Below, piece by piece: positions 1-64,000 of a DNA stretch of 64,000 bases. The position numbers and the translations under genes are program-made. The notes under the pieces were generated by a model. The model was not told where the DNA came from. It saw only the letters and a list, made by a program, of their open reading frames with translations, and ran no database searches. The DNA is from Deltaproteobacteria bacterium (GTDB taxonomy: Bacteria; Myxococcota; Myxococcia; Myxococcales; SZAS-1): assembly GCA_018266075.1 (NCBI GenBank), contig JAFEBB010000006.1, forward strand, positions 124,001-188,000, in the 5' to 3' direction. Position 1 is the stretch's first letter, and every line of letters begins with the position of its first letter.

Positions 1-47
1 TGCTGCACGCGCTACACTTGCCGCTTCCGGACCGGGGGCGGTTCTCG

Positions 48-3000
48 ATGGCGCGGGCACGCTTCACACTGCTGCTCCTGGCTGCGGGCTGCTCGCGAAC
101 CTTCAGTGCGCCCGCGTCGCAGCCGCTGCAGGCGGACCCGGCGTTCCTCTCCGTGGCGCCGCAGCAGGCGCTGGTCTTGAAGGCCGAGGGCGGCCGCGGC
201 GAGTCGACGTACGTGTGGAGCTGGATCGAAGGCGGCCAGCTCTCCGGCGCCGACGCCACGCTCGATGCGACGGGCCACTACCGCGCAGGCTCGCAGGGCA
301 GCGCGCAGGACGTGGTGCAGGTGAGCGACGGCACGAGCACGGTGCAGGTGCACCTCGCCGTGGGCCAGCGGCTCACGCTCGCGCCCGCGGCGGTGAGCCT
401 CGCGCCGGATGCCGGACTGACGTTCCTCGCGGCAGGCGGAAAGCCGCCCTACCAGTTCAGCTTCGGCGCCGCGCAGTGTCCCGAGCGCAGCGAGCCCACC
501 AGCGCGCCGGGGCGCACCATCGATTCGAGCAGCGGCGCGTACCACGCGGGCAGCACGGCGGACTCGCTCGATTGCGTGGTCGTCACCGACGCGACTGCGG
601 ACGAGAGCGGCCCACACGCCTTCGCCGCCACGCCTGTCGCCGTGGGCCACAGCCTGGCCGTCTATCCCGCGAGCATCGACACGCCCGTCGCGCCCACCTC
701 CACCATCGACTTCGTCGCGTTGGGCGGCCAGCCGCCGTACACCTTCGCCATCACCACGGACGGCGGCTCGACGATCGATCCGGTGCTCGGCCACTTCACC
801 GCGAGCGCGAAGGGCGGCGCGCCGGACACGGTGCAGGTCAGCGACGCCGTGGGCTCGAGTGTGCAGGTGGTGGTGCCCATTGGCCCCGCGCTCTCGGCGT
901 CCTTCCTCTCGCCGGCGAGCCCGCTCCCAGGCGTGTCCCAGGAGCTCGGCGCGAGCGGCGGCCGGCCGCCGTACAGCTTTGGCTTCGCGCCGCACGGCAA
1001 CCGCACCAACGGCACGGTGGTTCCCTCGAGCAGCGGCGGCGCGCTCTACACACCCGGCATGAACGCGGGCGCGAGCGACATCCTCCGCGTGAGCGACGCC
1101 ACCGGCGTGGCCTTCGTGGATCTCCCTGTGCCGCCGAATGGCCCGCGCTACGTGGCCGCTGGCCCGGGCACGCACGCCGCGGTGGGCGACTTCGACGGCG
1201 ACGGGATGACGGACCTCGTCATCGGCGACACCAGCAACCTGCTCATCCCCAGCAACCGCCGCCTTGATCTGGTGCTCGCGCCGGGAACGGACTCGCCGCA
1301 GCTGACGAGCTACGACCGCGGCGGGACGTTGCTCGACTTCCTCGTCGACGACCTCGACGGCGACGGGCTCTCGGATCTGGTGCTCTTCCGCGGCGACGGC
1401 ATCGACGTGGCCTACGGCACGTTCTCGGGCGCGCTCGAGCCACCCGTGCGCGTGATGGACTCGTACGTGCGCGGCGCCGTGCCCCAGGTCACCACGGCCC
1501 ACGACGCCACGGGCGCGGTGCACCTGGCGTTTGGCGGCCTGCCCGACGCGGGCGGGCTCTGCGCGCCGACGGGCATCAACACCCCGGAGATGGTGGACGC
1601 GGTGTACCCGCCCTTCAGCCGCACGCCGATCTTCAGCTGCAGGCCGGGCAGCAAGACCATGGTGGGCATGGCCGCCGGCGACTTCTTCTTCGACGGCGGC
1701 ACCGAGGTGGCGTGGGTGGACGACGGCGGCGTGCATGTGGACCCGGTGCCCTTCGTCGACGACGGCGGCTTTCAGCTCGACGTGCAGCTCGACGCGGGCG
1801 ACGTGAGCCAGACGAGCACCGTCTTCTCGACGAGCACCACCGTGCTCGCCTTGCGCGGCCGCGGCGCGGGCCCGGATCAGCTGCTGGTGCGGCTCAGCGC
1901 AGGCGGCGTCCAGACCGCGCAGTCGGTGACGCTGGCGCCCGTGCCCACCCTCTCCGCGCCGTTCGTGCTGCCCTTCACGCGCGCCGTCGAGGGCATGGCC
2001 GCGCGCGCCACGCTCGCCGGACAGCCAGATGATCGCGTGCTCGCGTGGGACAGCTCGGGTGGCTCGGTGCTGCAGCTCTGCGTGGACCCCTCGGGCACGC
2101 TCAGCCGCGACGTGGACGTTCCGCCGGTGGCGTTCCAGGTGGAGGCCGTGGCCTCGGGGGACTTTGACGGGGATGGCCTGTCCGACGTAGCGGAGCTCAC
2201 CGATACCCAGGTGGTGCAGACCGATCTGCAGTGGGGCTCGGGCACGCTCGGCTTCGCGCAGCAGCTGCACTTCGAGCGGCACGGCACGCTCCTGCAAAGT
2301 GACATCGACGGCGACGGGCTCGACGACTTCATCGACCTCGCCGAGGACGGCACCGCCCAGGTGCTCTTCGGCGGCGACGGCCAGCTCGCGTACGGGCCCA
2401 CCTACCGCACGCCCAAGCCGACCCTGGGCGGGATCCTCGAGCACCTCCTCCCCGACGGCGGCCTCGCGTTCCTGGCCGCGTACAACGAAGGTGGCTTTGC
2501 CATGTTCGCGGTCCAGCCCGACGGCCACATCACGCCCGCGGGCCCCGGCTTCGGGAGCGTGGTCGGCGGCGCGGACTCGGCGGTGCACGAGGTGGACGGC
2601 ACGCCGATGCTCGAATCGGTGAACACCATGAACCGGGCCTACTTCGGCGGCGCCCTCCCGGTGGACGCATTCACCTCCGAGGTGGTCCTCCCCAGCGACG
2701 GCGGATTCCAGTCGACCATCGGCAGCGCCATCGTGTTCGGGCCCGACGGCTACGCCACGCGCTACCCGGCGCCGCCGCTGCCCAGCAATGGGATCGCCTG
2801 CAAGCTCGCCGCGCCGCGCTCGTCGCCGGGCGGCGGCAGCTACCTGGTGGCGGCCTGCCGCACGAACGGGCGCGCGCTCATCGGGTTCTACCGGACCAGC
2901 TTCGACGGCGGCGTGTTCGACGACTGGGCGGATGCGGGCACGGTGGAGTCGTCGATCGTGACCCCCGGCGGCTTCGTCTTCGACACCTTGAACCTGCGCA

Positions 3001-3398
3001 GCATCGCCGACGGCGAGCGCGCGTACTTCACGGTGAACTCCGTCTCCACGAGCGACACCCGCATCGACGCCGCGCCGCCTCAGGTGGTGCGCGTGGGCCT
3101 GAACGACTTCACCGTGTTCACGCTGCCCGACGGCGGCGCGCCCGGCGTGGCCGGAATGCGCCTCGCGGATCCCGACGGCGGACCGGACAAGCTCCTGGTG
3201 CACATGGCCGGGCCGACGCTCATGGTCCAGCCGCTCGACGACGGAGGCATCGAGGTGCTCACGGCGATCGAGGATCGCGGCGCGCCCACCAAGCTCGCGG
3301 TGCTCACCGATGGCGGACCGCCGTCGATGATCTTCAACGAGAATGGCTTGAAGGAGCTCGTGATCCACCCGCTCGGCGTCGATGGCGGTTATCAATAG
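48..3398 (+). CDS. Large FG-GAP/VCBS repeat lipoprotein, probably surface exposed
   Basis: Predicted secreted lipoprotein of 1116 residues. I chose the ATG at 48 because it directly precedes a short signal peptide with the lipobox LAAGC; an in-frame TTG lies 10 codons upstream. Residues about 30-370 contain four similar beta-rich repeats of roughly 90-100 residues, each with a GGxxPYxF-like start and a VSDaxG end, resembling bacterial Ig-like domains. The rest holds FG-GAP/VCBS-type motifs with calcium-loop signatures (DFDGDGMTD, DLDGDGLSD, DFDGDGLSD, DIDGDGLDD), which usually build an integrin-like beta-propeller. DGG triplets are frequent, as in many myxobacterial exported proteins. The ligand is unknown. 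The next gene starts 4 bases after the stop, so co-transcription is likely. Confidence 0.8.
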   Translation: MARARFTLLLLAAGCSRTFSAPASQPLQADPAFLSVAPQQALVLKAEGGRGESTYVWSWIEGGQLSGADATLDATGHYRAGSQGSAQDVVQVSDGTSTVQVHLAVGQRLTLAPAAVSLAPDAGLTFLAAGGKPPYQFSFGAAQCPERSEPTSAPGRTIDSSSGAYHAGSTADSLDCVVVTDATADESGPHAFAATPVAVGHSLAVYPASIDTPVAPTSTIDFVALGGQPPYTFAITTDGGSTIDPVLGHFTASAKGGAPDTVQVSDAVGSSVQVVVPIGPALSASFLSPASPLPGVSQELGASGGRPPYSFGFAPHGNRTNGTVVPSSSGGALYTPGMNAGASDILRVSDATGVAFVDLPVPPNGPRYVAAGPGTHAAVGDFDGDGMTDLVIGDTSNLLIPSNRRLDLVLAPGTDSPQLTSYDRGGTLLDFLVDDLDGDGLSDLVLFRGDGIDVAYGTFSGALEPPVRVMDSYVRGAVPQVTTAHDATGAVHLAFGGLPDAGGLCAPTGINTPEMVDAVYPPFSRTPIFSCRPGSKTMVGMAAGDFFFDGGTEVAWVDDGGVHVDPVPFVDDGGFQLDVQLDAGDVSQTSTVFSTSTTVLALRGRGAGPDQLLVRLSAGGVQTAQSVTLAPVPTLSAPFVLPFTRAVEGMAARATLAGQPDDRVLAWDSSGGSVLQLCVDPSGTLSRDVDVPPVAFQVEAVASGDFDGDGLSDVAELTDTQVVQTDLQWGSGTLGFAQQLHFERHGTLLQSDIDGDGLDDFIDLAEDGTAQVLFGGDGQLAYGPTYRTPKPTLGGILEHLLPDGGLAFLAAYNEGGFAMFAVQPDGHITPAGPGFGSVVGGADSAVHEVDGTPMLESVNTMNRAYFGGALPVDAFTSEVVLPSDGGFQSTIGSAIVFGPDGYATRYPAPPLPSNGIACKLAAPRSSPGGGSYLVAACRTNGRALIGFYRTSFDGGVFDDWADAGTVESSIVTPGGFVFDTLNLRSIADGERAYFTVNSVSTSDTRIDAAPPQVVRVGLNDFTVFTLPDGGAPGVAGMRLADPDGGPDKLLVHMAGPTLMVQPLDDGGIEVLTAIEDRGAPTKLAVLTDGGPPSMIFNENGLKELVIHPLGVDGGYQ

Positions 3399-3401
3399 GC
3401 C

Positions 3402-4583
3402 ATGCCCTCGCCGCTGCACGCGCACTGGACGCTGGATCCGTCGATCACGTTTCTGAACCACGGGAGCTTCGGCGCCTGTCCGCGCGCGGTGCTCGCCGTG
3501 CAGCAGCGCGAGCGCGAGAAGCTCGAGCAGGAGCCGGTGCGCTACCTGGCGCGCGAGCTCGAGGCGCGCATCGATGCGTCGCGCGAGGTGCTCGCCCGCT
3601 TCATCGGCGCCGACGCGCGCGACCTCGTCTTCGTCACCAATGCGACCAGCGCCGTGAACGCCGTGCTGCGCTCCCTGCGCTTCTCGCCGGGCGACGAGCT
3701 GCTATGCACCGACCACGGCTACAACGCGTGCGCCAACGTGCTGCGCCACGTGGCCGAGCAGAGCGGGGCGAAGATCGTCGTGGCGCGGGTGCCGTTTCCG
3801 CTCACGAGCGAGCAGCAGGTGGTCGACGCCGTGCTCGCGGCGGTGACGCCGAAGACGCGGTTCGCGCTCCTCGATCACGTGACCAGTCCCACCGGGCTGG
3901 TGTTCCCGATCGAAGCGCTGGTGCGCGAGCTCCAGGGGCGCGGCGTGCCGGTGATGGTCGATGGCGCGCATGCGCCGGGGATGGTGCCGCTGAACCTCGA
4001 GCAGCTCGGCGCGAGCTACTACACGGGCAACTGTCACAAGTGGCTCTGCGCGCCGAAGGGCGTGGGCTTTCTGCACGTGCGGCGCGCGCTTCAGAAGCCC
4101 ATCCGGCCGCCGGTGATTTCACACGGCGCGAACTCGCCGCGCGCGGACAAGTCGCGCTTTCAGCTTGAGTTCGATTGGACGGGCACGCTCGATCCCTCGG
4201 CGATCCTCGCGCTGCCCGAGGCGCTCTCGACGCTGGCCGCGCTCGTGCCCGGCGGCTGGCCCGAGGTGATGCAGCGCAATCGCGCGCTCGCGCTCGCGGG
4301 GCGAAAGCTGCTCTGCGACGCGCTGAAGATCGATGCTCCGTCGCCGGAGTCGATGATCGGCTCGCTGGCCGCGGTGCCGCTGCCGGATGGCTCGAGCGAG
4401 CCGCCGAAGTCGCCGCTCTACAACGATCCGCTCCAGGTCGCTCTCTTCGAACGGTTCCAGATCGAAGTTCCGATTGTTCCCTGGCCCGCGCCGCCGAAGC
4501 GGCTCCTGCGCATCTCGGCCCAGCTCTACAACGCGATGGATGACTGCGAGCGCGTGGTCATGGCGCTGCGTGAGCTGCTGTAA
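3402..4583 (+). CDS. Class V aminotransferase (isopenicillin-N epimerase/cysteine desulfurase-like)
   Basis: PLP-dependent fold-type I enzyme of 393 residues, a normal length for the family. Visible motifs are the N-terminal FLNHGSFG, the cofactor stretch VTNATSAVNAV, the Asp-containing VDGAHAPGM that contacts the PLP ring nitrogen, and GNCHKWLCAPKG, whose Lys (about residue 213) should form the Schiff base. The HGSFG opening and the HKWL lysine context are typical of the CefD-like branch rather than of NifS/IscS, and no desulfurase catalytic Cys loop is obvious. Substrate unknown: amino-acid epimerisation, C-S lyase or desulfurase activity are all possible. It starts 4 bases after the FG-GAP lipoprotein gene. 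Confidence 0.85.
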   Translation: MPSPLHAHWTLDPSITFLNHGSFGACPRAVLAVQQREREKLEQEPVRYLARELEARIDASREVLARFIGADARDLVFVTNATSAVNAVLRSLRFSPGDELLCTDHGYNACANVLRHVAEQSGAKIVVARVPFPLTSEQQVVDAVLAAVTPKTRFALLDHVTSPTGLVFPIEALVRELQGRGVPVMVDGAHAPGMVPLNLEQLGASYYTGNCHKWLCAPKGVGFLHVRRALQKPIRPPVISHGANSPRADKSRFQLEFDWTGTLDPSAILALPEALSTLAALVPGGWPEVMQRNRALALAGRKLLCDALKIDAPSPESMIGSLAAVPLPDGSSEPPKSPLYNDPLQVALFERFQIEVPIVPWPAPPKRLLRISAQLYNAMDDCERVVMALRELL

Positions 4584-4591
4584 CCGTTTGG

Positions 4592-5203
4592 TTAACGCGC
4601 GCTGCCGAAGATGAGGCGCTCGATCTCCGCGCGCGGCCGCTCGAAGCGCACCTCGAGCACCTCGTAGACGACAATTTGGATGCGTCCGTCGGGCGGGCTC
4701 AGGTAGCGCGCGAGCCGGGCGGCGTCGAAGTCGCGCGAGGTGCGCAGGCGGTTGGGCGAGCGCGCGTACCAGGCGCGGAAGTCGGCGTGGAGGTTGGCGT
4801 CGATGGCGCCGCCGCGCGGGAGCCGGTGGGCCAGCCAGCGCTTGATGGCCAGCGCCTCGCGCAGCTCCAGGTGGAAGGCGTGGGCCAGCTCCATCCACAA
4901 GGGCACATCGGTGCGGGTGCCGGCCTCGAGCGCAGCCTGCGCCTCGGCCACGGCCTGGTGCCGCTCGCGAAGGACTTCCGCAGGCGTGGCGTCGAGCTCG
5001 CGCAGCGCGCCCGGGAACTCGCGCGCCACCTTGCGGAACGCGGCGCGGCGGACCTTCGATTCACCCGCGTCGAACTGTTCGGCGCCCGAGCGCTGCAGTT
5101 CCTCGCGACGAGCGCGAAGCTCGGCCAGGAGCCGGTACTTCTCAGCCAGCCGCGCGAGCTGCGCGGCCGGCGTCTGCAGGGGCGCGCCCATCCGGGCATG
5201 CAT
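4592..5203 (-). CDS. Hypothetical protein, about 203 residues
   Basis: I do not recognise a family. The reading frame stays open much further upstream, but the part that looks coding begins at MHARMGAPLQ (ATG at 5203; a second ATG at 5191). The first half is helical and charged, with LARLAEKYRLLAEL-like heptads suggesting a short coiled coil. The C-terminal half has a compact hydrophobic block (IQIVVYEVLEVRFERP). No signal peptide, membrane segment or Cys cluster. It is convergent with the aminotransferase (8-base gap) and divergent from the Ada-like gene. Confidence 0.55.
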   Translation of the reverse strand: MHARMGAPLQTPAAQLARLAEKYRLLAELRARREELQRSGAEQFDAGESKVRRAAFRKVAREFPGALRELDATPAEVLRERHQAVAEAQAALEAGTRTDVPLWMELAHAFHLELREALAIKRWLAHRLPRGGAIDANLHADFRAWYARSPNRLRTSRDFDAARLARYLSPPDGRIQIVVYEVLEVRFERPRAEIERLIFGSAR

Positions 5204-5332
5204 TACAACGCTCTCGCTCTCGCCGCACGCTCCGCCGCGCAGCCGGGCGCCCGGTGGGTGTCGAATGGCGCAAGAATCGGGTGGGTCGGGCGCTTTCGCC
5301 TGGGCATCCTGGGTTTCGAAAGAGAGGACGCC

Positions 5333-6166
5333 ATGCCGAGCGACTACACCCGCGTCGAGACCGCCATCCGCTTCATCGACGCGCATGCGGCGAACCACCC
5401 GGACCTGGAAGCCGTCGCCGGCGCGATTGGGCTGAGCCCGTTTCACGCGCAGCGGTTGTTCCAGCGCTGGGCGGGCGTGAGTCCGAAGCGCTTCCTGCAA
5501 GCGCTGACGGTGGAGCGCGCCAAGCCGATGCTCGCTGCGTCGAATGGGCTGCTGCAGACGAGCCTGGCGCTCGGGCTCTCGGGGCCCGGTCGGCTGCACG
5601 ATCTGTTCCTGCGCGTGGAAGCGATGACGCCGGGCGAGTTCGGCGCGGGCGGGGCGGTCGTGGTGCTCTGGGGCGTACACGAGACGCCGTTCGGGCGCGC
5701 GCTCTTCGCGTCGACGGAGCGCGGGCTCTGTCACCTCGCGTTCCTCGAGCCGCTGAGCGAAGACGACGCGGTCGCCGAGCTGAAACATCGGTGGCCGCAC
5801 GCCGAGCTCCGGCACGATCCGGCGGCCACCCGCGCCGCCGCGAAGGAGATCGATCGCCGCATCCGCGGCCAGGCGCCGAAGCCGCTGGGCATCCTGCTTC
5901 AGGGCACGCCGTTTCAGCTTCAGGTGTGGCAGGCGCTGCTGCGCGTCCCCGCCGGCGAGACCACGACGTATGGCGCGCTCGCGAACGAGGCGGGACGTCC
6001 GTCGTCGTCGCGCGCGGTGGGTCAGGCCGTGGGCGCGAATCCGATTGGCTGGCTCATCCCGTGTCACCGGGTGATCCAGTCGACGGGCGCGCTGGGCGGC
6101 TATCGCTGGGGTCCGCCGCGGAAGCGGTCGATGCTGGCCCTCGAGGTCGCGCGCGCGTCAGGCTGA
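5333..6166 (+). CDS. AraC-type HTH plus methylated-DNA-protein cysteine methyltransferase (Ada-like)
   Basis: Two-domain DNA repair protein of 277 residues. Residues 1-100 form an AraC-like helix-turn-helix region (LEAVAGAIGLSPFHAQRLF). The C-terminal part is an O6-alkylguanine-DNA alkyltransferase with the GNPxxxxxPCHRV signature present as GANPIGWLIPCHRVI, whose Cys accepts the alkyl group, followed by GALGGYRWG. The N-terminal zinc/Cys methylphosphotriester sensor of E. coli Ada is absent, so autoregulation by that route is not expected. The start is supported by AGAGAGG just upstream. The last 9 bases overlap the convergent sirtuin gene. Confidence 0.9.
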   Translation: MPSDYTRVETAIRFIDAHAANHPDLEAVAGAIGLSPFHAQRLFQRWAGVSPKRFLQALTVERAKPMLAASNGLLQTSLALGLSGPGRLHDLFLRVEAMTPGEFGAGGAVVVLWGVHETPFGRALFASTERGLCHLAFLEPLSEDDAVAELKHRWPHAELRHDPAATRAAAKEIDRRIRGQAPKPLGILLQGTPFQLQVWQALLRVPAGETTTYGALANEAGRPSSSRAVGQAVGANPIGWLIPCHRVIQSTGALGGYRWGPPRKRSMLALEVARASG

Positions 6167-6925
6167 GACGCCGAGCAGCTTGGGCAGGATTGCGCCCGAC
6201 TTGCCTTGGATGAAGTGGTCGAACGACTCGGTGTTCGCCGCAGGCTCGAGGTTCACGAGCCAGGTCTCCGCGCCCGCGCGGTGCGTCTGCTGCACCAGCT
6301 CTGCCGCAGGATAGACGAGCCCCGACGTCCCGACGGCCAGGTACACCAGCCGCTCGCGCGCAGCGCGCTCGACGAACTTCTCGATGCGCTCGAGGGTCTT
6401 GGGCGCGAGGTGCTCGCCGAAGAGGACGACGTCGGGCCGCAGCCAGGGCACGTCGTGGGGATCGTTGGCGCGCCCTTCGGCTTCGCAGAGCTCGCAGACG
6501 GGCGGGCGCTCGTACTGCCGGATGTCGGCGAACGCGGGCCGGCGACAGCGCGTGCAGCGCGTGCGCAGCAGATTTCCGTGCAGCTCGAGGACGCGCTTGG
6601 AGCCCGCGAGCTGGTGCAGGCCGTCGACGTTCTGCGTGGCGAGGAGGAAGCGCTCGCCCAGCTGCTCCTCGATGGCCGCGAGCGCGCGGTGGCCGGCGTT
6701 CGGCCTGGCCTCCAGCAGCTTTGCGCGTCGGCCGGAGAAGATGCGCCAGAAGCGCGCGGGCTCGTCGAGGAGGCCGTGGAGCGTGGAGAGCCGCTCGCGG
6801 TCGGACTCGCTCAGGTCCTCGTCGGCGGTGAGGCCGCGGAACGTCGGGATGCCGCTCTCGGCCGAGGCGCCAGCGCCGGTGAGGACGAGCAGGTGGGTCT
6901 GGTCGTCGAGCTCGAGCTTCTCCAT
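6158..6925 (-). CDS. Sir2-family NAD-dependent protein deacylase
   Basis: Sirtuin of 255 residues. NAD-binding motif GAGASAESGIPTFRG lies near the N-terminus; TQNVDGLH and ELHGN carry the ribose-binding Asn/Asp and the catalytic His. A structural zinc site is visible as CTRCRRP followed by CELC (two CxxC pairs). The C-terminal Rossmann motif reads VGTSGLVYPAAEL. It should remove acetyl or other acyl groups from lysines in the cytoplasm, as bacterial CobB does; acyl preference cannot be read here. The frame continues upstream through a repeat-rich intergenic stretch, so the ATG at 6925 was taken as the start. Confidence 0.9.
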   Translation of the reverse strand: MEKLELDDQTHLLVLTGAGASAESGIPTFRGLTADEDLSESDRERLSTLHGLLDEPARFWRIFSGRRAKLLEARPNAGHRALAAIEEQLGERFLLATQNVDGLHQLAGSKRVLELHGNLLRTRCTRCRRPAFADIRQYERPPVCELCEAEGRANDPHDVPWLRPDVVLFGEHLAPKTLERIEKFVERAARERLVYLAVGTSGLVYPAAELVQQTHRAGAETWLVNLEPAANTESFDHFIQGKSGAILPKLLGVSA

Positions 6926-6943
6926 CACCACGAGGCTAACAGG

Positions 6944-7050
6944 GTGAGTGGCTGGTGGCTGGTGGCTCTTGGCGGGTTGGCGGGAGCCGATGAGCGACCC
7001 CTCTTGGCTGGCTGGACCTGGCGCACTGCCAGTCACCAGCACGAGCCACC
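6944..7050. repeat. Inverted heptamer-repeat element (GGTGGCT type)
   Basis: From 6949 the plus strand runs GTGGCT-GGTGGCT-GGTGGCT and then continues in degenerate form (CTTGGCG, GGTTGGC). About 60 bases further, 7028-7050 carries the same words on the other strand (GAGCCACC, CACCAGC). The two arms could pair imperfectly across a less ordered centre. It lies between the divergent sirtuin and tRNA-Ala genes. See related elements near 39.05, 50.88 and 55.43 kb. Confidence 0.6.
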
Positions 7051-7122
7051 GACCCAGGGCTCGGAGTGGATTCGCGAAGGGCGTCAGCTGGGCGTCGCGA
7101 GCGCGTCCATGTCGCACAGCCC

Positions 7123-7149
7123 TTGACGACCCAGGGGCCTGCGTATATC
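7123..7149 (+). promoter_or_regulatory. Probable promoter of tRNA-Ala
   Basis: TTGACG at 7123-7128 and TATATC at 7144-7149 are separated by 15 bases, and the tRNA begins 22 bases after the second box. Fit to the sigma-70 consensus is good apart from the short spacer; the promoter candidate at 25.13 kb has the same 15-base spacing. Confidence 0.55.
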
Positions 7150-7171
7150 TGTTCGCGCGTTTGGCGGGCGC

Positions 7172-7247
<76 letters not shown>

Positions 7248-7259
7248 CGCCGCTGAACG

Positions 7260-7297
7260 GAAAGGCTCCAAGGTTGGCTTGGGGCCTTTCGCTTTTC
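7260..7297 (+). terminator. Rho-independent terminator of tRNA-Ala
   Basis: A 13-bp stem (7260-7272 with 7278-7290, one T:G wobble) closes a 5-base loop and is followed by GCTTTTC. It begins 13 bases after the tRNA 3' end. It is the clearest intrinsic terminator in the window. Confidence 0.85.
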
Positions 7298-7329
7298 TCG
7301 CCACCCGCGAGCCGCTGACGAGGCAGCAC

Positions 7330-8838
7330 ATGCCAGAGAACACTCCCCCACGCGGTCCCTCCGATGGACGCCGCGGACCTGGTTCCAATCGCCCCGGCGG
7401 TCCCGGTGGCGGACGCGGCGGCCCGGGCGGCCCCGGTGGCGGTCGCAGCTTCGGCGATCGCGGTCGCGGCCCCGGCGGCCCCGGTGGCGGTCGCGGTGGT
7501 CCCGGCGGTGAGCGTGGACGCGGTGGCCCCGGTGGGGATCGCGGTCGCGGTGGACCTGGCGGTGATCGTGGCCGCGGCGGACGCGGCGGCAAGGACCGCG
7601 GCGGACCTCCTGCGAGCGGCCGCTACATGGTCGAGAACCACATGCTCCAGGTGGCCAAGGACCTGGACAAGCCGATCACCGCGGGCGACTTCGCCAAGCA
7701 GGCCGAGCTGCTGACGTCGATGCGCGAGAAGCTCGCGCGCGTGAAGCCGTCGAACCTCGCGTCGTTCGAGTTCGATCCGCGCACGCGGCTCTTCACCGCG
7801 CTGCTCAAGCTCGGCCGCCAGACGCTCGCCGCCGACGCGCCCGAGGACAAGGTCAAGGCCAAGAACCAGGCGTTCGCCGAGCTGGGCGCGCTCTGGAAGG
7901 CGTTCGGTGAAGAGGAGCGCGCGGGCCAGGCGTTCGCGAACGCCGGCGAGGCCAAGGCGGCGCTCACCGCGTTCGAGAAGGCCGGCACCTGGGAAGGCGC
8001 GGCCGAGCTGCACGAGAAGGGCGGCAAATTCCGCGAGGCGGCCAAGCTCTACGAGGAGCACAAGGAGCTGGCGAAGGCGGCGGTGCTGCTCGAGAAGGGC
8101 AAGGATCCGCAGAACGCGATCCGCTTGTACATCGCGACCCAGAACGTCGACGCGGCGAAGGAGGTCTTGAAGAAGCTCCAGACCGACCAGGGCCGCAAGA
8201 TCCTCACCGCGCTCAACGCCGGCGATCTCTTGCTCGATTTCCTCGCAGGGCGCGGGCGCTGGGAGGAGATCGGCAAGCTGTACCAGAAGGCCGGCATGCA
8301 CGCCGACGCCGCGCAGGCGTTCATCAAGGCCGGGCGCACGCACATGGCCATCCACGCGTTCCGCGATGCGGGCGACGCGGCGGGCGCGGAGAAGATCATC
8401 AACGCGGAGATCGACGAGGCGAAGGCCAAGAACGATCCCAAGGCCATGGCCGAGGTGTACGCGCGGTGGAAGATGTTCGCGCAGGCGGCGGAGGCGATCC
8501 TCGCCACGAGCGTGGACAAGGCCATCGAGTACGTGGGCAAGGCCGGCGACGACCAGGACGCAAAGAAGTTTGCCGAGCGTCAGGCCGTGGCCTCGCGCGA
8601 GGCGGGCGATCTGCTGCACGCGGGCAAGTGGTACGAGAAGCTCGGGCTCTTCGAGGAAGCGGCGCGCGCGTACATCGAGGGCAAGCTGCAGCGCGATGCC
8701 TTGCGGCTCTTCGAGCAGCTCGGCGATTGGCGGAGCGCGGGCGCGTGCGCGGAGCAGCTCGGCATGAAGGAGAAGGCGGCCGAGTTCTACAACCGCGTGG
8801 GGGACTATGAGGCGGTGGAGCGGGTGCGCGGGTCTTAA
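7330..8838 (+). CDS. RGG-box intrinsically disordered domain fused to TPR-like helical repeats
   Basis: A 502-residue protein with two very different halves. Residues 1-98 are almost entirely Gly, Arg and Pro, with repeated GGPGGGRGG and GDRGRGG units: an RGG-box disordered region of the kind that binds RNA or drives condensation in eukaryotic proteins. Residues about 100-502 are a helical-repeat solenoid of TPR/SEL-like units (AGQAFANAGEAKAALTAF, KGGKFREAAKLYEEHKE, LGDWRSAGACAEQLGMKEKA). GAGG precedes the ATG by 7 bases. It lies just after the tRNA-Ala terminator. RNA binding or phase separation is an inference from composition only; homologues that keep the helical half but vary the Gly/Arg half would be expected. 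Confidence 0.85.
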   Translation: MPENTPPRGPSDGRRGPGSNRPGGPGGGRGGPGGPGGGRSFGDRGRGPGGPGGGRGGPGGERGRGGPGGDRGRGGPGGDRGRGGRGGKDRGGPPASGRYMVENHMLQVAKDLDKPITAGDFAKQAELLTSMREKLARVKPSNLASFEFDPRTRLFTALLKLGRQTLAADAPEDKVKAKNQAFAELGALWKAFGEEERAGQAFANAGEAKAALTAFEKAGTWEGAAELHEKGGKFREAAKLYEEHKELAKAAVLLEKGKDPQNAIRLYIATQNVDAAKEVLKKLQTDQGRKILTALNAGDLLLDFLAGRGRWEEIGKLYQKAGMHADAAQAFIKAGRTHMAIHAFRDAGDAAGAEKIINAEIDEAKAKNDPKAMAEVYARWKMFAQAAEAILATSVDKAIEYVGKAGDDQDAKKFAERQAVASREAGDLLHAGKWYEKLGLFEEAARAYIEGKLQRDALRLFEQLGDWRSAGACAEQLGMKEKAAEFYNRVGDYEAVERVRGS

Positions 8839-8867
8839 CTCGAAGGCTCGAGCACAGGGGAAACGCG

Positions 8868-9677
8868 ATGGTGGGCAAGCTCCTCTCGCTGTTCAAGTCG
8901 GCGCCGTCGTCACCGAAGGAACCTCCGAAGGCTGGTCCCCAGCTCGCGATGCCGCTCTTCTCAACGAGCGAGCCGATCGACTTTGCCGCGGTCCCTGCAG
9001 CGTGGGCGACGCTCTTTCCAGACGAGCCCGCCCTTCGGCTCGTGGAAATCAAGGGGAGCTCGAGCGCGTTCTCGTTCGGGCAGCAGTCGGTGGTGGTGGG
9101 GCACATGCCCGTGCCCATTCCCAACGACGAGGCCGTCCACGCCGTTCGCACCTCGTGGATGTGGCAGCAGCCAGACGACGCCATCCGGGCGCATCGCTCG
9201 CACGCGATCGTGACGGCGATGTCCTCAGGTGACCCGGTGCGCGACGCGACGCTCGTCGCACGCTTTTGTGCCGCGGCGCTGAAGGCCTATTCGGGCGTTG
9301 CGCTCTACTGGGGCAGCGGCCGGCAAGTGCTGCCGCCTGCCGTAGTCGAGGGCATGACCACCGAACTCGACGGCCTACCCGTGATGCTGTGGATTGGGCT
9401 CACCATCTCTGGCGAATCGAAGACAGGTCCGTTCTCTGCCGCGACGCACGGCCTCGAGGCGCTCGGCCACAAGGAGTTCGAGGTCCGGGGAACCCGCGCG
9501 GGCATCGGCAACTTGCGGGGCCATCTCTACAACTTCGCGAGCTACGTGCTCGAAAATGGTCCGGTGCTGAAGCACGGCCAGACCATCGGCCCCGACGCCG
9601 ACACGCACTGGAAGATCAGCCACGAGCCGAGCAAGCTTGTTCCCGGGCGCGATGTGATCGTGTTGGGGATTCCGTAG
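8868..9677 (+). CDS. DUF4261 domain-containing protein
   Basis: A 269-residue cytoplasmic protein. The central and C-terminal region (VVGHMPVPIPNDE, GVALYWGSGRQVLPP, LPVMLWIGLTI, TLGLEALGHKEFEV-like block, GQTIGPD) matches my memory of DUF4261 proteins, which are scattered in bacteria and have no established function. The ATG at 8868 has AGGGGA nine bases upstream. It is co-directional with the RGG protein (29-base gap) and ends before a strong hairpin. Confidence 0.7.
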   Translation: MVGKLLSLFKSAPSSPKEPPKAGPQLAMPLFSTSEPIDFAAVPAAWATLFPDEPALRLVEIKGSSSAFSFGQQSVVVGHMPVPIPNDEAVHAVRTSWMWQQPDDAIRAHRSHAIVTAMSSGDPVRDATLVARFCAAALKAYSGVALYWGSGRQVLPPAVVEGMTTELDGLPVMLWIGLTISGESKTGPFSAATHGLEALGHKEFEVRGTRAGIGNLRGHLYNFASYVLENGPVLKHGQTIGPDADTHWKISHEPSKLVPGRDVIVLGIP

Positions 9678-9725
9678 CGGTCGCGCCAGCGGTTTGCGAC
9701 CACACATCGAGCACTACAAACACGA

Positions 9726-9759
9726 AGGCCGGCGATGCGGAACTCCGCACCGCCGGCCT
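9726..9759. terminator. Strong bidirectional hairpin between convergent genes
   Basis: A 15-16 bp GC-rich inverted repeat with one mismatch (9726-9741 against 9744-9759) and a 2-4 base loop. It lies 48 bases after the DUF4261 stop and 15 bases before the stop of a convergent gene remnant. There is no T tract, so it may block RNA decay or act in Rho-dependent ends. Confidence 0.6.
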
Positions 9760-9774
9760 CATGTGAACCCACAT

Positions 9775-9852
9775 CTAGTGCGACGCCCCGTTCACCTGGG
9801 TGCCGCTCGCGCCGTTGACCATGGGCGCGATGGCGGTGGCCTCACCGCCGGG
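9775..9852 (-). pseudogene. C-terminal remnant of an unidentified protein
   Basis: Reading the minus strand, about 26 codons end at a TAG (9775-9777) with almost pure G/C third positions and a protein-like sequence (EATAIAPMVNGASGTQ). No start codon or upstream body remains in frame. Together with the plus-strand remnant that begins where this one stops, it suggests an internal deletion that left the tails of two divergent genes. Confidence 0.35.
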
Positions 9853-9983
9853 GCGGCAAGCCCCTGAGCGTCAAGGCCGGCGACGTCTTTGAGGTCGACT
9901 CGGGTGGCTCTCGAATCGACGTCGGCGACGGAGGCGAGTGGCAGGCCATCATCTGCTGGGAGCTGCCGCTCCTCTTCTACTGA
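9852..9983 (+). pseudogene. C-terminal remnant of an unidentified protein
   Basis: From about 9852 the plus strand reads roughly 43 codons (KPLSVKAGDVFEVDSGG, EWQAIICWELPLLFY) to a TGA at 9981-9983, with G/C-biased third positions. There is no start codon, and upstream the frame changes to sense-poor sequence. From 9984 to 10140 I see only the leader of the next lipoprotein gene. Confidence 0.35.
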
Positions 9984-10140
9984 TCGGCGTGGCCCGCTCG
10001 GGACTTTCTTTCAAAAGTTCTCGCGGGTGTCGAATTACACAGTTCGATCCCCGCAACCATCGCGATGCTGCGGTGTAGAAGCAGGTTCGTGGCAGAGTGC
10101 GTGCCCGTTGGACCGACGGACCTGCGCTCTTGGAGATCCC

Positions 10141-11427
10141 ATGCGAACCGCTCAAACCTTCAACCGCATCGTGCTGACGCTGGTCGTCGGCTGCCTGGCC
10201 GGCTGCTTCAAGTCCACGGCGCCCGCAGGCTCGACGTCGAGCTCCACGGCCGCTGGCGCCGCGGGTGCCACGGGCGCGTCGGGCTCCACGGGTGCGACCG
10301 GCGCGACGGGCACGACGACCGGCGGCTCCGGCACCACGGGCGCGACGGGCAGCACTGGCGCCGCCGCCACCACGGGCTCCACGGGCCAGAGCTGCGCCGC
10401 CGGCGAGACCGTGTGCACGGGAGAGTGCGTGAACACGCAGAACGATCCCGATCACTGCGGCAACTGCTCCACGGTCTGCCCGAGCACCGCATCCAACTGC
10501 AGCCGCGGCAACTGCACGGCGCAGTGTCCGGCCAACGAGATCAACTGCGCTGGCTCCTGCGCGAACGAGGCCAGCGACCCCACGCACTGCGGCAGCTGCA
10601 CCACCGTCTGCGCCGCCGGCGAGCAGTGCGTCTCCGGCCAGTGCGAGGCCGCGTGTCCGCCGCGCGAGCAGCACTGCGGCTCGACCTGCGCCGATCTCCA
10701 GAACGATCCCGCCAACTGCGGCGCGTGCGCGAACGCGTGCACGGGCACCACGCCCGACTGCAGCGGCGGGCACTGCGTCGCCACCTGCCCCACGAACCAG
10801 CAGAACTGCAGCGGCTCGTGCGTGAACACGGCAGAGGACCTGGCCAACTGCGGCGCGTGCGGCAACGCGTGCACGAGCGGTCAGGCCTGCGTGTCCGGGA
10901 CGTGCACCACGTGTACCTCGTCGCAGACGGTCTGCGGTGCTGGCTGCGTGGACACCCAGACCGACAACAACAACTGCGGCGGCTGCGGCCAGCGCTGTCA
11001 GAACAACGCGAGCTGCGTGTCGGGCGCCTGCGTGACCCAGTGCGCGGCCGGAAACTCGTTCTGCGACAACACCTGCGTCGACCTGCTCAGCGACGGGCAG
11101 AACTGCGGCAGCTGCGGCAACGCGTGCAGCGGCACCACGCCAAACTGCAGCATCGGCCAGTGCGTGGCGAGCTGCAACGCGCTGGAGACGAGCTGCCCGG
11201 GCGGCGTCTGCACGAGCACGCAGATCGATCCCGCGAACTGCGGTTCGTGCGGCAACAAGTGCCCCGTGAACTCGGCGTGCGTCCAGGGCGCGTGCCAGAC
11301 CTGCACCGCGCCCCAGGTGATGTGCGGCGCGCGCTGCGTGGACACGCAGACCGATCACGGCAACTGCGGCACGTGCGGCAATCGCTGCGGAAACAACCAG
11401 ACCTGCACCGCGGGGACGTGCGGCTAG
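10141..11427 (+). CDS. Cys-rich secreted lipoprotein with Stig1-like repeats
   Basis: Predicted lipoprotein of 428 residues: signal peptide with lipobox LAGC, a Gly/Ser/Thr/Ala linker of about 60 residues, then nine or so repeats of about 40 residues. Each repeat follows the pattern CxxxxxxCxxxCVxxxxDxxNCGxCxxxC, as in DPDHCGNCSTVC and DPANCGSCGNKC. This matches the Stig1-like (stigma-specific) domain often annotated in myxobacteria. Many disulfides imply an extracytoplasmic location. I chose the ATG at 10141 because it precedes the signal peptide. The last 4 bases overlap the convergent barstar gene. Confidence 0.85.
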   Translation: MRTAQTFNRIVLTLVVGCLAGCFKSTAPAGSTSSSTAAGAAGATGASGSTGATGATGTTTGGSGTTGATGSTGAAATTGSTGQSCAAGETVCTGECVNTQNDPDHCGNCSTVCPSTASNCSRGNCTAQCPANEINCAGSCANEASDPTHCGSCTTVCAAGEQCVSGQCEAACPPREQHCGSTCADLQNDPANCGACANACTGTTPDCSGGHCVATCPTNQQNCSGSCVNTAEDLANCGACGNACTSGQACVSGTCTTCTSSQTVCGAGCVDTQTDNNNCGGCGQRCQNNASCVSGACVTQCAAGNSFCDNTCVDLLSDGQNCGSCGNACSGTTPNCSIGQCVASCNALETSCPGGVCTSTQIDPANCGSCGNKCPVNSACVQGACQTCTAPQVMCGARCVDTQTDHGNCGTCGNRCGNNQTCTAGTCG

Positions 11428-11939
11428 AGTCCGCGGTCCTTGTTCATCCACTCGCGCGGGTTCCACGACGGCGAACTGCAGCCGATGGGTTTGAAGCTCA
11501 GCTGCGGATCATCCGACTGGAGGATGACGAGCAGCCGTCGTCCGACGAGCATGTGCTGTCGGCTCTGGTTCGCGAAGATGTCGAGCACGTTCCAGGTGAA
11601 GTCGCCGAACGATTCGGCGGCCGCGTCGAAGCGATCGAACACGAGGCATCGGCCGCCTTCATCAGGAATGGCGATGTCGCGCATGCAGTCGTTGAGCGCG
11701 TCGAGGTTGTGGCCGAAGTAGTCGGGGAAATCGAGCTGCACCGCGAGTCTCGCGAGCGCCTCGGCAGGCGAGCTCCATGCCGCCGCGTCAAAGCGATCGA
11801 TGACGTAGGCGTTCGTGCTCAGCCAGCTCAGATCCTCCTCGAGCACGGTCCGCTTCAAGTAGAGCGCGACTGGTCCCGCTTGAAGCAGGCGAAAATCGAG
11901 GCGCGACCAGGTCTCGGGATCGTCGCGGAACGCGGCCAT
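11424..11939 (-). CDS. Barstar-family ribonuclease inhibitor (orphan)
   Basis: A 171-residue protein with the barstar core: a strand, then FPDYFGHNLDALNDCMRDI, which matches the helix carrying the conserved Asn-Asp used to plug a barnase active site. It is longer than the 90-residue Bacillus protein, with extra sequence at both ends. Barstar domains act as immunity proteins against secreted or contact-delivered RNases. No barnase-like or toxin gene lies next to it, so it may protect against foreign toxins or do something else. Confidence 0.85.
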   Translation of the reverse strand: MAAFRDDPETWSRLDFRLLQAGPVALYLKRTVLEEDLSWLSTNAYVIDRFDAAAWSSPAEALARLAVQLDFPDYFGHNLDALNDCMRDIAIPDEGGRCLVFDRFDAAAESFGDFTWNVLDIFANQSRQHMLVGRRLLVILQSDDPQLSFKPIGCSSPSWNPREWMNKDRGL

Positions 11940-12106
11940 GCGGCGTTTGTAACTTCACCTCCCGCTCGACGTCGATGTTCGTCGGGCCCATTTCAAGCCG
12001 CGCGAACCAACGCGCTGCACGATTTCGATGGCCACGGCTCCGACCCTTCCCGACATCGAGTCGTGCCGGATTGAGTCGTAGGATCTTCGTTCCCCCCGGA
12101 GGCACC

Positions 12107-14236
12107 TTGCGTCGAGCCCTCTCGATCTTCGTCATGGCGATGGCGCTGACCGCCTGCTCCAAGAGCAACACCAAGACCAGCAGCGGAAGCAGCACCTCTG
12201 CGGGCACGAACGCTGGCAACGGCTCGAGCACCGCCACCACCTCGGCGGGCTCGAACGGTACCAACGGCTCGACGGCCGCGAACGGCACCGGCGGCTCCAG
12301 CGCGACCAACGGCACCGGCGGCACGAGCGCGAGCAACGGCGGCAGCTCCGGCGGCACCAGTGGCTCGAGCTGCACCGGCGTCGACGCGCTCGCCATCTCG
12401 CCCGCAACCTCGAACGTGACGCTCACCGGCGGCACCGCGTCGCCGATCACCTTCACCGCGAGCGGCACGCGCGGTGGAAGCAACGTGAGCGTCGCGGCCA
12501 GCGATCTCACCTGGACCGTCACTCGCGCCGACGACTCCGATCCCGGCACGATCGCCGATGGCGTGTACCAGCCCAATCCCAGCGCGGGCGGCACGGTGAC
12601 CATCACCGCCACCGGCTGCGGCCAGACCGCGACGGCCACGGTGACGTTCTTCCTCGACTTCACCGCGACGTCCGTCACCGACGGCGGCACGGCGATCTCG
12701 AGCAGCGACTTCTCAGGCGCGGACGGCGGCGTGGTCGGCCCGAAGTCGCCGCAGATCATCTACCCGAGCGACGAGACGCGCTTCCCTCGCAACATCTACA
12801 AAGTGCTCTTCCAGTGGAAGCGCCAGGGGAACAGCCTCTTCCGCCTCACCTTCACCGGCAGCAACAGCGTGGTCACCGTCTACACCGACGGAAGAGATCC
12901 GACGTGCAGCGCAGTCGCGAACACGGCCGGATGCTGGCAGGCCGACGCCACCACCTGGAGCGCCATCGCTGGCTCCAACGCGGGCAGCACGGTGGATCTG
13001 GAGATCGACGGCGCGGTCTCGTCGGGCACGACCGTGTACACGAGCACGCACGAGACGCTCGGCTTCTCCAAGCGCGACGTGCCCGGCGCCATCTTCTACT
13101 GGGCCGCGAGCGTGGGCGGCATCCAGCGCGCCACGGTGAGCGACGCCGCGCCCGAGAACTACCTCGTGCCGACCACCGTCCTCTCCAACAGCGACACCGT
13201 GAGCTGCGCCGCGTGCCACGCGCTCTCGCGCGACGGCAAGTTCATGGCCGTGTCCGGCCAGGCGACCGGTCCCGCGACCATGAACCACGGCCTGTGGAAC
13301 ATGCAGGTCACGCCGTATCCGCCGCCGGTGCCGCTGCAGGCGCAGTTCGCGTCGCCTTCAGGTGACTCGTTCGCGAGCTTCTCGCCCGACGACGCCAAGC
13401 TCATCTTCTCGCCGCGCAACGGCGGCCAGCTCCTGGTGCTCGACGCGGACGCCGGGAGCATCATCGCTCCGGTCGTGGACGGCAACGGCGCGGCGGTGAA
13501 GGGCACGGCGCCCGACTGGTCGCCGGACACGACGACCGACACGTTCGCGTACGCGGACACCAACGGCGCCATCGCCATCCTGAACTGGCTCGGCGGCACG
13601 CAGTTCACCGCGGCCCGCGTCATCGCGCCGAAGATTGGCGCCGCCAAGAACGCCTACCCGCGCTACTCGCCCGAGGGCGACTGGGTCGCGTACACCAACA
13701 ACAACACGCTGCTCTACGTGGTGCCCTCTGATGGCGGCGCGCAGATTCAGCTCACCGCCGCCAACCACGTGGTGAACAACGCCCAGGACGCGAACCCGAA
13801 GGAGACGAGCATGCCCACCTGGGCGCCGCCGGGCGATCTGCGCTGGGTGGCGTTCAACTCGCAGCGCGCGTACGGCCTGGTGACCAACGGCGGCACGAAC
13901 CAGATCTGGGTCGCGGCGGTGGACTTCTCGCGGCTCGATGGCGGCGAGGTCGACCCGAGCTATCCCGCGTTCCGGCTGCCGTTCCAGGAGCTGACTGCGA
14001 AGAACCACCGCGCGTTCTGGGTGCAGGACATCCGCGCCACCGAGGACGCTGGTCCGGCGCCCGACGCGGGCGAGCCGGTCGACGCCGGTCCGCCGCCGGA
14101 TGCGGGCACGTGCGTGGCCACGGGCGACGTGTGCAACCTCGCGACCTCGAGCTGCTGCGACGCGTTCCTGACCGGCGCGTTCTGCGGCGACCCGGGCGAC
14201 GGCGGCGCGCAGTGCGTGGTGCCGGCGTTCCAGTAG
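12107..14236 (+). CDS. Lipoprotein with Ig-like domain, TolB-like propeller and a CxxCH heme motif
   Basis: Predicted lipoprotein of 709 residues starting at a TTG with GGAGG six bases upstream; an ATG nine codons later is an alternative. The signal peptide ends in lipobox LTAC, followed by about 70 residues of Ser/Thr/Gly/Asn linker, a BIG2-like beta domain (residues about 85-180) and a beta-propeller with WD/PD40-like blades (YPRYSPEGDWVAY, FASFSPDDAKLIF). A single CAACH near residue 368 is a c-type heme attachment motif inside the propeller region. The tail is Asp/Ala/Gly-rich with four Cys. Likely anchored outside the inner membrane; electron transfer or ligand sensing is inference. Confidence 0.8.
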   Translation: MRRALSIFVMAMALTACSKSNTKTSSGSSTSAGTNAGNGSSTATTSAGSNGTNGSTAANGTGGSSATNGTGGTSASNGGSSGGTSGSSCTGVDALAISPATSNVTLTGGTASPITFTASGTRGGSNVSVAASDLTWTVTRADDSDPGTIADGVYQPNPSAGGTVTITATGCGQTATATVTFFLDFTATSVTDGGTAISSSDFSGADGGVVGPKSPQIIYPSDETRFPRNIYKVLFQWKRQGNSLFRLTFTGSNSVVTVYTDGRDPTCSAVANTAGCWQADATTWSAIAGSNAGSTVDLEIDGAVSSGTTVYTSTHETLGFSKRDVPGAIFYWAASVGGIQRATVSDAAPENYLVPTTVLSNSDTVSCAACHALSRDGKFMAVSGQATGPATMNHGLWNMQVTPYPPPVPLQAQFASPSGDSFASFSPDDAKLIFSPRNGGQLLVLDADAGSIIAPVVDGNGAAVKGTAPDWSPDTTTDTFAYADTNGAIAILNWLGGTQFTAARVIAPKIGAAKNAYPRYSPEGDWVAYTNNNTLLYVVPSDGGAQIQLTAANHVVNNAQDANPKETSMPTWAPPGDLRWVAFNSQRAYGLVTNGGTNQIWVAAVDFSRLDGGEVDPSYPAFRLPFQELTAKNHRAFWVQDIRATEDAGPAPDAGEPVDAGPPPDAGTCVATGDVCNLATSSCCDAFLTGAFCGDPGDGGAQCVVPAFQ

Positions 14237-14279
14237 CCGCGGGGTTGAACCGTCTGGGCGCGCGGGCAGAATCTCGCCC

Positions 14280-15335
14280 ATGTCCGCGCGCTGCCCCGAC
14301 GACGGCCAGGAGCTCGTCACCCAGTCTGTCGCACCCGAGTGTCCGCGCTGCGGCGGCGTGTGGGCCGCGGCCGACGAATTCGCGGCGCTCACGCCCAAGG
14401 CCGGCACGCACCTGCTCGCGCCCGAGACGCGCACCGACGCCGCCGCGTTCAAGAAGCCGCGCGCGTGTCCCGAGTGCGCTGCGCCGCTCGCGCCCTGGCG
14501 CATCGGCAAGCTCGACGCGTGGGCCGATCGCTGTCCCTCCTGCGAGCGCTTCTGGTTCGAGAAGCAGGATCTGCGATCGCTGGAGATGGTCGCGAAGCGG
14601 CAAGCGGTGCAGCAGGCCTACCAGAGCTTCACGCCCGAGGAGCGCAAGGAGCTCGCGCGCGACCTCGCTCAAGCGAGCGAAGGCGACGGCTACCCGCTCT
14701 CGCCCATTCACGCGACGCTCGCGCACCTGGGCTTGCCCGTGATTCGTCGCACGCAAGGAAGCCGCACGCCGGTGGTGACGTGGATGCTCGCGCTGGGGCT
14801 GGCGGTTGCGTATTTCGTCGGCGGCGCGACGCAGGTCAACGACTGGGGTCTGCACCCCGCGAACGCGACGCTCGCTGACGCGTTCAGCGCCAACTTCGCC
14901 CACTTCGGCGTGCTGCACCTTGTGGGCAATCTCTACTTCCTGCTCGCGTTCGGCGACGGCGTGGAGCAGCGGCTCTGGCGCCCGCTGGTGCTGGTGATGT
15001 TCGCGGTGCTCGGCACCGCGTCGCTGATGCTCGACGCTTTCGCTCAACCCGAGGTCGAGGTCATCGCCGGCGCGAGCGGCGGCATCGCGGCGATCATGGG
15101 CGCGTGTGTGGTGCTGCAACCCCAAGCGCAAGTCGTCATGGCCATCGCCGAACGCGCGGTGAAGGTGCCGATCTGGGGCTGGGGCCTGGCCGAGCTCGGC
15201 CTGCAGACGCTGATGGCGATGCTGGGCGTACCGGGAACGGCCTGGATCGCACACCTGGCGGGGATGATCCTCGGCGGCCTCGCGGGCGCGCTCGTGCGCG
15301 CCGCGAAGCTGGAGATCAAACCGCAGCCGGCGTAG
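14280..15335 (+). CDS. Rhomboid-family intramembrane serine protease with N-terminal zinc ribbons
   Basis: A 351-residue protein. The N-terminal 100 residues hold two CxxC zinc-ribbon units (CPDDG, CPRCGGVW, CPECAAP, CPSCERFWFE). The C-terminal half has six or so membrane helices with rhomboid signatures: HLVGNLYFLL, the catalytic Ser266 in GASGGIAAIMG and the catalytic His325 in AHLAGMILGGLAGAL. It should cleave transmembrane substrates; the cytoplasmic zinc ribbons may select them. It starts 43 bases after the propeller lipoprotein and overlaps the small Cys-rich gene on the other strand by 20 bases at its end. Confidence 0.9.
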   Translation: MSARCPDDGQELVTQSVAPECPRCGGVWAAADEFAALTPKAGTHLLAPETRTDAAAFKKPRACPECAAPLAPWRIGKLDAWADRCPSCERFWFEKQDLRSLEMVAKRQAVQQAYQSFTPEERKELARDLAQASEGDGYPLSPIHATLAHLGLPVIRRTQGSRTPVVTWMLALGLAVAYFVGGATQVNDWGLHPANATLADAFSANFAHFGVLHLVGNLYFLLAFGDGVEQRLWRPLVLVMFAVLGTASLMLDAFAQPEVEVIAGASGGIAAIMGACVVLQPQAQVVMAIAERAVKVPIWGWGLAELGLQTLMAMLGVPGTAWIAHLAGMILGGLAGALVRAAKLEIKPQPA

Positions 15336-15516
15336 CCACGCAGAGGTCGTCGTTCTCGACGGTGTCCACGTGCGCCTTGTCCAGGTGCTGCAGCAGCTCG
15401 CCCGACACGCACTGCTGCGCCTCGAGATACGTGGGCGCCGAGGCGAGGCTCGAGAAGGTGCAGAGCGGGCAGCAGATCTGGGCAGTGAAGCTGGGGAACA
15501 CGACGTGCTTCTCCAT
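15316..15516 (-). CDS. Small Cys-rich protein, about 66 residues
   Basis: A short protein-like frame, MEKHVVFPSF at its start and ENDDLCVATPAAV at its end, with a CCPLC cluster and two further Cys that could bind a metal. The composition is unlike the shadow frames nearby, which are Arg/His/Ala-rich. The longer open frame upstream is antisense to the beta-helix gene leader and looks non-coding. No good ribosome-binding site was found. I do not recognise the family. Confidence 0.5.
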   Translation of the reverse strand: MEKHVVFPSFTAQICCPLCTFSSLASAPTYLEAQQCVSGELLQHLDKAHVDTVENDDLCVATPAAV

Positions 15517-15633
15517 GATGGTGTGGAACAGACGCGACTTGGGGCCATTCCCGACAACGCAGCGCTTGAAACGTTTGTGGGCTCCAAAACATTCAATACG
15601 CGTAGTGTTGGCTCCAATTTCAGCGGGGGCTGC

Positions 15634-17508
15634 ATGCGTCTCGGGTGGATGTCGCTGGTGATCGCGGTGGCCGTCTCGGGGTGCTCGTCGTCGAAGACGA
15701 GCAGCGCTTCCAGCTCGGGCTCGACCACTGGCACAGGCGCCACGTCCACAGCCACGTCGTCGGCAGGTTCGACCAGCGCGAGCAGCGCTTCCAGCACCGG
15801 CAACTCGACCGCCGCGAGCACGAGCTCGACGGGAAGCAGCGGCACGCACTCGACGGGCTCGTCCGGCTCGACGTCGACCAACACCAGCACCTCGACCACC
15901 GGCTCCGGCTCGACCACGGGCGCAGTTCCGGGTGGGCCGCGCGTCATCTACACAGACGTCGTCTCCGGACCGAACTCGGGTGGCGAAAACAACGACGGCG
16001 CGTACCTCTCCATCTTCGGCCAGACCTTCGGCTCGACGCTCGCGAACGTGACAGTGACCATCGGCGGCGTGGAGGTCGCGCGCTACCTCACGCTGGGTGC
16101 GTCGATGGCGCGGCCCGACATCCAGCAACTCACGGTGCAAGTTGGCGCGCTCGGCACGCCAACTCCGGGCACGCCGCTGCCGATTCAGGTGACCGTGAAC
16201 GGCGTCGCGTCGAACAGCGATGTCACCTTCACCGTGAACCCGGGCCGCATCCTCTACGTGGACAACGTGAACGGCAGCGACAACACCGCTGTCCCCGGCG
16301 ACATCACGCACCCGTACAAGCACGTGCAGTTGGTGGGTAACAACAAGACCGCCGCCGCGGTATCGCAACCTGGCGACACGATCGTCTTGCGCGGCTCGGG
16401 CACGCCGTACACGGATCTCGGGAACGGCAACGACTTCGTGCGCGTCATTGACATCGGTGGCAGCGAGCCCACGGGCGCCAGTGGCACGGGGCCGCTCGCG
16501 TTCATCGCGTACCCCGGCGAGACCGTGAACGTCGTCAACGGCTCGGGCGGCGTGAGCGACGCGGCCGTGTTCTCCGGAATTGATCAGACGGCGGGATACT
16601 CAGGAGGAAATTGGGTCACGATTGCCAACTTGCACCTCGAGGGCGACGGCACCGCCGGCGTGATCGCGCTGCAAATCGCGAGCGACCACTGGCGCATCGT
16701 GAACAACGAGCTCACCGCGCCGAACACCAACAACGCCAACGTGCGCGCGGCCGGCGTGAACGGCAACGGCCCGAACACGGTCGTCTACGGCAACTCGATC
16801 CACGACATCACCGGCTCGGGCGGCGAGGCCCACGGCGTCTACATCGACGGCGATGGCTCGTATGACATTGCGTACAACGTGATCTTCAACGTCGCGAGCG
16901 GCTACGGCATTCAGGCCTACAACAACGGCAGCAACGGCTCGAACACCACCAGCAACATGCGGGTGCACCACAACTACGTTCACGACGTGACCGGCAAGGG
17001 CTGTTTGAACATCGCCGACGGCTCGGCCAGCGGATTCGCGTGGTGGGACAACGTCTGCGCGAACATCCACCTCTCGTGCCTGCACTTCAACAGCCTCGAT
17101 CTCGTTGATGCGCAGGTATTCAACAATACTTTCTACAATTGCAGCATCGGCGGCGGCGCGGGCGGCCATGGCGCGATCGATAACGACTGGGCCGAGCTCG
17201 ACACCCAGCAGGTGACGCTCGTGAACAACATCGTCGTTCCCGCGAGCGGCGCCGACTACACGGGCGGCAGCGGCAACGGATGGGGCGACGGCGTCTTCGT
17301 GAGCAACCTCTACGACAACGGCTCCACGCCGCCCAACGACGCGAGCGCCGTGAACGCGCCGCCGCAGTTCGAAAATGCGGGCGCCGACTTCCACCTCGCG
17401 AACGGCAGCCCGGCGATTGGCGCGGGCTCGTCGAGCGCTTCGTCGCTGGTGACGGACAACTTCGAGCTCACGCCGTGGAGTGGCGCGCTCGACATCGGCG
17501 CGTACTAG
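15634..17508 (+). CDS. Secreted lipoprotein with IPT/TIG-like domain and right-handed beta-helix
   Basis: Predicted lipoprotein of 624 residues: lipobox VSGC, about 80 residues of Ser/Thr/Gly linker, an IPT/TIG-like beta domain (residues about 105-205) and then a parallel beta-helix of pectate-lyase type. The helix is visible as repeated short turns rich in Asn, such as WRIVNNELTAPN, NTVVYGNSIHDI, YDIAYNVIFNV and MRVHHNYVHDV. Family members are polysaccharide lyases or adhesins; a catalytic set cannot be assigned. The C-terminus LDIGAY is the usual end of this group. Its TAG overlaps the stop of the convergent gene. Confidence 0.8.
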   Translation: MRLGWMSLVIAVAVSGCSSSKTSSASSSGSTTGTGATSTATSSAGSTSASSASSTGNSTAASTSSTGSSGTHSTGSSGSTSTNTSTSTTGSGSTTGAVPGGPRVIYTDVVSGPNSGGENNDGAYLSIFGQTFGSTLANVTVTIGGVEVARYLTLGASMARPDIQQLTVQVGALGTPTPGTPLPIQVTVNGVASNSDVTFTVNPGRILYVDNVNGSDNTAVPGDITHPYKHVQLVGNNKTAAAVSQPGDTIVLRGSGTPYTDLGNGNDFVRVIDIGGSEPTGASGTGPLAFIAYPGETVNVVNGSGGVSDAAVFSGIDQTAGYSGGNWVTIANLHLEGDGTAGVIALQIASDHWRIVNNELTAPNTNNANVRAAGVNGNGPNTVVYGNSIHDITGSGGEAHGVYIDGDGSYDIAYNVIFNVASGYGIQAYNNGSNGSNTTSNMRVHHNYVHDVTGKGCLNIADGSASGFAWWDNVCANIHLSCLHFNSLDLVDAQVFNNTFYNCSIGGGAGGHGAIDNDWAELDTQQVTLVNNIVVPASGADYTGGSGNGWGDGVFVSNLYDNGSTPPNDASAVNAPPQFENAGADFHLANGSPAIGAGSSSASSLVTDNFELTPWSGALDIGAY

Positions 17509-18215
17509 TCGCCCGTCTTCTCGCCGATGAACCCGTCCTGCTTGTCGCGGAAGAGCAGGTTGAACGAGGTCAGCGAGCCGTAGCACTTGGTGATGTACTG
17601 CTCCATCTCCACCTTCTCGGCGTCGCTGAGCTTGGGGTGCGCGTTGATCTTCTGCTCCAGCACGCGCAGGCGATCGCGCACCATCACCACTTTGTGGAAG
17701 AGCGCGTCGACGGGCAGCTCCTTGGCCTGAAGCGCGGCGTCGTGCGGCTTGATGAGGATGGTGCCGCCTTCCCACTTGGGCGCGAGGGGCACGTGCGACG
17801 ACTCGCCGATCGCCTCGCGGATGATGGCCTTGAGCTCTTCGCGGGTCATGTTCCAGTCCTCTCCGAGATCGACGTCGGGAACCTGCGGCGCAGGCGCGTC
17901 CACGTGGCCCAGCTCGCGGCCGTGGCGAACCACGGTGGGCGCGATGTTCTGCATCCGGTGCGCACGTTCGCGTTTGGGAGCCTCGGGCAGCGCGGTGGGG
18001 ATCGCCGCGTCGCGCGCGAGGAAGCTCGAGCAGATGGGCGCCTCGGGCGGAAACAGCCCGCGGCCCGGCATCACCCGGCAGTTGCCCACCCAGGCCCCGG
18101 CGTCGTTGCGCGAGTGGACCTTCCAGAGCCGACAGCGGCCGCACGCCTTCGCGGGCAGGTCGCTCGGCAGGACGAACTCGTCCGGGGGCGCAGCGGGCTG
18201 GTTCTCGTCGGCCAC
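17505..18215 (-). CDS. Hypothetical protein with N-terminal four-Cys motif
   Basis: A 236-residue cytoplasmic protein. Residues 24-65 carry CGRCRLW, NCRVMP and ICSSFL, four Cys that could form a zinc or iron-sulfur site. The second half is helical, with a TREELKAIIREAI-like segment and a final LFRDKQDGFIGEK. No known domain. It is last in a minus-strand run headed by rel, 41 bases after the third small lipoprotein gene, so it is probably in that operon. Confidence 0.7.
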   Translation of the reverse strand: MADENQPAAPPDEFVLPSDLPAKACGRCRLWKVHSRNDAGAWVGNCRVMPGRGLFPPEAPICSSFLARDAAIPTALPEAPKRERAHRMQNIAPTVVRHGRELGHVDAPAPQVPDVDLGEDWNMTREELKAIIREAIGESSHVPLAPKWEGGTILIKPHDAALQAKELPVDALFHKVVMVRDRLRVLEQKINAHPKLSDAEKVEMEQYITKCYGSLTSFNLLFRDKQDGFIGEKTGD

Positions 18216-18256
18216 GGCGGCACCCTAGATCCGAGCGCCTCGCGTGCCAAGGCCGG

Positions 18257-18550
18257 CTACTTGCCTGGTGTGGCGGCGGGCATCACGTCCTTCTGGCAGC
18301 GCTCGATGCCGCTCGACGTGTCGCAGTACTCGCCGGGGCCACAGTTCCCGCCGCAGGGCTTGGCCTGGGCCTTCTTCTTCTCGGTCGGGTCGATGGCCGT
18401 GGGCTTGGCCAGCGGATCCGGCTCGCCCAGGCCCGGCGCGTAGTGCGCGTTCTCGTGGTCCGGATCCATCGTGGCCCGCGGCGCGTCGCTGTTGCTGCTC
18501 GCGCAGGCGCCGAGCAGGACCGTGGTGAGGAGCAGGGTGGGGAGTCGCAT
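18257..18550 (-). CDS. Small Cys-rich lipoprotein (third of a tandem set)
   Basis: A 97-residue lipoprotein: signal peptide with lipobox LGAC, a charged linker and a short Cys cluster (PCGGNCGPGEYCDT, then ERCQ). The cluster corresponds to the second half of the motif found in the two upstream lipoproteins, which supports tandem duplication with loss of the first half. It lies 9 bases after the previous gene. Confidence 0.7.
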   Translation of the reverse strand: MRLPTLLLTTVLLGACASSNSDAPRATMDPDHENAHYAPGLGEPDPLAKPTAIDPTEKKKAQAKPCGGNCGPGEYCDTSSGIERCQKDVMPAATPGK

Positions 18551-18559
18551 GGTGGGGGC

Positions 18560-18937
18560 TCACTTCGGCGGGTTGGCCGCCGCGGACTTGATCGTCGGAT
18601 CGAACGGCTTGGGCTCATCGGGCTTGGCCGTGACCTTGGTGTCGAGCGCGGCCTTCGCCTCGGCAGCGGGGATGCAGCGGCCCACGCCGTCGCGCTCGTC
18701 GCAGACTTCGTCTTCGCCGCAGGCTGCGTGGCAGGGCAGGGCCTCGCAGGTGCCGGTGCGCGGCTCGCAGTAGGTGCCGTACACGCAGTCGGCGTAGCAG
18801 AGGCCCTGGGCGCGCTGGGCACCCGAAGCCGTGGCCGCGGCGGCGGTGTTGATGGCTGCGTCCACCGCCATGCCCGGGCCGTTGTAGCTCGCGCAGCCCG
18901 AGAGCAGCATCAGCACCGGTGCGCGAAGGCGACGCAT
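18560..18937 (-). CDS. Small Cys-rich lipoprotein (second of a tandem set)
   Basis: A 125-residue lipoprotein with lipobox LSGC, an Ala-rich stretch, and eight Cys in the order CYADCVYGTYC, CEALPCHAACG, EVCDE, RCIP. The spacing matches the upstream neighbour closely. The eight Cys probably form disulfides in the envelope. No enzyme motif. It starts 21 bases after the previous gene ends. Confidence 0.75.
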   Translation of the reverse strand: MRRLRAPVLMLLSGCASYNGPGMAVDAAINTAAAATASGAQRAQGLCYADCVYGTYCEPRTGTCEALPCHAACGEDEVCDERDGVGRCIPAAEAKAALDTKVTAKPDEPKPFDPTIKSAAANPPK

Positions 18938-18958
18938 GCCCGGATTCTAGCAGCGACG

Positions 18959-19366
18959 TTAGGGCGACGCCCCGGGCACATCCGGGTGCTGCGGGGAGCT
19001 GGGCGGCGCCGAGGAGAGCGGCGGGGTCGTCCCGATGGGCAGCTTCTCGTCGGCGTTGGCGTCGTGCTTCTGGGTCACGGCCAGGCCCGGGGCGGGCACG
19101 CACTTCTCGCTGGTGGCGGTCACCTGGCAGGTCTCGTTGGGGCCGCACGCGTCGCGGCATGGCAACGTGTCGCAGAGCTTGGTCTTCAGGTTACACGTGG
19201 TGCCGGGCGCGCAGATGGTGAAGCACTCGCCGGTCGCCACGCGCGCGCCGCCGACGGCTGTGGCGAGCGCCACGTTGGCCAACGCGCCGGCCCCAGCCGC
19301 GGCCGGGGTGGGCGCGCTGCGACAGCCCGCGAGGACCAGCACGCTCAGCAATGCAAGCCGCTTCAT
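18959..19366 (-). CDS. Small Cys-rich lipoprotein (first of a tandem set)
   Basis: A 135-residue lipoprotein with lipobox LAGC. The Cys motif reads CFTICAPGTTC, CDTLPCRDACG, ETCQV, KCVP, followed by a Pro/Ser-rich tail. Its ATG overlaps the rel stop codon by one base (TGATG), so translation is probably coupled to rel. The longer frame in the same register runs antisense-like through rel and is not used. Confidence 0.75.
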   Translation of the reverse strand: MKRLALLSVLVLAGCRSAPTPAAAGAGALANVALATAVGGARVATGECFTICAPGTTCNLKTKLCDTLPCRDACGPNETCQVTATSEKCVPAPGLAVTQKHDANADEKLPIGTTPPLSSAPPSSPQHPDVPGASP

Positions 19367-21558
19367 CAAACGCGCTCGACCGAGAACACGCCGTGGATGC
19401 GCTCGATGGTCTGCATCACCTCGGTGAGCTGCTTGAGATCCGAGATGGTGACCTCGAAGGTGTTCACGGCGCGGTCGTCGCCGGTGGCGCGGCAGTTGGC
19501 CTGCGAGATGTTCACGCCCTTGGAATTGAAGGTCTGGCTGATGTCCGCGAGCATGCCGGGGCGATCCGCGCTGAGGATGCGCAGCGTGACCGGGCGCTTG
19601 AAGTCGCCCTTGATGTCCCAGCTCACGTCCACGCGGCGCTCGGGATCGGTGGAGAGCGCCTTCTCGCAGCCCACGGTGTGCACGGTGACGCCGCGGCCGC
19701 GGGTGATGAAGCCCACGATGTGATCGCCCGGCACCGGGTTGCAGCAGCGGCCGAAGCGCACCAGCACGTCGTCGATGCCGCCGATCTTCACGCCGCCGGT
19801 GCGCTCGCGCGCGCCCGGGACGATCTTGCGAACCGCCTCGGTGAAGCGGGTGAGCCCGTTCTTGGGCGCCTCGGGGGCGTTGGAGAGCGCCTTCTCTTTT
19901 TCGGCGAGCTCCTCGGGGCCGATGAGCCGCGCGAGGATCTGCGGGCCGGTGAGCTTGCCGTAGCCCAGGGCCACGAGCATGTCCTCGTGGGTGCGGTAGC
20001 CGAGGTCGGCGCCGACCTTGTCCAGGTCGCCGCTCTTGATGGCCTTGTTGAGGTTGACGCTGAACTTTTTGAACTCGCGCTCGGCGAGCTCGCGGCCCAG
20101 CTCCAGGCTCTTCTGACGCTGCTGCGCCTTGATGTACTGGCGGATCCGCGCCTGCGCGCGCGAGGTCTTGACGAACGTCAGCCAGTCCTTGCTCGGCGTG
20201 CCGCTCGGCGAGGTCAGAATCTCGATCGTGTCGCCGTTCTTGAGCTTGTAGCGGAGCGGGGTGATCTTGCCGTTCACCTTGGCGCCCACGCACTTCTCGC
20301 CCACGGCCGAGTGCACGCTGAAGGCGAAGTCCACGGGCGTGGCGCCGCGCGGGAGGCTCTTCACGTCGCCGCGAGGGGTGAACACGAAGACCTCGTCGGT
20401 GAAGAGGTCCACCTTCACCGTCTCGAGGAACTCCTTCGGATCCTTGAGGTCCTGCTGCCACTCCATGAGCTGGCGCAGCCAGGCGAACTTCTCGTCGTCC
20501 TTGGTGAGAGCGCCCTTGCCCTCTTTGTAGGCCCAGTGCGCCGCGATGCCTTCCTCGGCGATCCGGTTCATCTCCTCGGTGCGGATCTGCACCTCGATGC
20601 GGTCGCCGAACGGCCCAATCACCGTGGTGTGCAACGACTGGTACATGTTCGGCTTGGGGATGGCGATGAAGTCCTTGAAGCGGCCCGGCACCGGCTTCCA
20701 CATCGAGTGGATCAGGCCCAGCGCCTCGTAGCAGCCCGGCATCTGCTTGGTGATGATGCGGAAGGCGATCACGTCCTGGACTTGATCGAACTCGATGCCC
20801 TGGCTGCGCATCTTCTTGTAGATGCTGTAGCTGTGCTTGAAGCGGCCGTGGACCGCGGCCTCCAGGTTGTTCTCCTTCAGCTTGGCCTGGATGAGCTCGA
20901 TGACCTCTTCGATGTAGCGCTCGCGCTCGCGCTTGCGCTTGGCGATCTTCTCCTGGAGGTCGGCGTAGTCCTTGGGCTTGAGGTACTTGAAGCTCAGGTC
21001 CTCGAGCTCGGTCTTGATCCAGCTGATGCCCAGGCGGTTGGCCAGCGGCGCGTAGATGTCGAGGGTCTCCTGGGCGATGCGCTGCTGCTTCTCAGGCGCC
21101 ATGTGCTCGAGCGTCCGCATGTTGTGCGTGCGGTCGGCGAGCTTCACCAGGATGACGCGGATGTCCCGCGCCATGGCCACGATCATCTTGCGGAAGTTCT
21201 CGGCCTGCTTCTCTTCGACGGTGGCCGTGGTGGCCACGGAGAACTGGCCCAGCTTGGTGACGCCGTCGACGAGCTCGGTGATCTCGCGCGAGAAGAGCTC
21301 GGTGAGCTCCTCGGGGGTGGCGAGGGTGTCCTCGATGGTGTCGTGGAGGAGGCCGGTGACGATGCTGGCCTCGTCGAGCTTGAGCTCGGCGAGGATGCCG
21401 GCCACCTCGAGCGGGTGGATGAGGTAGGGCTCGCCCGACTTCCGGATCTGACCCTGGTGCACCTTGGCCGAGTAGACGTAGGCCTTCTTGATGAGGTCGA
21501 GGTCGGGATCGGGGTGGTACGCCTTGACGCGTTCCAGGATGTCGTTGAGACGCAGCAT
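19366..21558 (-). CDS. rel: Bifunctional (p)ppGpp synthetase/hydrolase
   Basis: A 730-residue RelA/SpoT homologue of standard length. In order: HD hydrolase domain (HPLEVAG, LLHDTIEDT), synthetase domain (FDQVQDVIAFRI, GRFKDFIA, YQSLHTTVIG), TGS domain (VFTPRGDVKSLPRGATPVD), a helical part with CCNPVPGD, and a C-terminal ACT domain. Intact HD residues argue for both synthesis and hydrolysis of the alarmone. It heads a minus-strand run with three lipoproteins. The leader contains a candidate promoter and a small T-tailed hairpin. Confidence 0.97.
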   Translation of the reverse strand: MLRLNDILERVKAYHPDPDLDLIKKAYVYSAKVHQGQIRKSGEPYLIHPLEVAGILAELKLDEASIVTGLLHDTIEDTLATPEELTELFSREITELVDGVTKLGQFSVATTATVEEKQAENFRKMIVAMARDIRVILVKLADRTHNMRTLEHMAPEKQQRIAQETLDIYAPLANRLGISWIKTELEDLSFKYLKPKDYADLQEKIAKRKRERERYIEEVIELIQAKLKENNLEAAVHGRFKHSYSIYKKMRSQGIEFDQVQDVIAFRIITKQMPGCYEALGLIHSMWKPVPGRFKDFIAIPKPNMYQSLHTTVIGPFGDRIEVQIRTEEMNRIAEEGIAAHWAYKEGKGALTKDDEKFAWLRQLMEWQQDLKDPKEFLETVKVDLFTDEVFVFTPRGDVKSLPRGATPVDFAFSVHSAVGEKCVGAKVNGKITPLRYKLKNGDTIEILTSPSGTPSKDWLTFVKTSRAQARIRQYIKAQQRQKSLELGRELAEREFKKFSVNLNKAIKSGDLDKVGADLGYRTHEDMLVALGYGKLTGPQILARLIGPEELAEKEKALSNAPEAPKNGLTRFTEAVRKIVPGARERTGGVKIGGIDDVLVRFGRCCNPVPGDHIVGFITRGRGVTVHTVGCEKALSTDPERRVDVSWDIKGDFKRPVTLRILSADRPGMLADISQTFNSKGVNISQANCRATGDDRAVNTFEVTISDLKQLTEVMQTIERIHGVFSVERV

Positions 21559-21610
21559 GCGCTCGTCGCGCTACCCCTCTGGACCGACGAATTTCCCCGT
21601 GCGGCCGCTG

Positions 21611-21628
21611 AAAAACCGGCCCGCCGGT
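21611..21628 (-). terminator. Short GC hairpin with T tail in the rel leader
   Basis: On the minus strand, ACCGG-CGGG-CCGGT is followed by TTTT. It lies about 55 bases before the rel start codon and 170 bases after the transglycosylase stop. It could end the upstream transcript or attenuate rel; the 5-bp stem is marginal. Confidence 0.35.
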
Positions 21629-21654
21629 CCTCGGGGTGTCGTCGGCCGGAAGGA

Positions 21655-21683
21655 ACGATATCGCCCCGCACCCACGACCGCAA
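21655..21683 (-). promoter_or_regulatory. Candidate rel promoter
   Basis: Minus strand TTGCGG (21678-21683) and TATCGT (21655-21660) with a 17-base spacer, about 97 bases before the start codon. The match to sigma-70 boxes is partial. Confidence 0.3.
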
Positions 21684-21794
21684 CCGACGCGGTGCATCAT
21701 TTTTGGGGCGAGTTTGTCCGCGGGTTGACGGAGGCAGGGGCGGGCAGCGAGGAGACGCTCGCCGTTTCTGCAGACCTTCCCGGTGCGGCCCCGA

Positions 21795-23903
21795 TCAGAA
21801 GTCGGCCCCCGGACGCGGCGTCGGCAGCGCGGCCTCCAGCGGCATCGCGGGCGAGCGGTCGCCGTAGAGCGCGCGGTAGGCGAGGTAGTCGCCCACCACG
21901 TTCTTCACGTAGAGCCGCGTCTCGCGGAACGGGATGGCCTCGACGAACTCGTCGAAGGGCAGGTTCCCGTTCTTCTCCATCCAGCCGTTCACGCTTTGTG
22001 GGCCGGCGTTGTAGGCCGCGGCCGCGAGCCCCGCGTGTCCGAACCGCCCCGCGAGCTCGGCCAGGTACCAGACCCCCAGCGGAACTTCGGTGTCGGGCCG
22101 GTGCAGATCGGGGCCGCTGGGCAGATCCTTCTCGCCCAGCAGCCCGGCGATCTTCTGCGCCGTCGGCGCGAGCATCTGCATGAGCCCGATCGCGCGCGCG
22201 CCCGATTCCACGCGCGGATCGAACGCGCTCTCGCGCCGCATGATCGCCCACGCGAACGCGGGGTCGAGCCCGAACGACTGGGCCGCGGGCTCCACCAGCT
22301 CGGGATACGCCCGCGGATAGAGGAGCGCGAGCGCCGACGGATTCTTCTCCTCGAGCGCCTTGTGCCAGAGCCGGCCGTTCGCGACGGCGTACGCGCGGCC
22401 CCACTCGCCCAGCCCCACGCAGAACGCGGCGAGCTGCGCGGAGGCGTCGGGATCGTGCGTGGAGCGGATGGCGGCATCGAGCGCCTCGCCGCGCTCGTTC
22501 CAGAGCCCGACGTCGGAGAGCGCCTGGGCGAGCACCGCGAGAGTTCCGAGCGTGGTGCCGACGTTGCCTTGCGGCGGCGCGAGCGCAGCCGTGGGCGCGG
22601 GCGGCTCGGGCGGCTTGCCCAGCTCGGCGAGGCGCACGCGCGAGAGGGCCGCGTAGAACCCGAGCGGCGCGGCGCGGATGCAGCTGCGGAAGAGCGGGTC
22701 GGCGTCCTTCGGTGCGGAGAGCTTCGCCTCCCAATAGAGCGCCTGCGGCACCAGCGACGACGCCGGGTAGCGCTTCACCAGTCGCTCGAAGCCGTCGTGG
22801 GCGCGGGGCTTGTCGCCGGCGCGCAGGGCGGCGTACGCGGCGAACCACGCGGCCTCGTCCGATTTGCGCGAGCTCGGGCGCTGGCTCAGGTACTGCTCGA
22901 ACCGCGCGATGGCGTCGGCGTACTGGCCTTTGTCGAAGGGCAGGAAGGCGTCGAGGAACGCGGCGTCGTCGCCGGTGCGATCGCGACGCTTGCCCACGGC
23001 GTCGAAGAGCGCGTCCGCGGTCTTCATGTCCCCGCGTCGCCAGGCCGCACGCGCGAGCAGCGTCTGCGCCTCCGCCGCGGGCTCGGACTTCGGCGCGGCC
23101 CTCACCGCCGCATTGAGGGCGTCCGTCGCTGCGGGCCGCTCCTTCAGCTCGGCCAGCGCGCGCGCTTTCAGGAGCAGCAAGCGCGCGCGCAACTCGCCGC
23201 GGGGCTTGAGCCCGATCCCCAGCTCGGCCTCGGCCGCCGCCGCCGCTGGACCGACGTGCTCGAAGAGCCGCTTCGCCCGCTGCAGCCGATCCTCGGGACG
23301 CGCCTGCTTTCCGAAGGTCGCTTCGAGCGTCGCGGCAGCCGGGTGCTCGGCGTAGGTGAGCCAGAGCTGGTGCTCGGTGTCGCGCGCGCCCTTGGCGTCG
23401 CCGCAGCCCGCCTGCGCGCGGGACATGGCCGAGAGCCACTCTGCGGTCTTCTCCGCGTGCGGCCGGGACTTGAAGGCGGCCACCGCGTCGCAGCTCTTCC
23501 CCGAAGCCAGCAACGCGTCGCCAAGCCGACCCGCCGCGCGCGAGGCGAGCGCGTCGATCACCGCGCCATCGCGTGCCGCCGTGAACGGCGCCACCGCGCC
23601 CGCGGGATCGCCCGCGTAGAAGCGCGCGTCGCCGAGCGCGAGCTGATGGTACGGCTCCAGCGCGCCCAGGTGTCCCGCGGGAAACTCGAGGAACTTCACC
23701 GCCGCCGCGTGATCGCCGAGATCGTGCGCCGCCACGCCGGCGATGAGCCGCGCGCGCTCCACGTCGGAGCCGCCCGCGGCGATCACCTTCTCCGCTTCCG
23801 CTCGGGCGAGAACATCGTCCTGTTCGCCCAGTGCAGATGCTGCCTTCGCCAGCGGCGCAGGAGGGGCCGCGAGGATCACCAGGCTGAGCAGGACGGCCGT
23901 CAC
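21795..23903 (-). CDS. Soluble lytic murein transglycosylase (SLT, family 1)
   Basis: A periplasmic enzyme of 702 residues. I chose the GTG at 23903 because GGAG lies upstream and the product then begins with a signal peptide (AVLLSLVILAAPPAPLAKA); the frame extends 10 codons further. Residues about 25-500 are a helical superhelix with TPR-like repeats. The C-terminal catalytic domain shows AWAIMRRESAFDPRVES with the catalytic Glu, then GLMQMLAPTA and AAYNAGP. It cleaves peptidoglycan glycan strands to 1,6-anhydro products. Upstream of rel on the same strand, 236 bases apart. Confidence 0.92.
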   Translation of the reverse strand: MTAVLLSLVILAAPPAPLAKAASALGEQDDVLARAEAEKVIAAGGSDVERARLIAGVAAHDLGDHAAAVKFLEFPAGHLGALEPYHQLALGDARFYAGDPAGAVAPFTAARDGAVIDALASRAAGRLGDALLASGKSCDAVAAFKSRPHAEKTAEWLSAMSRAQAGCGDAKGARDTEHQLWLTYAEHPAAATLEATFGKQARPEDRLQRAKRLFEHVGPAAAAAEAELGIGLKPRGELRARLLLLKARALAELKERPAATDALNAAVRAAPKSEPAAEAQTLLARAAWRRGDMKTADALFDAVGKRRDRTGDDAAFLDAFLPFDKGQYADAIARFEQYLSQRPSSRKSDEAAWFAAYAALRAGDKPRAHDGFERLVKRYPASSLVPQALYWEAKLSAPKDADPLFRSCIRAAPLGFYAALSRVRLAELGKPPEPPAPTAALAPPQGNVGTTLGTLAVLAQALSDVGLWNERGEALDAAIRSTHDPDASAQLAAFCVGLGEWGRAYAVANGRLWHKALEEKNPSALALLYPRAYPELVEPAAQSFGLDPAFAWAIMRRESAFDPRVESGARAIGLMQMLAPTAQKIAGLLGEKDLPSGPDLHRPDTEVPLGVWYLAELAGRFGHAGLAAAAYNAGPQSVNGWMEKNGNLPFDEFVEAIPFRETRLYVKNVVGDYLAYRALYGDRSPAMPLEAALPTPRPGADF

Positions 23904-24169
23904 TTCACACTCCAGGGGTACCCGAGTTGACAACGGCCGCGGCGAAAATCAATAGTGCGCGCCGTTCGAGGGGGCCCACGCATCCTAGGTCGTTCGGCGA
24001 CCATTCTGGGGGCCGCTTCCACGGCAGCACCGCGGTGATTACACTGCGGCCGACGTGACGCGACGCGTAGGCCACATCTGAGCACACGAGGTCCGTCGGG
24101 AGCAGATGCAGGAGCAGGTGAAGCGAAACGGGCGGGGGCCCATAGCGGGAATACGGAGGACGCTCACCC

Positions 24170-24409
24170 ATGAAGCCTTTTCCAACCGAATTGCCGGCGC
24201 CCATCAACCCCGAGGCTCACGGAAAGAGCCCCTCGGTCGAGGCACACCGCAATCTCTTCTGCCACCACTACGACGGCTGCCTCGACGAGGCGGTCAAGAA
24301 GGGGTGGAACAGCTTCACCTGCATGGCCTGCCCGCTGTACGGGGTGAACAACCCCGACAAGTGGGAGGGCGGCATCGAGGGCTTCGCCACCCAGCGCCGG
24401 GTGGTCTAG
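24170..24409 (+). CDS. Small conserved-looking Cys/His-rich protein, 79 residues
   Basis: A short soluble protein with FCHHYDGCLD and FTCMACPLYG: four Cys and two His that could bind zinc or iron. GGAGGA lies nine bases before the ATG. No signal peptide. I do not recognise a named family. It stands alone between the minus-strand transglycosylase and the next small ORF, with 235 bases of leader in which I found no convincing promoter. Confidence 0.7.
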   Translation: MKPFPTELPAPINPEAHGKSPSVEAHRNLFCHHYDGCLDEAVKKGWNSFTCMACPLYGVNNPDKWEGGIEGFATQRRVV

Positions 24410-24646
24410 CTCCGCCTCGACGAACCTCGGGCCAGGGTTTTCCCCGGGCCCACCCTCAAATCTTCGAGCACCTGCGGCGTCTCCGGACACCTGCGTCGCG
24501 CCAGCCGCGGTCGAGCTCGGCCGCGTTCACGCGGGCGTCACGCGTTGTCGACGTCGTTTCGCGGCGTTGCGCGGAGCGGTTTTAGGGCTGCGAGCTGGCG
24601 AGCGTCTTGCTTTGCGTTGGGCCGTCGATGTTGTTGGGAGGCCGCA

Positions 24647-24763
24647 ATGCGCCGCAAGCTCGTCCGCCGTTCGATCCGTCCCGCTGGCATCCAGGCCATG
24701 AGCCCGAGCCTGTACGCGCAGGTCCGCGCTGCGATCCGCGCGTTGGTTCCCGCTCGCGCCTAA
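24647..24763 (+). CDS. Possible 38-residue basic peptide
   Basis: A short ORF starting MRRKLVRRSIRPAGIQAM, preceded by GGGAGG five bases before the ATG, and ending 27 bases before the convergent FYDLN gene. Net charge is strongly positive with a final AAIRALVPARA helix. It has the layout of a small ribosome-associated or antimicrobial-type peptide, but nothing identifies it. The region 24410-24640 otherwise shows no gene. Confidence 0.4.
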   Translation: MRRKLVRRSIRPAGIQAMSPSLYAQVRAAIRALVPARA

Positions 24764-24790
24764 TCGGCGGTCGGTCGCGGCTCGCGGACG

Positions 24791-25069
24791 CTACGCGTCG
24801 TCGTCGGGCTCGTCCTCGACGTCCTCGTCGCCGGCCTCTTCGAGCTCGTCGGCGTCCTCATCTTCATCGCCGGCTGCATCCTCGACCTCCGGCTCCACCG
24901 CCACCGGCGCCTTCTCGCGCGGCGCGCGCTTGCTCGCCGGCTTGAGCGCCGGGCTCTCGCGCTGGTCCGCCCCGCACTTGGGGCAGAGCGGCTCCGGCTT
25001 CTTCAAGTCGTAGAACTTCGTGCCGCACTTGAAGCAGGTGAACTTGGTACCCAGGTCCTTGGCCGGCAT
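24791..25069 (-). CDS. FYDLN-acid domain protein (TIGR02300-like)
   Basis: A 92-residue protein: KDLGTKFTCFKCGTKFYDLK, then LCPKCGADQ, i.e. two CxxC zinc-ribbon halves around the FYDL signature, followed by a basic segment and a tail of almost pure Asp/Glu. This is the layout of the FYDLN_acid family, whose function is unknown. A good promoter lies upstream on the minus strand. Divergent from the AgmX-like gene. Confidence 0.88.
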   Translation of the reverse strand: MPAKDLGTKFTCFKCGTKFYDLKKPEPLCPKCGADQRESPALKPASKRAPREKAPVAVEPEVEDAAGDEDEDADELEEAGDEDVEDEPDDDA

Positions 25070-25124
25070 CGTGGCGCGTTCCTCGTTGCGAGGGCGAATA
25101 CCCGTGGATGACAGGGGCGGCTGA

Positions 25125-25151
25125 ATTAGACAACCGCCCGGAAGGTGTCAA
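25125..25151 (-). promoter_or_regulatory. Promoter of the FYDLN gene
   Basis: Minus strand TTGACA (25146-25151), a 15-base spacer and TCTAAT (25125-25130, five of six consensus bases), about 56 bases before the start codon. Confidence 0.6.
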
Positions 25152-25313
25152 GGAAACGCAGCGCGCGACGCCCCGTGAGGCCGTTGTGGCCGGCGTTGCT
25201 TGCGGGTGGGCCATCGCCTACCATGGCGCTCTCCCAACCGCGGGATTCCTCCGCCGGGCTGGCTGTGCCAGAGCGCTCGCGCGCGACGGCGCACAGGGGA
25301 ACGGACGCGCGAC

Positions 25314-27053
25314 GTGAAATTCGCCTGCGAGAGCTGCCAGACCAAGTACACCATCCCGGATGAGAAGGTCCGCGGGAAGGTGCTGAAGATCCGCTGCAAG
25401 AAGTGCGGATCGGTCATCACGGTCAAAGAAGAAGTCGCGGCCATCCCCGAGCCGGAGGCGCCACCCGTCGAGGAGCGCACGCGCGTCGCGGACATTGGCC
25501 TGCTCGAGAAGCTGCGCCAGGCCGAGGAGGCCAAGAACGCCGGGAGCTCCACGCAGCAGGCGGCGCCCGCGTACAGCGAGCCCGAGGCGCCGCTGCCCGT
25601 CGAGTGGTACGTGATGATCAACGGCGAGCAGGTGGGTCCGCTCTCGCCCGACGATCTCGGCGCCAAGATCGCCAGCAACGAGGTGAGCGATCGCAGCCAC
25701 GTGTGGCGCGACGGCATGGCCGAGTGGAAGCGCGCCGCCGACGTGGACGAGCTCGCCAAGCACTTCGCGCCGCCGCCTCCGCCGCCCAAGCCTGCTGCCC
25801 CTCCGCGCGCACCGCCGTCTCCGCCGCGCATGGCGCCCGCTCCCGCACCGGCGCCTGCCCGCGCTGCGCCCGCGCCCGCCGCCGCCGCGAACTTCGACTC
25901 CGAAGACGACAACGTGCCCACGGTGGCGCGCCCGCGTCCGAGCCTCAACGAGTTCTTCCCCGAGCAGGAGCCCGAGGCCACGGCGGCTGCGTCGAGCGAG
26001 CCGGATTCGGAGCCCTCGAGCGATCCCACCGGCGATCCGCTCTTCGACGACGAGCGCCCCAGCCGCAACGGCTCGGCCCGCGCGGCGCCGCAGAGCAACC
26101 TCGCCGACCTGATGGGCGACCTCGGCGGCGACGATCATGAGCAGAGCGGCGCTGGCCCCTTGGACGTGAACGGCGGCGGCGCGGATCCCTTCGCGGCGGT
26201 GCCCGATTCGCCGTCGATGGCCAAGCCGCAGATCGGCGAGCAGACCCGCTTCTTCATGAAGAAGGCGGGCGTCACCAACCGCAACCCGTGGTGGAAGTAC
26301 GCCCTGTTCATCCTCTCCATCCCGGTGCTCCTGGGCACGGGCCTCTACGCCATGGGGAGCATGGGCTACGGCGGCACGGTGATGGTCTACGACGAGCGCA
26401 CCGGCGAGCAGAAGCAGGTGCAGCGCTTCTCCATCGAGGCGGTGAAGAGCAACGGCCTCGCCGCGCTGCTCTCGGGCCAGTCGAAGGCGCCGCCGCCGAA
26501 CGTGGTGAAGAAGCCGGTGGTGGCCAAGAAGGATCCAGACGTGAAGAAGGGGCCCACGCCGGTCGATCCGAACGCCGGCGATCCCAAGGCGAACCTCACC
26601 GACGAGCAGAAGAAGAAGCTCGCGGCCGCCCAGCAGAAGGGCCCCGACCTCGGCCTCGTGGGCGACGACCCCACCAAGGACAAACCCAGCAACAGCACGG
26701 GCCCGGTCGATCACTCCAAGGGCACGAAGGACTCTCCCGGCGTGGACAAGGCCGAGGCGCTCAAGGCCGAAGACATCAAGAAGGTCGTCGACGACAACTC
26801 GGCCTCCTTCAACAAGTGCGTGGAGGATCACTTGAAGCGCGACCCCAGCTGGAAGGGCGGGCGCATCAACGTGAGCCTCAAGATCGGCCCTTCTGGCACC
26901 GTGCTCGAGAGTGGCATCGACAAGCAGGACGTGGCCTCGTCGGACGTCGGCGAGTGCCTCAAGACCCGCTTCAAGCGCATGCACTTCCCCCGCTTCGGCG
27001 GCGAGGAGCCCCAGGACGTGGAGTTCCCCCTGGTGCTCGCCAACGGCGGCTGA
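25314..27053 (+). CDS. Zinc-ribbon/GYF/TM protein with AgmX/PglI C-terminal domain
   Basis: A 579-residue protein starting at a GTG (FACESCQTKYTIPDEKVRGK follows). Residues 1-40 are an MJ0042-type zinc ribbon (CESC and CKKC). Residues about 98-150 form a GYF_2-like domain (EWYVMINGEQVGPLS). A long Pro/Ala-rich linker leads to one membrane helix near residue 330 (ALFILSIPVLLGTGLYAMG), then a periplasmic Lys-rich stretch, and a C-terminal TonB-like domain (residues about 480-579) of the AgmX/PglI type. GltJ/AgmX of the Myxococcus gliding machine shares this order, but paralogues are common, so motility is not proven. Two EutN/CcmL genes follow directly. Confidence 0.85.
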   Translation: MKFACESCQTKYTIPDEKVRGKVLKIRCKKCGSVITVKEEVAAIPEPEAPPVEERTRVADIGLLEKLRQAEEAKNAGSSTQQAAPAYSEPEAPLPVEWYVMINGEQVGPLSPDDLGAKIASNEVSDRSHVWRDGMAEWKRAADVDELAKHFAPPPPPPKPAAPPRAPPSPPRMAPAPAPAPARAAPAPAAAANFDSEDDNVPTVARPRPSLNEFFPEQEPEATAAASSEPDSEPSSDPTGDPLFDDERPSRNGSARAAPQSNLADLMGDLGGDDHEQSGAGPLDVNGGGADPFAAVPDSPSMAKPQIGEQTRFFMKKAGVTNRNPWWKYALFILSIPVLLGTGLYAMGSMGYGGTVMVYDERTGEQKQVQRFSIEAVKSNGLAALLSGQSKAPPPNVVKKPVVAKKDPDVKKGPTPVDPNAGDPKANLTDEQKKKLAAAQQKGPDLGLVGDDPTKDKPSNSTGPVDHSKGTKDSPGVDKAEALKAEDIKKVVDDNSASFNKCVEDHLKRDPSWKGGRINVSLKIGPSGTVLESGIDKQDVASSDVGECLKTRFKRMHFPRFGGEEPQDVEFPLVLANGG

Positions 27054-27055
27054 CC

Positions 27056-27334
27056 ATGTACCTGGGGCGCGTGATCGGCACGGTGGTGGCCAGCCAGAAG
27101 TACGAGGGGCTGGAGGGCAAGCGCCTGCTCGTGGTGCAGCCGCTCGATCACCACCAGAAGCCCAACGGCCCGCCCGAGGTCGCGGTGGATACGACGCAGG
27201 CCGGACCAAAGGAGCTCGTGCTGCTCGTGGGCTCGCGCGAGGCCGCGCTGGCGTGCGATCCCTGGTTCGTGCCGGTGGACGCGGCCATCGTGGGCATCGT
27301 GGATCGCGTGTCGCTCCGCAAGGGGAGCGCATGA
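27056..27334 (+). CDS. EutN/CcmL-family BMC-P shell vertex protein (first copy)
   Basis: A 92-residue protein beginning MYLGRVIGTVVASQKYEGL with the later VPVDAAIVGIVDRV, both diagnostic of EutN/CcmL. Such proteins form pentamers that cap the vertices of bacterial microcompartments. Its ATG follows the AgmX-like stop by 2 bases, and its own stop overlaps the next start (ATGA), so the three genes are translationally coupled. No hexameric BMC-H shell gene or cargo enzyme is nearby. Confidence 0.9.
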   Translation: MYLGRVIGTVVASQKYEGLEGKRLLVVQPLDHHQKPNGPPEVAVDTTQAGPKELVLLVGSREAALACDPWFVPVDAAIVGIVDRVSLRKGSA

Positions 27335-27600
27335 TCCTCTGCCAGGTGGAAGGCACCGTGGTGTGCACGGTGAAGCACCCCAAGTTCGCCGCGAAGACGC
27401 TGCTCGTGGTCCAGCCCATCGACGAGGCGGGCAAGCCCACGGGCAAGAGCTTCGTCGCGGTCGATCACGCCCAGGCCGGCGAGGGCGATCGGGTGCTGGT
27501 GCTGCGGGAAGGAAACGGCGTCCGTCAGGTTCTGAAGGACCCCAATCTGCCGATTCGCTCGGTGATTGTGGGGGTTGTGGACCGCGTCGACGTGGGGTAA
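27331..27600 (+). CDS. EutN/CcmL-family BMC-P shell vertex protein (second copy)
   Basis: An 89-residue paralogue of the preceding gene (QVEGTVVCTVKHPKFAAKTL at the N-terminus, SVIVGVVDRVDVG at the end), with the same fold and length. The start overlaps the previous stop by 4 bases. The pair is divergent enough to be an old duplication. They may form mixed pentamers or have a non-compartment role. Confidence 0.9.
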   Translation: MILCQVEGTVVCTVKHPKFAAKTLLVVQPIDEAGKPTGKSFVAVDHAQAGEGDRVLVLREGNGVRQVLKDPNLPIRSVIVGVVDRVDVG

Positions 27601-27615
27601 GGCCCACCCGTTTTT
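27592..27615 (+). terminator. Possible terminator after the BMC-P pair
   Basis: GTGGG (27592-27596) pairs with CCCAC (27603-27607) across a 6-base loop and is followed by CCGTTTTT. The hairpin overlaps the second BMC-P stop codon. It would separate this operon from the HTTM gene. Confidence 0.45.
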
Positions 27616-27673
27616 CGTCGCACAATCCGCCGTGGGCCCTGGCCGGCCCCGCGGCCCAATTGAGGATTTGTCG

Positions 27674-29422
27674 ATGAGCACAGCCAGCCCGCTCGCGCCC
27701 GCCGCTCCGGCGCCCGCGCCCGCCGCGAAGGTCCGCGCCCGCGACCTGCCCGCCGGCTTGAAGACCTATTTGGCCCGCTACTGGGTGGGCAAGCTGGACA
27801 TGCGGCCGTTCGCCTTCTACCGCATGGCGGTCGGCATCTTTCTTTTCTACGACCTCTGCGACTTCTTCCCGGGGATGCGCACGTTCTTCAGCGATGAAGG
27901 CGTGCTCCCGCGCACCCCGTTCCTCGGCCAGTGGGCGCGGCAGTGGCGCTTCTCGCTGCTGGACTCGTTCGGTCCGCCGGCGCTGACGTACGTCTTCTGG
28001 TTCTTCTCGGCGGCGTGCGTGCTGGCGATGGCGGTGGGCTACCGCACGCGGCTCGCGAGCTTCTTGTCCTTCCTCTGCCTGGCGAGCTTTCAGGAGCGGT
28101 TGCCGCCGCTCTTCGACGGCTCGGACACCGTCATTCGCATGTGCCTCTTCTGGCACATGTTCTGCCCCACCGGGAACGCGTGGAGCGTGGACGCGCTGCT
28201 CGCCGAGCGCCGCGGCCAGCCGCTCCCGAAGATCGTGGGCGCGCTGCCGTTCCGCATCCTCCAGCTGCAGGTGGCGTGGATCTACCTCTGCACCTTCGCG
28301 CACAAGATCCAGGGCAACACCTGGCGCAACGGCGACGCGGTTCACTACACGGTGCACCTGAACCATGTGTTCTCGCGCCCGTGGGCGGCCACGACCATCG
28401 CCGACATCGCCCCGCTGATGGCGCTCGCCACCTGGGGCACCCTGGTCTTCGAGGCCGGCTTCCTCTTCCTGGTCTACCTGCCCAGCCCGAGCGCCAAGCT
28501 CTTCAAGTGGGTGAAGGCGTTTGCGATCTTGTCCATCGTGTCCATGCACGTGGGCATCATGTTCACGATCAACGTGGGCAACTTCAGCTACCTGATGCCG
28601 CTGACGTTGACGATGTTCTGGGAGCCCGAGTGGATCGACTGGCTCGTTAACAAGATTGTTAGCAAGCTCGGGCCCTCACGCATGGAGCGCATCCGCGAGC
28701 TGGCGCTCAAGTTCCCCGAGTTCCGCGTGGTGGAGGCGCCGGCCGGCGGCTGGTTCTCGGCGCGCACGAAGGAGCGCTTCACCAACTGGGGCGGGGTGGC
28801 GCTGGTGCTCTGGTTCATCGCCTGCACCTGGTACGCGACGCCGCCCTATATCCGCACCTGGACGGGCCAGCAGCTCACCGTGGTCAGCCGCGCGCTGGGG
28901 CAGGGCGGCGTGAACCCCATGCCGCACTGGATCGAGACGCCGGTGCAGGCGCTCGACGTGTGGAGCAGCTGGGACATGTTCTCGCCCGAGCCGCTGCGCA
29001 CGGACTACCACCTCACCGCGCCGGGCGAGCTCGAGGACGGCACGCCGGTGAACCTCTTCGGCTCCGACGCCGGCGAGCAGCGCGGCTTCTGGTTCACGCG
29101 CTGGTTCAAATACTTCGAGAACGTGACCGGCGGCGACAAGCTGCTCCCCCTGGAGTGGGGCCGCTACATGTGCCGCGAGCGGAACTTCAACCTCGGGCCC
29201 GGCGAGAAGCGGCTGTACACGTTCACGCTCTACAAAGAGAACCAGATCATCCCGCCCATTGGGCAGCCCTGGCCGCCGGTGACGAAGGACCAGGTCTGGG
29301 TGCACCGCTGCTTCGACAAGCCCAGTGAGAACAAAGTGAGTCCTGCGAACCCGCTTCCCGGGCCGATCGCCACGCCCGCGCCGCTGCCTCCGCGGCAGAA
29401 CCAGCCGGCGTTGGCGCCGTAG
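27674..29422 (+). CDS. HTTM-domain membrane protein
   Basis: A 582-residue integral membrane protein. After an Ala/Pro N-terminus, the first half has the horizontally transferred transmembrane domain typical of vitamin K-dependent gamma-carboxylase relatives: PFAFYRMAVGIFLFYDLCDF, the FFSDEGVLPR loop, and a run of helices to about residue 325. A final helix lies near residue 380, followed by a soluble domain of about 190 residues that includes WSSWDMFSPEPLRTDYH. Bacterial members have no known reaction; the carboxylase catalytic residues were not verified. GAGG precedes the ATG at 27674. Confidence 0.85.
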   Translation: MSTASPLAPAAPAPAPAAKVRARDLPAGLKTYLARYWVGKLDMRPFAFYRMAVGIFLFYDLCDFFPGMRTFFSDEGVLPRTPFLGQWARQWRFSLLDSFGPPALTYVFWFFSAACVLAMAVGYRTRLASFLSFLCLASFQERLPPLFDGSDTVIRMCLFWHMFCPTGNAWSVDALLAERRGQPLPKIVGALPFRILQLQVAWIYLCTFAHKIQGNTWRNGDAVHYTVHLNHVFSRPWAATTIADIAPLMALATWGTLVFEAGFLFLVYLPSPSAKLFKWVKAFAILSIVSMHVGIMFTINVGNFSYLMPLTLTMFWEPEWIDWLVNKIVSKLGPSRMERIRELALKFPEFRVVEAPAGGWFSARTKERFTNWGGVALVLWFIACTWYATPPYIRTWTGQQLTVVSRALGQGGVNPMPHWIETPVQALDVWSSWDMFSPEPLRTDYHLTAPGELEDGTPVNLFGSDAGEQRGFWFTRWFKYFENVTGGDKLLPLEWGRYMCRERNFNLGPGEKRLYTFTLYKENQIIPPIGQPWPPVTKDQVWVHRCFDKPSENKVSPANPLPGPIATPAPLPPRQNQPALAP

Positions 29423-29514
29423 TCAGAAGGGCAAAGCCAGGCGCGTCGGTTTGAAATCCCGAGTGGGCGCGGCTATAGCTGCGCCCCTTTCGCGCCCGGG
29501 CGGTCCGGGTTCCC

Positions 29515-29970
29515 ATGTTCGTCGGCATCGCCAGGGTCACGCTGAGCATTCCCGGCGCCGCGTCTCTCAAGGACAAGCGCCAGGTGGTGCGCAAGCTCCT
29601 CGACCGGGCCCGCGCCAAGTTCAACGTCGCCGCCGCCGAGGTGGCCGACAACGACCTCTGGCAAAAGGCCGTCCTGGGCTTTTGCGTGGTGGGAAACGAG
29701 CGCAGCTTCGTGTCGGAGAGCGTCGACAACATCCTTCACTTCGTGGAGGAGGCGTACCTGGCGCCCGTGGTCGACAGACAGGTGGAGATCTTGGCCATGG
29801 GCGGCGGCTTGTTCGGCTCGCAGGCGATCGGCCAGGGGGGCCTCACCATCGATGCGGGCAACCGCACGCTGGCCGAAGCAGAGGCCGAGCAGGCGGAGAG
29901 CGGCGAAGGCGACGAAGGCGATTGGGAAGGCGAAGACGAGGGCTGGGACGAGCCCGAGGAGGATCAATGA
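29515..29970 (+). CDS. DUF503 (YlxP-like) protein with acidic tail
   Basis: A 151-residue protein. The first 95 residues match DUF503 (VGIARVTLSIPGAASLKDKR at the start), a small fold commonly encoded beside rbfA; the last 40 residues are mostly Asp, Glu and Gly. It overlaps rbfA by 4 bases (ATGA), the classic nusA-infB-ylxP-rbfA-truB order without the first two genes. Confidence 0.88.
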   Translation: MFVGIARVTLSIPGAASLKDKRQVVRKLLDRARAKFNVAAAEVADNDLWQKAVLGFCVVGNERSFVSESVDNILHFVEEAYLAPVVDRQVEILAMGGGLFGSQAIGQGGLTIDAGNRTLAEAEAEQAESGEGDEGDWEGEDEGWDEPEEDQ

Positions 29971-30329
29971 GCTCGAGACCGGCCCGTGTGGCCCAGCAGA
30001 TTCAGCAGGAGATTGCGCAGCTGCTCGGCCGCGGGGCGATCAAGGACCCGCGGGTGGGCTTCGTGACCATCACCGGCGCGGAGATCGACCGCGAGCTGCG
30101 GCACGCCACCGTCTACTACTCGCTCATGGGCGAGCAGGCGGAGAAGGAGTCCACGCAGAAGGGGCTGGAGTCGGCGGCGGGCTTTCTGCGCCGCGAGCTG
30201 GCGCACAGCCTGAAGCTGCGGCACGCGCCGGAGCTCCACTTCAAGTTCGACGCCTCGGTCGAGCAGGGCGATCGCATCGAGCGCTTGCTGCGCGATGTGA
30301 AGAAGGGCCCGACCGAGGGCGAGAAGTAG
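29967..30329 (+). CDS. rbfA: 30S ribosome-binding factor A
   Basis: A 120-residue protein of usual length. It shows the N-terminal helix ARVAQQIQQEIAQLL, then KDPRVGFVTITGAEID and the KH-like core ending in LHFKFDASVEQGDRI. RbfA binds the 5' end helix of 16S rRNA during late 30S maturation. Coupled to DUF503 upstream; truB follows 10 bases later. Confidence 0.95.
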   Translation: MSSRPARVAQQIQQEIAQLLGRGAIKDPRVGFVTITGAEIDRELRHATVYYSLMGEQAEKESTQKGLESAAGFLRRELAHSLKLRHAPELHFKFDASVEQGDRIERLLRDVKKGPTEGEK

Positions 30330-30339
30330 CGGCGGCAAC

Positions 30340-31242
30340 ATGGACGGCATCCTCGTTGTCGACAAGCCGGCCGGGCCCACGTCCTTCGACGTGGTGCACC
30401 GCGTGCGCGCGAGCCTCAAGGTCTCCAAGGTCGGCCACACCGGCACCCTGGATCCCATGGCCACGGGCGTGCTGCCGATCTGCCTCGGCGCGGCCACGCG
30501 GCTCGCGGGCTATTTGACCGAGGGCGACAAGGAGTACCTGGCCACGGTGGCGCTCGGCGCGAGCACCGACACGCAGGACGCCACGGGCACCGTGCTCCAG
30601 GCCCGCGACGTGCCCGCGTTCACCCGCGCGCAGCTCGACCAGGCCATCGCCAGGTTCCGCGGGCCGCAGCAGCAGATCCCGCCCATGTACTCGGCGGTGA
30701 AGAAGGACGGCAAGCGGCTCTACGAGCACGCGCGTGCGGGCCGCGAGGTGGAGCGCGAGGCGCGGTCGATCACCGTCCACGCGATGGAGCTCCTGGATTT
30801 CGGCGAGCGCGAGCTGAAGATTCGCGTGGCGTGCTCCAAGGGCACGTACGTGCGCACGCTCGCGCACGATCTGGGCGAGGCGCTCGGATGTGGCGCGCAT
30901 CTGTCGGCGCTGCGGCGCACCAAGAGCGGGCCGTTCGGGCTCGAGAACGCCGCGCAGTTGAAGGAGCTGGTGGATCTCGGCCCGGCGCGGCGCGAGGAAG
31001 CGCGGCGCTGGCTGGTGCCGCTCGCCGACGCGTTCGCCGAGTTCCCGGCGATCACACTGGACGCCGCCACGCTGGCGAAGAAGGTGGCGCACGGCCAGCC
31101 GCTCGAGCTGCCGCGGTCGCTGGAGGTCGTGGAGGGTGGCAAGGTGCGCATCCTCGGGCCCGACGGGACGATGGTCGCGTTCGCCGAGCGCAAGGGGCCG
31201 GAGCTTCGCTACCTGCGCGTGCTGCTGGGCAGCGGCGCTTGA
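30340..31242 (+). CDS. truB: tRNA pseudouridine(55) synthase
   Basis: A 300-residue enzyme that isomerises U55 in the tRNA T-loop. The catalytic Asp lies in GHTGTLDPMATG; supporting motifs are DKPAGPTSFDVVHRVR, QIPPMYSAVKKDGKRLYE and CSKGTYVRTLAHDLGE. A C-terminal PUA-like domain follows (residues about 230-300). In an operon with DUF503 and rbfA; ttcA follows 34 bases later. Confidence 0.97.
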   Translation: MDGILVVDKPAGPTSFDVVHRVRASLKVSKVGHTGTLDPMATGVLPICLGAATRLAGYLTEGDKEYLATVALGASTDTQDATGTVLQARDVPAFTRAQLDQAIARFRGPQQQIPPMYSAVKKDGKRLYEHARAGREVEREARSITVHAMELLDFGERELKIRVACSKGTYVRTLAHDLGEALGCGAHLSALRRTKSGPFGLENAAQLKELVDLGPARREEARRWLVPLADAFAEFPAITLDAATLAKKVAHGQPLELPRSLEVVEGGKVRILGPDGTMVAFAERKGPELRYLRVLLGSGA

Positions 31243-31276
31243 TTTTCCCGCCGCTTGGCGGCTACACGGACGCCCC

Positions 31277-32134
31277 ATGGAAACGCACGTCCTCGAAGCG
31301 CGCCTGCTGAACCACGTGGGCAAGGCCATCGCCGACTTTGGCCTCATCAAAGGCGGCGACCGGATCATGGTGGGCATCTCGGGCGGCAAGGACTCGTACA
31401 CCCTGCTGCACCTGCTGCGCCGGCTCGCGGCCAAGAGCCCCGAGAAGTTCGAGATCGTGGCCGTGAACCTCGACCAGGGTCACCCGGGCTTCCCCGCGCA
31501 CGTGCTCGAGGACTACTTCAAGGCCGAGGGCGTCGCGTACAAGATGCTCAAGCAGGACACGTACTCCATCGTGAAGCGGCTCGTTCCCGAGGGAAAGACG
31601 TACTGCTCGGTGTGCAGCAAGCTGCGCCGGGGCATCCTCTACACGGCGGCGCGCGAGCTGAACTGCAACAAGATCGCGCTGGGCCACCACCGCGAGGACC
31701 TCATCGAGACGCTGCTCATGAGCGCGCTCTACTCGGGCTCGCTCAAGAGCATGCCGCCGTTCCTGCGCAGCAAGGACGGCCGCAACGTTGTCATCCGGCC
31801 CATGTGCTACGCGCCCGAGGACGAGATCGCCGAGTTCGCGAAGCAGATGGCGTTCCCGATCATCCCCTGCAACCTCTGCGGCTCGCAGGAGCTGATGCGC
31901 ACCAAGGTGAAGCGGCTGATCCGCGATCTGCACGCGGAGAACCGCCAGGTGAAGGGCAACCTGCTCAACGCGCTCACCAACGTGGTGCCCAGCCACTTGA
32001 TGGACAAGAAGCTCTTCGACGTGGGCGAGCTGCGTGGAAATGATCCGTGGCTCGACGGCGATGAGCCCGAAGAGGCCGAGGCCTGCGCGACGCCCGCGCC
32101 CGAGCCGAAGCTCACCACGCTCCGTGTGCCCTGA
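31277..32134 (+). CDS. ttcA: tRNA 2-thiocytidine(32) synthetase, TtcA family
   Basis: A 285-residue PP-loop ATPase. The SGGKDS loop near residue 37 binds ATP; CSVCSK and CNLCGS supply the two CxxC pairs, three of whose Cys hold the Fe-S cluster in TtcA. The ALGHHREDLIETLLM block is also typical. It thiolates C32 in a subset of tRNAs. The C-terminus is a short Glu/Pro/Ala tail. Confidence 0.93.
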   Translation: METHVLEARLLNHVGKAIADFGLIKGGDRIMVGISGGKDSYTLLHLLRRLAAKSPEKFEIVAVNLDQGHPGFPAHVLEDYFKAEGVAYKMLKQDTYSIVKRLVPEGKTYCSVCSKLRRGILYTAARELNCNKIALGHHREDLIETLLMSALYSGSLKSMPPFLRSKDGRNVVIRPMCYAPEDEIAEFAKQMAFPIIPCNLCGSQELMRTKVKRLIRDLHAENRQVKGNLLNALTNVVPSHLMDKKLFDVGELRGNDPWLDGDEPEEAEACATPAPEPKLTTLRVP

Positions 32135-32150
32135 GATTTCTGGTCGGCGC

Positions 32151-32254
32151 GATCCCGGATCAGCGGATCCGGATCAATCGTAAGATCCTGATCCGACTAC
32201 CGGATCCGGGCTGATCCACGCCCAATGTCAGGGTGGGATCGTAAGCTGCCGATC
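32151..32254. repeat. GATC-dense inverted repeat upstream of a zinc-ribbon gene
   Basis: Ten GATC tetramers occur in 104 bases, eight of them in 32151-32216. An imperfect inverted repeat pairs 32157-32176 with 32189-32217 (shared words GGATCAGC, GGATCCGG, GATCA) around the inner hairpin GGATC-AATCGTAA-GATCC. The word ATCGTAAG recurs at 32177 and 32238, 61 bases apart. It lies between ttcA and the next start codon. Confidence 0.6.
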
Positions 32255-32324
32255 AGCCGGGCGAGGAGTGTATCCAGAGGGCGCCCGGCCATATCCAGCG
32301 AGAGAGAGAAGGGGAGGACCCATC

Positions 32325-32882
32325 ATGGCGGTGAAGCTGATGCCCGTGGCCGCGCCGGTCAGCAACGAGGCGGTTGTGCCTGCGGAGCCCGTCGAGCAGG
32401 AGTTGCAGCAGCCGAAGCAGCCGCGCAAGCGGCGCCGCGCGGCCGTCTACGACGCCGACGGAAATGAAGTTCTGATCACGCTCAAGTGTCTCAAGTGTCA
32501 GCGCATGCACCCGCTGAGCAACTTCGGCCTGCGCAAGATGGCCGACGGCGCGATCCGCAACCAGCCGTGGTGCCGCGAGTGCCGCGGCGCCTCGAGCCCG
32601 AAGAAGAAGAAGTCGGAGCTGGCGGCTGAGGCAGCGGCCGAGACGGTGGTGGCGGAGGCCGTGGAGCCGATGCTGGAGGCCGCGCCCGTGCAGGCGGCGC
32701 CCGCGCCGGTACTCGCGGCCGAGCCCGCGCTCACCTACGGCCAGCCCATGCAGGTGGTGCCGCTGACGGCGGAGCAGGTGCTGCGTGCGCTCGCGCCCCA
32801 GACGCCGCAGGCCCAGCCCGCCGTGCCCGAGGCGCCGTCGGCGCCGGCCAGCGAGCCTGTGCCCGAGCCGAAGCCGGAGTAG
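32325..32882 (+). CDS. Zinc-ribbon protein with Lys/Arg core and Ala/Pro/Glu tail
   Basis: A 185-residue protein with GGGGAGG upstream of the ATG. Residues about 30-42 are highly basic (KQPRKRRRAAVYDADGN). A zinc ribbon follows: LKCLKCQRMHPLSNFG and WCRECRG, a pattern also seen in phage-type HNH/endonuclease VII-like ribbons, but without their catalytic His residues. The last 100 residues are Ala, Pro, Glu and Val. Nucleic-acid binding is likely. The unusual GATC-rich leader just upstream could be its regulator site. Confidence 0.7.
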   Translation: MAVKLMPVAAPVSNEAVVPAEPVEQELQQPKQPRKRRRAAVYDADGNEVLITLKCLKCQRMHPLSNFGLRKMADGAIRNQPWCRECRGASSPKKKKSELAAEAAAETVVAEAVEPMLEAAPVQAAPAPVLAAEPALTYGQPMQVVPLTAEQVLRALAPQTPQAQPAVPEAPSAPASEPVPEPKPE

Positions 32883-32885
32883 CGC

Positions 32886-33125
32886 TTACGGCTCTTCGGC
32901 GGGAACGGCTGACGCCGGCGATCCAGCGAGGTTGCCGGCCTGGTCCAGGTGCTTCTGCTCCTGCTTCATCGCTGCCTCGGCGCGCTGCTTGGTCTGGTCG
33001 ACGATCTGCTGCGGCGTGCCTTGAACGGTGCCGTCGCCGGCGGCGACCACCTTGGCCGTGTTCAGCTGGGTGGCGATGATCCAGGCCAGGATGGCCATTC
33101 CCGCGAGCAGGACCACGAATTTCAT
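32886..33125 (-). CDS. Small single-pass membrane protein, 79 residues
   Basis: An N-terminal hydrophobic segment (FVVLLAGMAILAWIIATQL) followed by a soluble helical tail with TPQQIVDQTKQRAEAAMKQE. GGAGG lies six bases before the ATG. No Cys in the signal region, so it is probably anchored rather than lipidated. Function unknown. Divergent from the aldolase, with a 113-base shared leader. Confidence 0.7.
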   Translation of the reverse strand: MKFVVLLAGMAILAWIIATQLNTAKVVAAGDGTVQGTPQQIVDQTKQRAEAAMKQEQKHLDQAGNLAGSPASAVPAEEP

Positions 33126-33238
33126 TTTCGCCTCCGGTCCTCGAGTCTAGGCCCCGCGTTGCGCGAGGCGCCAGTGGGCTCGGTGCCCCTGGAGTTCGCG
33201 TCGACAGCGCGGGAGCAGCCAAGTAGATTGCGCCGCCC

Positions 33239-33952
33239 ATGGCCCCTGCTGGTCAGCTCCCGCTCCCGCGCCTGCGTCAGCAGGTCGTGCAGACGAGCCG
33301 AAGGCTCCACGCCAACGGCTGGGTCGCCAACCACGACGGCAACGTCTCGGTGCGACTCACGGGCAACCGCTTCCTCATCACCTGCACCGCCATCTCCAAG
33401 GCCGACGTGGACGACGCCGCGCTGCTCGTCGTCGACGAGAAGGGCAACGTGCTCGAGGGCCGCAAGCGTCCCTTCAGCGAGCTCGACCTGCACCTCGGCG
33501 CCTACAAGGCCCGGCCCGACGTGCAGGCGGTGATCCACGCGCACCCGCCCTATGCCACGGCCACAGGGCTGGTGGGCCTGGCGCTCGACTGTCCCGCGAT
33601 GCCGGAAGTCGTCGTCTCGCTGGGTCCGCAGGTCCCGCTTGCCTTGCGAGCGCTGCCCAAGAGCGACGCCGCGGTCAAGCAGGTGCAGGAGCTGCTCCAC
33701 GAGCACGACGCGCTCCTGCTCTCGGGCAACGGCGCGCTCACCGTGGGCGATGACTTGAGCCAGGCGCTCCTGCGCATGGAGCTGGTGGAGCACGTGGCCA
33801 AGATCTTCTCCGTGGCCAAGAGCATGGGCCCGGTGCGGCCGCTCTCGCCGGCGGAGCTCGAGACGCTGCTGGCCGCGCGGACCAAGGCGGGGCTGGGGCC
33901 GGCGGGCCGCGCGGCGAAGGCCAAGGCCGATGGCGACAAGCCCAAGCGCTGA
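33239..33952 (+). CDS. Class II aldolase/adducin-family protein
   Basis: A 237-residue zinc enzyme of the fuculose-1-phosphate aldolase family. NHDGNVSVRL is the substrate loop; HAHPPYATATG gives two zinc-binding His and the later LLSGNGALTVG the usual third-ligand region, although the expected His there reads as Asn. The tail is basic. Substrate cannot be read: sugar-phosphate aldolase or methylthioribulose-phosphate dehydratase are both possible. It overlaps the MFS gene by 23 bases. Confidence 0.82.
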   Translation: MAPAGQLPLPRLRQQVVQTSRRLHANGWVANHDGNVSVRLTGNRFLITCTAISKADVDDAALLVVDEKGNVLEGRKRPFSELDLHLGAYKARPDVQAVIHAHPPYATATGLVGLALDCPAMPEVVVSLGPQVPLALRALPKSDAAVKQVQELLHEHDALLLSGNGALTVGDDLSQALLRMELVEHVAKIFSVAKSMGPVRPLSPAELETLLAARTKAGLGPAGRAAKAKADGDKPKR

Positions 33953-35132
33953 GAAGCCGGGCAAGCTCAGCCGGACCGTCGTCGGGCTGGGCTGGGTGTC
34001 GCTGCTCACCGACGCCAGCAGCGAGCTCATCTTCCCGCTGCTGCCGATGTTCCTCACCGACGTGCTCCACGCCCAGGCCACGTTCGTGGGCCTGATCGAG
34101 GGCATGGCCGAGGCGACGTCGAGCGCGGTGAAGTACTTCTCCGGCCGCTGGGCGGATCGCCGTGCGCACGCCAAGCCGCTGGTGCTCTGGGGCTACGGGC
34201 TCTCCACGTTCATGCGCCCGCTGATCGCGCTGGCCATGGCGCCGTGGCAGGTGCTCGCGGTGCGCATGGTGGATCGCGTGGGCAAGGGCCTGCGCTCCTC
34301 GCCGCGCGACGCGATGATCGCCGAGGCCACCGACGCCGAGCTCCGCGGCAAGGCCTACGGCTTCCACCAGGCCATGGACAACGCGGGGAGCGTCATCGGG
34401 ACGCTGCTCGGCGCCGGCTTGCTCGCGCTCTCGCTCGACCTGCGGACGGTGTTCTGGCTCGCGGGGATTCCGGGCGTGCTCGCCCTGGCGACGCTGGTGT
34501 TCGTGCCCGAGGTGCAGCGCGCGCCGCGCGAGGGGGCGAAGGCGGTGGCGCACGGCTCGGTGAAGATGCCGCCGGCGCTCTGGCGATACCTCGCGGTGTT
34601 CTTCGTGTTCTGCGCGGCGAACTCCAGCGACGCCTTTCTCATTCTCAAGGTGCGAGAGGTGGGCGCGTCGCGGGCGCTGGCGCCGCTGTTGTGGATGGTG
34701 CTCAACGGCGTGAAGGCCGGCTTTGGCACCTGGGGCGGCGCGCTCAGCGACAAGCTCGGGCGGCTGCGCGTGCTGGCGGCCGGCTGGCTGCTCTACGGCG
34801 TGATGTACGCGGTCATCGGGCACATGAAGTCGGTGCTCGCGGTCTTCATCGCGGTGGCGGTGTACGGGCTCTACGGCGCTTTCGCCGAGGGCGCCGATCG
34901 CGCCCTCGTGGCGGACCTCGCGCCCACCTCGGCCCGCGGACGCGCCTTCGGGCTCTTCAACGCCGTGAACGGGCTGGGCTTGCTCGCCGCCGGCCTCATC
35001 TTCGGGCACATCTGGGACACCCACGGCAGCACGCTGGCCTTCTCCATCGCGGGCGCGCAGGCGGTGGTGGCGGCGGGTTTGCTGGTGATCGTCCGGCCAC
35101 CTCGCGTTGAGCGCGCGGACGCTGCGGGTTAG
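33930..35132 (+). CDS. MFS transporter
   Basis: A 400-residue inner-membrane carrier with about 12 hydrophobic segments. Typical cues are the loop FSGRWADRRAHAKPLV after helix 2, the repeated GKGLRSSPRDAMIAE stretch and the second-half loop GGALSDKLGRLRVL. The family is closest in look to drug-resistance-type or sugar-phosphate carriers; the substrate is unknown. Its N-terminus overlaps the aldolase gene, suggesting joint expression. Confidence 0.9.
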   Translation: MATSPSAEKPGKLSRTVVGLGWVSLLTDASSELIFPLLPMFLTDVLHAQATFVGLIEGMAEATSSAVKYFSGRWADRRAHAKPLVLWGYGLSTFMRPLIALAMAPWQVLAVRMVDRVGKGLRSSPRDAMIAEATDAELRGKAYGFHQAMDNAGSVIGTLLGAGLLALSLDLRTVFWLAGIPGVLALATLVFVPEVQRAPREGAKAVAHGSVKMPPALWRYLAVFFVFCAANSSDAFLILKVREVGASRALAPLLWMVLNGVKAGFGTWGGALSDKLGRLRVLAAGWLLYGVMYAVIGHMKSVLAVFIAVAVYGLYGAFAEGADRALVADLAPTSARGRAFGLFNAVNGLGLLAAGLIFGHIWDTHGSTLAFSIAGAQAVVAAGLLVIVRPPRVERADAAG

Positions 35133-35141
35133 GAAGACGCC

Positions 35142-36971
35142 GTGTCAAAGGCGCTCGCCATCGGGCTGATCCTCGCCGCGTCGCAACGCGCGCCGCCGCC
35201 GTCGGTGCTGCGCTTCTCGCCGCGGCCGAACCACGCCGCAGAGATCCAGTGGCGCGCGTTCGGGCCGGCCGCGTTCGAGGAAGCCAAGGCCGCGCACAAG
35301 CCGCTGTTTCTCAACCTCGCCGCGGTGTGGTGCCACTGGTGCCACGTCTTCGACGAGACCACGCTCTCGGATCCGAAGGTCGTGGCGATCTTGAACGCGT
35401 CGTTCGTGCCCATGCGCGTCGACGCCGATCAGAATCCCGAGGTCGAGCGGCGGTACCTGCTCGGCGGCTGGCCGTCGAACGCGTTCCTCGACGAGCAGGG
35501 CGCGGTGCTCGGCGGCGGCACGTACATTCCACCGCCGCGCTTTCTCCAGATGGCGCAGAGGGTGGTCGAAGGCTACGCCGGCGATCGCGCGAAGCTGCGG
35601 GCCGAGCTCGGCGATTCGCACCCGCCGCCGCAGAGCGAGCTCTCGCCCGCGGAGCTTGGACCAGCGGTGGCGACCAGCGTGGCGCACGAGATCCGTCGCG
35701 CGGTGGATCACGAGCACGGCGGCTTCGGCGGCGCGCCCAAGTTTCCGCAGGGCAGCGCGCTGGCGCTTCTGGCGTACGTGGCACGCACGCGCGGTGACGC
35801 TGGCGCGATGGACGACTGCAAGCTCGCACTGGATCGCATGGCGCAAGGCGAGATCTTCGATCCCGTGGAGGGCGGCTTCTTCCGCTACGCCACGCGCGCC
35901 GACTGGGGCGCGCCGCACTACGAGAAGATGCTCGCCACGAACGCCGAGCTGCTCATGGCGTATTCAGAAGCGTATGCGGCGTCGCATGATGAGAGCTTGC
36001 GCGGGCCGGCGAGCAGCATCGTGAGCTACCTCGTCACGCACCTGTGGGACGACGGCGCGGGCGGCTTCTACGCCAGCCAGGACGCCGACGAGACCTACTA
36101 CAAGCTCGATGCGGCCGGCCGCGCCAAGCTCAAGGCACCCTTCATCGATCGCACGTTCCTCGCGGATCGCATGGGATTCGCGGCGCGCGCGCTGATTCGA
36201 GCGGCGGCCGTGTTCGGCGAGCCGGACTTCGCGCGGTACGCCAAGCGGACCGAAGACCTGGTGCTCACGCGGATGCGCGCGTCGGATGGGCTGGTGCAGC
36301 ACGCGCTCGCGGCGACGCCGAACGCGAAGGCCACGGGCGGCGGCATCGGCGACCAGGCCCAGACCGCGCTCGCGCTGCTGGATCTCGCGGGCTACATGGG
36401 CGATTCGAAGTACCTGCGCGCAGCGGGCGGAGTGCTTGGCGCGGCCCAGCGCGTGCTCGCGAACCAGGCGGGTCCGGGCTTCTTCGACGCGCCCACGAAC
36501 CCGAAGGCTGCCGGCCTCACCGCGACGCGCCTGCAGCCGATGGAAGAGAACGCGCTGCTCGCGTGGGCCTTGATTCGCTTGGGCGAGCTCGACGGCGATG
36601 AGGCGCTCATTGCGCGCGGTCGCGAGACGCTCGGCGCCTTCGCTGGAAATGCGCACGGCCTGGCGGCGGCCGAGTTCGCGCGCGTCGTGGATGAGCTGTC
36701 GGGGCAAGCGCTGCGCGTGCTGGTGGTCGGGCCGGCGAAGAGCGAGGCCACGCGGGCGCTGCTCGCGGCGGCGATCGCCTTCGACGATCCGCGGCGCGAG
36801 GTGCGGCTGCTCGAGGCCGGTCCTCACGGCGCCAAGCTGGGCGGGCTCGAGTTCCCCGCGGGCGCGCCGGCGGTGTACGCGTGCGCGGGCACGGTCTGCT
36901 CGCGGCCCATTCGCGACGCGAGCGCGCTCGAGGCCGAGCTGCGCGCCTTTGTTGAAGCGCACTTGAAGTAG
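35142..36971 (+). CDS. Thioredoxin-fold DUF255 protein (YyaL/spermatogenesis-associated 20-like)
   Basis: A 609-residue protein starting at GTG with AGGAAG upstream. After a short signal-like N-terminus, residues about 40-150 hold the DUF255 thioredoxin fold with the WCHWCHVF motif, then a six-hairpin glycosidase-like all-helical domain (GGFGGAPKFPQ, DPVEGGFFRYATRADWGAPHYEKML). Family members are conserved from bacteria to man, with an unclear reaction. The usual length is about 670 residues, so this copy is slightly short. Fpg follows 9 bases later. Confidence 0.9.
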   Translation: MSKALAIGLILAASQRAPPPSVLRFSPRPNHAAEIQWRAFGPAAFEEAKAAHKPLFLNLAAVWCHWCHVFDETTLSDPKVVAILNASFVPMRVDADQNPEVERRYLLGGWPSNAFLDEQGAVLGGGTYIPPPRFLQMAQRVVEGYAGDRAKLRAELGDSHPPPQSELSPAELGPAVATSVAHEIRRAVDHEHGGFGGAPKFPQGSALALLAYVARTRGDAGAMDDCKLALDRMAQGEIFDPVEGGFFRYATRADWGAPHYEKMLATNAELLMAYSEAYAASHDESLRGPASSIVSYLVTHLWDDGAGGFYASQDADETYYKLDAAGRAKLKAPFIDRTFLADRMGFAARALIRAAAVFGEPDFARYAKRTEDLVLTRMRASDGLVQHALAATPNAKATGGGIGDQAQTALALLDLAGYMGDSKYLRAAGGVLGAAQRVLANQAGPGFFDAPTNPKAAGLTATRLQPMEENALLAWALIRLGELDGDEALIARGRETLGAFAGNAHGLAAAEFARVVDELSGQALRVLVVGPAKSEATRALLAAAIAFDDPRREVRLLEAGPHGAKLGGLEFPAGAPAVYACAGTVCSRPIRDASALEAELRAFVEAHLK

Positions 36972-36980
36972 GGGGTTCGG

Positions 36981-37802
36981 ATGCCCGAGCTGCCGGAAGT
37001 CGAGTTTGCCGCGCGGCACCTGCGCCGCTGGGGCGTGGGCCACAAGCTGGTGCGCGTGGAGGCGGAGAAGTCGCGCATCTTTCGGCCCGCGAAGCCCAGC
37101 GATGTCGAGCGTGGGCTCACCGGCCGCGTGCTGGAGCGCGTGGATCGCAAGGCGAAGTACTTGATGCTCACGTTCGATCACGGCCAGGGCGCGCTCTCGC
37201 ACCTGGGCATGACCGGCAAGTGGGTGAAGCGTCGCGAAGGGGAGACGGAGCGGTTCTCGCGGCTGCGGCTGCACCTCGAGGATGGCTCGGTGCTGCACTA
37301 CGCGGACATGCGGCTCTTCGGCGTGTTCAAGCTCGAGCCCGCCGACAAGCTCCGCGAGCTCCCCGCCGTGGCCGCGCTCGGTCGCGATCCGGTGGCCGAT
37401 GGGCTCGACGCGAAGACGCTCGGGGAATTGCTCGCGAAGACGAAGCGGCCCATCAAGCTCGCGTTGATGGACCAGTCGCTGGTGTGCGGGCTCGGGAACA
37501 TCCACGTGGCCGAGGCGCTCTACCGCGCGAAGATCAGTCCCAAGAAGCGCGCGAACGCGCTGAGCAAGGCGGAGCTTGGCGCGCTCACCAAGGGAATCCA
37601 CGCGACGATCGCGCTTGCGTTGAAGGTCGAAGACGAAGCCGCGGGCGACGGCGACATCACCTACGTCGAAGAGGGCGGACCGAATCCGTTTCTCATCTAC
37701 GGCCGCAAGGGCGAGAAGTGCCGTCGCTGCCGCTCGACGATTTCGTCCTTCGTCCAGGGCGGTCGCACGACGTACTTCTGTCCGGGCTGCCAGAAGCGCT
37801 AG
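36981..37802 (+). CDS. mutM: Formamidopyrimidine-DNA glycosylase
   Basis: A 273-residue base-excision repair enzyme for 8-oxoguanine. The N-terminus PELPEVE provides catalytic Pro1 (after Met removal) and Glu2; later residues include [10 protein letters not shown] with the conserved Lys region, [15 protein letters not shown], and a C-terminal zinc finger ([15 protein letters not shown]). The usual QGG before the finger reads QGGRTTYFC, as in Fpg. It could be an Nei-like member, but PELPE and the finger favour Fpg. The stop overlaps the convergent msrA end. Confidence 0.93.
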
Positions 37803-38455
37803 CCGCGGTGCGGCCGGTGCGGCACGGGGCACGAGCGGGCGCCGTGCTTTTCGTCCCACTGCTGGTGGTAGTCCTCGGCGATCCAGAACGGCTGCGCGGG
37901 CTTGATCTCGGTGGTGATGGGCGCGTCGAGCTTCTTCTGCTCGGCATCGCGCGAGGCGAGCGCGGCCTTCTGCTGCGCGTCGGAGAAGGTGAAGATCGCC
38001 GAGCGGTACTGATCGCCCACATCCGGTCCTTGCCGATTGCCGCTCGTGGGGTCGTGCGACTCCCAGAAGAACGCGAGCAGCTGCTCGTAGCTCACCTTCG
38101 ACGGATCGAACTCCACGAGCACCGACTCCGCGTGTCCCGTGGTGTGCGAGCAGACGTCCTCGTAGCTGGGGTTCTTGGTGGTGCCGTCGGTGTAGCCGAC
38201 CGCGGTCGCGACGACACCCGGCACGCGGCGGAAGCGCTCTTCGACGCCCCAGAAGCAGCCCTGCGAGAAGATGGCGAGCTGGTTCTTGCCCGTGGGCGTG
38301 AGCGGCGTGCCGTGGCCCACGTGCCCGGGGTTCTTGCCGAGCGCGGGATTGCCGATCTGCTCGCTCGCTGCGGCGCCCTCGGCTTGCGCGCCGCGCATCT
38401 GGGCCATCGCGCAAACCACCAGGAAGACGAGGCCTGCTCCGGCTGCCAGCTTCAT
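37799..38455 (-). CDS. msrA: Exported peptide methionine sulfoxide reductase A
   Basis: A 218-residue enzyme with a signal peptide ([18 protein letters not shown]) and a linker, then the MsrA domain: [18 protein letters not shown] with the catalytic Cys, [16 protein letters not shown], and [12 protein letters not shown]. It reduces the S-epimer of methionine sulfoxide, here probably in the envelope. I chose the ATG at 38455 because AAGGAGGT, a perfect ribosome-binding site, lies six bases upstream; the open frame extends 19 codons further. The end overlaps mutM by 4 bases. Confidence 0.93.
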
Positions 38456-38574
38456 GTGCGACCTCCTTGCTTGGGAGGCACTACGGCTTGGGTACGAAAA
38501 CGGTTTCAGCATGGGGCAAGCGTACCGTCGCAGCGCGTGCTAGGCATGGCCGCACACCACGCAGGGAGACGTCG

Positions 38575-38991
38575 ATGGCGCTCAAGGCCAAGGGCTTGGA
38601 TCACGTGGCGATCGCGGTGAAGGACCTGGACGCCGCGGTGGCGCTCTACCGCGACGTGCTCGGGCTCGAGCTCGCGGAGATCGAGGAAGTGGCCGAGCAG
38701 CAGGTGCGAACGGCGATCTTCGGGCATGGCATGGGGCGCATCGAGCTCATCAGTCCCACGGCGCCGGACACGGGCGTGGCCAAGTTCCTCGAGAAGCGCG
38801 GCGAGGGGCTGCACCACATCTGCGTGGAGGTCGACGACATCGACGCGGCCATTTCGGCGCTCTCGGAGCGTGGCGCGCCGATGATCGACAAGACCCCCAA
38901 GCCCGGCGCCGGCGGCGCGAAGGTGGCGTTCGTGCATCCGAAGGGGCTGCACGGTGTGTTGGTCGAGCTGCGGCAGGGCTCGAAGAAGTAG
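38575..38991 (+). CDS. mce: Methylmalonyl-CoA epimerase
   Basis: A 138-residue VOC-fold enzyme, the usual length. It converts S- to R-methylmalonyl-CoA, feeding propionyl-CoA into succinyl-CoA. Visible metal-site cues are LDHVAIAVKDLDAAV, GRIELISPT and GLHHICVEVDDI, plus the tail PKGLHGVLVEL. GGGAGA precedes the ATG. The mutase is not in the window. A long palindromic repeat follows 42 bases after the stop. Confidence 0.9.
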   Translation: MALKAKGLDHVAIAVKDLDAAVALYRDVLGLELAEIEEVAEQQVRTAIFGHGMGRIELISPTAPDTGVAKFLEKRGEGLHHICVEVDDIDAAISALSERGAPMIDKTPKPGAGGAKVAFVHPKGLHGVLVELRQGSKK

Positions 38992-39032
38992 GGCGCCAGG
39001 CTTTCCCCGACACGCGAGGACGCGAAGCGATT

Positions 39033-39106
39033 GGGGAACGGTAACGGTGATCGGTCTCTGGTGATCGGCGCCGATCACCCCACACCGATCACCGGTACCG
39101 TTTCCC
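39033..39106. repeat. 74-bp inverted heptamer-repeat element (GGTGATC type)
   Basis: A symmetrical element centred at 39069/39070. A perfect 20-bp palindrome (39060-39079) is flanked by 4-base spacers and by 23-bp arms (39033-39055 and 39084-39106) that are complementary at 21 positions. Read in one direction each arm steps in sevens: GGTGATC, GGTCTCT, GGTGATC. Four GATC sites fall at symmetrical positions. It could form a very stable hairpin or cruciform between mce and the next gene. Confidence 0.85.
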
Positions 39107-39170
39107 AAGCACGCGCGTGCAGCGGGTCAACGAGGGAAACGCGCGCTCCCCAACACTCCCGAAATCTTCA

Positions 39171-39199
39171 TTGAAGCACCACACCTTGCGTGCTATCCC
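39171..39199 (+). promoter_or_regulatory. Candidate promoter of the outer-membrane protein gene
   Basis: TTGAAG (39171-39176), a 17-base spacer and TATCCC (39194-39199), 42 bases before the ATG at 39242. Partial match to sigma-70 boxes. Confidence 0.35.
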
Positions 39200-39241
39200 C
39201 GGCGACCCCGTTGGGCCCTGCACCCTGGGAGCTGCCTCGCC

Positions 39242-41164
39242 ATGATCCGAGCCGCCGTGCTTGCCGCTGCCGTGTTCGCCGCGGCGCCTGCCTTCGCCCA
39301 GGTCGACGGCGGCGCCAGTGCTCCGCTTCCCACGCCCACCGGCACCGCCACGACCACGAGCGGCAACGTCGACGTCGAGGCCCTGCGCCGCGACCTCCTC
39401 GAGCAGGCCCGCAAAGAGGCCGACCAGCGCGTGGCCCAGGCCAAAGAGGAAATGCGCAGCGAGGTCCGCGCGGAGCTCGCCACCCAGAGCGCCAATCGCA
39501 GCTGGGAAGAGGAGTGGCAGGAGCAGAAGAAGAAGCTCGACCTGCTCGAGCTCGACGGCTACCTGCGTGTGCGCCCGGTGCTCTTCCAGAACATGGACCT
39601 GGGCCGCGGCCCGGATCCCTCGGGCGACTTCCTCTACCCGCGGCCGTACATCAACGACAACTTCGTCAACAGCGATGGCACGCCGAGCTACCCCTCGCGC
39701 ACGCTGGTCTGGGCCGACACGCGCTTCCGCCTCGAGCCCACGGTCAACGTGAGCGAGGACATCCGCATCCGCACCCAGCTCGACATCTTCGACGACCTCA
39801 TCCTCGGCTCCACGCCGGAGATCGACACGCGCTACCCCACGCCGTTCTTCAGCATGAACCAGCTGGCGCCCAACAACGCCATCAACTTCAAGCGTGCCTG
39901 GGCCGAGGTGAACACGCCGGTGGGTCTGCTCTCGTTCGGCCGCATGGGCTCGAACTGGGGCCTGGGCATGTTCACCAACGACGGCAACTGCCTCGACTGC
40001 GACTACGGCGACACCGTGGACCGCATCTCCTTCGCGGCGCGGCTCGGCGGCTTCTACATCGTTCCCATGTTCGACATGGACGGGAAGGGCGTGCTCGAGT
40101 CGAAGCGCTACGACGCCGCGACGATCACCGTTCCTTCCTCGCCAGCGTCGCTTGTGCCCGGCCAGAAGGTGGATCCCGATCAGGCCGACGACGTGGCCGG
40201 CCCGCTGTCCGGCCCGGTCTTCACCATCGCCATCGCCAAGCGCGACACGGAGAAGGAGCTGCAGCGCAAGCTCGACGCGGGTGAGTCGAGCCTGAACTAC
40301 GGCGTCTACTTCAGCTATCGGCGGCAGCGCTTCACCTGGGTGAACACGGTGCCCATCCTCGACGCCACCGGTCAGCCGATCACCAACCCCACCACGGGCG
40401 TCATCGAGACCGCGCCGATCGCGGTGGCCACGGGCGCGTCGGTGTACACGCCCGACCTCTGGGGCCGCTTCCAGACGCCGCGCCTGCGCATCGAGGCCGA
40501 GGTGGCCGGCGTGTTCGGCTCCATCGACAACCACAACCTGAGCCCCACGGCGCCGCTCGCGCAGCAGCAGAGCATCTCCATGACCCAGCTCGGCGCGGTG
40601 GTGCAGGCCGAGTACAAGGCGCTGGAGAACATGCACCTGCACTTCTACGGCGAGATCGGCTTCGCGTCGGGCGACTCGGCGCCGGGCATGGGCAACACCA
40701 ACATCCTCGGCACCACGCCCACGGTCCCCGGCGACATCGACGGCCCGCAGTACAACTGCGCATCGACGGTGTGCAGCGACTCCAACATCAACAACTTCCG
40801 GTTCAACCGCGACTACCGCGTGGACCTGATCTTGTGGCGCGAGTTGCTCGGCAACGTCACCGACGCCATCTACTTCAAGCCCGGCGTGAAGTACGAGATC
40901 GCCGAGGGCTTCGACGTGCACCTGAACGTCATCTATTCGCGCACCATCTTCGCGGCGTCGGCGCCGGGCAACGACAACAACCTCGGCATCGAGTTCGACC
41001 CGGGCGTGGAGTACCGCTCCGACGACGGCTTCACCGCGGCCGTCAACTACGGCCTGCTGGTGCCCATGGCGGGCCTGCAGAACAACAACATCCCGGGCGC
41101 GACCACGCCGTACTCGCCGGGCCTGGCCAACGCCATCCGCGGCACGCTGGCGGTGAAGTTCTAG
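39242..41164 (+). CDS. Outer-membrane beta-barrel protein, TIGR04551-like
   Basis: A 640-residue protein with a clear signal peptide (AAVLAAAVFAAAPAFA). Residues about 40-110 form a charged coiled coil (LLEQARKEADQRVAQAKEEM). The rest alternates polar and aromatic residues as in a large barrel, with long Asn/Pro-rich loops, and ends in Phe (TLAVKF), the usual last residue recognised by the BAM machinery. It resembles the TIGR04551 family known mainly from myxobacteria. A porin-like or polymer-export role is inference. Confidence 0.8.
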   Translation: MIRAAVLAAAVFAAAPAFAQVDGGASAPLPTPTGTATTTSGNVDVEALRRDLLEQARKEADQRVAQAKEEMRSEVRAELATQSANRSWEEEWQEQKKKLDLLELDGYLRVRPVLFQNMDLGRGPDPSGDFLYPRPYINDNFVNSDGTPSYPSRTLVWADTRFRLEPTVNVSEDIRIRTQLDIFDDLILGSTPEIDTRYPTPFFSMNQLAPNNAINFKRAWAEVNTPVGLLSFGRMGSNWGLGMFTNDGNCLDCDYGDTVDRISFAARLGGFYIVPMFDMDGKGVLESKRYDAATITVPSSPASLVPGQKVDPDQADDVAGPLSGPVFTIAIAKRDTEKELQRKLDAGESSLNYGVYFSYRRQRFTWVNTVPILDATGQPITNPTTGVIETAPIAVATGASVYTPDLWGRFQTPRLRIEAEVAGVFGSIDNHNLSPTAPLAQQQSISMTQLGAVVQAEYKALENMHLHFYGEIGFASGDSAPGMGNTNILGTTPTVPGDIDGPQYNCASTVCSDSNINNFRFNRDYRVDLILWRELLGNVTDAIYFKPGVKYEIAEGFDVHLNVIYSRTIFAASAPGNDNNLGIEFDPGVEYRSDDGFTAAVNYGLLVPMAGLQNNNIPGATTPYSPGLANAIRGTLAVKF

Positions 41165-41167
41165 CTC

Positions 41168-41308
41168 GTGCGCGCGCTGGCGCTGGCGCTGCTGGTCGTC
41201 GCGGGCTGTGGCGTGAAGGGCCCGCCGCAGCCGCCCACGCCGCCGAGTGTGCCCGCGGCGCTCGCCCCGCTCGACGCCGGCGCTGACCTCGATGGAGGCG
41301 CTCGGTGA
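41168..41308 (+). CDS. lptM: Small LptM-like lipoprotein upstream of lysA
   Basis: A 46-residue lipoprotein starting at GTG: a signal peptide ending in lipobox VAGC, then GVKGPPQPP, which is the conserved core of the LptM (YifL) family, and a short Asp/Ala/Gly tail. In E. coli LptM helps the LptD barrel mature; in many proteobacteria the gene lies directly before lysA or dapF, as here. It starts 4 bases after the outer-membrane gene and overlaps lysA by 4 bases (GTGA). Gene symbol is by motif and synteny. Confidence 0.8.
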
Positions 41309-42570
41309 ACCACTTCCGCTACCGCGGCCGGAACCTGTACGCCGACGGCGTGCCGCTCGCGACCATCGCGCGCGAGGTGGGGACGCCGACGTACGTGTAC
41401 TCGGCCGCGACGCTGCGCCGGCACTTCAAGGCGATGGACCGCGCGTTCGCGAACCGCAAGCGGCTCATCTGCTACTCGGTGAAGGCGAACTCGAACCTCG
41501 CGGTGCTCTCGCTCTTCGCGGAGCTGGGCTCGGGCTTCGACATCGTCTCCGGCGGAGAGCTGTACCGCGTGCTCGAGGCGGGCGGCGATCCGCGGAAGGT
41601 CGTATTCTCGGGCGTGGGCAAGACGCCCGAGGAGATCGCGCTCGCGCTCCGTCACCGAATCCTCTGCTTCAACGTGGAGAGCGCCGGGGAGCTCGAGGCC
41701 ATCGCCGCCGAAGCGAGCCGCCGCAAGCTGCGCGCGCCGATTTCTCTCCGCGTGAACCCCGACGTGGATCCGCGCACGCACCCGTACATCGCCACCGGGC
41801 TCAAGGAGAGCAAGTTCGGCATCCCGATGGACGAGGCGCGCAAGCTGTACAAGGCGTCGCTCAAGCGCAAAGAGCTGGAGCTGGTGGGTCTCGATTGTCA
41901 CATCGGCTCGCAGCTCACCGTGCTCGGTCCGCTCCGCGAGGCGCTGCGCAAGCTCACCTCGCTGTTCCGCGAGCTGCGGACGGCGGGGATTCCGCTTCGG
42001 ACCCTCGATGTCGGCGGCGGATTGGGCATCGCCTACCAGGGCGAGGCGCCGCCCGAGCCGCGCGCGTACGCGGGCGCGGTGCTCCGCGAGCTCTCCGGCC
42101 TCGACGACGTGACGCTCATCCTCGAGCCGGGTCGCGTGCTGGTAGGAAACGCCGGCGTGCTGCTCACGCGCGTGCTCTACCGCAAGCAGAACCAGGCCAA
42201 GCGGTTCCTGGTCGTGGACGCGGGGATGAACGATCTCGTCCGGCCGGCGTTATATGGCGCGCACCACGAGCTCCTGCCCGTGGTGCGCCAGAAGCGCGCG
42301 ACGGAGACCGTCGACGTGGTGGGACCGGTGTGCGAGAGCACCGACGTCCTCGCCAAGAAGCGCAAGCTGCCCGCGCTCGAGCCCGGCGAGCTCGCGATTC
42401 TTCATTCGGCGGGCGCCTACGGCATGTGCATGGCGTCGAATTACAACTCGCGGCCCAGGCCGGCCGAGGTGATGGTCGACGGACGGCGATTCCAGATCGT
42501 CCGCGCGCGCGAGACCTACGCCGACCTCATTCGTGGAGAACGCGTGTCGCGGCGCGGCTCAAGGCGCTGA
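41305..42570 (+). CDS. lysA: Diaminopimelate decarboxylase
   Basis: A 421-residue PLP enzyme that makes L-lysine from meso-diaminopimelate. [13 protein letters not shown] holds the PLP-binding Lys, [12 protein letters not shown] and HIGSQ contact the cofactor phosphate, [13 protein letters not shown] is the GPR region, and [16 protein letters not shown] supplies the Cys of the substrate site. The GTG start at 41305 overlaps the lptM stop. The last 15 residues are basic and extend past the usual end. Confidence 0.96.
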
Positions 42571-42593
42571 CGTTCCGCGTCAACCGTAGCGCA

Positions 42594-42617
42594 GGGAACG
42601 CGTAACCCTTCGTTCCC
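42594..42617 (+). terminator. Hairpin after lysA
   Basis: GGGAACG (42594-42600) and CGTTCCC (42611-42617) form a perfect 7-bp stem with a 10-base loop, 24 bases after the lysA stop. No T tract follows, so the end may be Rho-dependent. Confidence 0.5.
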
Positions 42618-42653
42618 ACGGCAAAACTCTGCTGCGAGATACATCGAAAGCAT

Positions 42654-42682
42654 TTGACTTGGGCTGACCATTTCTTTATGGT
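42654..42682 (+). promoter_or_regulatory. Promoter of the glycosyltransferase gene
   Basis: TTGACT (42654-42659), a 17-base spacer and TATGGT (42677-42682). The boxes and the spacing fit the vegetative consensus well. The start codon is 127 bases downstream, giving a long leader. Confidence 0.6.
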
Positions 42683-42808
42683 CCGCGCGTTTCCACCGTT
42701 GAGCCGGGAGGGGCTTCGTGGTGGTTGGAAAGCACCGGGCCCACTTCGATTGTCGACGCGCGGCTTTGCGCCGCTGCGGGCTCGTGCGCCCTTCACGGTG
42801 ACGCCACG

Positions 42809-44316
<1,508 letters not shown>

Positions 44317-44320
<4 letters not shown>

Positions 44321-44685
44321 GCAGCGGAGCTTCCCAAGCGCGCCTTGCGTCCGTCGCGGGCGAGCTCTGCGAGCTCACCGCTGCTGAGCGCGTCGCCCAT
44401 GTCGAGGCGGCGGGCCTTGCGGTAGTGCGTGGCGCACAAACCCTTGGCCACCGCGCGCCGGTTGCACGCCGGGACCATGCAGCCCGTGGCCGAGCCCGAG
44501 CCCTTGGGTCGGCCCGGACCGCGCCGCACCGCCGGCCGCGCCGACGGCTCGAAGCCGCTCTGCATCACCGACGTCTCCACGCCGCGCACCAGCGCCGCGC
44601 CCAGCCGCTGCCCCAGCTCGTAGACGATGCGCTCCAGCGCCCCGGCGGGGACGGCGAGAGAGTCCTGCGTGCGGCCGCGCGGCAT
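44317..44685 (-). CDS. AT-hook plus zinc-finger putative DNA-binding protein
   Basis: A 122-residue protein with AGGAG eight bases upstream of the ATG. A PGRPKGSG segment (in RRGPGRPKGSG) is an AT-hook, and CMVPACNRRAVAKGLCATHYRKARR is a small zinc finger with CxxxxC...CxxH spacing, a motif I associate with myxobacterial regulators. The N-terminal half is helical and may dimerise. It is divergent from the SPFH gene across palindromic DNA and converges with the glycosyltransferase. Confidence 0.75.
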
Positions 44686-44736
44686 GGGCTGCTCCTGGAA
44701 AGGGGTGGCTCGAGACGGCGGGATGATAGCCAGCCA

Positions 44737-44868
44737 ATCCGCACATTCCAGTCGGACTGGGTAGGAATCGTCCAGGATTTCATTGTGCGGATCGTGTCCG
44801 CTGGGATGCACCGCCCTGGCGCAGGCTGCGCCGAGGTGGAACAGGCCGCTGCGCCAGATTGGCGCAGC
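44737..44868. promoter_or_regulatory. Nested palindromes between divergent AT-hook and SPFH genes
   Basis: Several perfect inverted repeats: ATCCGCACA (44737-44745) with TGTGCGGAT (44784-44792) around the palindrome CCAGTCGGACTGG (44748-44760); GGCGCAGGCTGCGCC (44818-44832); and GCTGCGCCA-GAT-TGGCGCAGC (44848-44868). The word TGGCGCAG occurs three times in alternating orientation. They look like operators for a dimeric regulator. Confidence 0.6.
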
Positions 44869-44971
44869 TCGCTCCGGGCCGAGCCGCCAAGCGCACGAAA
44901 TCCGTCGGCGCTTCGCGCGGCACGGGCTTGGCAATCCTGGCGGGCGTCGTTTCCACGCGAGGAGCCCACAC

Positions 44972-46300
44972 ATGGCCACGGTGCATGCGCTGAATGCCCA
45001 GAGTCGAGGTGAAGCCGCCCTCTCGTCGCGGCCGCGCGAGTACGACGGCTGGCGCGCGGGCCGCCCGGTGGAGGATCCCGACAAGCTCAAGCGCTGGGGC
45101 TTCGTCACTGCGCGGCCGAGCGAGTACCTGGTGCACGTGCGCCGCGGGCGGGTGCTCACGCGCAGCTCGGGGCAGGGCGCCACCTGCTTCAAGTGGCCCT
45201 GGGACGCGGTGGCGGTGGTGCCCACCAGCCTGCAGCGGCTCTCCTTCCGCGCCGACCAGGTGACCGCCGAGCGCGTGGGCGTGGAGGTGGTGGGGCTCGC
45301 CGTCTACCGCATCGCCGAGCCGCTGCTCGCGTACCGGGTGCTCAACTTCAGCTACCCCGAGCGCGCGCAGGAGAAGCTCGAGGAGACGCTCACCGCCATG
45401 TTCATCGGCGCGGCCCGCCGGCTCATCGCCAACCTGAGCGTGGAGGACTGCCTGCAGAAGCGGAAGAGCGCGCTGGCCTCGGAGCTCTTGCGCGAGATCG
45501 CCCCGGTGGTGGGCGGCAAGGGCGCGCTCGGCGACGGCACGGCGCAGGGCTGGGGCGTGGTGCTCGACACCATCGAGATCCAGGAGGTGCGCGTGCTCTC
45601 GGAGAAGGTCTTCGCGAGCATGCAGGCGCCCTATCGCAGCGCCTTGGAGCAGCGGGCGCGCGAGGCGAAGGCGGTGGCGGAGCAGGAGGTGCAGACCCGC
45701 GAGGCGGCGTGCCGGCGCGCGACCGAAGAGGCCTCGCTGGCCACGGAGTCGGCGCTGGTGGAGGCGGGGGCGCAGCTGGCCATGCGCCGTGCCGCGCTCG
45801 AGGCCGAGAAGCAGCAGGCCGAGGTGAGCGCGCGGTGGCGGGTGCGCGAGAGCGAGCTCGCGTCGGCGCGGGCCGAGGCCGAGCAGCAGAGCGAGGCGGC
45901 GATTCGCGCGCTCGCGCGGGCGCAGGCGGAGGCGCAGGCCGCGGTGCAGGCGCACGCGGCGCGCGCGGAGGCGCAGGCCCACGACGCGGAGCTGCGGCGG
46001 GTGGAGGGCGCGCTGGAGGCGGAGCTGAAGACGCTGACGGCGGGGGCGATTCGCGCGCAGGGCGAGGCCGAGGCGGCCGTGGCCTGGCAGAAGGCGCGGG
46101 TGGAGTCGGAGCGCGCGGTCTCGCAGGCCCGCATCATCCACGCCCAGAAGCTGCCCGAGCTGGCGGCGGCGGTGGGTCAGCGCATCGGCGAGGTGAAGAT
46201 CGCGCAGTACGGCGGCGGCGACGCGAACCCGTTCGCGAGCATCACCCAGGCCGTGGGCGCGGTGCTGGATCTCGTCCGCGAACCTGCGAAGGCGAAGTAG
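44972..46300 (+). CDS. SPFH/band 7-domain protein without an N-terminal membrane helix
   Basis: A 442-residue protein. I chose the ATG at 44972, which has GAGGAG upstream; the open frame extends 63 codons further. Residues about 50-235 form an SPFH/band 7 domain (CFKWPWDAVAVVPTSLQRL, ERVGVEVVGLAVYRIAEPL, VLDTIEIQEVRVLS). Residues about 235-400 are an Ala/Glu/Arg coiled coil with repeated AEAEQQ-like heptads, as in flotillins. Unlike most flotillins there is no hydrophobic N-terminus, so it may attach to membranes by partners or lie in the cytoplasm. Confidence 0.85.
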   Translation: MATVHALNAQSRGEAALSSRPREYDGWRAGRPVEDPDKLKRWGFVTARPSEYLVHVRRGRVLTRSSGQGATCFKWPWDAVAVVPTSLQRLSFRADQVTAERVGVEVVGLAVYRIAEPLLAYRVLNFSYPERAQEKLEETLTAMFIGAARRLIANLSVEDCLQKRKSALASELLREIAPVVGGKGALGDGTAQGWGVVLDTIEIQEVRVLSEKVFASMQAPYRSALEQRAREAKAVAEQEVQTREAACRRATEEASLATESALVEAGAQLAMRRAALEAEKQQAEVSARWRVRESELASARAEAEQQSEAAIRALARAQAEAQAAVQAHAARAEAQAHDAELRRVEGALEAELKTLTAGAIRAQGEAEAAVAWQKARVESERAVSQARIIHAQKLPELAAAVGQRIGEVKIAQYGGGDANPFASITQAVGAVLDLVREPAKAK

Positions 46301-46303
46301 CCG

Positions 46304-48382
46304 CTACGGCCCGCCGTCGCTCGAGCTGGCGCCCGACGTCGGGTCGTAGAACTCGAGGTGCGGCGTGGTGTCCTTCACCGGGTGGCCCTGCTGCAGCTTG
46401 GTGTGGAGCTGGGCGTGGGCGATGTAGAGCTTGGTGGCGCCGGTGAGCTGCGACGCGCTCGCGAACCAGCCCACCGCGCCCTGGGTCCACTTCTTCTTTA
46501 CCGTCCAGGAGCTGGTGCCGTGCTGGGCCAGGCGCAGGTCGTTGCCGGTGGAGTTGTGGTACGCGGCCCAGAGCGTGCCGTCGGCGGCGAACTTGAGGTG
46601 CACGTTGCCGCCCACGTACGACGGGCCGTCGCCGGTGGCGGGCTCGTGGCCATCGTCGATGACGGCGTCGCTGGGGTTGGTGGTCAGGGCGAGCGTGGTG
46701 CCGAGGTAGAGCTTGAGGCCCCGCGTCGTGGCGTCGTGGTAGGCGATGGCGATGCGGTGCTGCCCGCCCGGCTCCACGGCCAGGTTGGAGAACATGCCCA
46801 CGTCGTCGCAGGTGCTGGCGTTGGCGGAGCAGCCGTCGTCGATGGTCACCGGGCTGAGCGTGCCGGTGCCCGTCGCCGCGCGGAGCACCTTGTTCAGGTG
46901 GTCGTAGTAGGCCACCACGATGCTCGAGCCGTTGAAGGCGACGGACGGGTAGAGGCCCACGCCCGCGGGGATGTTGAGCAGCGGCTTGGCGGTGAAGAGG
47001 GTGGCGCAGGCCGCGCCCGAGCCGTCGTTCGCGCAGACGTTGCCGCTGCCGCAGATGCCGCAGCCGCTCGCGCTCTGCGAGCAGACGCCGTTGCCGTTGC
47101 TGTCCGTGACGCACACCTGGCCCGAGCCGCAGCCGTAGCAGTTGGGCGCGGGGATCGCGGCGCACTCCACGAAGCTCGTGCTCCAGTCGCTCGGATGAGC
47201 CGGATTGGCGCTGGAGGCCTTGGCGAGCTTCACGCCGGTCACGAGGTCCGGGTGGGTGTTGTCGCCGCCGGGGCACTGCGTGGAGCCCGTGGCGCCAGCG
47301 CGCTGGAAGTAGGCGATGACCGGCTTGCCCGACGGGTCGAGCGCGATGGAGGTGTAGAGGCCCACGTCGCCGTTGCTGTCCACGGTCTGCGTGGTCCAGC
47401 TCTTGTCCGTGCCGCGGATCGCGAGCTTCAAGTCGCCGTGATCCACGTCGTAGTAGCTCACGAAGAGCCGGCCGGTGCTGTCGGCCACGATGCTGGTGTA
47501 CTCGCCCACGTTCGAGCCCGGGTCGGAGATGCCGCCGCGCGGACCGGAAGGGCCCGCCACGATCGTTCCGCCGTCGGGCACGCCGTCCACGTACTCGGTC
47601 GCGGTGACCGCGCCGGTGTTGTCGTAGTAGCGGACCACGAGGTCGCCGTACTGGCCGTCGTACATCGACACCGCCACGTGGCCGTCCGACATCGCCGTCG
47701 ACGCCGAGTAGCGGCCGAGGTCGTTGGAGGTGAGCGGCGGGAGCTCGTCGCACTCGCAGGTCACCGCGTGGTTGTTGCAGCTGTCCCAGATGTTGTTGGG
47801 GTCGGTCTCCATGGGCAGGAAGCCCGCGCCGCAGGAGATCTGGCAGCGATCGCCGTAGTCCCAGCAGGTGTTCGTCTGCGGGATGCAGATGTTGCCGTCG
47901 TCGCAGTGGCCGCTGCAGGGCGGGCTGGCCACGCAGAAGCCGCGGAAGCAGGAGAGGCCGGTGTCGCAGGCGTGGGTGGCGTCGCAGGGCGCGTAGCCGC
48001 AGACCTGGTCCGTCTTGCCCTGGCCGTCGGTGTACGTGAGGCACACGCGGTCCGAGCCCGGATCTCCGCAGTCGGAGTCGCCGTTGGGGCACTCGATGCG
48101 CTGGTCGAAGCAGTGGCCGTCGCGCTTGCAGATCTGGCCGGGGCAGCAGTCCGAGCTCTGCTTGCAGGTTCGGGCGGCGAACTCGCAGCAGTTCTCACCG
48201 GCCTCGGCGGTGCAGGCGTCGTGGTCGGGGCAGTCGGCGTCCTTGCTGCACGACTTCGCGCCCGAGGCGCACACGCCGGCCTTTTGGAGCGGCGTGTCCT
48301 TGTGACACTTGCAGTCGCTGAGCACGAGCGCGATCGCGAAGAGCGGAAGCGCCAGGGAAATCCGCGGGAACGGCGAGACCAT
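46304..48382 (-). CDS. Large Cys-rich secreted protein with EGF-like repeats and propeller
   Basis: A 692-residue protein. I chose the ATG at 48382 because GGAGG precedes it; upstream in-frame starts lack a site. A signal peptide (ALPLFAIALVLS) ends at DCKC, which is not a classic lipobox. The first 230 residues hold about 30 Cys in short loops (CSKDADCPDH, CKQSSDCCPG, CPNGDSDCGD). From about residue 210 a beta-propeller-like part has repeated blades with YYD and a Ser-Ile-Ala/Val core (GLYTSIALDPSGKPVIAYF). A second Cys cluster interrupts it near residue 415. Surface binding protein of unknown partner. Confidence 0.75.
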   Translation of the reverse strand: MVSPFPRISLALPLFAIALVLSDCKCHKDTPLQKAGVCASGAKSCSKDADCPDHDACTAEAGENCCEFAARTCKQSSDCCPGQICKRDGHCFDQRIECPNGDSDCGDPGSDRVCLTYTDGQGKTDQVCGYAPCDATHACDTGLSCFRGFCVASPPCSGHCDDGNICIPQTNTCWDYGDRCQISCGAGFLPMETDPNNIWDSCNNHAVTCECDELPPLTSNDLGRYSASTAMSDGHVAVSMYDGQYGDLVVRYYDNTGAVTATEYVDGVPDGGTIVAGPSGPRGGISDPGSNVGEYTSIVADSTGRLFVSYYDVDHGDLKLAIRGTDKSWTTQTVDSNGDVGLYTSIALDPSGKPVIAYFQRAGATGSTQCPGGDNTHPDLVTGVKLAKASSANPAHPSDWSTSFVECAAIPAPNCYGCGSGQVCVTDSNGNGVCSQSASGCGICGSGNVCANDGSGAACATLFTAKPLLNIPAGVGLYPSVAFNGSSIVVAYYDHLNKVLRAATGTGTLSPVTIDDGCSANASTCDDVGMFSNLAVEPGGQHRIAIAYHDATTRGLKLYLGTTLALTTNPSDAVIDDGHEPATGDGPSYVGGNVHLKFAADGTLWAAYHNSTGNDLRLAQHGTSSWTVKKKWTQGAVGWFASASQLTGATKLYIAHAQLHTKLQQGHPVKDTTPHLEFYDPTSGASSSDGGP

Positions 48383-48452
48383 GCCGGTCGCCTCCAGAAG
48401 CGAAGTCATCGTTCGGCCGAGCGCCGAGTGTACGACCCCGCTTACCACGTTC

Positions 48453-49190
48453 TCAAGGTGCCGTGATGCCCACTGCGCCAGCGTCGACGCTCTGCGTCAC
48501 AACTCCGGCATCGATCAGCGCTCCAGCGTCGACGGGTCCAGGCGTGCCCGCGTCGACGGGAGCAGCGATCGGCGCGGCGCCGGCATCGCTCGGACCGGCG
48601 TCAATCGGCGCGGCGATCGGCGCACCCGCATCGGTTGGCGCTGGTGCCGGACCCGCGTCGATGAGCGCCGCGGGAGGCGTCGCGGCGCCGGCATCGGGCG
48701 GGGGCACGCGCACCAGCACGTGCTCCACGAAGTCGGGGTGCAGCGGGTCCTCGGGCTTGCAGTCCTCGCCCAGCTTCACCTGCTGCACGGTGCGGAACGT
48801 CACCGTGGTTCCCACGCAAGCCGTGAACTCGTAGGGGAAGAGCACGGTGCAGGTCTTCGCGCCGGAGAGCGTGGGCGCCTGGGTCGTCGCCGCGCCGCGG
48901 ACGCCCTCGGGCGTGCGATGGAGCTCGAACACGGCGGCGGGGCTGTTGATGTCCTGGCGGGTGGCGCCGAACTGGCGGAAGGCGCGCACGTGGATCGCGT
49001 TGCCGTCGTCGCTCACGTCGTAGCGGAAAGAGGCGTCGTCCTGGAGCTTGTAGGTGCCGGAGAGGTTCAGCTCGCAGCCCGGCGGCACCTGGTTGGGCGG
49101 CGGGGGCGGCGGCGGCGGCGTGACCACGGCCTCCGGAGCCTTGGGGCAGGCGGCGAGCGCGAGCAGCGCGGTGACGAGGAGCCTTCGCAC
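48453..49190 (-). CDS. Lipoprotein with Ala-Gly-Asp repeat tail
   Basis: A 245-residue lipoprotein: lipobox LAAC, eight prolines in a row, a beta-rich domain with four Cys (residues about 35-160), then about 80 residues built of short repeats around DAG (IDAGPSDAGAAPIAAP). The tail is low complexity and may span the cell wall. It lies upstream of the Cys-rich protein on the same strand, 70 bases apart. No family recognised. Confidence 0.7.
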   Translation of the reverse strand: MRRLLVTALLALAACPKAPEAVVTPPPPPPPPNQVPPGCELNLSGTYKLQDDASFRYDVSDDGNAIHVRAFRQFGATRQDINSPAAVFELHRTPEGVRGAATTQAPTLSGAKTCTVLFPYEFTACVGTTVTFRTVQQVKLGEDCKPEDPLHPDFVEHVLVRVPPPDAGAATPPAALIDAGPAPAPTDAGAPIAAPIDAGPSDAGAAPIAAPVDAGTPGPVDAGALIDAGVVTQSVDAGAVGITAP

Positions 49191-49276
49191 GCGGGCATGC
49201 TACGCCACGCGCGCTTGCTCGTCTGGAAAACGTCCTGGCCTTGCATTCGGCAGCGGATTGAGCGCCAATTCGCGGC

Positions 49277-49708
49277 ATGCGTCGCGTGCTCGGTTTGGCT
49301 CTCGTGCTGGCGTTGGCCGGCTGCAAGGTTCACAACGCCGATCCCACCGAGGAGTCGGGTCAGCTCGGCGGCGAGCGCTGCGCGAACATCCAGGACATGT
49401 CGGACGCGATGCACTGCGAGCTGGCGCCGTACATGAGCGGCACGCTCCACGACGAGGCCGCGTTCCGCAAGGCGCTGGAGCAGGTGCGCGATCTCGGCCC
49501 GAGCGATCCGGCGTTCTTTCCGGCGCAGAATGGCTGGGCGCAGATCACCCAGACCATGCTCGACACGAAGCAGTACAAGCAGGGCTGCGGCGACTGCCAC
49601 AAGCTGTATCGCAAGCCCTACAAGGCGAAGTACAGCGGCACGCAGATCCCGTGGAACGACGTGCACGCCGCGCCGACCGCGGCCGCGACGCCGCCGCCGA
49701 CGAAGTGA
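49277..49708 (+). CDS. Monoheme c-type cytochrome lipoprotein
   Basis: A 143-residue lipoprotein with lipobox LAGC and one CGDCH heme-attachment motif near residue 115, followed by KLYRKPYK. The helical body and His-bound heme suggest a cytochrome c-prime or related c-type fold; the second ligand cannot be assigned. It starts 86 bases from the divergent lipoprotein gene and ends next to the convergent ureohydrolase. Probable periplasmic electron carrier. Confidence 0.78.
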   Translation: MRRVLGLALVLALAGCKVHNADPTEESGQLGGERCANIQDMSDAMHCELAPYMSGTLHDEAAFRKALEQVRDLGPSDPAFFPAQNGWAQITQTMLDTKQYKQGCGDCHKLYRKPYKAKYSGTQIPWNDVHAAPTAAATPPPTK

Positions 49709-50821
49709 TCAGAACGCAGTGCCCAGCGCGGCGTTGATGGTCTCGCGCACGTAGCGCACGGCGAGGCCCACGGTGCGCTCGCGCGAGTCGCTCTTCGGCC
49801 CGAGCGCGGGCGCGAGCTCCACCAGGTCGCCGCCGACGAGCCCGACTTCTTGACCAAGCCGTCGAATGAGCTCGACGAGGAACTCGGGCTCGAGGCCGTC
49901 GGGCTCGGGGGTGCCGGTGGCGTCGGCCCAGGCGGCGTCGGTGCCGTCGATGTCGTTGGAGAAGTAGACGCCCGCGAGCTTCAGCCCGCGCAGGTGGTGG
50001 ATGATCTCGTCGAGCGCGCGCGCCGGGTTCTCGCGGACCTCTCTGGCCCAGACCTGCTTCAGCCCGAGCGACTCCCAGTGGGCCTTGTCGCGACGGGTGG
50101 CGCGGATGCCGACTTGAACCAGCTTGCCGCCGCGGCCGAGCAGCTCGTTGGCGTGGTAGCTCCAGGTGCCGAAGCAGTACTTCACGCCGAGCCGTTCGCT
50201 GAGCAGATCGGTGTGCGCGTCGGGCTGGACGATGCCGAAGTTCTGTCCGTGCACGGTCGCCAGCGCGGCCACGGTGGGCCAGGCCACCGAGTGGTCGCCG
50301 CCGAGGATGAAGGGCTTCACCTTCTTGTTGAGCTGGAACACGAGCTCCAGCGCGCGCTGGCAGATAGAGAGCGGCGACACGGGCAGCGTGGCGCGGTCGG
50401 ACTCGGCGAGGTTCGGATACAGCGCGCGCCGGCTGGCGTCGATCTGCGACGCGCTCAGCATCTCGTCGTGGAGGATCTGCGGCACCACGAAGACGTCGCC
50501 GATGTCGACCAGCCCGGCGTCCTCGGCGCGCTTGGGAAAGTCCGGGACGGCGTCGAGCAGGCCCACGCGCATGGCCTGCGGCCCGAGGTTGGCGCCGCGC
50601 ATGAAGCCCGCGCCCACGTCGCTGGGCACGCCGAGGATGACGCCGCGCGCTTGCGGAATCCGCTCCAGCGCGCGCAGGAAGCGCTCCTGCACCCGGGCCT
50701 CGTCGCGGGCGCCGTAGAGCCGCTTCTGGAGCTCGAGCTGCTCGGCCTTCCCGGTCGAGACCAGGTACAGCCCGCCGCCAGCCGGGCGCAGGAGGGCAGC
50801 GAGCTCGTCGAGCGGCTTCAT
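49709..50821 (-). CDS. Ureohydrolase-fold protein (arginase/agmatinase/formiminoglutamase family)
   Basis: A 370-residue protein with the manganese-binding motifs of the family: FILGGDHSVAW, VQPDAHTDLL and SNDIDGTDAAWADATGTPEP. The last supplies the DxD pair near the active site. The length is larger than typical agmatinases (about 310), with an N-terminal extension of 60 residues. Substrate unclear: agmatine, arginine, guanidinobutyrate or proclavaminate-like amidines. The open frame continues 17 codons past the ATG at 50821 into a repeat element, so the ATG was chosen. Confidence 0.87.
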   Translation of the reverse strand: MKPLDELAALLRPAGGGLYLVSTGKAEQLELQKRLYGARDEARVQERFLRALERIPQARGVILGVPSDVGAGFMRGANLGPQAMRVGLLDAVPDFPKRAEDAGLVDIGDVFVVPQILHDEMLSASQIDASRRALYPNLAESDRATLPVSPLSICQRALELVFQLNKKVKPFILGGDHSVAWPTVAALATVHGQNFGIVQPDAHTDLLSERLGVKYCFGTWSYHANELLGRGGKLVQVGIRATRRDKAHWESLGLKQVWAREVRENPARALDEIIHHLRGLKLAGVYFSNDIDGTDAAWADATGTPEPDGLEPEFLVELIRRLGQEVGLVGGDLVELAPALGPKSDSRERTVGLAVRYVRETINAALGTAF

Positions 50822-50844
50822 GGCAAACAAGGTAACACTGCTCA

Positions 50845-50927
50845 GTTCCTGGTTCCTGGTTCCTGGCCGCAAGTGGATGGACGAGAGCTCGTCCGCTGCC
50901 AGGAACGAGCAACCAAGAACCAGGAAC
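50845..50927. repeat. Inverted heptamer-repeat element (GGTTCCT type)
   Basis: Plus strand 50845-50866 is GTTCCT-GGTTCCT-GGTTCCT-GG. Its inverse spans 50899-50927, reading GTTCCT-GGTTCTT-GGTTGCT-CGTTCCT-GG on the minus strand. Between them is GGACGAG-AG-CTCGTCC (50879-50894), a perfect palindrome with a 2-base centre. It lies between the divergent ureohydrolase and receiver genes, and shares its design with the element at 39.05 kb. Confidence 0.8.
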
Positions 50928-50952
50928 TCAATTTCGTTAAGATCGATTCGTC

Positions 50953-52827
50953 GTGTCCAAGATTCTGCTCGTCGAGAACCACGCCGCCACGCGCGACTAC
51001 CTCGCGAACGTGCTCCGCTCGGCGGGGCACACGGTGAAGTTGGCCAGCGACGAAGGCCAGGCGTGGGAGCTCTTCGCCACCGAGCGCCCGGACGTGATCG
51101 CGGTGAGCCTCCACCACCCGGATGCCGCGCCGCTCGTCGCCCGCGCGCGAGAGACCACCACGGCGATGCCGGTCATCGCCTATGACCACGGGCACCTCTC
51201 CAACCTCCTGGGCAAGAGCGCGGCCATGCGCCTCAAGCCCGACGCCTACGTCGCCGACATCTCGCAGCGCGAGCTCCTCGACCAGCTCAGCGCGCTCTCC
51301 GGTCGCTGGACCACCCGGCCCGACACCCAGCCTCAAGGTACCGCCGCGCTGCTCGCGCGCGCGCCCGCGCTCCAGGGCCAGCTCCGCGAGGGCACGCTGC
51401 CGGCCACGCTGGTCACGCTCGCGCGCACCTTCCGCGATGGCGCCCTGGTGCTGCAGCAAGGCGAGATCGAGCGGCGCTTGTATTTGCGGCTGGGCGTGCC
51501 GGTGAGCTTCGAGTCCACCGAGCGGAGCGAGGCGTTCGATCGCTGGGCCGTGGAGGTCGGGAAGATCACCGAGGCCCAGCTCGCCGAGGCGTTGCGCGAG
51601 CGCGCGGGCGGTGCGCTCTCGCCCGCGGCGTCGCTCGTGGCAGTCGGAGCCGTCGAGCCCGGCCCGCCGCTGATGGCGCTCTTGCGTGAGCACCTGCAAG
51701 CGATGCTCGCCAGGCTGGTCGGCATCCGGCAGGGCCGCTTCCGCTTCCACGCCGGCGATGAGTTCCTCACCGAGGTGCAGGCGCTCGAGGTACCCGCGCT
51801 GGCGCACGTGCTGGTGGGCGCGCGGGCGCATTTGCCGTTGCGCGTCTTCCTGTCGACGCTGCTTCCGGATCGCGCGCGCTTCCCGCGGCGCAGCGACGAC
51901 TTCTCGGAGCACCTCGCGCAGCTCGGCCTGCAGCCGCGCGATCTCCGCCTCGCTCTGGAGCTCAACGGCGAGCACAGCGTGGACGAGCTCCTCGCCGCGC
52001 GGCGCAGCCAGCTCCGGGAGATGTCGTCGCTGCTGTGGTTCCTGCGCCTGGCGGATGTGCTCAGCTTCGAGGCCACGCGCAAGCCGCTCGAGCGCGGAAG
52101 CACCCCGCTGCCCCTGGCCGCCGAGAGGCTCAAGCCGCTGCCGTCGGAGCAGCTCGCCGAGGTTCGCGAGAGCGCGCTGGCGGTGCTGCCGTCGACGTAC
52201 TTCCACGCGCTCGGCGTCGACATCGCCGCCACGCCCGACGAGGTGGAGCAGGCGCTGCTCAAGAGCACCGAGCAGCTGCACCCGGATCGCTTCGCGGGCT
52301 TCGACGTCGCCGAGGTCGACGACCTGCTCACCCAGGTGCAGGACCGGCTCACGGCCGCGCACCGCGTCCTCAGCTCGCCGGAGAAGCGGCAGGGCTACCT
52401 CGAGCACATCTTCTCGAAGGTGGAGGGGCTGCGCGGGGGGCGGCCCATCGTGGTGTCGGCGGAGGTTGCGCTGAAGGAAGCGGAGCGGGCCCTGCGCAAC
52501 CGGCGCGCGAGCGATGCGCTGGAGCGTGTGCGGGCCGCGGCGTCGCTCGCCCCCAAAGAACCCGACTTCCAGGCCCGGCTGGCGATGCTGGAGCTGCTCG
52601 ATCGCAGCCGCTCGGATGCCGAGCGGCGGGCCAACGCGCGCAAGGCGGCGAAGAAGGCGCTCACGCTCGATCCCGAGCACGCGCACGCGATGCTGGCGCT
52701 GGCCATGCTCGCGCGCGAAGAGGGTGACTTGAGCGAGGCGCGCAAGCTCACCCTCGCCGCGCTCAAGCTGCGCCCCAAGCTGGAGCTGGCGCGGTGGCTG
52801 CTGCGCGAGCTCAACCGCGTGCCGTGA
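50953..52827 (+). CDS. Degenerate receiver / DUF4388 / J-domain / TPR fusion protein
   Basis: A 624-residue protein starting at GTG. Residues 1-120 are a receiver fold (KILLVENHAATRDYLANVL) in which the phosphoacceptor Asp is replaced by Ser52 (VSLHHPD) and the acidic pair is Glu8-Asn9. Residues about 130-300 resemble DUF4388/PATAN, a domain common in myxobacterial regulators. Near residue 443 is LHPDRF with flanking helices (FHALGVDIAATPDEVEQAL, AHRVLSSPEKRQGYLE), matching a DnaJ J-domain with its HPD tripeptide. TPR-like helices end the protein. A signalling adaptor that recruits DnaK is an inference. Confidence 0.75.
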   Translation: MSKILLVENHAATRDYLANVLRSAGHTVKLASDEGQAWELFATERPDVIAVSLHHPDAAPLVARARETTTAMPVIAYDHGHLSNLLGKSAAMRLKPDAYVADISQRELLDQLSALSGRWTTRPDTQPQGTAALLARAPALQGQLREGTLPATLVTLARTFRDGALVLQQGEIERRLYLRLGVPVSFESTERSEAFDRWAVEVGKITEAQLAEALRERAGGALSPAASLVAVGAVEPGPPLMALLREHLQAMLARLVGIRQGRFRFHAGDEFLTEVQALEVPALAHVLVGARAHLPLRVFLSTLLPDRARFPRRSDDFSEHLAQLGLQPRDLRLALELNGEHSVDELLAARRSQLREMSSLLWFLRLADVLSFEATRKPLERGSTPLPLAAERLKPLPSEQLAEVRESALAVLPSTYFHALGVDIAATPDEVEQALLKSTEQLHPDRFAGFDVAEVDDLLTQVQDRLTAAHRVLSSPEKRQGYLEHIFSKVEGLRGGRPIVVSAEVALKEAERALRNRRASDALERVRAAASLAPKEPDFQARLAMLELLDRSRSDAERRANARKAAKKALTLDPEHAHAMLALAMLAREEGDLSEARKLTLAALKLRPKLELARWLLRELNRVP

Positions 52828-54226
52828 CGATCGCCCGCGGCTCGGTGAAGTCCTCCATCGCGTAGCGCACGCCTTCGCGGCCCAAGCCCGAGCCCTTCAC
52901 GCCGCCGTACGGGTACGCGTCGGAGCGGAAGCTCGGGGAGTCGTTCACGATGAGGCCGCCCACCTCGATCACTTCCGACGCGCGTCGCACCCGGCGGAGG
53001 TCGTGCGTGAAGATCGCCGCCTGCAAGCCCCAGGGCGAGTCGTTGACGCGCGCGTAGGCCTCGGCGTCGTCGCTGAAGCCGTCGAGCAGCGCCACCGGGC
53101 CGAAGACCTCTTCGCGCGCGATGGTCGCGTCGCTGGGGACGCCGCTGAGGATCGTCGCGGGCAGCATGCGGCCGTTGCGAGCGCCGCCCACCAGCTCCTT
53201 CGCGCCGCGCTGCTTCGCGTCGTCGATCCAGCTCGTGATGCGTAAGGCGGCCTTGTCGTCGATGACCGGGCCGATGACGGTCTTCTCGTCGAGCGGATCG
53301 CCCATGGGCAGCGCGCGGGTGCGCTCCAGCAGCTTGGCGGTGAACGCCTCGCGGACCTTCTCGGCCACGAAGATGCGCTGCACCGAGATGCACACCTGGC
53401 CCGCGTAGTTGAAGGCGCTGAGCGCGATGCGCTGCGCGGCCCAGTCGAGATCCGCGTCGTCGAAGACGATGGCCGCCGCGTTGCCGCCCAGCTCCAGCAC
53501 CACCTTGGCGCGCGCGGCCTTCTCGCGCAGGTGCCAGCCCACCTTGGCGCTGCCGGTGAACGAGACCACCCGCACGCGCGGATCCGTCGCCAGCGTCTCG
53601 GCGAGGGCGTTGTCGCAGGGCAGCACCGAGAGGGCGCCCCCGGGGAGCCCGGCCTGCGCGGCGATCTCCGCGACGAAAAGCGCCGCGCTCGGCGCCTGCG
53701 GCGGCGGCTTCCAGACGATGGGCGCGCCCACCGCCAGCGCCGGCGCGACCTTGTGCGCGCCGAGGTTGAGCGGAAAGTTGAACGGCGAGATGGCCACGGC
53801 GACGCCCGAGGGCACCTTGCGGACCACGCACTCGTAGCCGCGGCTGGCGTCGTCGAGGTCGATGGGCACGACCTCGCCTCGATGTGCGGTCACCTCGGCC
53901 GCCGCCTGGGTGAAGGTCTCCACCGCGCGACGCACCTCCACGCGCGCCGGCATGATGGGCTTGCCCGCCTCGAGGGCGATGCTCCGCGCGATCTCCTCCG
54001 TGCGCTCGGAGATGCCGCGGGCGATCGCCGTCAGCCAGCTTCGGCGCTGGCCGGCGGTGCTCGCGGCGAACGGCTCGCGCGCAGCGCTGGCGCGGGCGAG
54101 CGCTTCCTCGACCTCTGCTGGCCCAGCCTGCGAGACGTCCGCCACCGGCTCACCGGAGAACGGCGAGCGCACCGCGGCACCGCGCGTGGTCACGAAGCGT
54201 CCGGCGAGGAAGAGCGGGCGGGCCAT
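52811..54226 (-). CDS. NAD(P)-dependent aldehyde dehydrogenase
   Basis: A 471-residue enzyme of standard length. Motifs: AISPFNFPLNL, WKPPPQAPSAA, FTGSAKVGWHL for the cofactor, LELGGNAAAIV with the general base Glu, and NYAGQVCISVQRIF with the catalytic Cys. It belongs to the branch that includes lactaldehyde, succinate-semialdehyde and glyceraldehyde-3-phosphate (non-phosphorylating) dehydrogenases. Its divergent neighbour is an AraC regulator 109 bases away, which may control it. The stop overlaps the convergent receiver gene by 17 bases. Confidence 0.92.
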   Translation of the reverse strand: MARPLFLAGRFVTTRGAAVRSPFSGEPVADVSQAGPAEVEEALARASAAREPFAASTAGQRRSWLTAIARGISERTEEIARSIALEAGKPIMPARVEVRRAVETFTQAAAEVTAHRGEVVPIDLDDASRGYECVVRKVPSGVAVAISPFNFPLNLGAHKVAPALAVGAPIVWKPPPQAPSAALFVAEIAAQAGLPGGALSVLPCDNALAETLATDPRVRVVSFTGSAKVGWHLREKAARAKVVLELGGNAAAIVFDDADLDWAAQRIALSAFNYAGQVCISVQRIFVAEKVREAFTAKLLERTRALPMGDPLDEKTVIGPVIDDKAALRITSWIDDAKQRGAKELVGGARNGRMLPATILSGVPSDATIAREEVFGPVALLDGFSDDAEAYARVNDSPWGLQAAIFTHDLRRVRRASEVIEVGGLIVNDSPSFRSDAYPYGGVKGSGLGREGVRYAMEDFTEPRAIVTARG

Positions 54227-54335
54227 GAGGGAGATCTAACCTGCCCGGGTGGCGTTGCCCCCGCGAAATGTGGCTCGTGCCTCAGGCGACGGTTCTCGCT
54301 AGCATGGCCGCTTCGCGGGCGTTTCCGGAGCGTGC

Positions 54336-55415
54336 ATGTCGGCCGACGAGTCCGAGGAGTCGTGGCAGACCGGTGATCGGGCGCGGGCCTCGCGCGGGCG
54401 CCGGCCGGAGATGCGCGTGCTCTCGCGCACCTTGCCGCGCTTCCTCGCCGCCCACCGCGCCGCCGGCTTGAACACCGACGCGCTCCTCGCCGAGCTCGGC
54501 CTCCCGCTGGGAAGCGATCAGCTCGCGGCCGTCGAGATCGCCCTCGAACCGCTCCGCACGGCGACGGATCGCATCGCCGAGGAGCTCCGCGAGCCCACGC
54601 TCGGGCTTCGGCTCGCGCGGTCGCTTCCTGCCACGGCGATGGGCCTGGTGGAGCTCGCCCTTCGCGCCGCGCCCACGCTGAACGAGGGGCTCGAGCGCTT
54701 TGGCCGCTACAGCGCGCTCTTCTGCCCGCTCGAGCAGGTGGAGCTGGCCGTCCGCGGCAACGAGGCGGAGCTCGCCCACCGCGTCCCGGGCACGCGCCGC
54801 GCGCTCGGCCGGCAGGGCAACGAGCTCTTCTTGGCCTGGCTGGTGCGCACGATTCGCGAGGTCCTGGGGCAGGCGTGGTCGCCCATCGAGATCTGCCTGG
54901 CCCACGCGGCGCCGCCGGAAGCCGACGCGCTCGCCAAGGCCTTTGCGCCCGCGGAGCTGCGCTTCGCCATGGGCTTCAACGCCCTGCGCTTTCCCGCGGC
55001 GGACCTCGCCAGGCGCAGCGTGACCGCGGACCCGGACATCCTCGCGATGGTCGACGGACGGGCGGAGCGCGTCTTCGGCCAGTCGCAGACCGACGACGTG
55101 CTCGCGCGCATCCGCACCGAGATCCAGGAGCAGATGCGCGACGGGCGGCCCACCTTGCAGACCGTGGCCGAGAAGCTCGGCGCCAGCCCGCGAACGCTGC
55201 AGCGCCGGCTCGACGCGCACAACACCACCTTCAACGACCTGGTGGAGGCCACGCGGCTCGCGCTGGCGAAGGAGTTCCTGGCCAGCCCTCGGCTCGGGCT
55301 CAAGGAGATCGCCTTCCGCCTGGGCTACTCCGACCTCACCACGTTCATCCGCGCGTTCAAGCGCGTCACCGCGCTCACGCCGCTCGAGTTCCGGAAGAAG
55401 GCGGGCGCTGGCTAA
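54336..55415 (+). CDS. AraC-family transcriptional regulator
   Basis: A 359-residue regulator. Residues about 25-220 match the arabinose-binding-like AraC domain (the PF12625 type seen in OruR/ArgR-like proteins), starting RTLPRFLAAHRAAGLN. The C-terminal 95 residues contain two helix-turn-helix units (LQTVAEKLGASPRTLQRRL, LKEIAFRLGYSDLTTFIRAF). It is divergent from the aldehyde dehydrogenase and probably regulates it. Confidence 0.9.
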   Translation: MSADESEESWQTGDRARASRGRRPEMRVLSRTLPRFLAAHRAAGLNTDALLAELGLPLGSDQLAAVEIALEPLRTATDRIAEELREPTLGLRLARSLPATAMGLVELALRAAPTLNEGLERFGRYSALFCPLEQVELAVRGNEAELAHRVPGTRRALGRQGNELFLAWLVRTIREVLGQAWSPIEICLAHAAPPEADALAKAFAPAELRFAMGFNALRFPAADLARRSVTADPDILAMVDGRAERVFGQSQTDDVLARIRTEIQEQMRDGRPTLQTVAEKLGASPRTLQRRLDAHNTTFNDLVEATRLALAKEFLASPRLGLKEIAFRLGYSDLTTFIRAFKRVTALTPLEFRKKAGAG

Positions 55416-55419
55416 CTGC

Positions 55420-55457
55420 GGTGGCTGGTGGCCCGTGGCGGGTGGCTGGCACGGGCC
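55420..55457. repeat. Short heptamer-repeat element (GGTGGCT type) with hairpin
   Basis: From 55420 the sequence steps in sevens: GGTGGCT, GGTGGCC, CGTGGCG, GGTGGCT. GGCCCGTG (55430-55437) and CACGGGCC (55450-55457) pair perfectly across 12 bases. It begins five bases after the AraC stop and may serve as its 3' hairpin. The word is the same as at 6.95 kb. Confidence 0.55.
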
Positions 55458-55545
55458 GCATGGCGAAGTGGCGGTTCCGGCAAAGAGTTGTCGACATATG
55501 ATGCGGTAGGCGTGCAGCCCTCCTCGCCGTGGATTCCGCCGCCGG

Positions 55546-57066
55546 ATGACGACTCCGCAGCCGCTCAACGACGTGATGGGTCGCTACCAGCTGGTGCGAC
55601 GCCTGGCCGCGGGCGGCATGGCCGAGGTCTTCCTGGCGCGCACGCGCGGCGCGCCCGAGTTCAGCAAGACCGTGGTGGTCAAGCGCATCCTGCCGAGCCT
55701 GGCCACCAACCAGGAGTTCATCACCCTCTTCTTGAACGAGGCGCGCATCTCCGCGCAGTTGCAGCACCCGAACGTGGTGCAGTTCTTCGACCTCGGCGAG
55801 GAGAACGGCCAGTACTTCCTGGCCATGGAGTACATGGACGGCCCCACCGTGCGCGGGCTGCTCCGCGGCGCCTACGAAGCCAAGCGCCAGGTGCCGCTGG
55901 GCGTGGGCTTGAAGCTCATCTCGCTCGCGCTGGAAGGGCTCGCCTACGCGCATGCCTTCTGCGATCAGCGCGGCCGCCCGCAGAACCTGGTGCACCGCGA
56001 CATCTCGCCGCACAACATCCTGCTCGGGCGCAACGGCGCCGTGAAGGTCGCCGACTTCGGCATCGCCAAGGCCGCGAGCCTGCCCAGCGTCACCAAGACC
56101 GGGCAGGTGCGCGGCAAGCTCCGGTACATGTCGCCGGAGCAGCTCACCGACGAGCCCCTCGACGGCCGCAGCGATCTCTTCGCGGTGGGCATCACGCTCT
56201 TCGAGCTGCTCACCGGCGCGCGCCCCTTTCAGGGCGACGGCGACGCGGAGGTCATCAACAAGATCCTGGAGCACCCGCCGCTCCGGCTCGAGCAGTTCCG
56301 CGACGACGTGCCCAAAGGCCTGCAGGAGATCCTCGAGAAGTCGCTCGCCAAGGACCGCGAGGATCGCTACGCGAGCGCGCAGGAGATGCAGGCCGCGCTC
56401 GAGTCGATGCTTGTGAGGCTGGGCCAGGTGGTGCGCGGCGCGGAGATCGCCGCGTTCGTGGACCAGGTGGTGCCGCGCGAGGCAGATCCGGTGGCCGTCT
56501 CGGACGGCGACTCGCTCAACATCTCCGTGCCGCCCAAGAAGGCGCCGCCGGGGCGCGCGCCCACGTCCGCGGAGGTGCCCCAGGCGCCCGCGCCGCCGCG
56601 CCGCCGCTCGCATGAGTCGGTGCGCATCGCCGAACCACCCGGGGAGCCGCCTGCGACGGCCGTGACGCGCACCACGCCGGGTGCTCGCCCCGCCGAGCCC
56701 GACGATCGGCCGGCGACCGTGGTCGATCGCCGCGACCGCGAGCCCTCGCGTCCGCCGCAGACGCACGTCACGCGCACGGATCCGGACCCGATCGACGCCG
56801 TACCATCCACGAAGGTCACCGATCCGGATTCGCGGCCCGCACGCCGCGAGCCGGCCACCGAGCTCGAGGCCGACGCGCACGTCGAGCCCGCGCCTCCGAA
56901 GTCGATGCTCGACGCGCTCACGCCCAACCAGCGCCTCGGCTTGGGCATCGGGCTGGGCGCGGCGCTGGTGCTGCTGCTGGCGGTCATCGCCGCGGCAATG
57001 GGCGCTTTCACCCACAGTGAAGTCGAGCGCGTGCCGCTCCCGCCCGCGGCGCCGACGCGACACTGA
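55546..57066 (+). CDS. Membrane-anchored Ser/Thr protein kinase
   Basis: A 506-residue Hanks-type kinase. Glycine loop LAAGGMAEVFLA, catalytic Lys46, VHRDISPHN with the catalytic Asp near residue 152 (the S-P-H-N loop is typical of myxobacterial kinases), DFGIAK, and an SPEQL APE-like motif. The kinase domain ends near residue 290. A disordered Pro/Arg/Glu region of about 180 residues leads to a membrane helix near residues 467-488 (LGIGLGAALVLLLAVIAAAM) and a very short periplasmic end, so it lacks an obvious sensor domain. Substrates are unknown. Confidence 0.95.
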   Translation: MTTPQPLNDVMGRYQLVRRLAAGGMAEVFLARTRGAPEFSKTVVVKRILPSLATNQEFITLFLNEARISAQLQHPNVVQFFDLGEENGQYFLAMEYMDGPTVRGLLRGAYEAKRQVPLGVGLKLISLALEGLAYAHAFCDQRGRPQNLVHRDISPHNILLGRNGAVKVADFGIAKAASLPSVTKTGQVRGKLRYMSPEQLTDEPLDGRSDLFAVGITLFELLTGARPFQGDGDAEVINKILEHPPLRLEQFRDDVPKGLQEILEKSLAKDREDRYASAQEMQAALESMLVRLGQVVRGAEIAAFVDQVVPREADPVAVSDGDSLNISVPPKKAPPGRAPTSAEVPQAPAPPRRRSHESVRIAEPPGEPPATAVTRTTPGARPAEPDDRPATVVDRRDREPSRPPQTHVTRTDPDPIDAVPSTKVTDPDSRPARREPATELEADAHVEPAPPKSMLDALTPNQRLGLGIGLGAALVLLLAVIAAAMGAFTHSEVERVPLPPAAPTRH

Positions 57067-57333
57067 CTACAAGAAGAGGCAGAGGCTGGCGCAGCCGCTC
57101 TCGGCGTCGGCGCAGGTCTTGCCGCTCACGCAGTCGGCGCAGGCCTTGGCCCGGTTCTGGTGGTCGGTGTTGTTGGTGTTGCGGCTCTCGCAGTCCGAGG
57201 TGCAGGTGTCCACGTTGGTGCTGGAGCTCACGCACTCCTGGTACTTGGAGCAGTACGTGTGGCAGTCGCTGCCGCCGCAGCCGGTGAGCAAGACGCCGGC
57301 GAAGAGAAGGGCCCCGAGAATTTGAGCGCGCAT
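57067..57333 (-). CDS. Small Cys-rich lipoprotein, 88 residues
   Basis: A lipoprotein with lipobox LTGC followed by ten more Cys (DCHTYCSKYQECV, TCTSDCES, KACADCVSGKTC, GCASLCLF). GAGG precedes the ATG. The dense Cys spacing suggests a disulfide-knit module. It is the last gene in a minus-strand trio with the 146-residue protein and the DUF3568-like gene. Family not recognised. Confidence 0.75.
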   Translation of the reverse strand: MRAQILGALLFAGVLLTGCGGSDCHTYCSKYQECVSSSTNVDTCTSDCESRNTNNTDHQNRAKACADCVSGKTCADAESGCASLCLFL

Positions 57334-57373
57334 GCCGAGAGCCTCGCCCGGCTCCGGGTTCGAGGACAACTGT

Positions 57374-57814
57374 TTAGCGATAGCGCACGGTGATCGCCGC
57401 GTCGCCGGCGCGGGGGTCGATGCACGACCAGACCTCGCCCCACGCGAGCAGGTACTGGAGATCGCCGTCGCGCTTGGCGTGCGGTCTGCCGAGCCACAAC
57501 GCGAGCAGCGTGTCGTGCACACCCTTGGTGGCCGCGAACTCTGCAGGCGGCTCGCGCCACGCTGGAGACGACAGCGGGCTTGAGAAGGTGAGCTTCACGC
57601 TGCGAAGCGCCTGGCCGTCGAAGTACAGGCTGGTCAGCACCTCGCGGCCTTGATGCAGGCCGCCGTCGATCGAGCAAATCGTGAATGACTTGGCCTGCAC
57701 GGTCTCGCGCGCGGACGCATAAGCCGCGTCGGCCTTGAAGTGCGCGAGCGTCGTGTCCGGGCCGACCACGAATCCCGAGGGCAGCGAGAGCCGTCCGGTG
57801 GCGCCATCGAGCAT
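57374..57814 (-). CDS. Hypothetical protein, 146 residues
   Basis: A soluble protein with a strand-rich layout: LSLPSGFVVGPDTTLAHFKA, LTSLYFDGQALRSVKLTF, YLLAWGEVWSCIDPRAGDA. No signal peptide. Sequence and size recall small proteins annotated as hypothetical or immunity-like, but I cannot place it. It follows the DUF3568-like gene by 20 bases on the same strand. Confidence 0.65.
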   Translation of the reverse strand: MLDGATGRLSLPSGFVVGPDTTLAHFKADAAYASARETVQAKSFTICSIDGGLHQGREVLTSLYFDGQALRSVKLTFSSPLSSPAWREPPAEFAATKGVHDTLLALWLGRPHAKRDGDLQYLLAWGEVWSCIDPRAGDAAITVRYR

Positions 57815-57834
57815 GCCCGGACACTACAGCCTGC

Positions 57835-58260
57835 TCAGCCCATCTGGACGATGCGGGTGAGCACCTGGCGCGCGTAGTCCTTGTTCCAGTTCAGCGTGCC
57901 CTCTTTCGCGTCGACCTCCACGCGCGAGGTGGTGGGGCTGGTGGCCACGATGTTCACGGTCACCTCGGCGGTGGTGCTCTGGCCTTTCAGGTTGCGCTCG
58001 ACGCCGCCGTTCTTCATCTCGTAGCCGGTGGTGGCGATGCCCATCCTGCGGAACACGGCCTCGGTGTTGCGGCGGACGTCGTCGGGGGTGCCCTGGACGT
58101 CGCCCTTGGCGCCGCGGTCGGTATAGGCGATGGCGCCGACGGCTCCGACGGCGCCCGCGCCCACCACCACCGCGGGCGCGCAGGACGAGCCCAGCCCCAT
58201 CGCGCCCGCGAGCAGCGCCACCCGGCTCCAGCGCGTCCAACCCGATTTCTCTTGGCTCAT
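57835..58260 (-). CDS. DUF3568-like lipoprotein
   Basis: A 141-residue protein with a signal peptide ending in SSC, a glycine-rich membrane-like stretch (VVVGAGAVGAVGAIAYTDRG) and a beta-alpha domain (GYEMKNGGVERNLKGQ, AEVTVNIVATSPTTSRVEV). The order matches DUF3568, a family of small envelope lipoproteins of unknown role. GAGGTG precedes the ATG at 58260. First gene of a minus-strand trio. Confidence 0.75.
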   Translation of the reverse strand: MSQEKSGWTRWSRVALLAGAMGLGSSCAPAVVVGAGAVGAVGAIAYTDRGAKGDVQGTPDDVRRNTEAVFRRMGIATTGYEMKNGGVERNLKGQSTTAEVTVNIVATSPTTSRVEVDAKEGTLNWNKDYARQVLTRIVQMG

Positions 58261-58387
58261 GGAGAGCACCTCGTGTCTTGCGTCCCGACCTGCCCCTGAG
58301 GTGGAGACCAGCCAGCGGCCCGACAAGGAGAGGCCGCGCTGCCTGGCACCTGCCTGCTCGCCTTGAAATCGCCCGCGCGCGGCACGC

Positions 58388-58984
58388 ATGCTCGCGCGCA
58401 TGACCACGTTCTCCACCTGGCCCGGCCTGGCGTTCGTGCCCTGGCTCGTCTTCGGGGTCATCTGGGGCGCGGGCGCGCTCTCGACGAAGCGCACGATCCA
58501 GCGCGAAGGCATCCGGCAGATGCTCCTGTATCGGCCGCCGCTCATCCTGGGCTGCACGCTGGTCTTCACGCGCGTGGGCGCGAGGCTGGTGCCGATGTTG
58601 GGGCAACCGTTGTGGCCTGCGGACGCGACGTCGGGCGCGATCGGACTCGCGATCTCCAGCGCGGGCATCGGCTTCGCCATCTGGGCGCGGATGCATTTGG
58701 GCAAGTACTGGAGCGGCGCGATCACCCTCAAGGACGGCCACAAGCTCATCCAGAGCGGGCCGTACGGCTTGGCGCGCCACCCGATCTACACCGGCATCAC
58801 CACCGCGGCGCTGGGGAGCGCCATCGCGGTCGGCACGGTGGGCGCGGCCATCGGCCTGCCGCTCATCGTGGGCTCGTTCCTCTTCAAGCTCGAGGCCGAA
58901 GAGCGGTTGATGGCGCAGACGTTCGGCGAGGAGCACGCGCAGTACCGCGCGCGGGTGAAGCGGCTCGTGCCGGGCGTGTGGTGA
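58388..58984 (+). CDS. Isoprenylcysteine carboxyl methyltransferase-like membrane protein
   Basis: A 198-residue integral membrane protein with four or five helices. The C-terminal signature GPYGLARHPIYTGI, followed by a helix and AEERLMAQTFGEEHAQYR, is that of the ICMT/PEMT family, which uses S-adenosylmethionine to methylate lipids or prenyl-type substrates. Bacterial substrates are mostly unknown. An ATG 4 codons downstream (58400) is an alternative start. Confidence 0.88.
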   Translation: MLARMTTFSTWPGLAFVPWLVFGVIWGAGALSTKRTIQREGIRQMLLYRPPLILGCTLVFTRVGARLVPMLGQPLWPADATSGAIGLAISSAGIGFAIWARMHLGKYWSGAITLKDGHKLIQSGPYGLARHPIYTGITTAALGSAIAVGTVGAAIGLPLIVGSFLFKLEAEERLMAQTFGEEHAQYRARVKRLVPGVW

Positions 58985-58991
58985 CCGGCGC

Positions 58992-59738
58992 TCAGGCCGC
59001 GGGAGCGGGCGGTGTCGACGCCGGCGGCGGCTGTTGTCCCGCGCTCTGGCCCTTCGACTTGGTCCCCGCCTTCGCCCTGGCCTTGCTCGTGCCGCTCCTG
59101 GCCTTTTTGGGCGCCGCCTGGAGCTTGAGCCGGAGGTCGGTCGGGGTCTTGGGGCGGCTCTCGTAGACCGGATCCGACTCGATGCCCGCATTCCGCATGC
59201 AGATGCCGAGCAAGTCGTAGGCGTTGTCGAGGTGCCGCCAGGCACTTTTCGCCGCGTTGGAGGTCTTGAGGTCGAACGAGGCGTGTCCACCCGCCTGCAC
59301 GCGCTTGTCAGCCTCGACCAGCTTGAGGACGTTCTTCTTCAGCCTGGGCACGATGGCGCCGATGACCGGATCTTTGACGCCCGCGGCCTTGTTGAGCAGG
59401 GTATCGGCCGAGGTCAGCGCGGCGGTCTTGGTGAAGCTCACGTTCGGCACGTCGGCGGTCCCGGCGGCGGCGAGCGCGCTCTTGAGGAGGCGCCCGTCGG
59501 TGAGCACGAGGTTCGTGAGCTGCGGAATGTCGGCGATGGGCGCGTCCGTGCCGCGCACGCCCGCGTCGATGACGCTCTTCAGATCCTTGCGGATGTATTT
59601 CTCCGCGAGCTCCGCCTCGCGCATCCCCAGCTCGGCGAACGGGTCGTCCGCGTAGCGCCGGAACGCCTCCCGGACAGCGATCGCGGACTCCAGCGTGGGC
59701 AGTTGATCCTGCGGCGGCAGCGAGTTGTTGCGCGGCAT
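58992..59738 (-). CDS. Hypothetical helical protein with basic Ala/Pro tail
   Basis: A 248-residue cytoplasmic protein. I chose the ATG at 59738 because GGGGGAA lies close upstream; the frame is open 12 codons further. The body is helical and charged (YADDPFAELGMREAELAEKY, IVPRLKKNVLKLVEADKRV). The last 45 residues are Lys, Ser, Ala, Gly and Pro, a likely disordered tail. I do not recognise the family. It is divergent from the CRISPR-Cas operon; the intervening 59739-59925 is AT-richer than its neighbours and shows no certain promoter. Confidence 0.65.
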   Translation of the reverse strand: MPRNNSLPPQDQLPTLESAIAVREAFRRYADDPFAELGMREAELAEKYIRKDLKSVIDAGVRGTDAPIADIPQLTNLVLTDGRLLKSALAAAGTADVPNVSFTKTAALTSADTLLNKAAGVKDPVIGAIVPRLKKNVLKLVEADKRVQAGGHASFDLKTSNAAKSAWRHLDNAYDLLGICMRNAGIESDPVYESRPKTPTDLRLKLQAAPKKARSGTSKARAKAGTKSKGQSAGQQPPPASTPPAPAA

Positions 59739-59925
59739 GTGTTCCCCCAAATCGTTCGTAGAGGTTGTCTCCACAGCTTGAATCGAGAAAAACCTATCCA
59801 GATCAGAACTCGTAGATCAATGCATCGACCCCAGAGGGTTATCCGCGAAGCGGAAACTCCCGGAATCACGAGGATGTCAGCCTGGTGCCCTAGGCTTCGC
59901 GCCCGCAGGTGACGTGGGGGCGGTG

Positions 59926-60039
59926 ATGCAGGGCCATCCTGGCCAGGCGTTCTGGGCCAAGCTCGAGAGGGACGAGGCCGGGCGCGTGCGCGCGTGGCAC
60001 CCGTTCGCCGAGCTTCGCCCAGGCTCGGAGGGGTGCTGA
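59926..60039 (+). CDS. Mini-ORF directly before cas3, resembling the start of a Cas3 HD domain
   Basis: A 37-residue frame (QAFWAKLERDEAGRV, RAWHPFAEL). Its stop overlaps the cas3 start by one base (TGATG). The FWAKLERD...WHP pattern resembles the opening of HD domains in some other Cas3 proteins, where an HxxHxxDVAA helix would follow. It could be the left-over end of a replaced cas3, or a translated leader peptide. Third positions are G/C-biased as in a real gene. Confidence 0.4.
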   Translation: MQGHPGQAFWAKLERDEAGRVRAWHPFAELRPGSEGC

Positions 60040-62762
60040 TGGTTTTCCAGCACGCCGGCGCCGGAACGGGGGCGTTCCTCGACTACTGGGGCAAGGCCAG
60101 GCCTGCGACCGAGGCCGGGCCGCGCTTCCACCGGCTGGCGTACCACTGCCTCGACGTGGCCGCGGTGGGTGCCGAGCTGCTCCGACTCCACCGGCCGATG
60201 CGCGAGCGCCTGCTGGCCGCCTCTGGATTAAAGGAGCACTCGCTCGATGCGTTCTTGCCCTTCGCACTGGCGCTGCACGACCTGGGCAAGTTTGCGGCGA
60301 CGTTCCAGGGGCTGCGTCCAGAGGTCGCCCGGGAGCTGGGACGCTCGGCCACCACGCGCGGGTACAGCACGCGGCACGACGCGATGGGGGTGGCGCTCTG
60401 GTCGGGCGCTCTGGTGAAGCAGGCGGCGGCGAAATCCTGGCTGCGCGGGAGATTGGGACCGGACGCGCTGGCAGGACGCGACCTGGAGTGCCTGGTCGAA
60501 CCCTGGATGCGGGCCGTGCTCGGCCATCACGGCCAGCCCGCGGTTGATCCCGGTGGCCTCGACCTCCATTTCCCCGTCAAGGATCCCAGCCGCAGCGACG
60601 CCCTGGCCTTCGTGGAGGTCGTTTCGTCGCTTCTGGGGCCGGTGAGCCTGGAGTTCGACCGCGCGATCTCCATCGACGACGTTGAAGCTGCCCTCAAGCC
60701 CTCCTCCTGGCTGGCCGCAGGGGTCGCCGTGCTCTGCGATTGGGTGGGATCGAATACCGAGTGGTTCCCCTACTGCGCCGAGCCCATGCCGCTGGAGGCC
60801 TACTGGGCCAAGGCGCTTCCCCTCGCACGCAAAGGGCTGGAGAAGTGCGGGGTGCTGCCCTGCGAACCGCGGCACTTCGGCGGTCTTGATTCGCTCTTCC
60901 CGGAGATTGACCTGCCGCGTCCGATGCAGCGCGCTGCCCAGGAGGTCGAACTCGCGTCGGGACCTCAGCTCTTCATCCTCGAGGACCTCACCGGCAGCGG
61001 AAAGACCGAGGCGGCGGTGGTGCTGGCGCATCGGCTGATGGCCGAGGGCGCCGGCGGGGGCGTGTTCTTCGCCCTCCCCACCATGGCTACGGCGAACGCG
61101 ATGTTCGGGCGAATCGAGGGCGTGGTGGCCAAGCTCTTTGCCGAGGGCGAGCGGCCCTCGGTGGTGCTGGCTCACAGTGCGCCCCACCTCGTGGAGCTTC
61201 GCGACCTGGAGCTCCCGTCACAGCCCTGCGACGACGACTACGCCGGGAGCGACGCGGCGGTCTCGACGCAGTGTTCCGCCTGGATCCGCGACTCGCGCAA
61301 GCGCTCGCTGCTGGCCCACGTGGGCGTGGGCACCCTGGACCAGGCCCTGATGGCGGTGATGCAGGTGCGCCACGGCACGCTCCGGCTGCTGGGCGTGACC
61401 CGGAACGTGCTCGTGGTGGACGAGGTGCACGCCTACGACGCGTACATGACCGAGCACCTGGAGCGGCTGCTCCAGTTCCAGGCTGGCCTGGGTGGAAGCG
61501 CCATCCTGCTCAGCGCCACGCTGCCCCAGAGGCAAAGGGCGAGGCTGGTTGCCGCCTTCCAGAAGGGCGCCGGCACCCCGCGGCAGCCGGTCAACTCCAC
61601 CGCCTATCCGCTGCTCACCCACGCGAGTCCCCGCGGAGTGCTGGAGCGCGAGGTCCCGGCCGTCGCCGGATCGCGGCGACAGGTGAAGATCGCGTTCCTC
61701 GACACGCCGGAGGCCGCGGCCGACCTCGCGACCAGGGCGGTCGAGGCCGGGAGGGCGGTCTGCTGGATCCGCAACACCGTCCAGGACGCCCTCGACGCTC
61801 ACGCTCTGCTGCGGGGGCGTGTCTCGGCCGAGGCGCTGCGCCTCTTTCACGCCCGCTTCGCCATGGGCGACCGGCTCCGCATCGAGCAGGACGTGGTTCG
61901 CGCCTTCGGGAAGGCCGGGGACGGACAGGTGCGGGCGGGCTCCGCCCTGGTGGCCACACAGGTGGTGGAGCAGTCGCTGGATCTCGACTTCGATGAGCTC
62001 ATCACCGACCTCGCTCCGATGGACCTCGTCATCCAGCGGGCTGGCCGGCTGCACCGGCGGGCTCGGGCGGGACGGGGTGAGCCTGTGTTGCACGTGCTCG
62101 CGCCGTCGTTCACGGAGGCGCCCAAGGGGAGCTGGTTCTCGGGAGCCTTCCCCCGGGCAGCCTACGTCTATCCCGACTGGGGACAGCTGTGGCTGACGGA
62201 GCGCGAACTGCTCCGCCGGGGCGTCCTCGACCTTCCCCAGGATGCCCGGGCGCTGATGGAGGCCGTGTTCTCCGACGCTGCCCGCGAGCAGATCCCCTCG
62301 GCGCTTCAGCGCGCCTCCGACGAGGCCGAGCAGGCGCGGAAGGTGAGCGCCTCCATCGCTCAGGGCGCCGGGGTGGTGCTGGAGACGGGCTATGGCGGCG
62401 ACGATCGCGCCTGGGAGACCGACGCCCGAGTGGCCACGCGCCTGGGAGAGCCCACGACCCTGGTGCGGCTGGCGCGCGTCGTGGGAGGGAAAGCCGTCGC
62501 CTGGTTCGAGCACGGCCGGTTTCCCTGGGAGCTGAGCCAGCTCCAGGTGGCGCGACGGCGGATCGCGTTCGCCGGGGATGACGACCAGGCGCTGATCGCC
62601 CAGGCCGAGGGCGACATGCCCTTCGTCGATGAGGGAATGGTCACGGTGGTGCTCCGCGAGGGCGCCACCGGGTTCGTGGGCAAGGCTCGCGACGTGGAGA
62701 ACCGGCCGGTGCAGGTGCTCTACGACGGCGAGCTCGGGCTTCGCGTGGAAAAGGAGAGCTGA
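60039..62762 (+). CDS. cas3: CRISPR-associated helicase/nuclease Cas3 (type I-E)
   Basis: A 907-residue protein of normal length, starting at the ATG with GGAGGGG upstream. HD nuclease: FHRLAYHCLDVAAVG and ALHDLGKFAATFQG, closely like E. coli Cas3. Superfamily 2 helicase: TGSGKTEAAV (Walker A, about residue 320), VVDEVHAYD (DEVH), LLSATLPQR, ATQVVEQSLDLDFDE and IQRAGRLHRR (motif VI). It unwinds and degrades DNA marked by Cascade. cas8e starts 2 bases after the stop, so this is the head of a type I-E operon. Confidence 0.97.
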   Translation: MVFQHAGAGTGAFLDYWGKARPATEAGPRFHRLAYHCLDVAAVGAELLRLHRPMRERLLAASGLKEHSLDAFLPFALALHDLGKFAATFQGLRPEVARELGRSATTRGYSTRHDAMGVALWSGALVKQAAAKSWLRGRLGPDALAGRDLECLVEPWMRAVLGHHGQPAVDPGGLDLHFPVKDPSRSDALAFVEVVSSLLGPVSLEFDRAISIDDVEAALKPSSWLAAGVAVLCDWVGSNTEWFPYCAEPMPLEAYWAKALPLARKGLEKCGVLPCEPRHFGGLDSLFPEIDLPRPMQRAAQEVELASGPQLFILEDLTGSGKTEAAVVLAHRLMAEGAGGGVFFALPTMATANAMFGRIEGVVAKLFAEGERPSVVLAHSAPHLVELRDLELPSQPCDDDYAGSDAAVSTQCSAWIRDSRKRSLLAHVGVGTLDQALMAVMQVRHGTLRLLGVTRNVLVVDEVHAYDAYMTEHLERLLQFQAGLGGSAILLSATLPQRQRARLVAAFQKGAGTPRQPVNSTAYPLLTHASPRGVLEREVPAVAGSRRQVKIAFLDTPEAAADLATRAVEAGRAVCWIRNTVQDALDAHALLRGRVSAEALRLFHARFAMGDRLRIEQDVVRAFGKAGDGQVRAGSALVATQVVEQSLDLDFDELITDLAPMDLVIQRAGRLHRRARAGRGEPVLHVLAPSFTEAPKGSWFSGAFPRAAYVYPDWGQLWLTERELLRRGVLDLPQDARALMEAVFSDAAREQIPSALQRASDEAEQARKVSASIAQGAGVVLETGYGGDDRAWETDARVATRLGEPTTLVRLARVVGGKAVAWFEHGRFPWELSQLQVARRRIAFAGDDDQALIAQAEGDMPFVDEGMVTVVLREGATGFVGKARDVENRPVQVLYDGELGLRVEKES

Positions 62763-62764
62763 GC

Positions 62765-64000
62765 ATGGCGTACAACCTGCTGCGCGAGCGGTGGATCCCG
62801 GTGAGGTGCCAGAGCGGTGCCACTGATTGGATCGCGCCGCACCAGATCGCCGAGCGAGACGACCCGCCCGTGGCCATCGCCAGTCCCCGGCCCGACTTCG
62901 ACGGCGCGCTCATCCAGTTCCTCATCGGGTTGATGCAGACCACGGCCGCGCCCAAGGACAAGCGCGCTTGGGAGAGGCGCTACGAGCAGCCGCACTCGCC
63001 CGAGGAGCTGCGCGAGCAGTTCGCCACCGTGGAGCTGGCGTTCAACCTCGACGGCGACGGGCCGCGGTTCATGCAGGACCTCACGCTGACACCGGCCAAG
63101 AAGGACGAACTTCCCATCGGGGCACTGCTCATCGACCGAATGGGCGAGGTGAACCTCGCGGACAAGTCGGACCTCTTCGCCAAGCCGGATCGGTACCCTG
63201 CGCTCGGCCTCCCAGCAGCGGCGATGGCTCTCTTCGCTCTCCAAAGCAATGCGCCCGCGGGCGGAAGTGGCAATCGAACCTCGCTTCGTGGCGGAGGACC
63301 GCTCACGACGCTCGTGGCGGGGGCGAACCTGTTCTCGACCGTCTGGCTCAACGTGCTTCCTGCGCCTGATTTCGCCCTTGCCACGAAGTTCGGAAATGCA
63401 GAGCTGTCTGCGCCCGAAGCGACGTTCCCGTGGCTCGCACCCACGCGCACCAGCGAAGGTGGCAGAGCCACCACTCCCTTGGACATTCATCCCGCCCAGC
63501 ACTTCTGGGCGCTCCCGCGCCGGATCCGGTTGGTCGTTGCAACGAACGACCTCGGGACGTGTGCCGCGACAGGTCAGAACGAAGTGCGGGTGGTGCGCGC
63601 CTACCATGCACGAAACCTGGGCGTGAACTACGAGGGCGAGTTCCGCCACCCCCTGACCCCTTACGCGCTCGTCAATCCCAACGAGCCGCTCAACCCCAAG
63701 AAGCCCAAGGGCGGGATCCCCTATCGGGACTGGCCACAGTTCGTCGCCGGCGACTCGACCCACGAACCGGCGCGGGTGGTCCAGGCGTTCCACGCGCAGC
63801 GGCGGTTCGAGGTCGCGCGCGACGTGCGCCTGTGGGCCTTCGGCTTCGACATGGACAACATGAAGCCGCGCGCCTGGCACCAGGGCGTCACTCCGCTCGT
63901 CCCCATCGAGTCCGAGCGCCAGGACGCGTTCCGGGCGGTGCTCTCAGGCCTCGTCGAGGCCAGTGAGAGTGTGCGCAAGACCCTCCTGAACAAGGTGAAG
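62765..64000 (+). CDS. cas8e: Cascade large subunit Cas8e/Cse1 (partial, cut by window end)
   Basis: The first 412 residues of a Cse1 protein (family length about 500). The opening YNLLRERWIPVRCQSG, the block PRPDFDGALIQFLIGLMQT and the GGGPLTTLVAGANLFSTVWL motif are diagnostic. Cas8e recognises the PAM and recruits Cas3. No stop codon occurs before position 64000, so the rest, and probably cse2, cas7, cas5, cas6, cas1 and cas2, continue to the right. Confidence 0.95.
   Translation, partial: MAYNLLRERWIPVRCQSGATDWIAPHQIAERDDPPVAIASPRPDFDGALIQFLIGLMQTTAAPKDKRAWERRYEQPHSPEELREQFATVELAFNLDGDGPRFMQDLTLTPAKKDELPIGALLIDRMGEVNLADKSDLFAKPDRYPALGLPAAAMALFALQSNAPAGGSGNRTSLRGGGPLTTLVAGANLFSTVWLNVLPAPDFALATKFGNAELSAPEATFPWLAPTRTSEGGRATTPLDIHPAQHFWALPRRIRLVVATNDLGTCAATGQNEVRVVRAYHARNLGVNYEGEFRHPLTPYALVNPNEPLNPKKPKGGIPYRDWPQFVAGDSTHEPARVVQAFHAQRRFEVARDVRLWAFGFDMDNMKPRAWHQGVTPLVPIESERQDAFRAVLSGLVEASESVRKTLLNKVK

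Follow-up and report, generated by a model that had tools for sequence, protein, structure and literature searches.

Tandem heptamers are the most abundant periodic repeat of prokaryotic intergenic regions, and their function is not known (PMC6344855). In Xanthomonas, convergent (inverted) heptamer pairs number 70 in Xcc and 75 in Xac (PMC4692102), and TAACTGA repeats occur in Beggiatoaceae, Cyanobacteria and Bacteroidetes (PMC4679880). The intervening sequence of Coxiella 23S rRNA has a 28-bp terminal stem and, directly before its S23 ORF, carries two or three GACAGAT heptamers depending on the strain; the S23/IVP protein has a solved pentameric structure and no known function (PMC4990558). 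Intergenic heptamers, their inverted pairs and the S23 ORF of 23S intervening sequences are therefore already described separately. A literature search that scarcely covered subscription journals and bioRxiv found no paper in which heptamer arrays are generally connected with S23/IVP genes.

The stretch of DNA analysed here (the window, 64,000 nucleotides) contains members of three repeat families, termed A, B and C, the most regular of which is a palindrome near 39 kb. The features are as follows.

6948 to 6977, plus strand: family C array, GTGGCTG in three to four copies (sequence and genome search)
7030 to 7054, minus strand: degenerate inverted partner of the family C array, CAGTCACCAGCACGAGCCACCGACC (inverted-repeat listing)
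38990 to 39030, no strand: outer left arm of family A, more weakly conserved, GGCGCCAGGCTTTCCCC... (alignment of 18 copies)
39031 to 39108, no strand: complete, gene-less family A palindrome with head-to-head arms ending in GGTGATC-type heptamers (genome matches and alignment)
39060 to 39079, no strand: central perfect palindrome, at whose centre single-arm copies end (sequence and copy comparison)
39109 to 39150, no strand: outer right arm of family A, mirroring the left, ...GGGAAACGCGCGCTCCCC (alignment of 18 copies)
50845 to 50866, plus strand: family B array, GTTCCTG in 3.1 copies (sequence and genome search)
50899 to 50927, minus strand: degenerate inverted partner of the family B array, CCAGGAA in four copies (sequence)
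55420 to 55449, plus strand: single, unpaired family C array, GGTGGCT in four copies (sequence)

The first-pass annotation had described a perfect 20-bp centre between 23-bp arms built of 7-bp units starting with GGT and carrying GATC at mirror positions. This description is accurate: GGTGATCGGCGCCGATCACC is a perfect 20-bp palindrome (39060-39079), the arms (39033-39055 and 39084-39106) match at 21 of 23 positions and contain the heptamers GGTGATC GGTCTCT GGTGATC with GATC at mirror positions, and the full inverted repeat extends to 78 bp (39031-39108). With GGTGATCGGTNNNNGGTGATCGG as query and up to two mismatches allowed, two matches were found in the window versus none in 100 shuffles. The palindrome is intergenic, between a glyoxalase-family gene (mce) upstream, whose stop is at 38991, and an ORF downstream that starts at 39242, both on the same strand; it thus sits between protein genes and not in a 23S rRNA helix. 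As RNA it is predicted to fold at −63.9 kcal/mol (z = −7.4), and none of 200 shuffles was equally stable. An Rfam search of the window returned a single match, a tRNA, and no known RNA family at the palindrome. No T-run adjoins the hairpin on either strand, so an intrinsic terminator was rejected, in agreement with the earlier view that the structure is too regular for an ordinary one. At 78 bp the palindrome is too short to hold a gene, and it would therefore be a gene-less derivative rather than a complete element.

The genome searched comprises 7.84 Mb in 166 contigs and is 96.6% complete. Family A gave 74 matches in this genome, representing ∼37 loci because the palindrome matches on both strands; counted by eye, about half of these are complete palindromes and about half are single arms. 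The single arms end at the palindrome centre (GGTGATCGG) and are followed by unrelated sequence. Alignment of 18 copies revealed a core with outer arms (GGCGCCAGGCTTTCCCCGC... and its mirror), and some copies extend outward to GGCCGTCGC...CCGGCAGG. Many span ∼150-220 bp; in the 39-kb element, too, the arm reaches further out than first described. Further copies and a 7-bp period, on which the first reading had staked itself beforehand, were both found, the period being conserved across many copies. The copies adjoin unrelated genes. Terminal inverted repeats, the lack of a gene and a multi-copy state, which together characterize MITEs, are all seen in family A. In two places, a pair of single family A arms lies face to face with room for a gene between them; the intervening DNA holds an ABC-transporter ATPase-like gene in one (L091, 2728-3672) and a 70-amino-acid ORF in the other (L096), each of which is possibly cargo and possibly a chance neighbour.

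The same design in other words had been noted at 50.88 and 6.95 kb, and direct heptamers with a hairpin at 55.43 kb. The design indeed recurs genome-wide, families B and C occurring elsewhere as numerous single arrays and in some cases as inverted pairs, but the words belong to three different repeat families. The array at 50.85 kb is real and consists of three GTTCCTG units with an imperfect inverted partner (50899-50927), that at 6.95 kb, noted as less perfect, is a GTGGCTG-type array with a decayed inverted partner, and the heptamers at 55.43 kb form a GTGGCTG-type array without one. The E. coli Chi octamer GCTGGTGG lies inside GTGGCTG arrays (6948-6968 in the window), which is probably a coincidence. 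Integron attC-like sites (GCTAAC/GGTAAC beside arrays) were considered and dropped, as the motif often reflects a stop-codon context. None of 59 further genomes from this order contains family A or B; the set includes no second genome from this taxonomic family.

Exactly two genes in this genome encode the PF05635 four-helix bundle (S23/23S-rRNA IVP; TIGR02436), and both lie inside inverted heptamer arrays. The first (C35) is flanked by inverted GTTCCTG arrays of family B. The second (C41, 36405-36710) is flanked on either side by a pair of family A arms in inverted arrangement; the four arms score 68, 63, 38 and 34, where the null maximum is 29. Since families A and B, two of the three in the window, each share their ends with a four-helix-bundle gene, the window palindrome reads as a gene-less form, and we consider it likely to be the MITE-like derivative of a four-helix-bundle mobile element with inverted 6/7-nt arrays at its ends. 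A relative of solved structure, 2gsc, was matched with E = 1e-23, and the protein family has a weak NCBIfam match to Avd.

GTDB species genomes were scanned with an exact GGTGATC-array pattern. Among the matches listed there were more than 100 such stretches, in many phyla, mostly heptamer arrays with changing words; some of the actinobacterial matches among those listed are single and probably unrelated. A repeat restricted to this genome or to Myxococcota, as the first-pass annotation would have allowed, is therefore rejected, and intergenic heptamers, inverted pairs among them, are also on record from Xanthomonas, Nostoc, Calothrix and Beggiatoaceae. PF05635 is present in 49 of 195 Myxococcota genomes and in 25 of 30 genomes chosen only by a heptamer match, the other five being two Streptomyces, a Paractinoplanes and a Nocardia (actinobacteria), and Mitsuaria.

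For 61 four-helix-bundle loci that were fetched, array periods from 4 to 12 were tested. Period-7 arrays occur in 45 of 112 gene-proximal flanks versus 5 of 107 distal ones and period-6 arrays in 21/112 versus 2/107, while each other period was seen in 0-2 flanks, with the exception of 12, a multiple of 6; the enrichment is confined to these three. A matching inverted pair of arrays encloses the gene at 35 of 58 loci from many phyla, compared with 1 of 169 mispaired sides and 2 of 47 distal flanks, in locus sets whose independence is limited by paralogues and related plasmids. With 1-kb flanks the figures are 32/48 and, for mispaired sides, 5/277; the 16 of 48 loci that lack a clear inverted pair despite such flanks count against the best explanation. 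Words vary between elements but are matched at the two ends of each. Several elements in Myxococcota genomes (G018, G035, G069 and G190; L333, L344-L350) have two oppositely oriented four-helix-bundle genes, with inverted-repeat start regions and hexamer end arrays.

Loci chosen by their arrays (n=120) include 52 inverted heptamer pairs, most of them gene-less with a gap below 300 nt, and a four-helix-bundle gene lies within ∼250 nt in four of the 120. Four array-chosen loci have a gap of 300-600 nt with a gene-sized ORF, which in three is a four-helix-bundle gene. Genes of other kinds lie inside a few of the array pairs (the ABC ATPase of L091, the small ORF of L096 and a NUDIX-like ORF in L242), which also counts against the proposal.

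A second set was obtained by searching the C35 protein against plasmids, from which 16 matches, mostly cyanobacterial, were fetched. On inspection, all 16 have short tandem arrays, mostly heptamers, inverted near the ORF. Scores of at least 16 for inverted arrays were reached by 14 of the 16 genes, by 1 of 23 neighbouring genes and by 15 of 240 swapped pairs, the array words being similar among cyanobacteria. Occupied sites could be aligned with empty ones in related plasmids: L370 with L376/L377 (∼97-98% flank identity), L372 with L380/L381, L371 with L383/L384, L369 with L386, L362 with L387/L389 and, at a more diverged nrdB-nrdA site, L360 with L385. With one exception, the insertions fall where one gene stops and the next on the same strand starts, and neither ORF is interrupted. 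The exception is the nrd site, at which the gene of the element runs opposite to its neighbours. In L388 the element is one gene gap from its L369 position; the Nostoc plasmids L369, L386 and L388 share an operon in which the element fills either of two gene gaps or is missing, which makes them a natural series for work on target choice. At an occupied site, L382 carries an array pair with the L372 word but no gene. The element of L370 recurs in L379, where one array is 14 bp (two units) shorter. At the L370 site, a plasmid of Nostoc sp. C052 (L378) retains the left array and part of the four-helix-bundle gene, which is truncated. Four-helix-bundle elements also lie within CRISPR operons on plasmids of Anabaena sp. 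90, Pseudanabaena galeata and Picosynechococcus PCC 7003 (L361, L366 and L373), twice in the cas6/cas4 gap and once in the cas10/cmr2-cmr3 gap. Candidate 7-bp target duplications are TACTAAG (exact, L371) and TAAT[TA]AA (one mismatch, L370), with none clear elsewhere, and a fixed target duplication was dropped as the plasmid sites are inconsistent.

The Myxococcota genomes G018, G035 and G069 carry multi-copy elements at many sites, with 72-93% identity for most pairs. Judged from sequence comparison, within-genome dispersal and empty sites in plasmid relatives make the mobility of these elements well supported. Family A itself is apparently mobile, as seen from its dispersal in one genome, the empty sites coming only from the plasmid relatives.

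We propose that the complete form would consist of an inverted end (an arm of 6- or 7-nt repeats), one or two PF05635/TIGR02436 genes and a mirrored inverted end. The encoded protein would bind the repeated words at both ends, whether in the DNA or in an RNA stem, thereby pairing the ends of the element; it could be supplied in trans to gene-less copies. Since the period is all that elements have in common, with a different word in each, recognition is probably by the spacing of the repeats or by the hairpin and not by a fixed sequence. Transcribed inverted arrays could pair as a stem, like the 23S intervening sequences that are cut by RNase III. Neither a transposase nor a reverse transcriptase could be recognised in the elements read; cutting and joining would fall to another enzyme. 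Avd is a homopentameric ring. XCC0516 (2gsc), a relative of the four-helix-bundle protein, also forms a homopentamer (PMC4990558).

It is quite possible, if still short of probable, that these elements make up a widespread mobile class whose sole protein is a pentameric four-helix bundle, whose ends are read by period and symmetry and not by sequence, which is the source of the prokaryotic intergenic heptamers and of 23S intervening sequences, and which moves by a novel transposition chemistry. The data link two puzzles, the intergenic heptamer repeats and the function of the S23/IVP protein. They offer an origin for bacterial intergenic 7-base repeats in four-helix-bundle elements and their gene-less relatives, with 23S intervening sequences as elements that would have landed in rRNA. 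The origin of heptamers and the role of S23/IVP become testable in tractable bacteria.

Of the other explanations, a retroelement survives best and is still unlikely. The RNA stem of the arrays would be excised, copied by a reverse transcriptase together with an Avd-like protein and then inserted, which fits both the resemblance of PF05635 to Avd (PMC10053308) and the excision of 23S intervening sequences as RNA stems by RNase III (PMC4990558). However, RVT_1 is absent from this 96.6% complete genome and no reverse transcriptase was noticed within the elements read. It is improbable that a Y1 (RAYT) or another classical transposase of the host moves family A as a REP/BIME or ordinary MITE and that the proximity to four-helix-bundle genes is incidental. 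Family A is palindromic, intergenic, dispersed and gene-less, and the genome has two Y1_Tnp genes, but neither family A, B or C sequence nor 7-nt arrays were found beside them, whereas both four-helix-bundle genes have arrays and this association repeats across phyla. About equally improbable is a regulatory or transcript-end hairpin or a selected binding site, as proposed for the Beggiatoaceae TAACTGA repeats, some of which directly precede start codons (MacGregor 2015, PMC4679880). A very stable hairpin between same-strand genes would suit such a role; a hairpin without a T-run, the many copies that are single arms, the unrelated neighbouring genes and the empty sites of related elements argue against it. 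Plain slippage, in which heptamers expand during replication and chance or gene conversion produces the inverted pairs with no mobile element involved, is very improbable because it is contradicted by the empty sites and leaves unexplained the precise gene-bearing insertions, the matched end words and the 72-93% identical dispersed elements, although it may cause changes in array length such as the two-unit difference between the near-identical L370 and L379.

The four-helix-bundle element and its gene-less forms can thus be compared with known systems, and the first-pass statement that no named family has this structure agrees with the literature searched, where none was found that describes it as such. 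Cyanobacterial STRR, GGGAATC of Xanthomonas, GGGGA(T/C)T of Nostoc and TAACTGA of Beggiatoaceae are likewise intergenic tandem heptamers, but they were published as simple repeats or regulatory sites, and a link to four-helix-bundle genes was not found in the literature examined. Diversity-generating retroelements resemble the elements in that Avd is related to the four-helix-bundle protein (the weak NCBIfam match) and differ in their reverse transcriptase, which this genome lacks. REP/BIME sequences with RAYT and MITEs are also dispersed intergenic palindromes, probably mobilised in trans; here, however, the families have the 6/7-nt period but no end sequence in common, no transposase was found, and the associated gene encodes a four-helix bundle. 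The 23S intervening sequences with an S23p ORF (Leptospira, Coxiella) have the same protein family and terminal inverted repeats, and in Coxiella also heptamers just before the ORF; they have been termed selfish and their gene expendable (PMC4990558). They are located inside 23S rRNA helices, whereas the elements described here are multi-copy, lie between protein genes, have a word of their own each and have gene-less derivatives. As 23S intervening sequences already unite the gene, the inverted ends and the heptamers, the element class is a variant of that theme; recognition of the ends by period, if true, would merit a category of its own.
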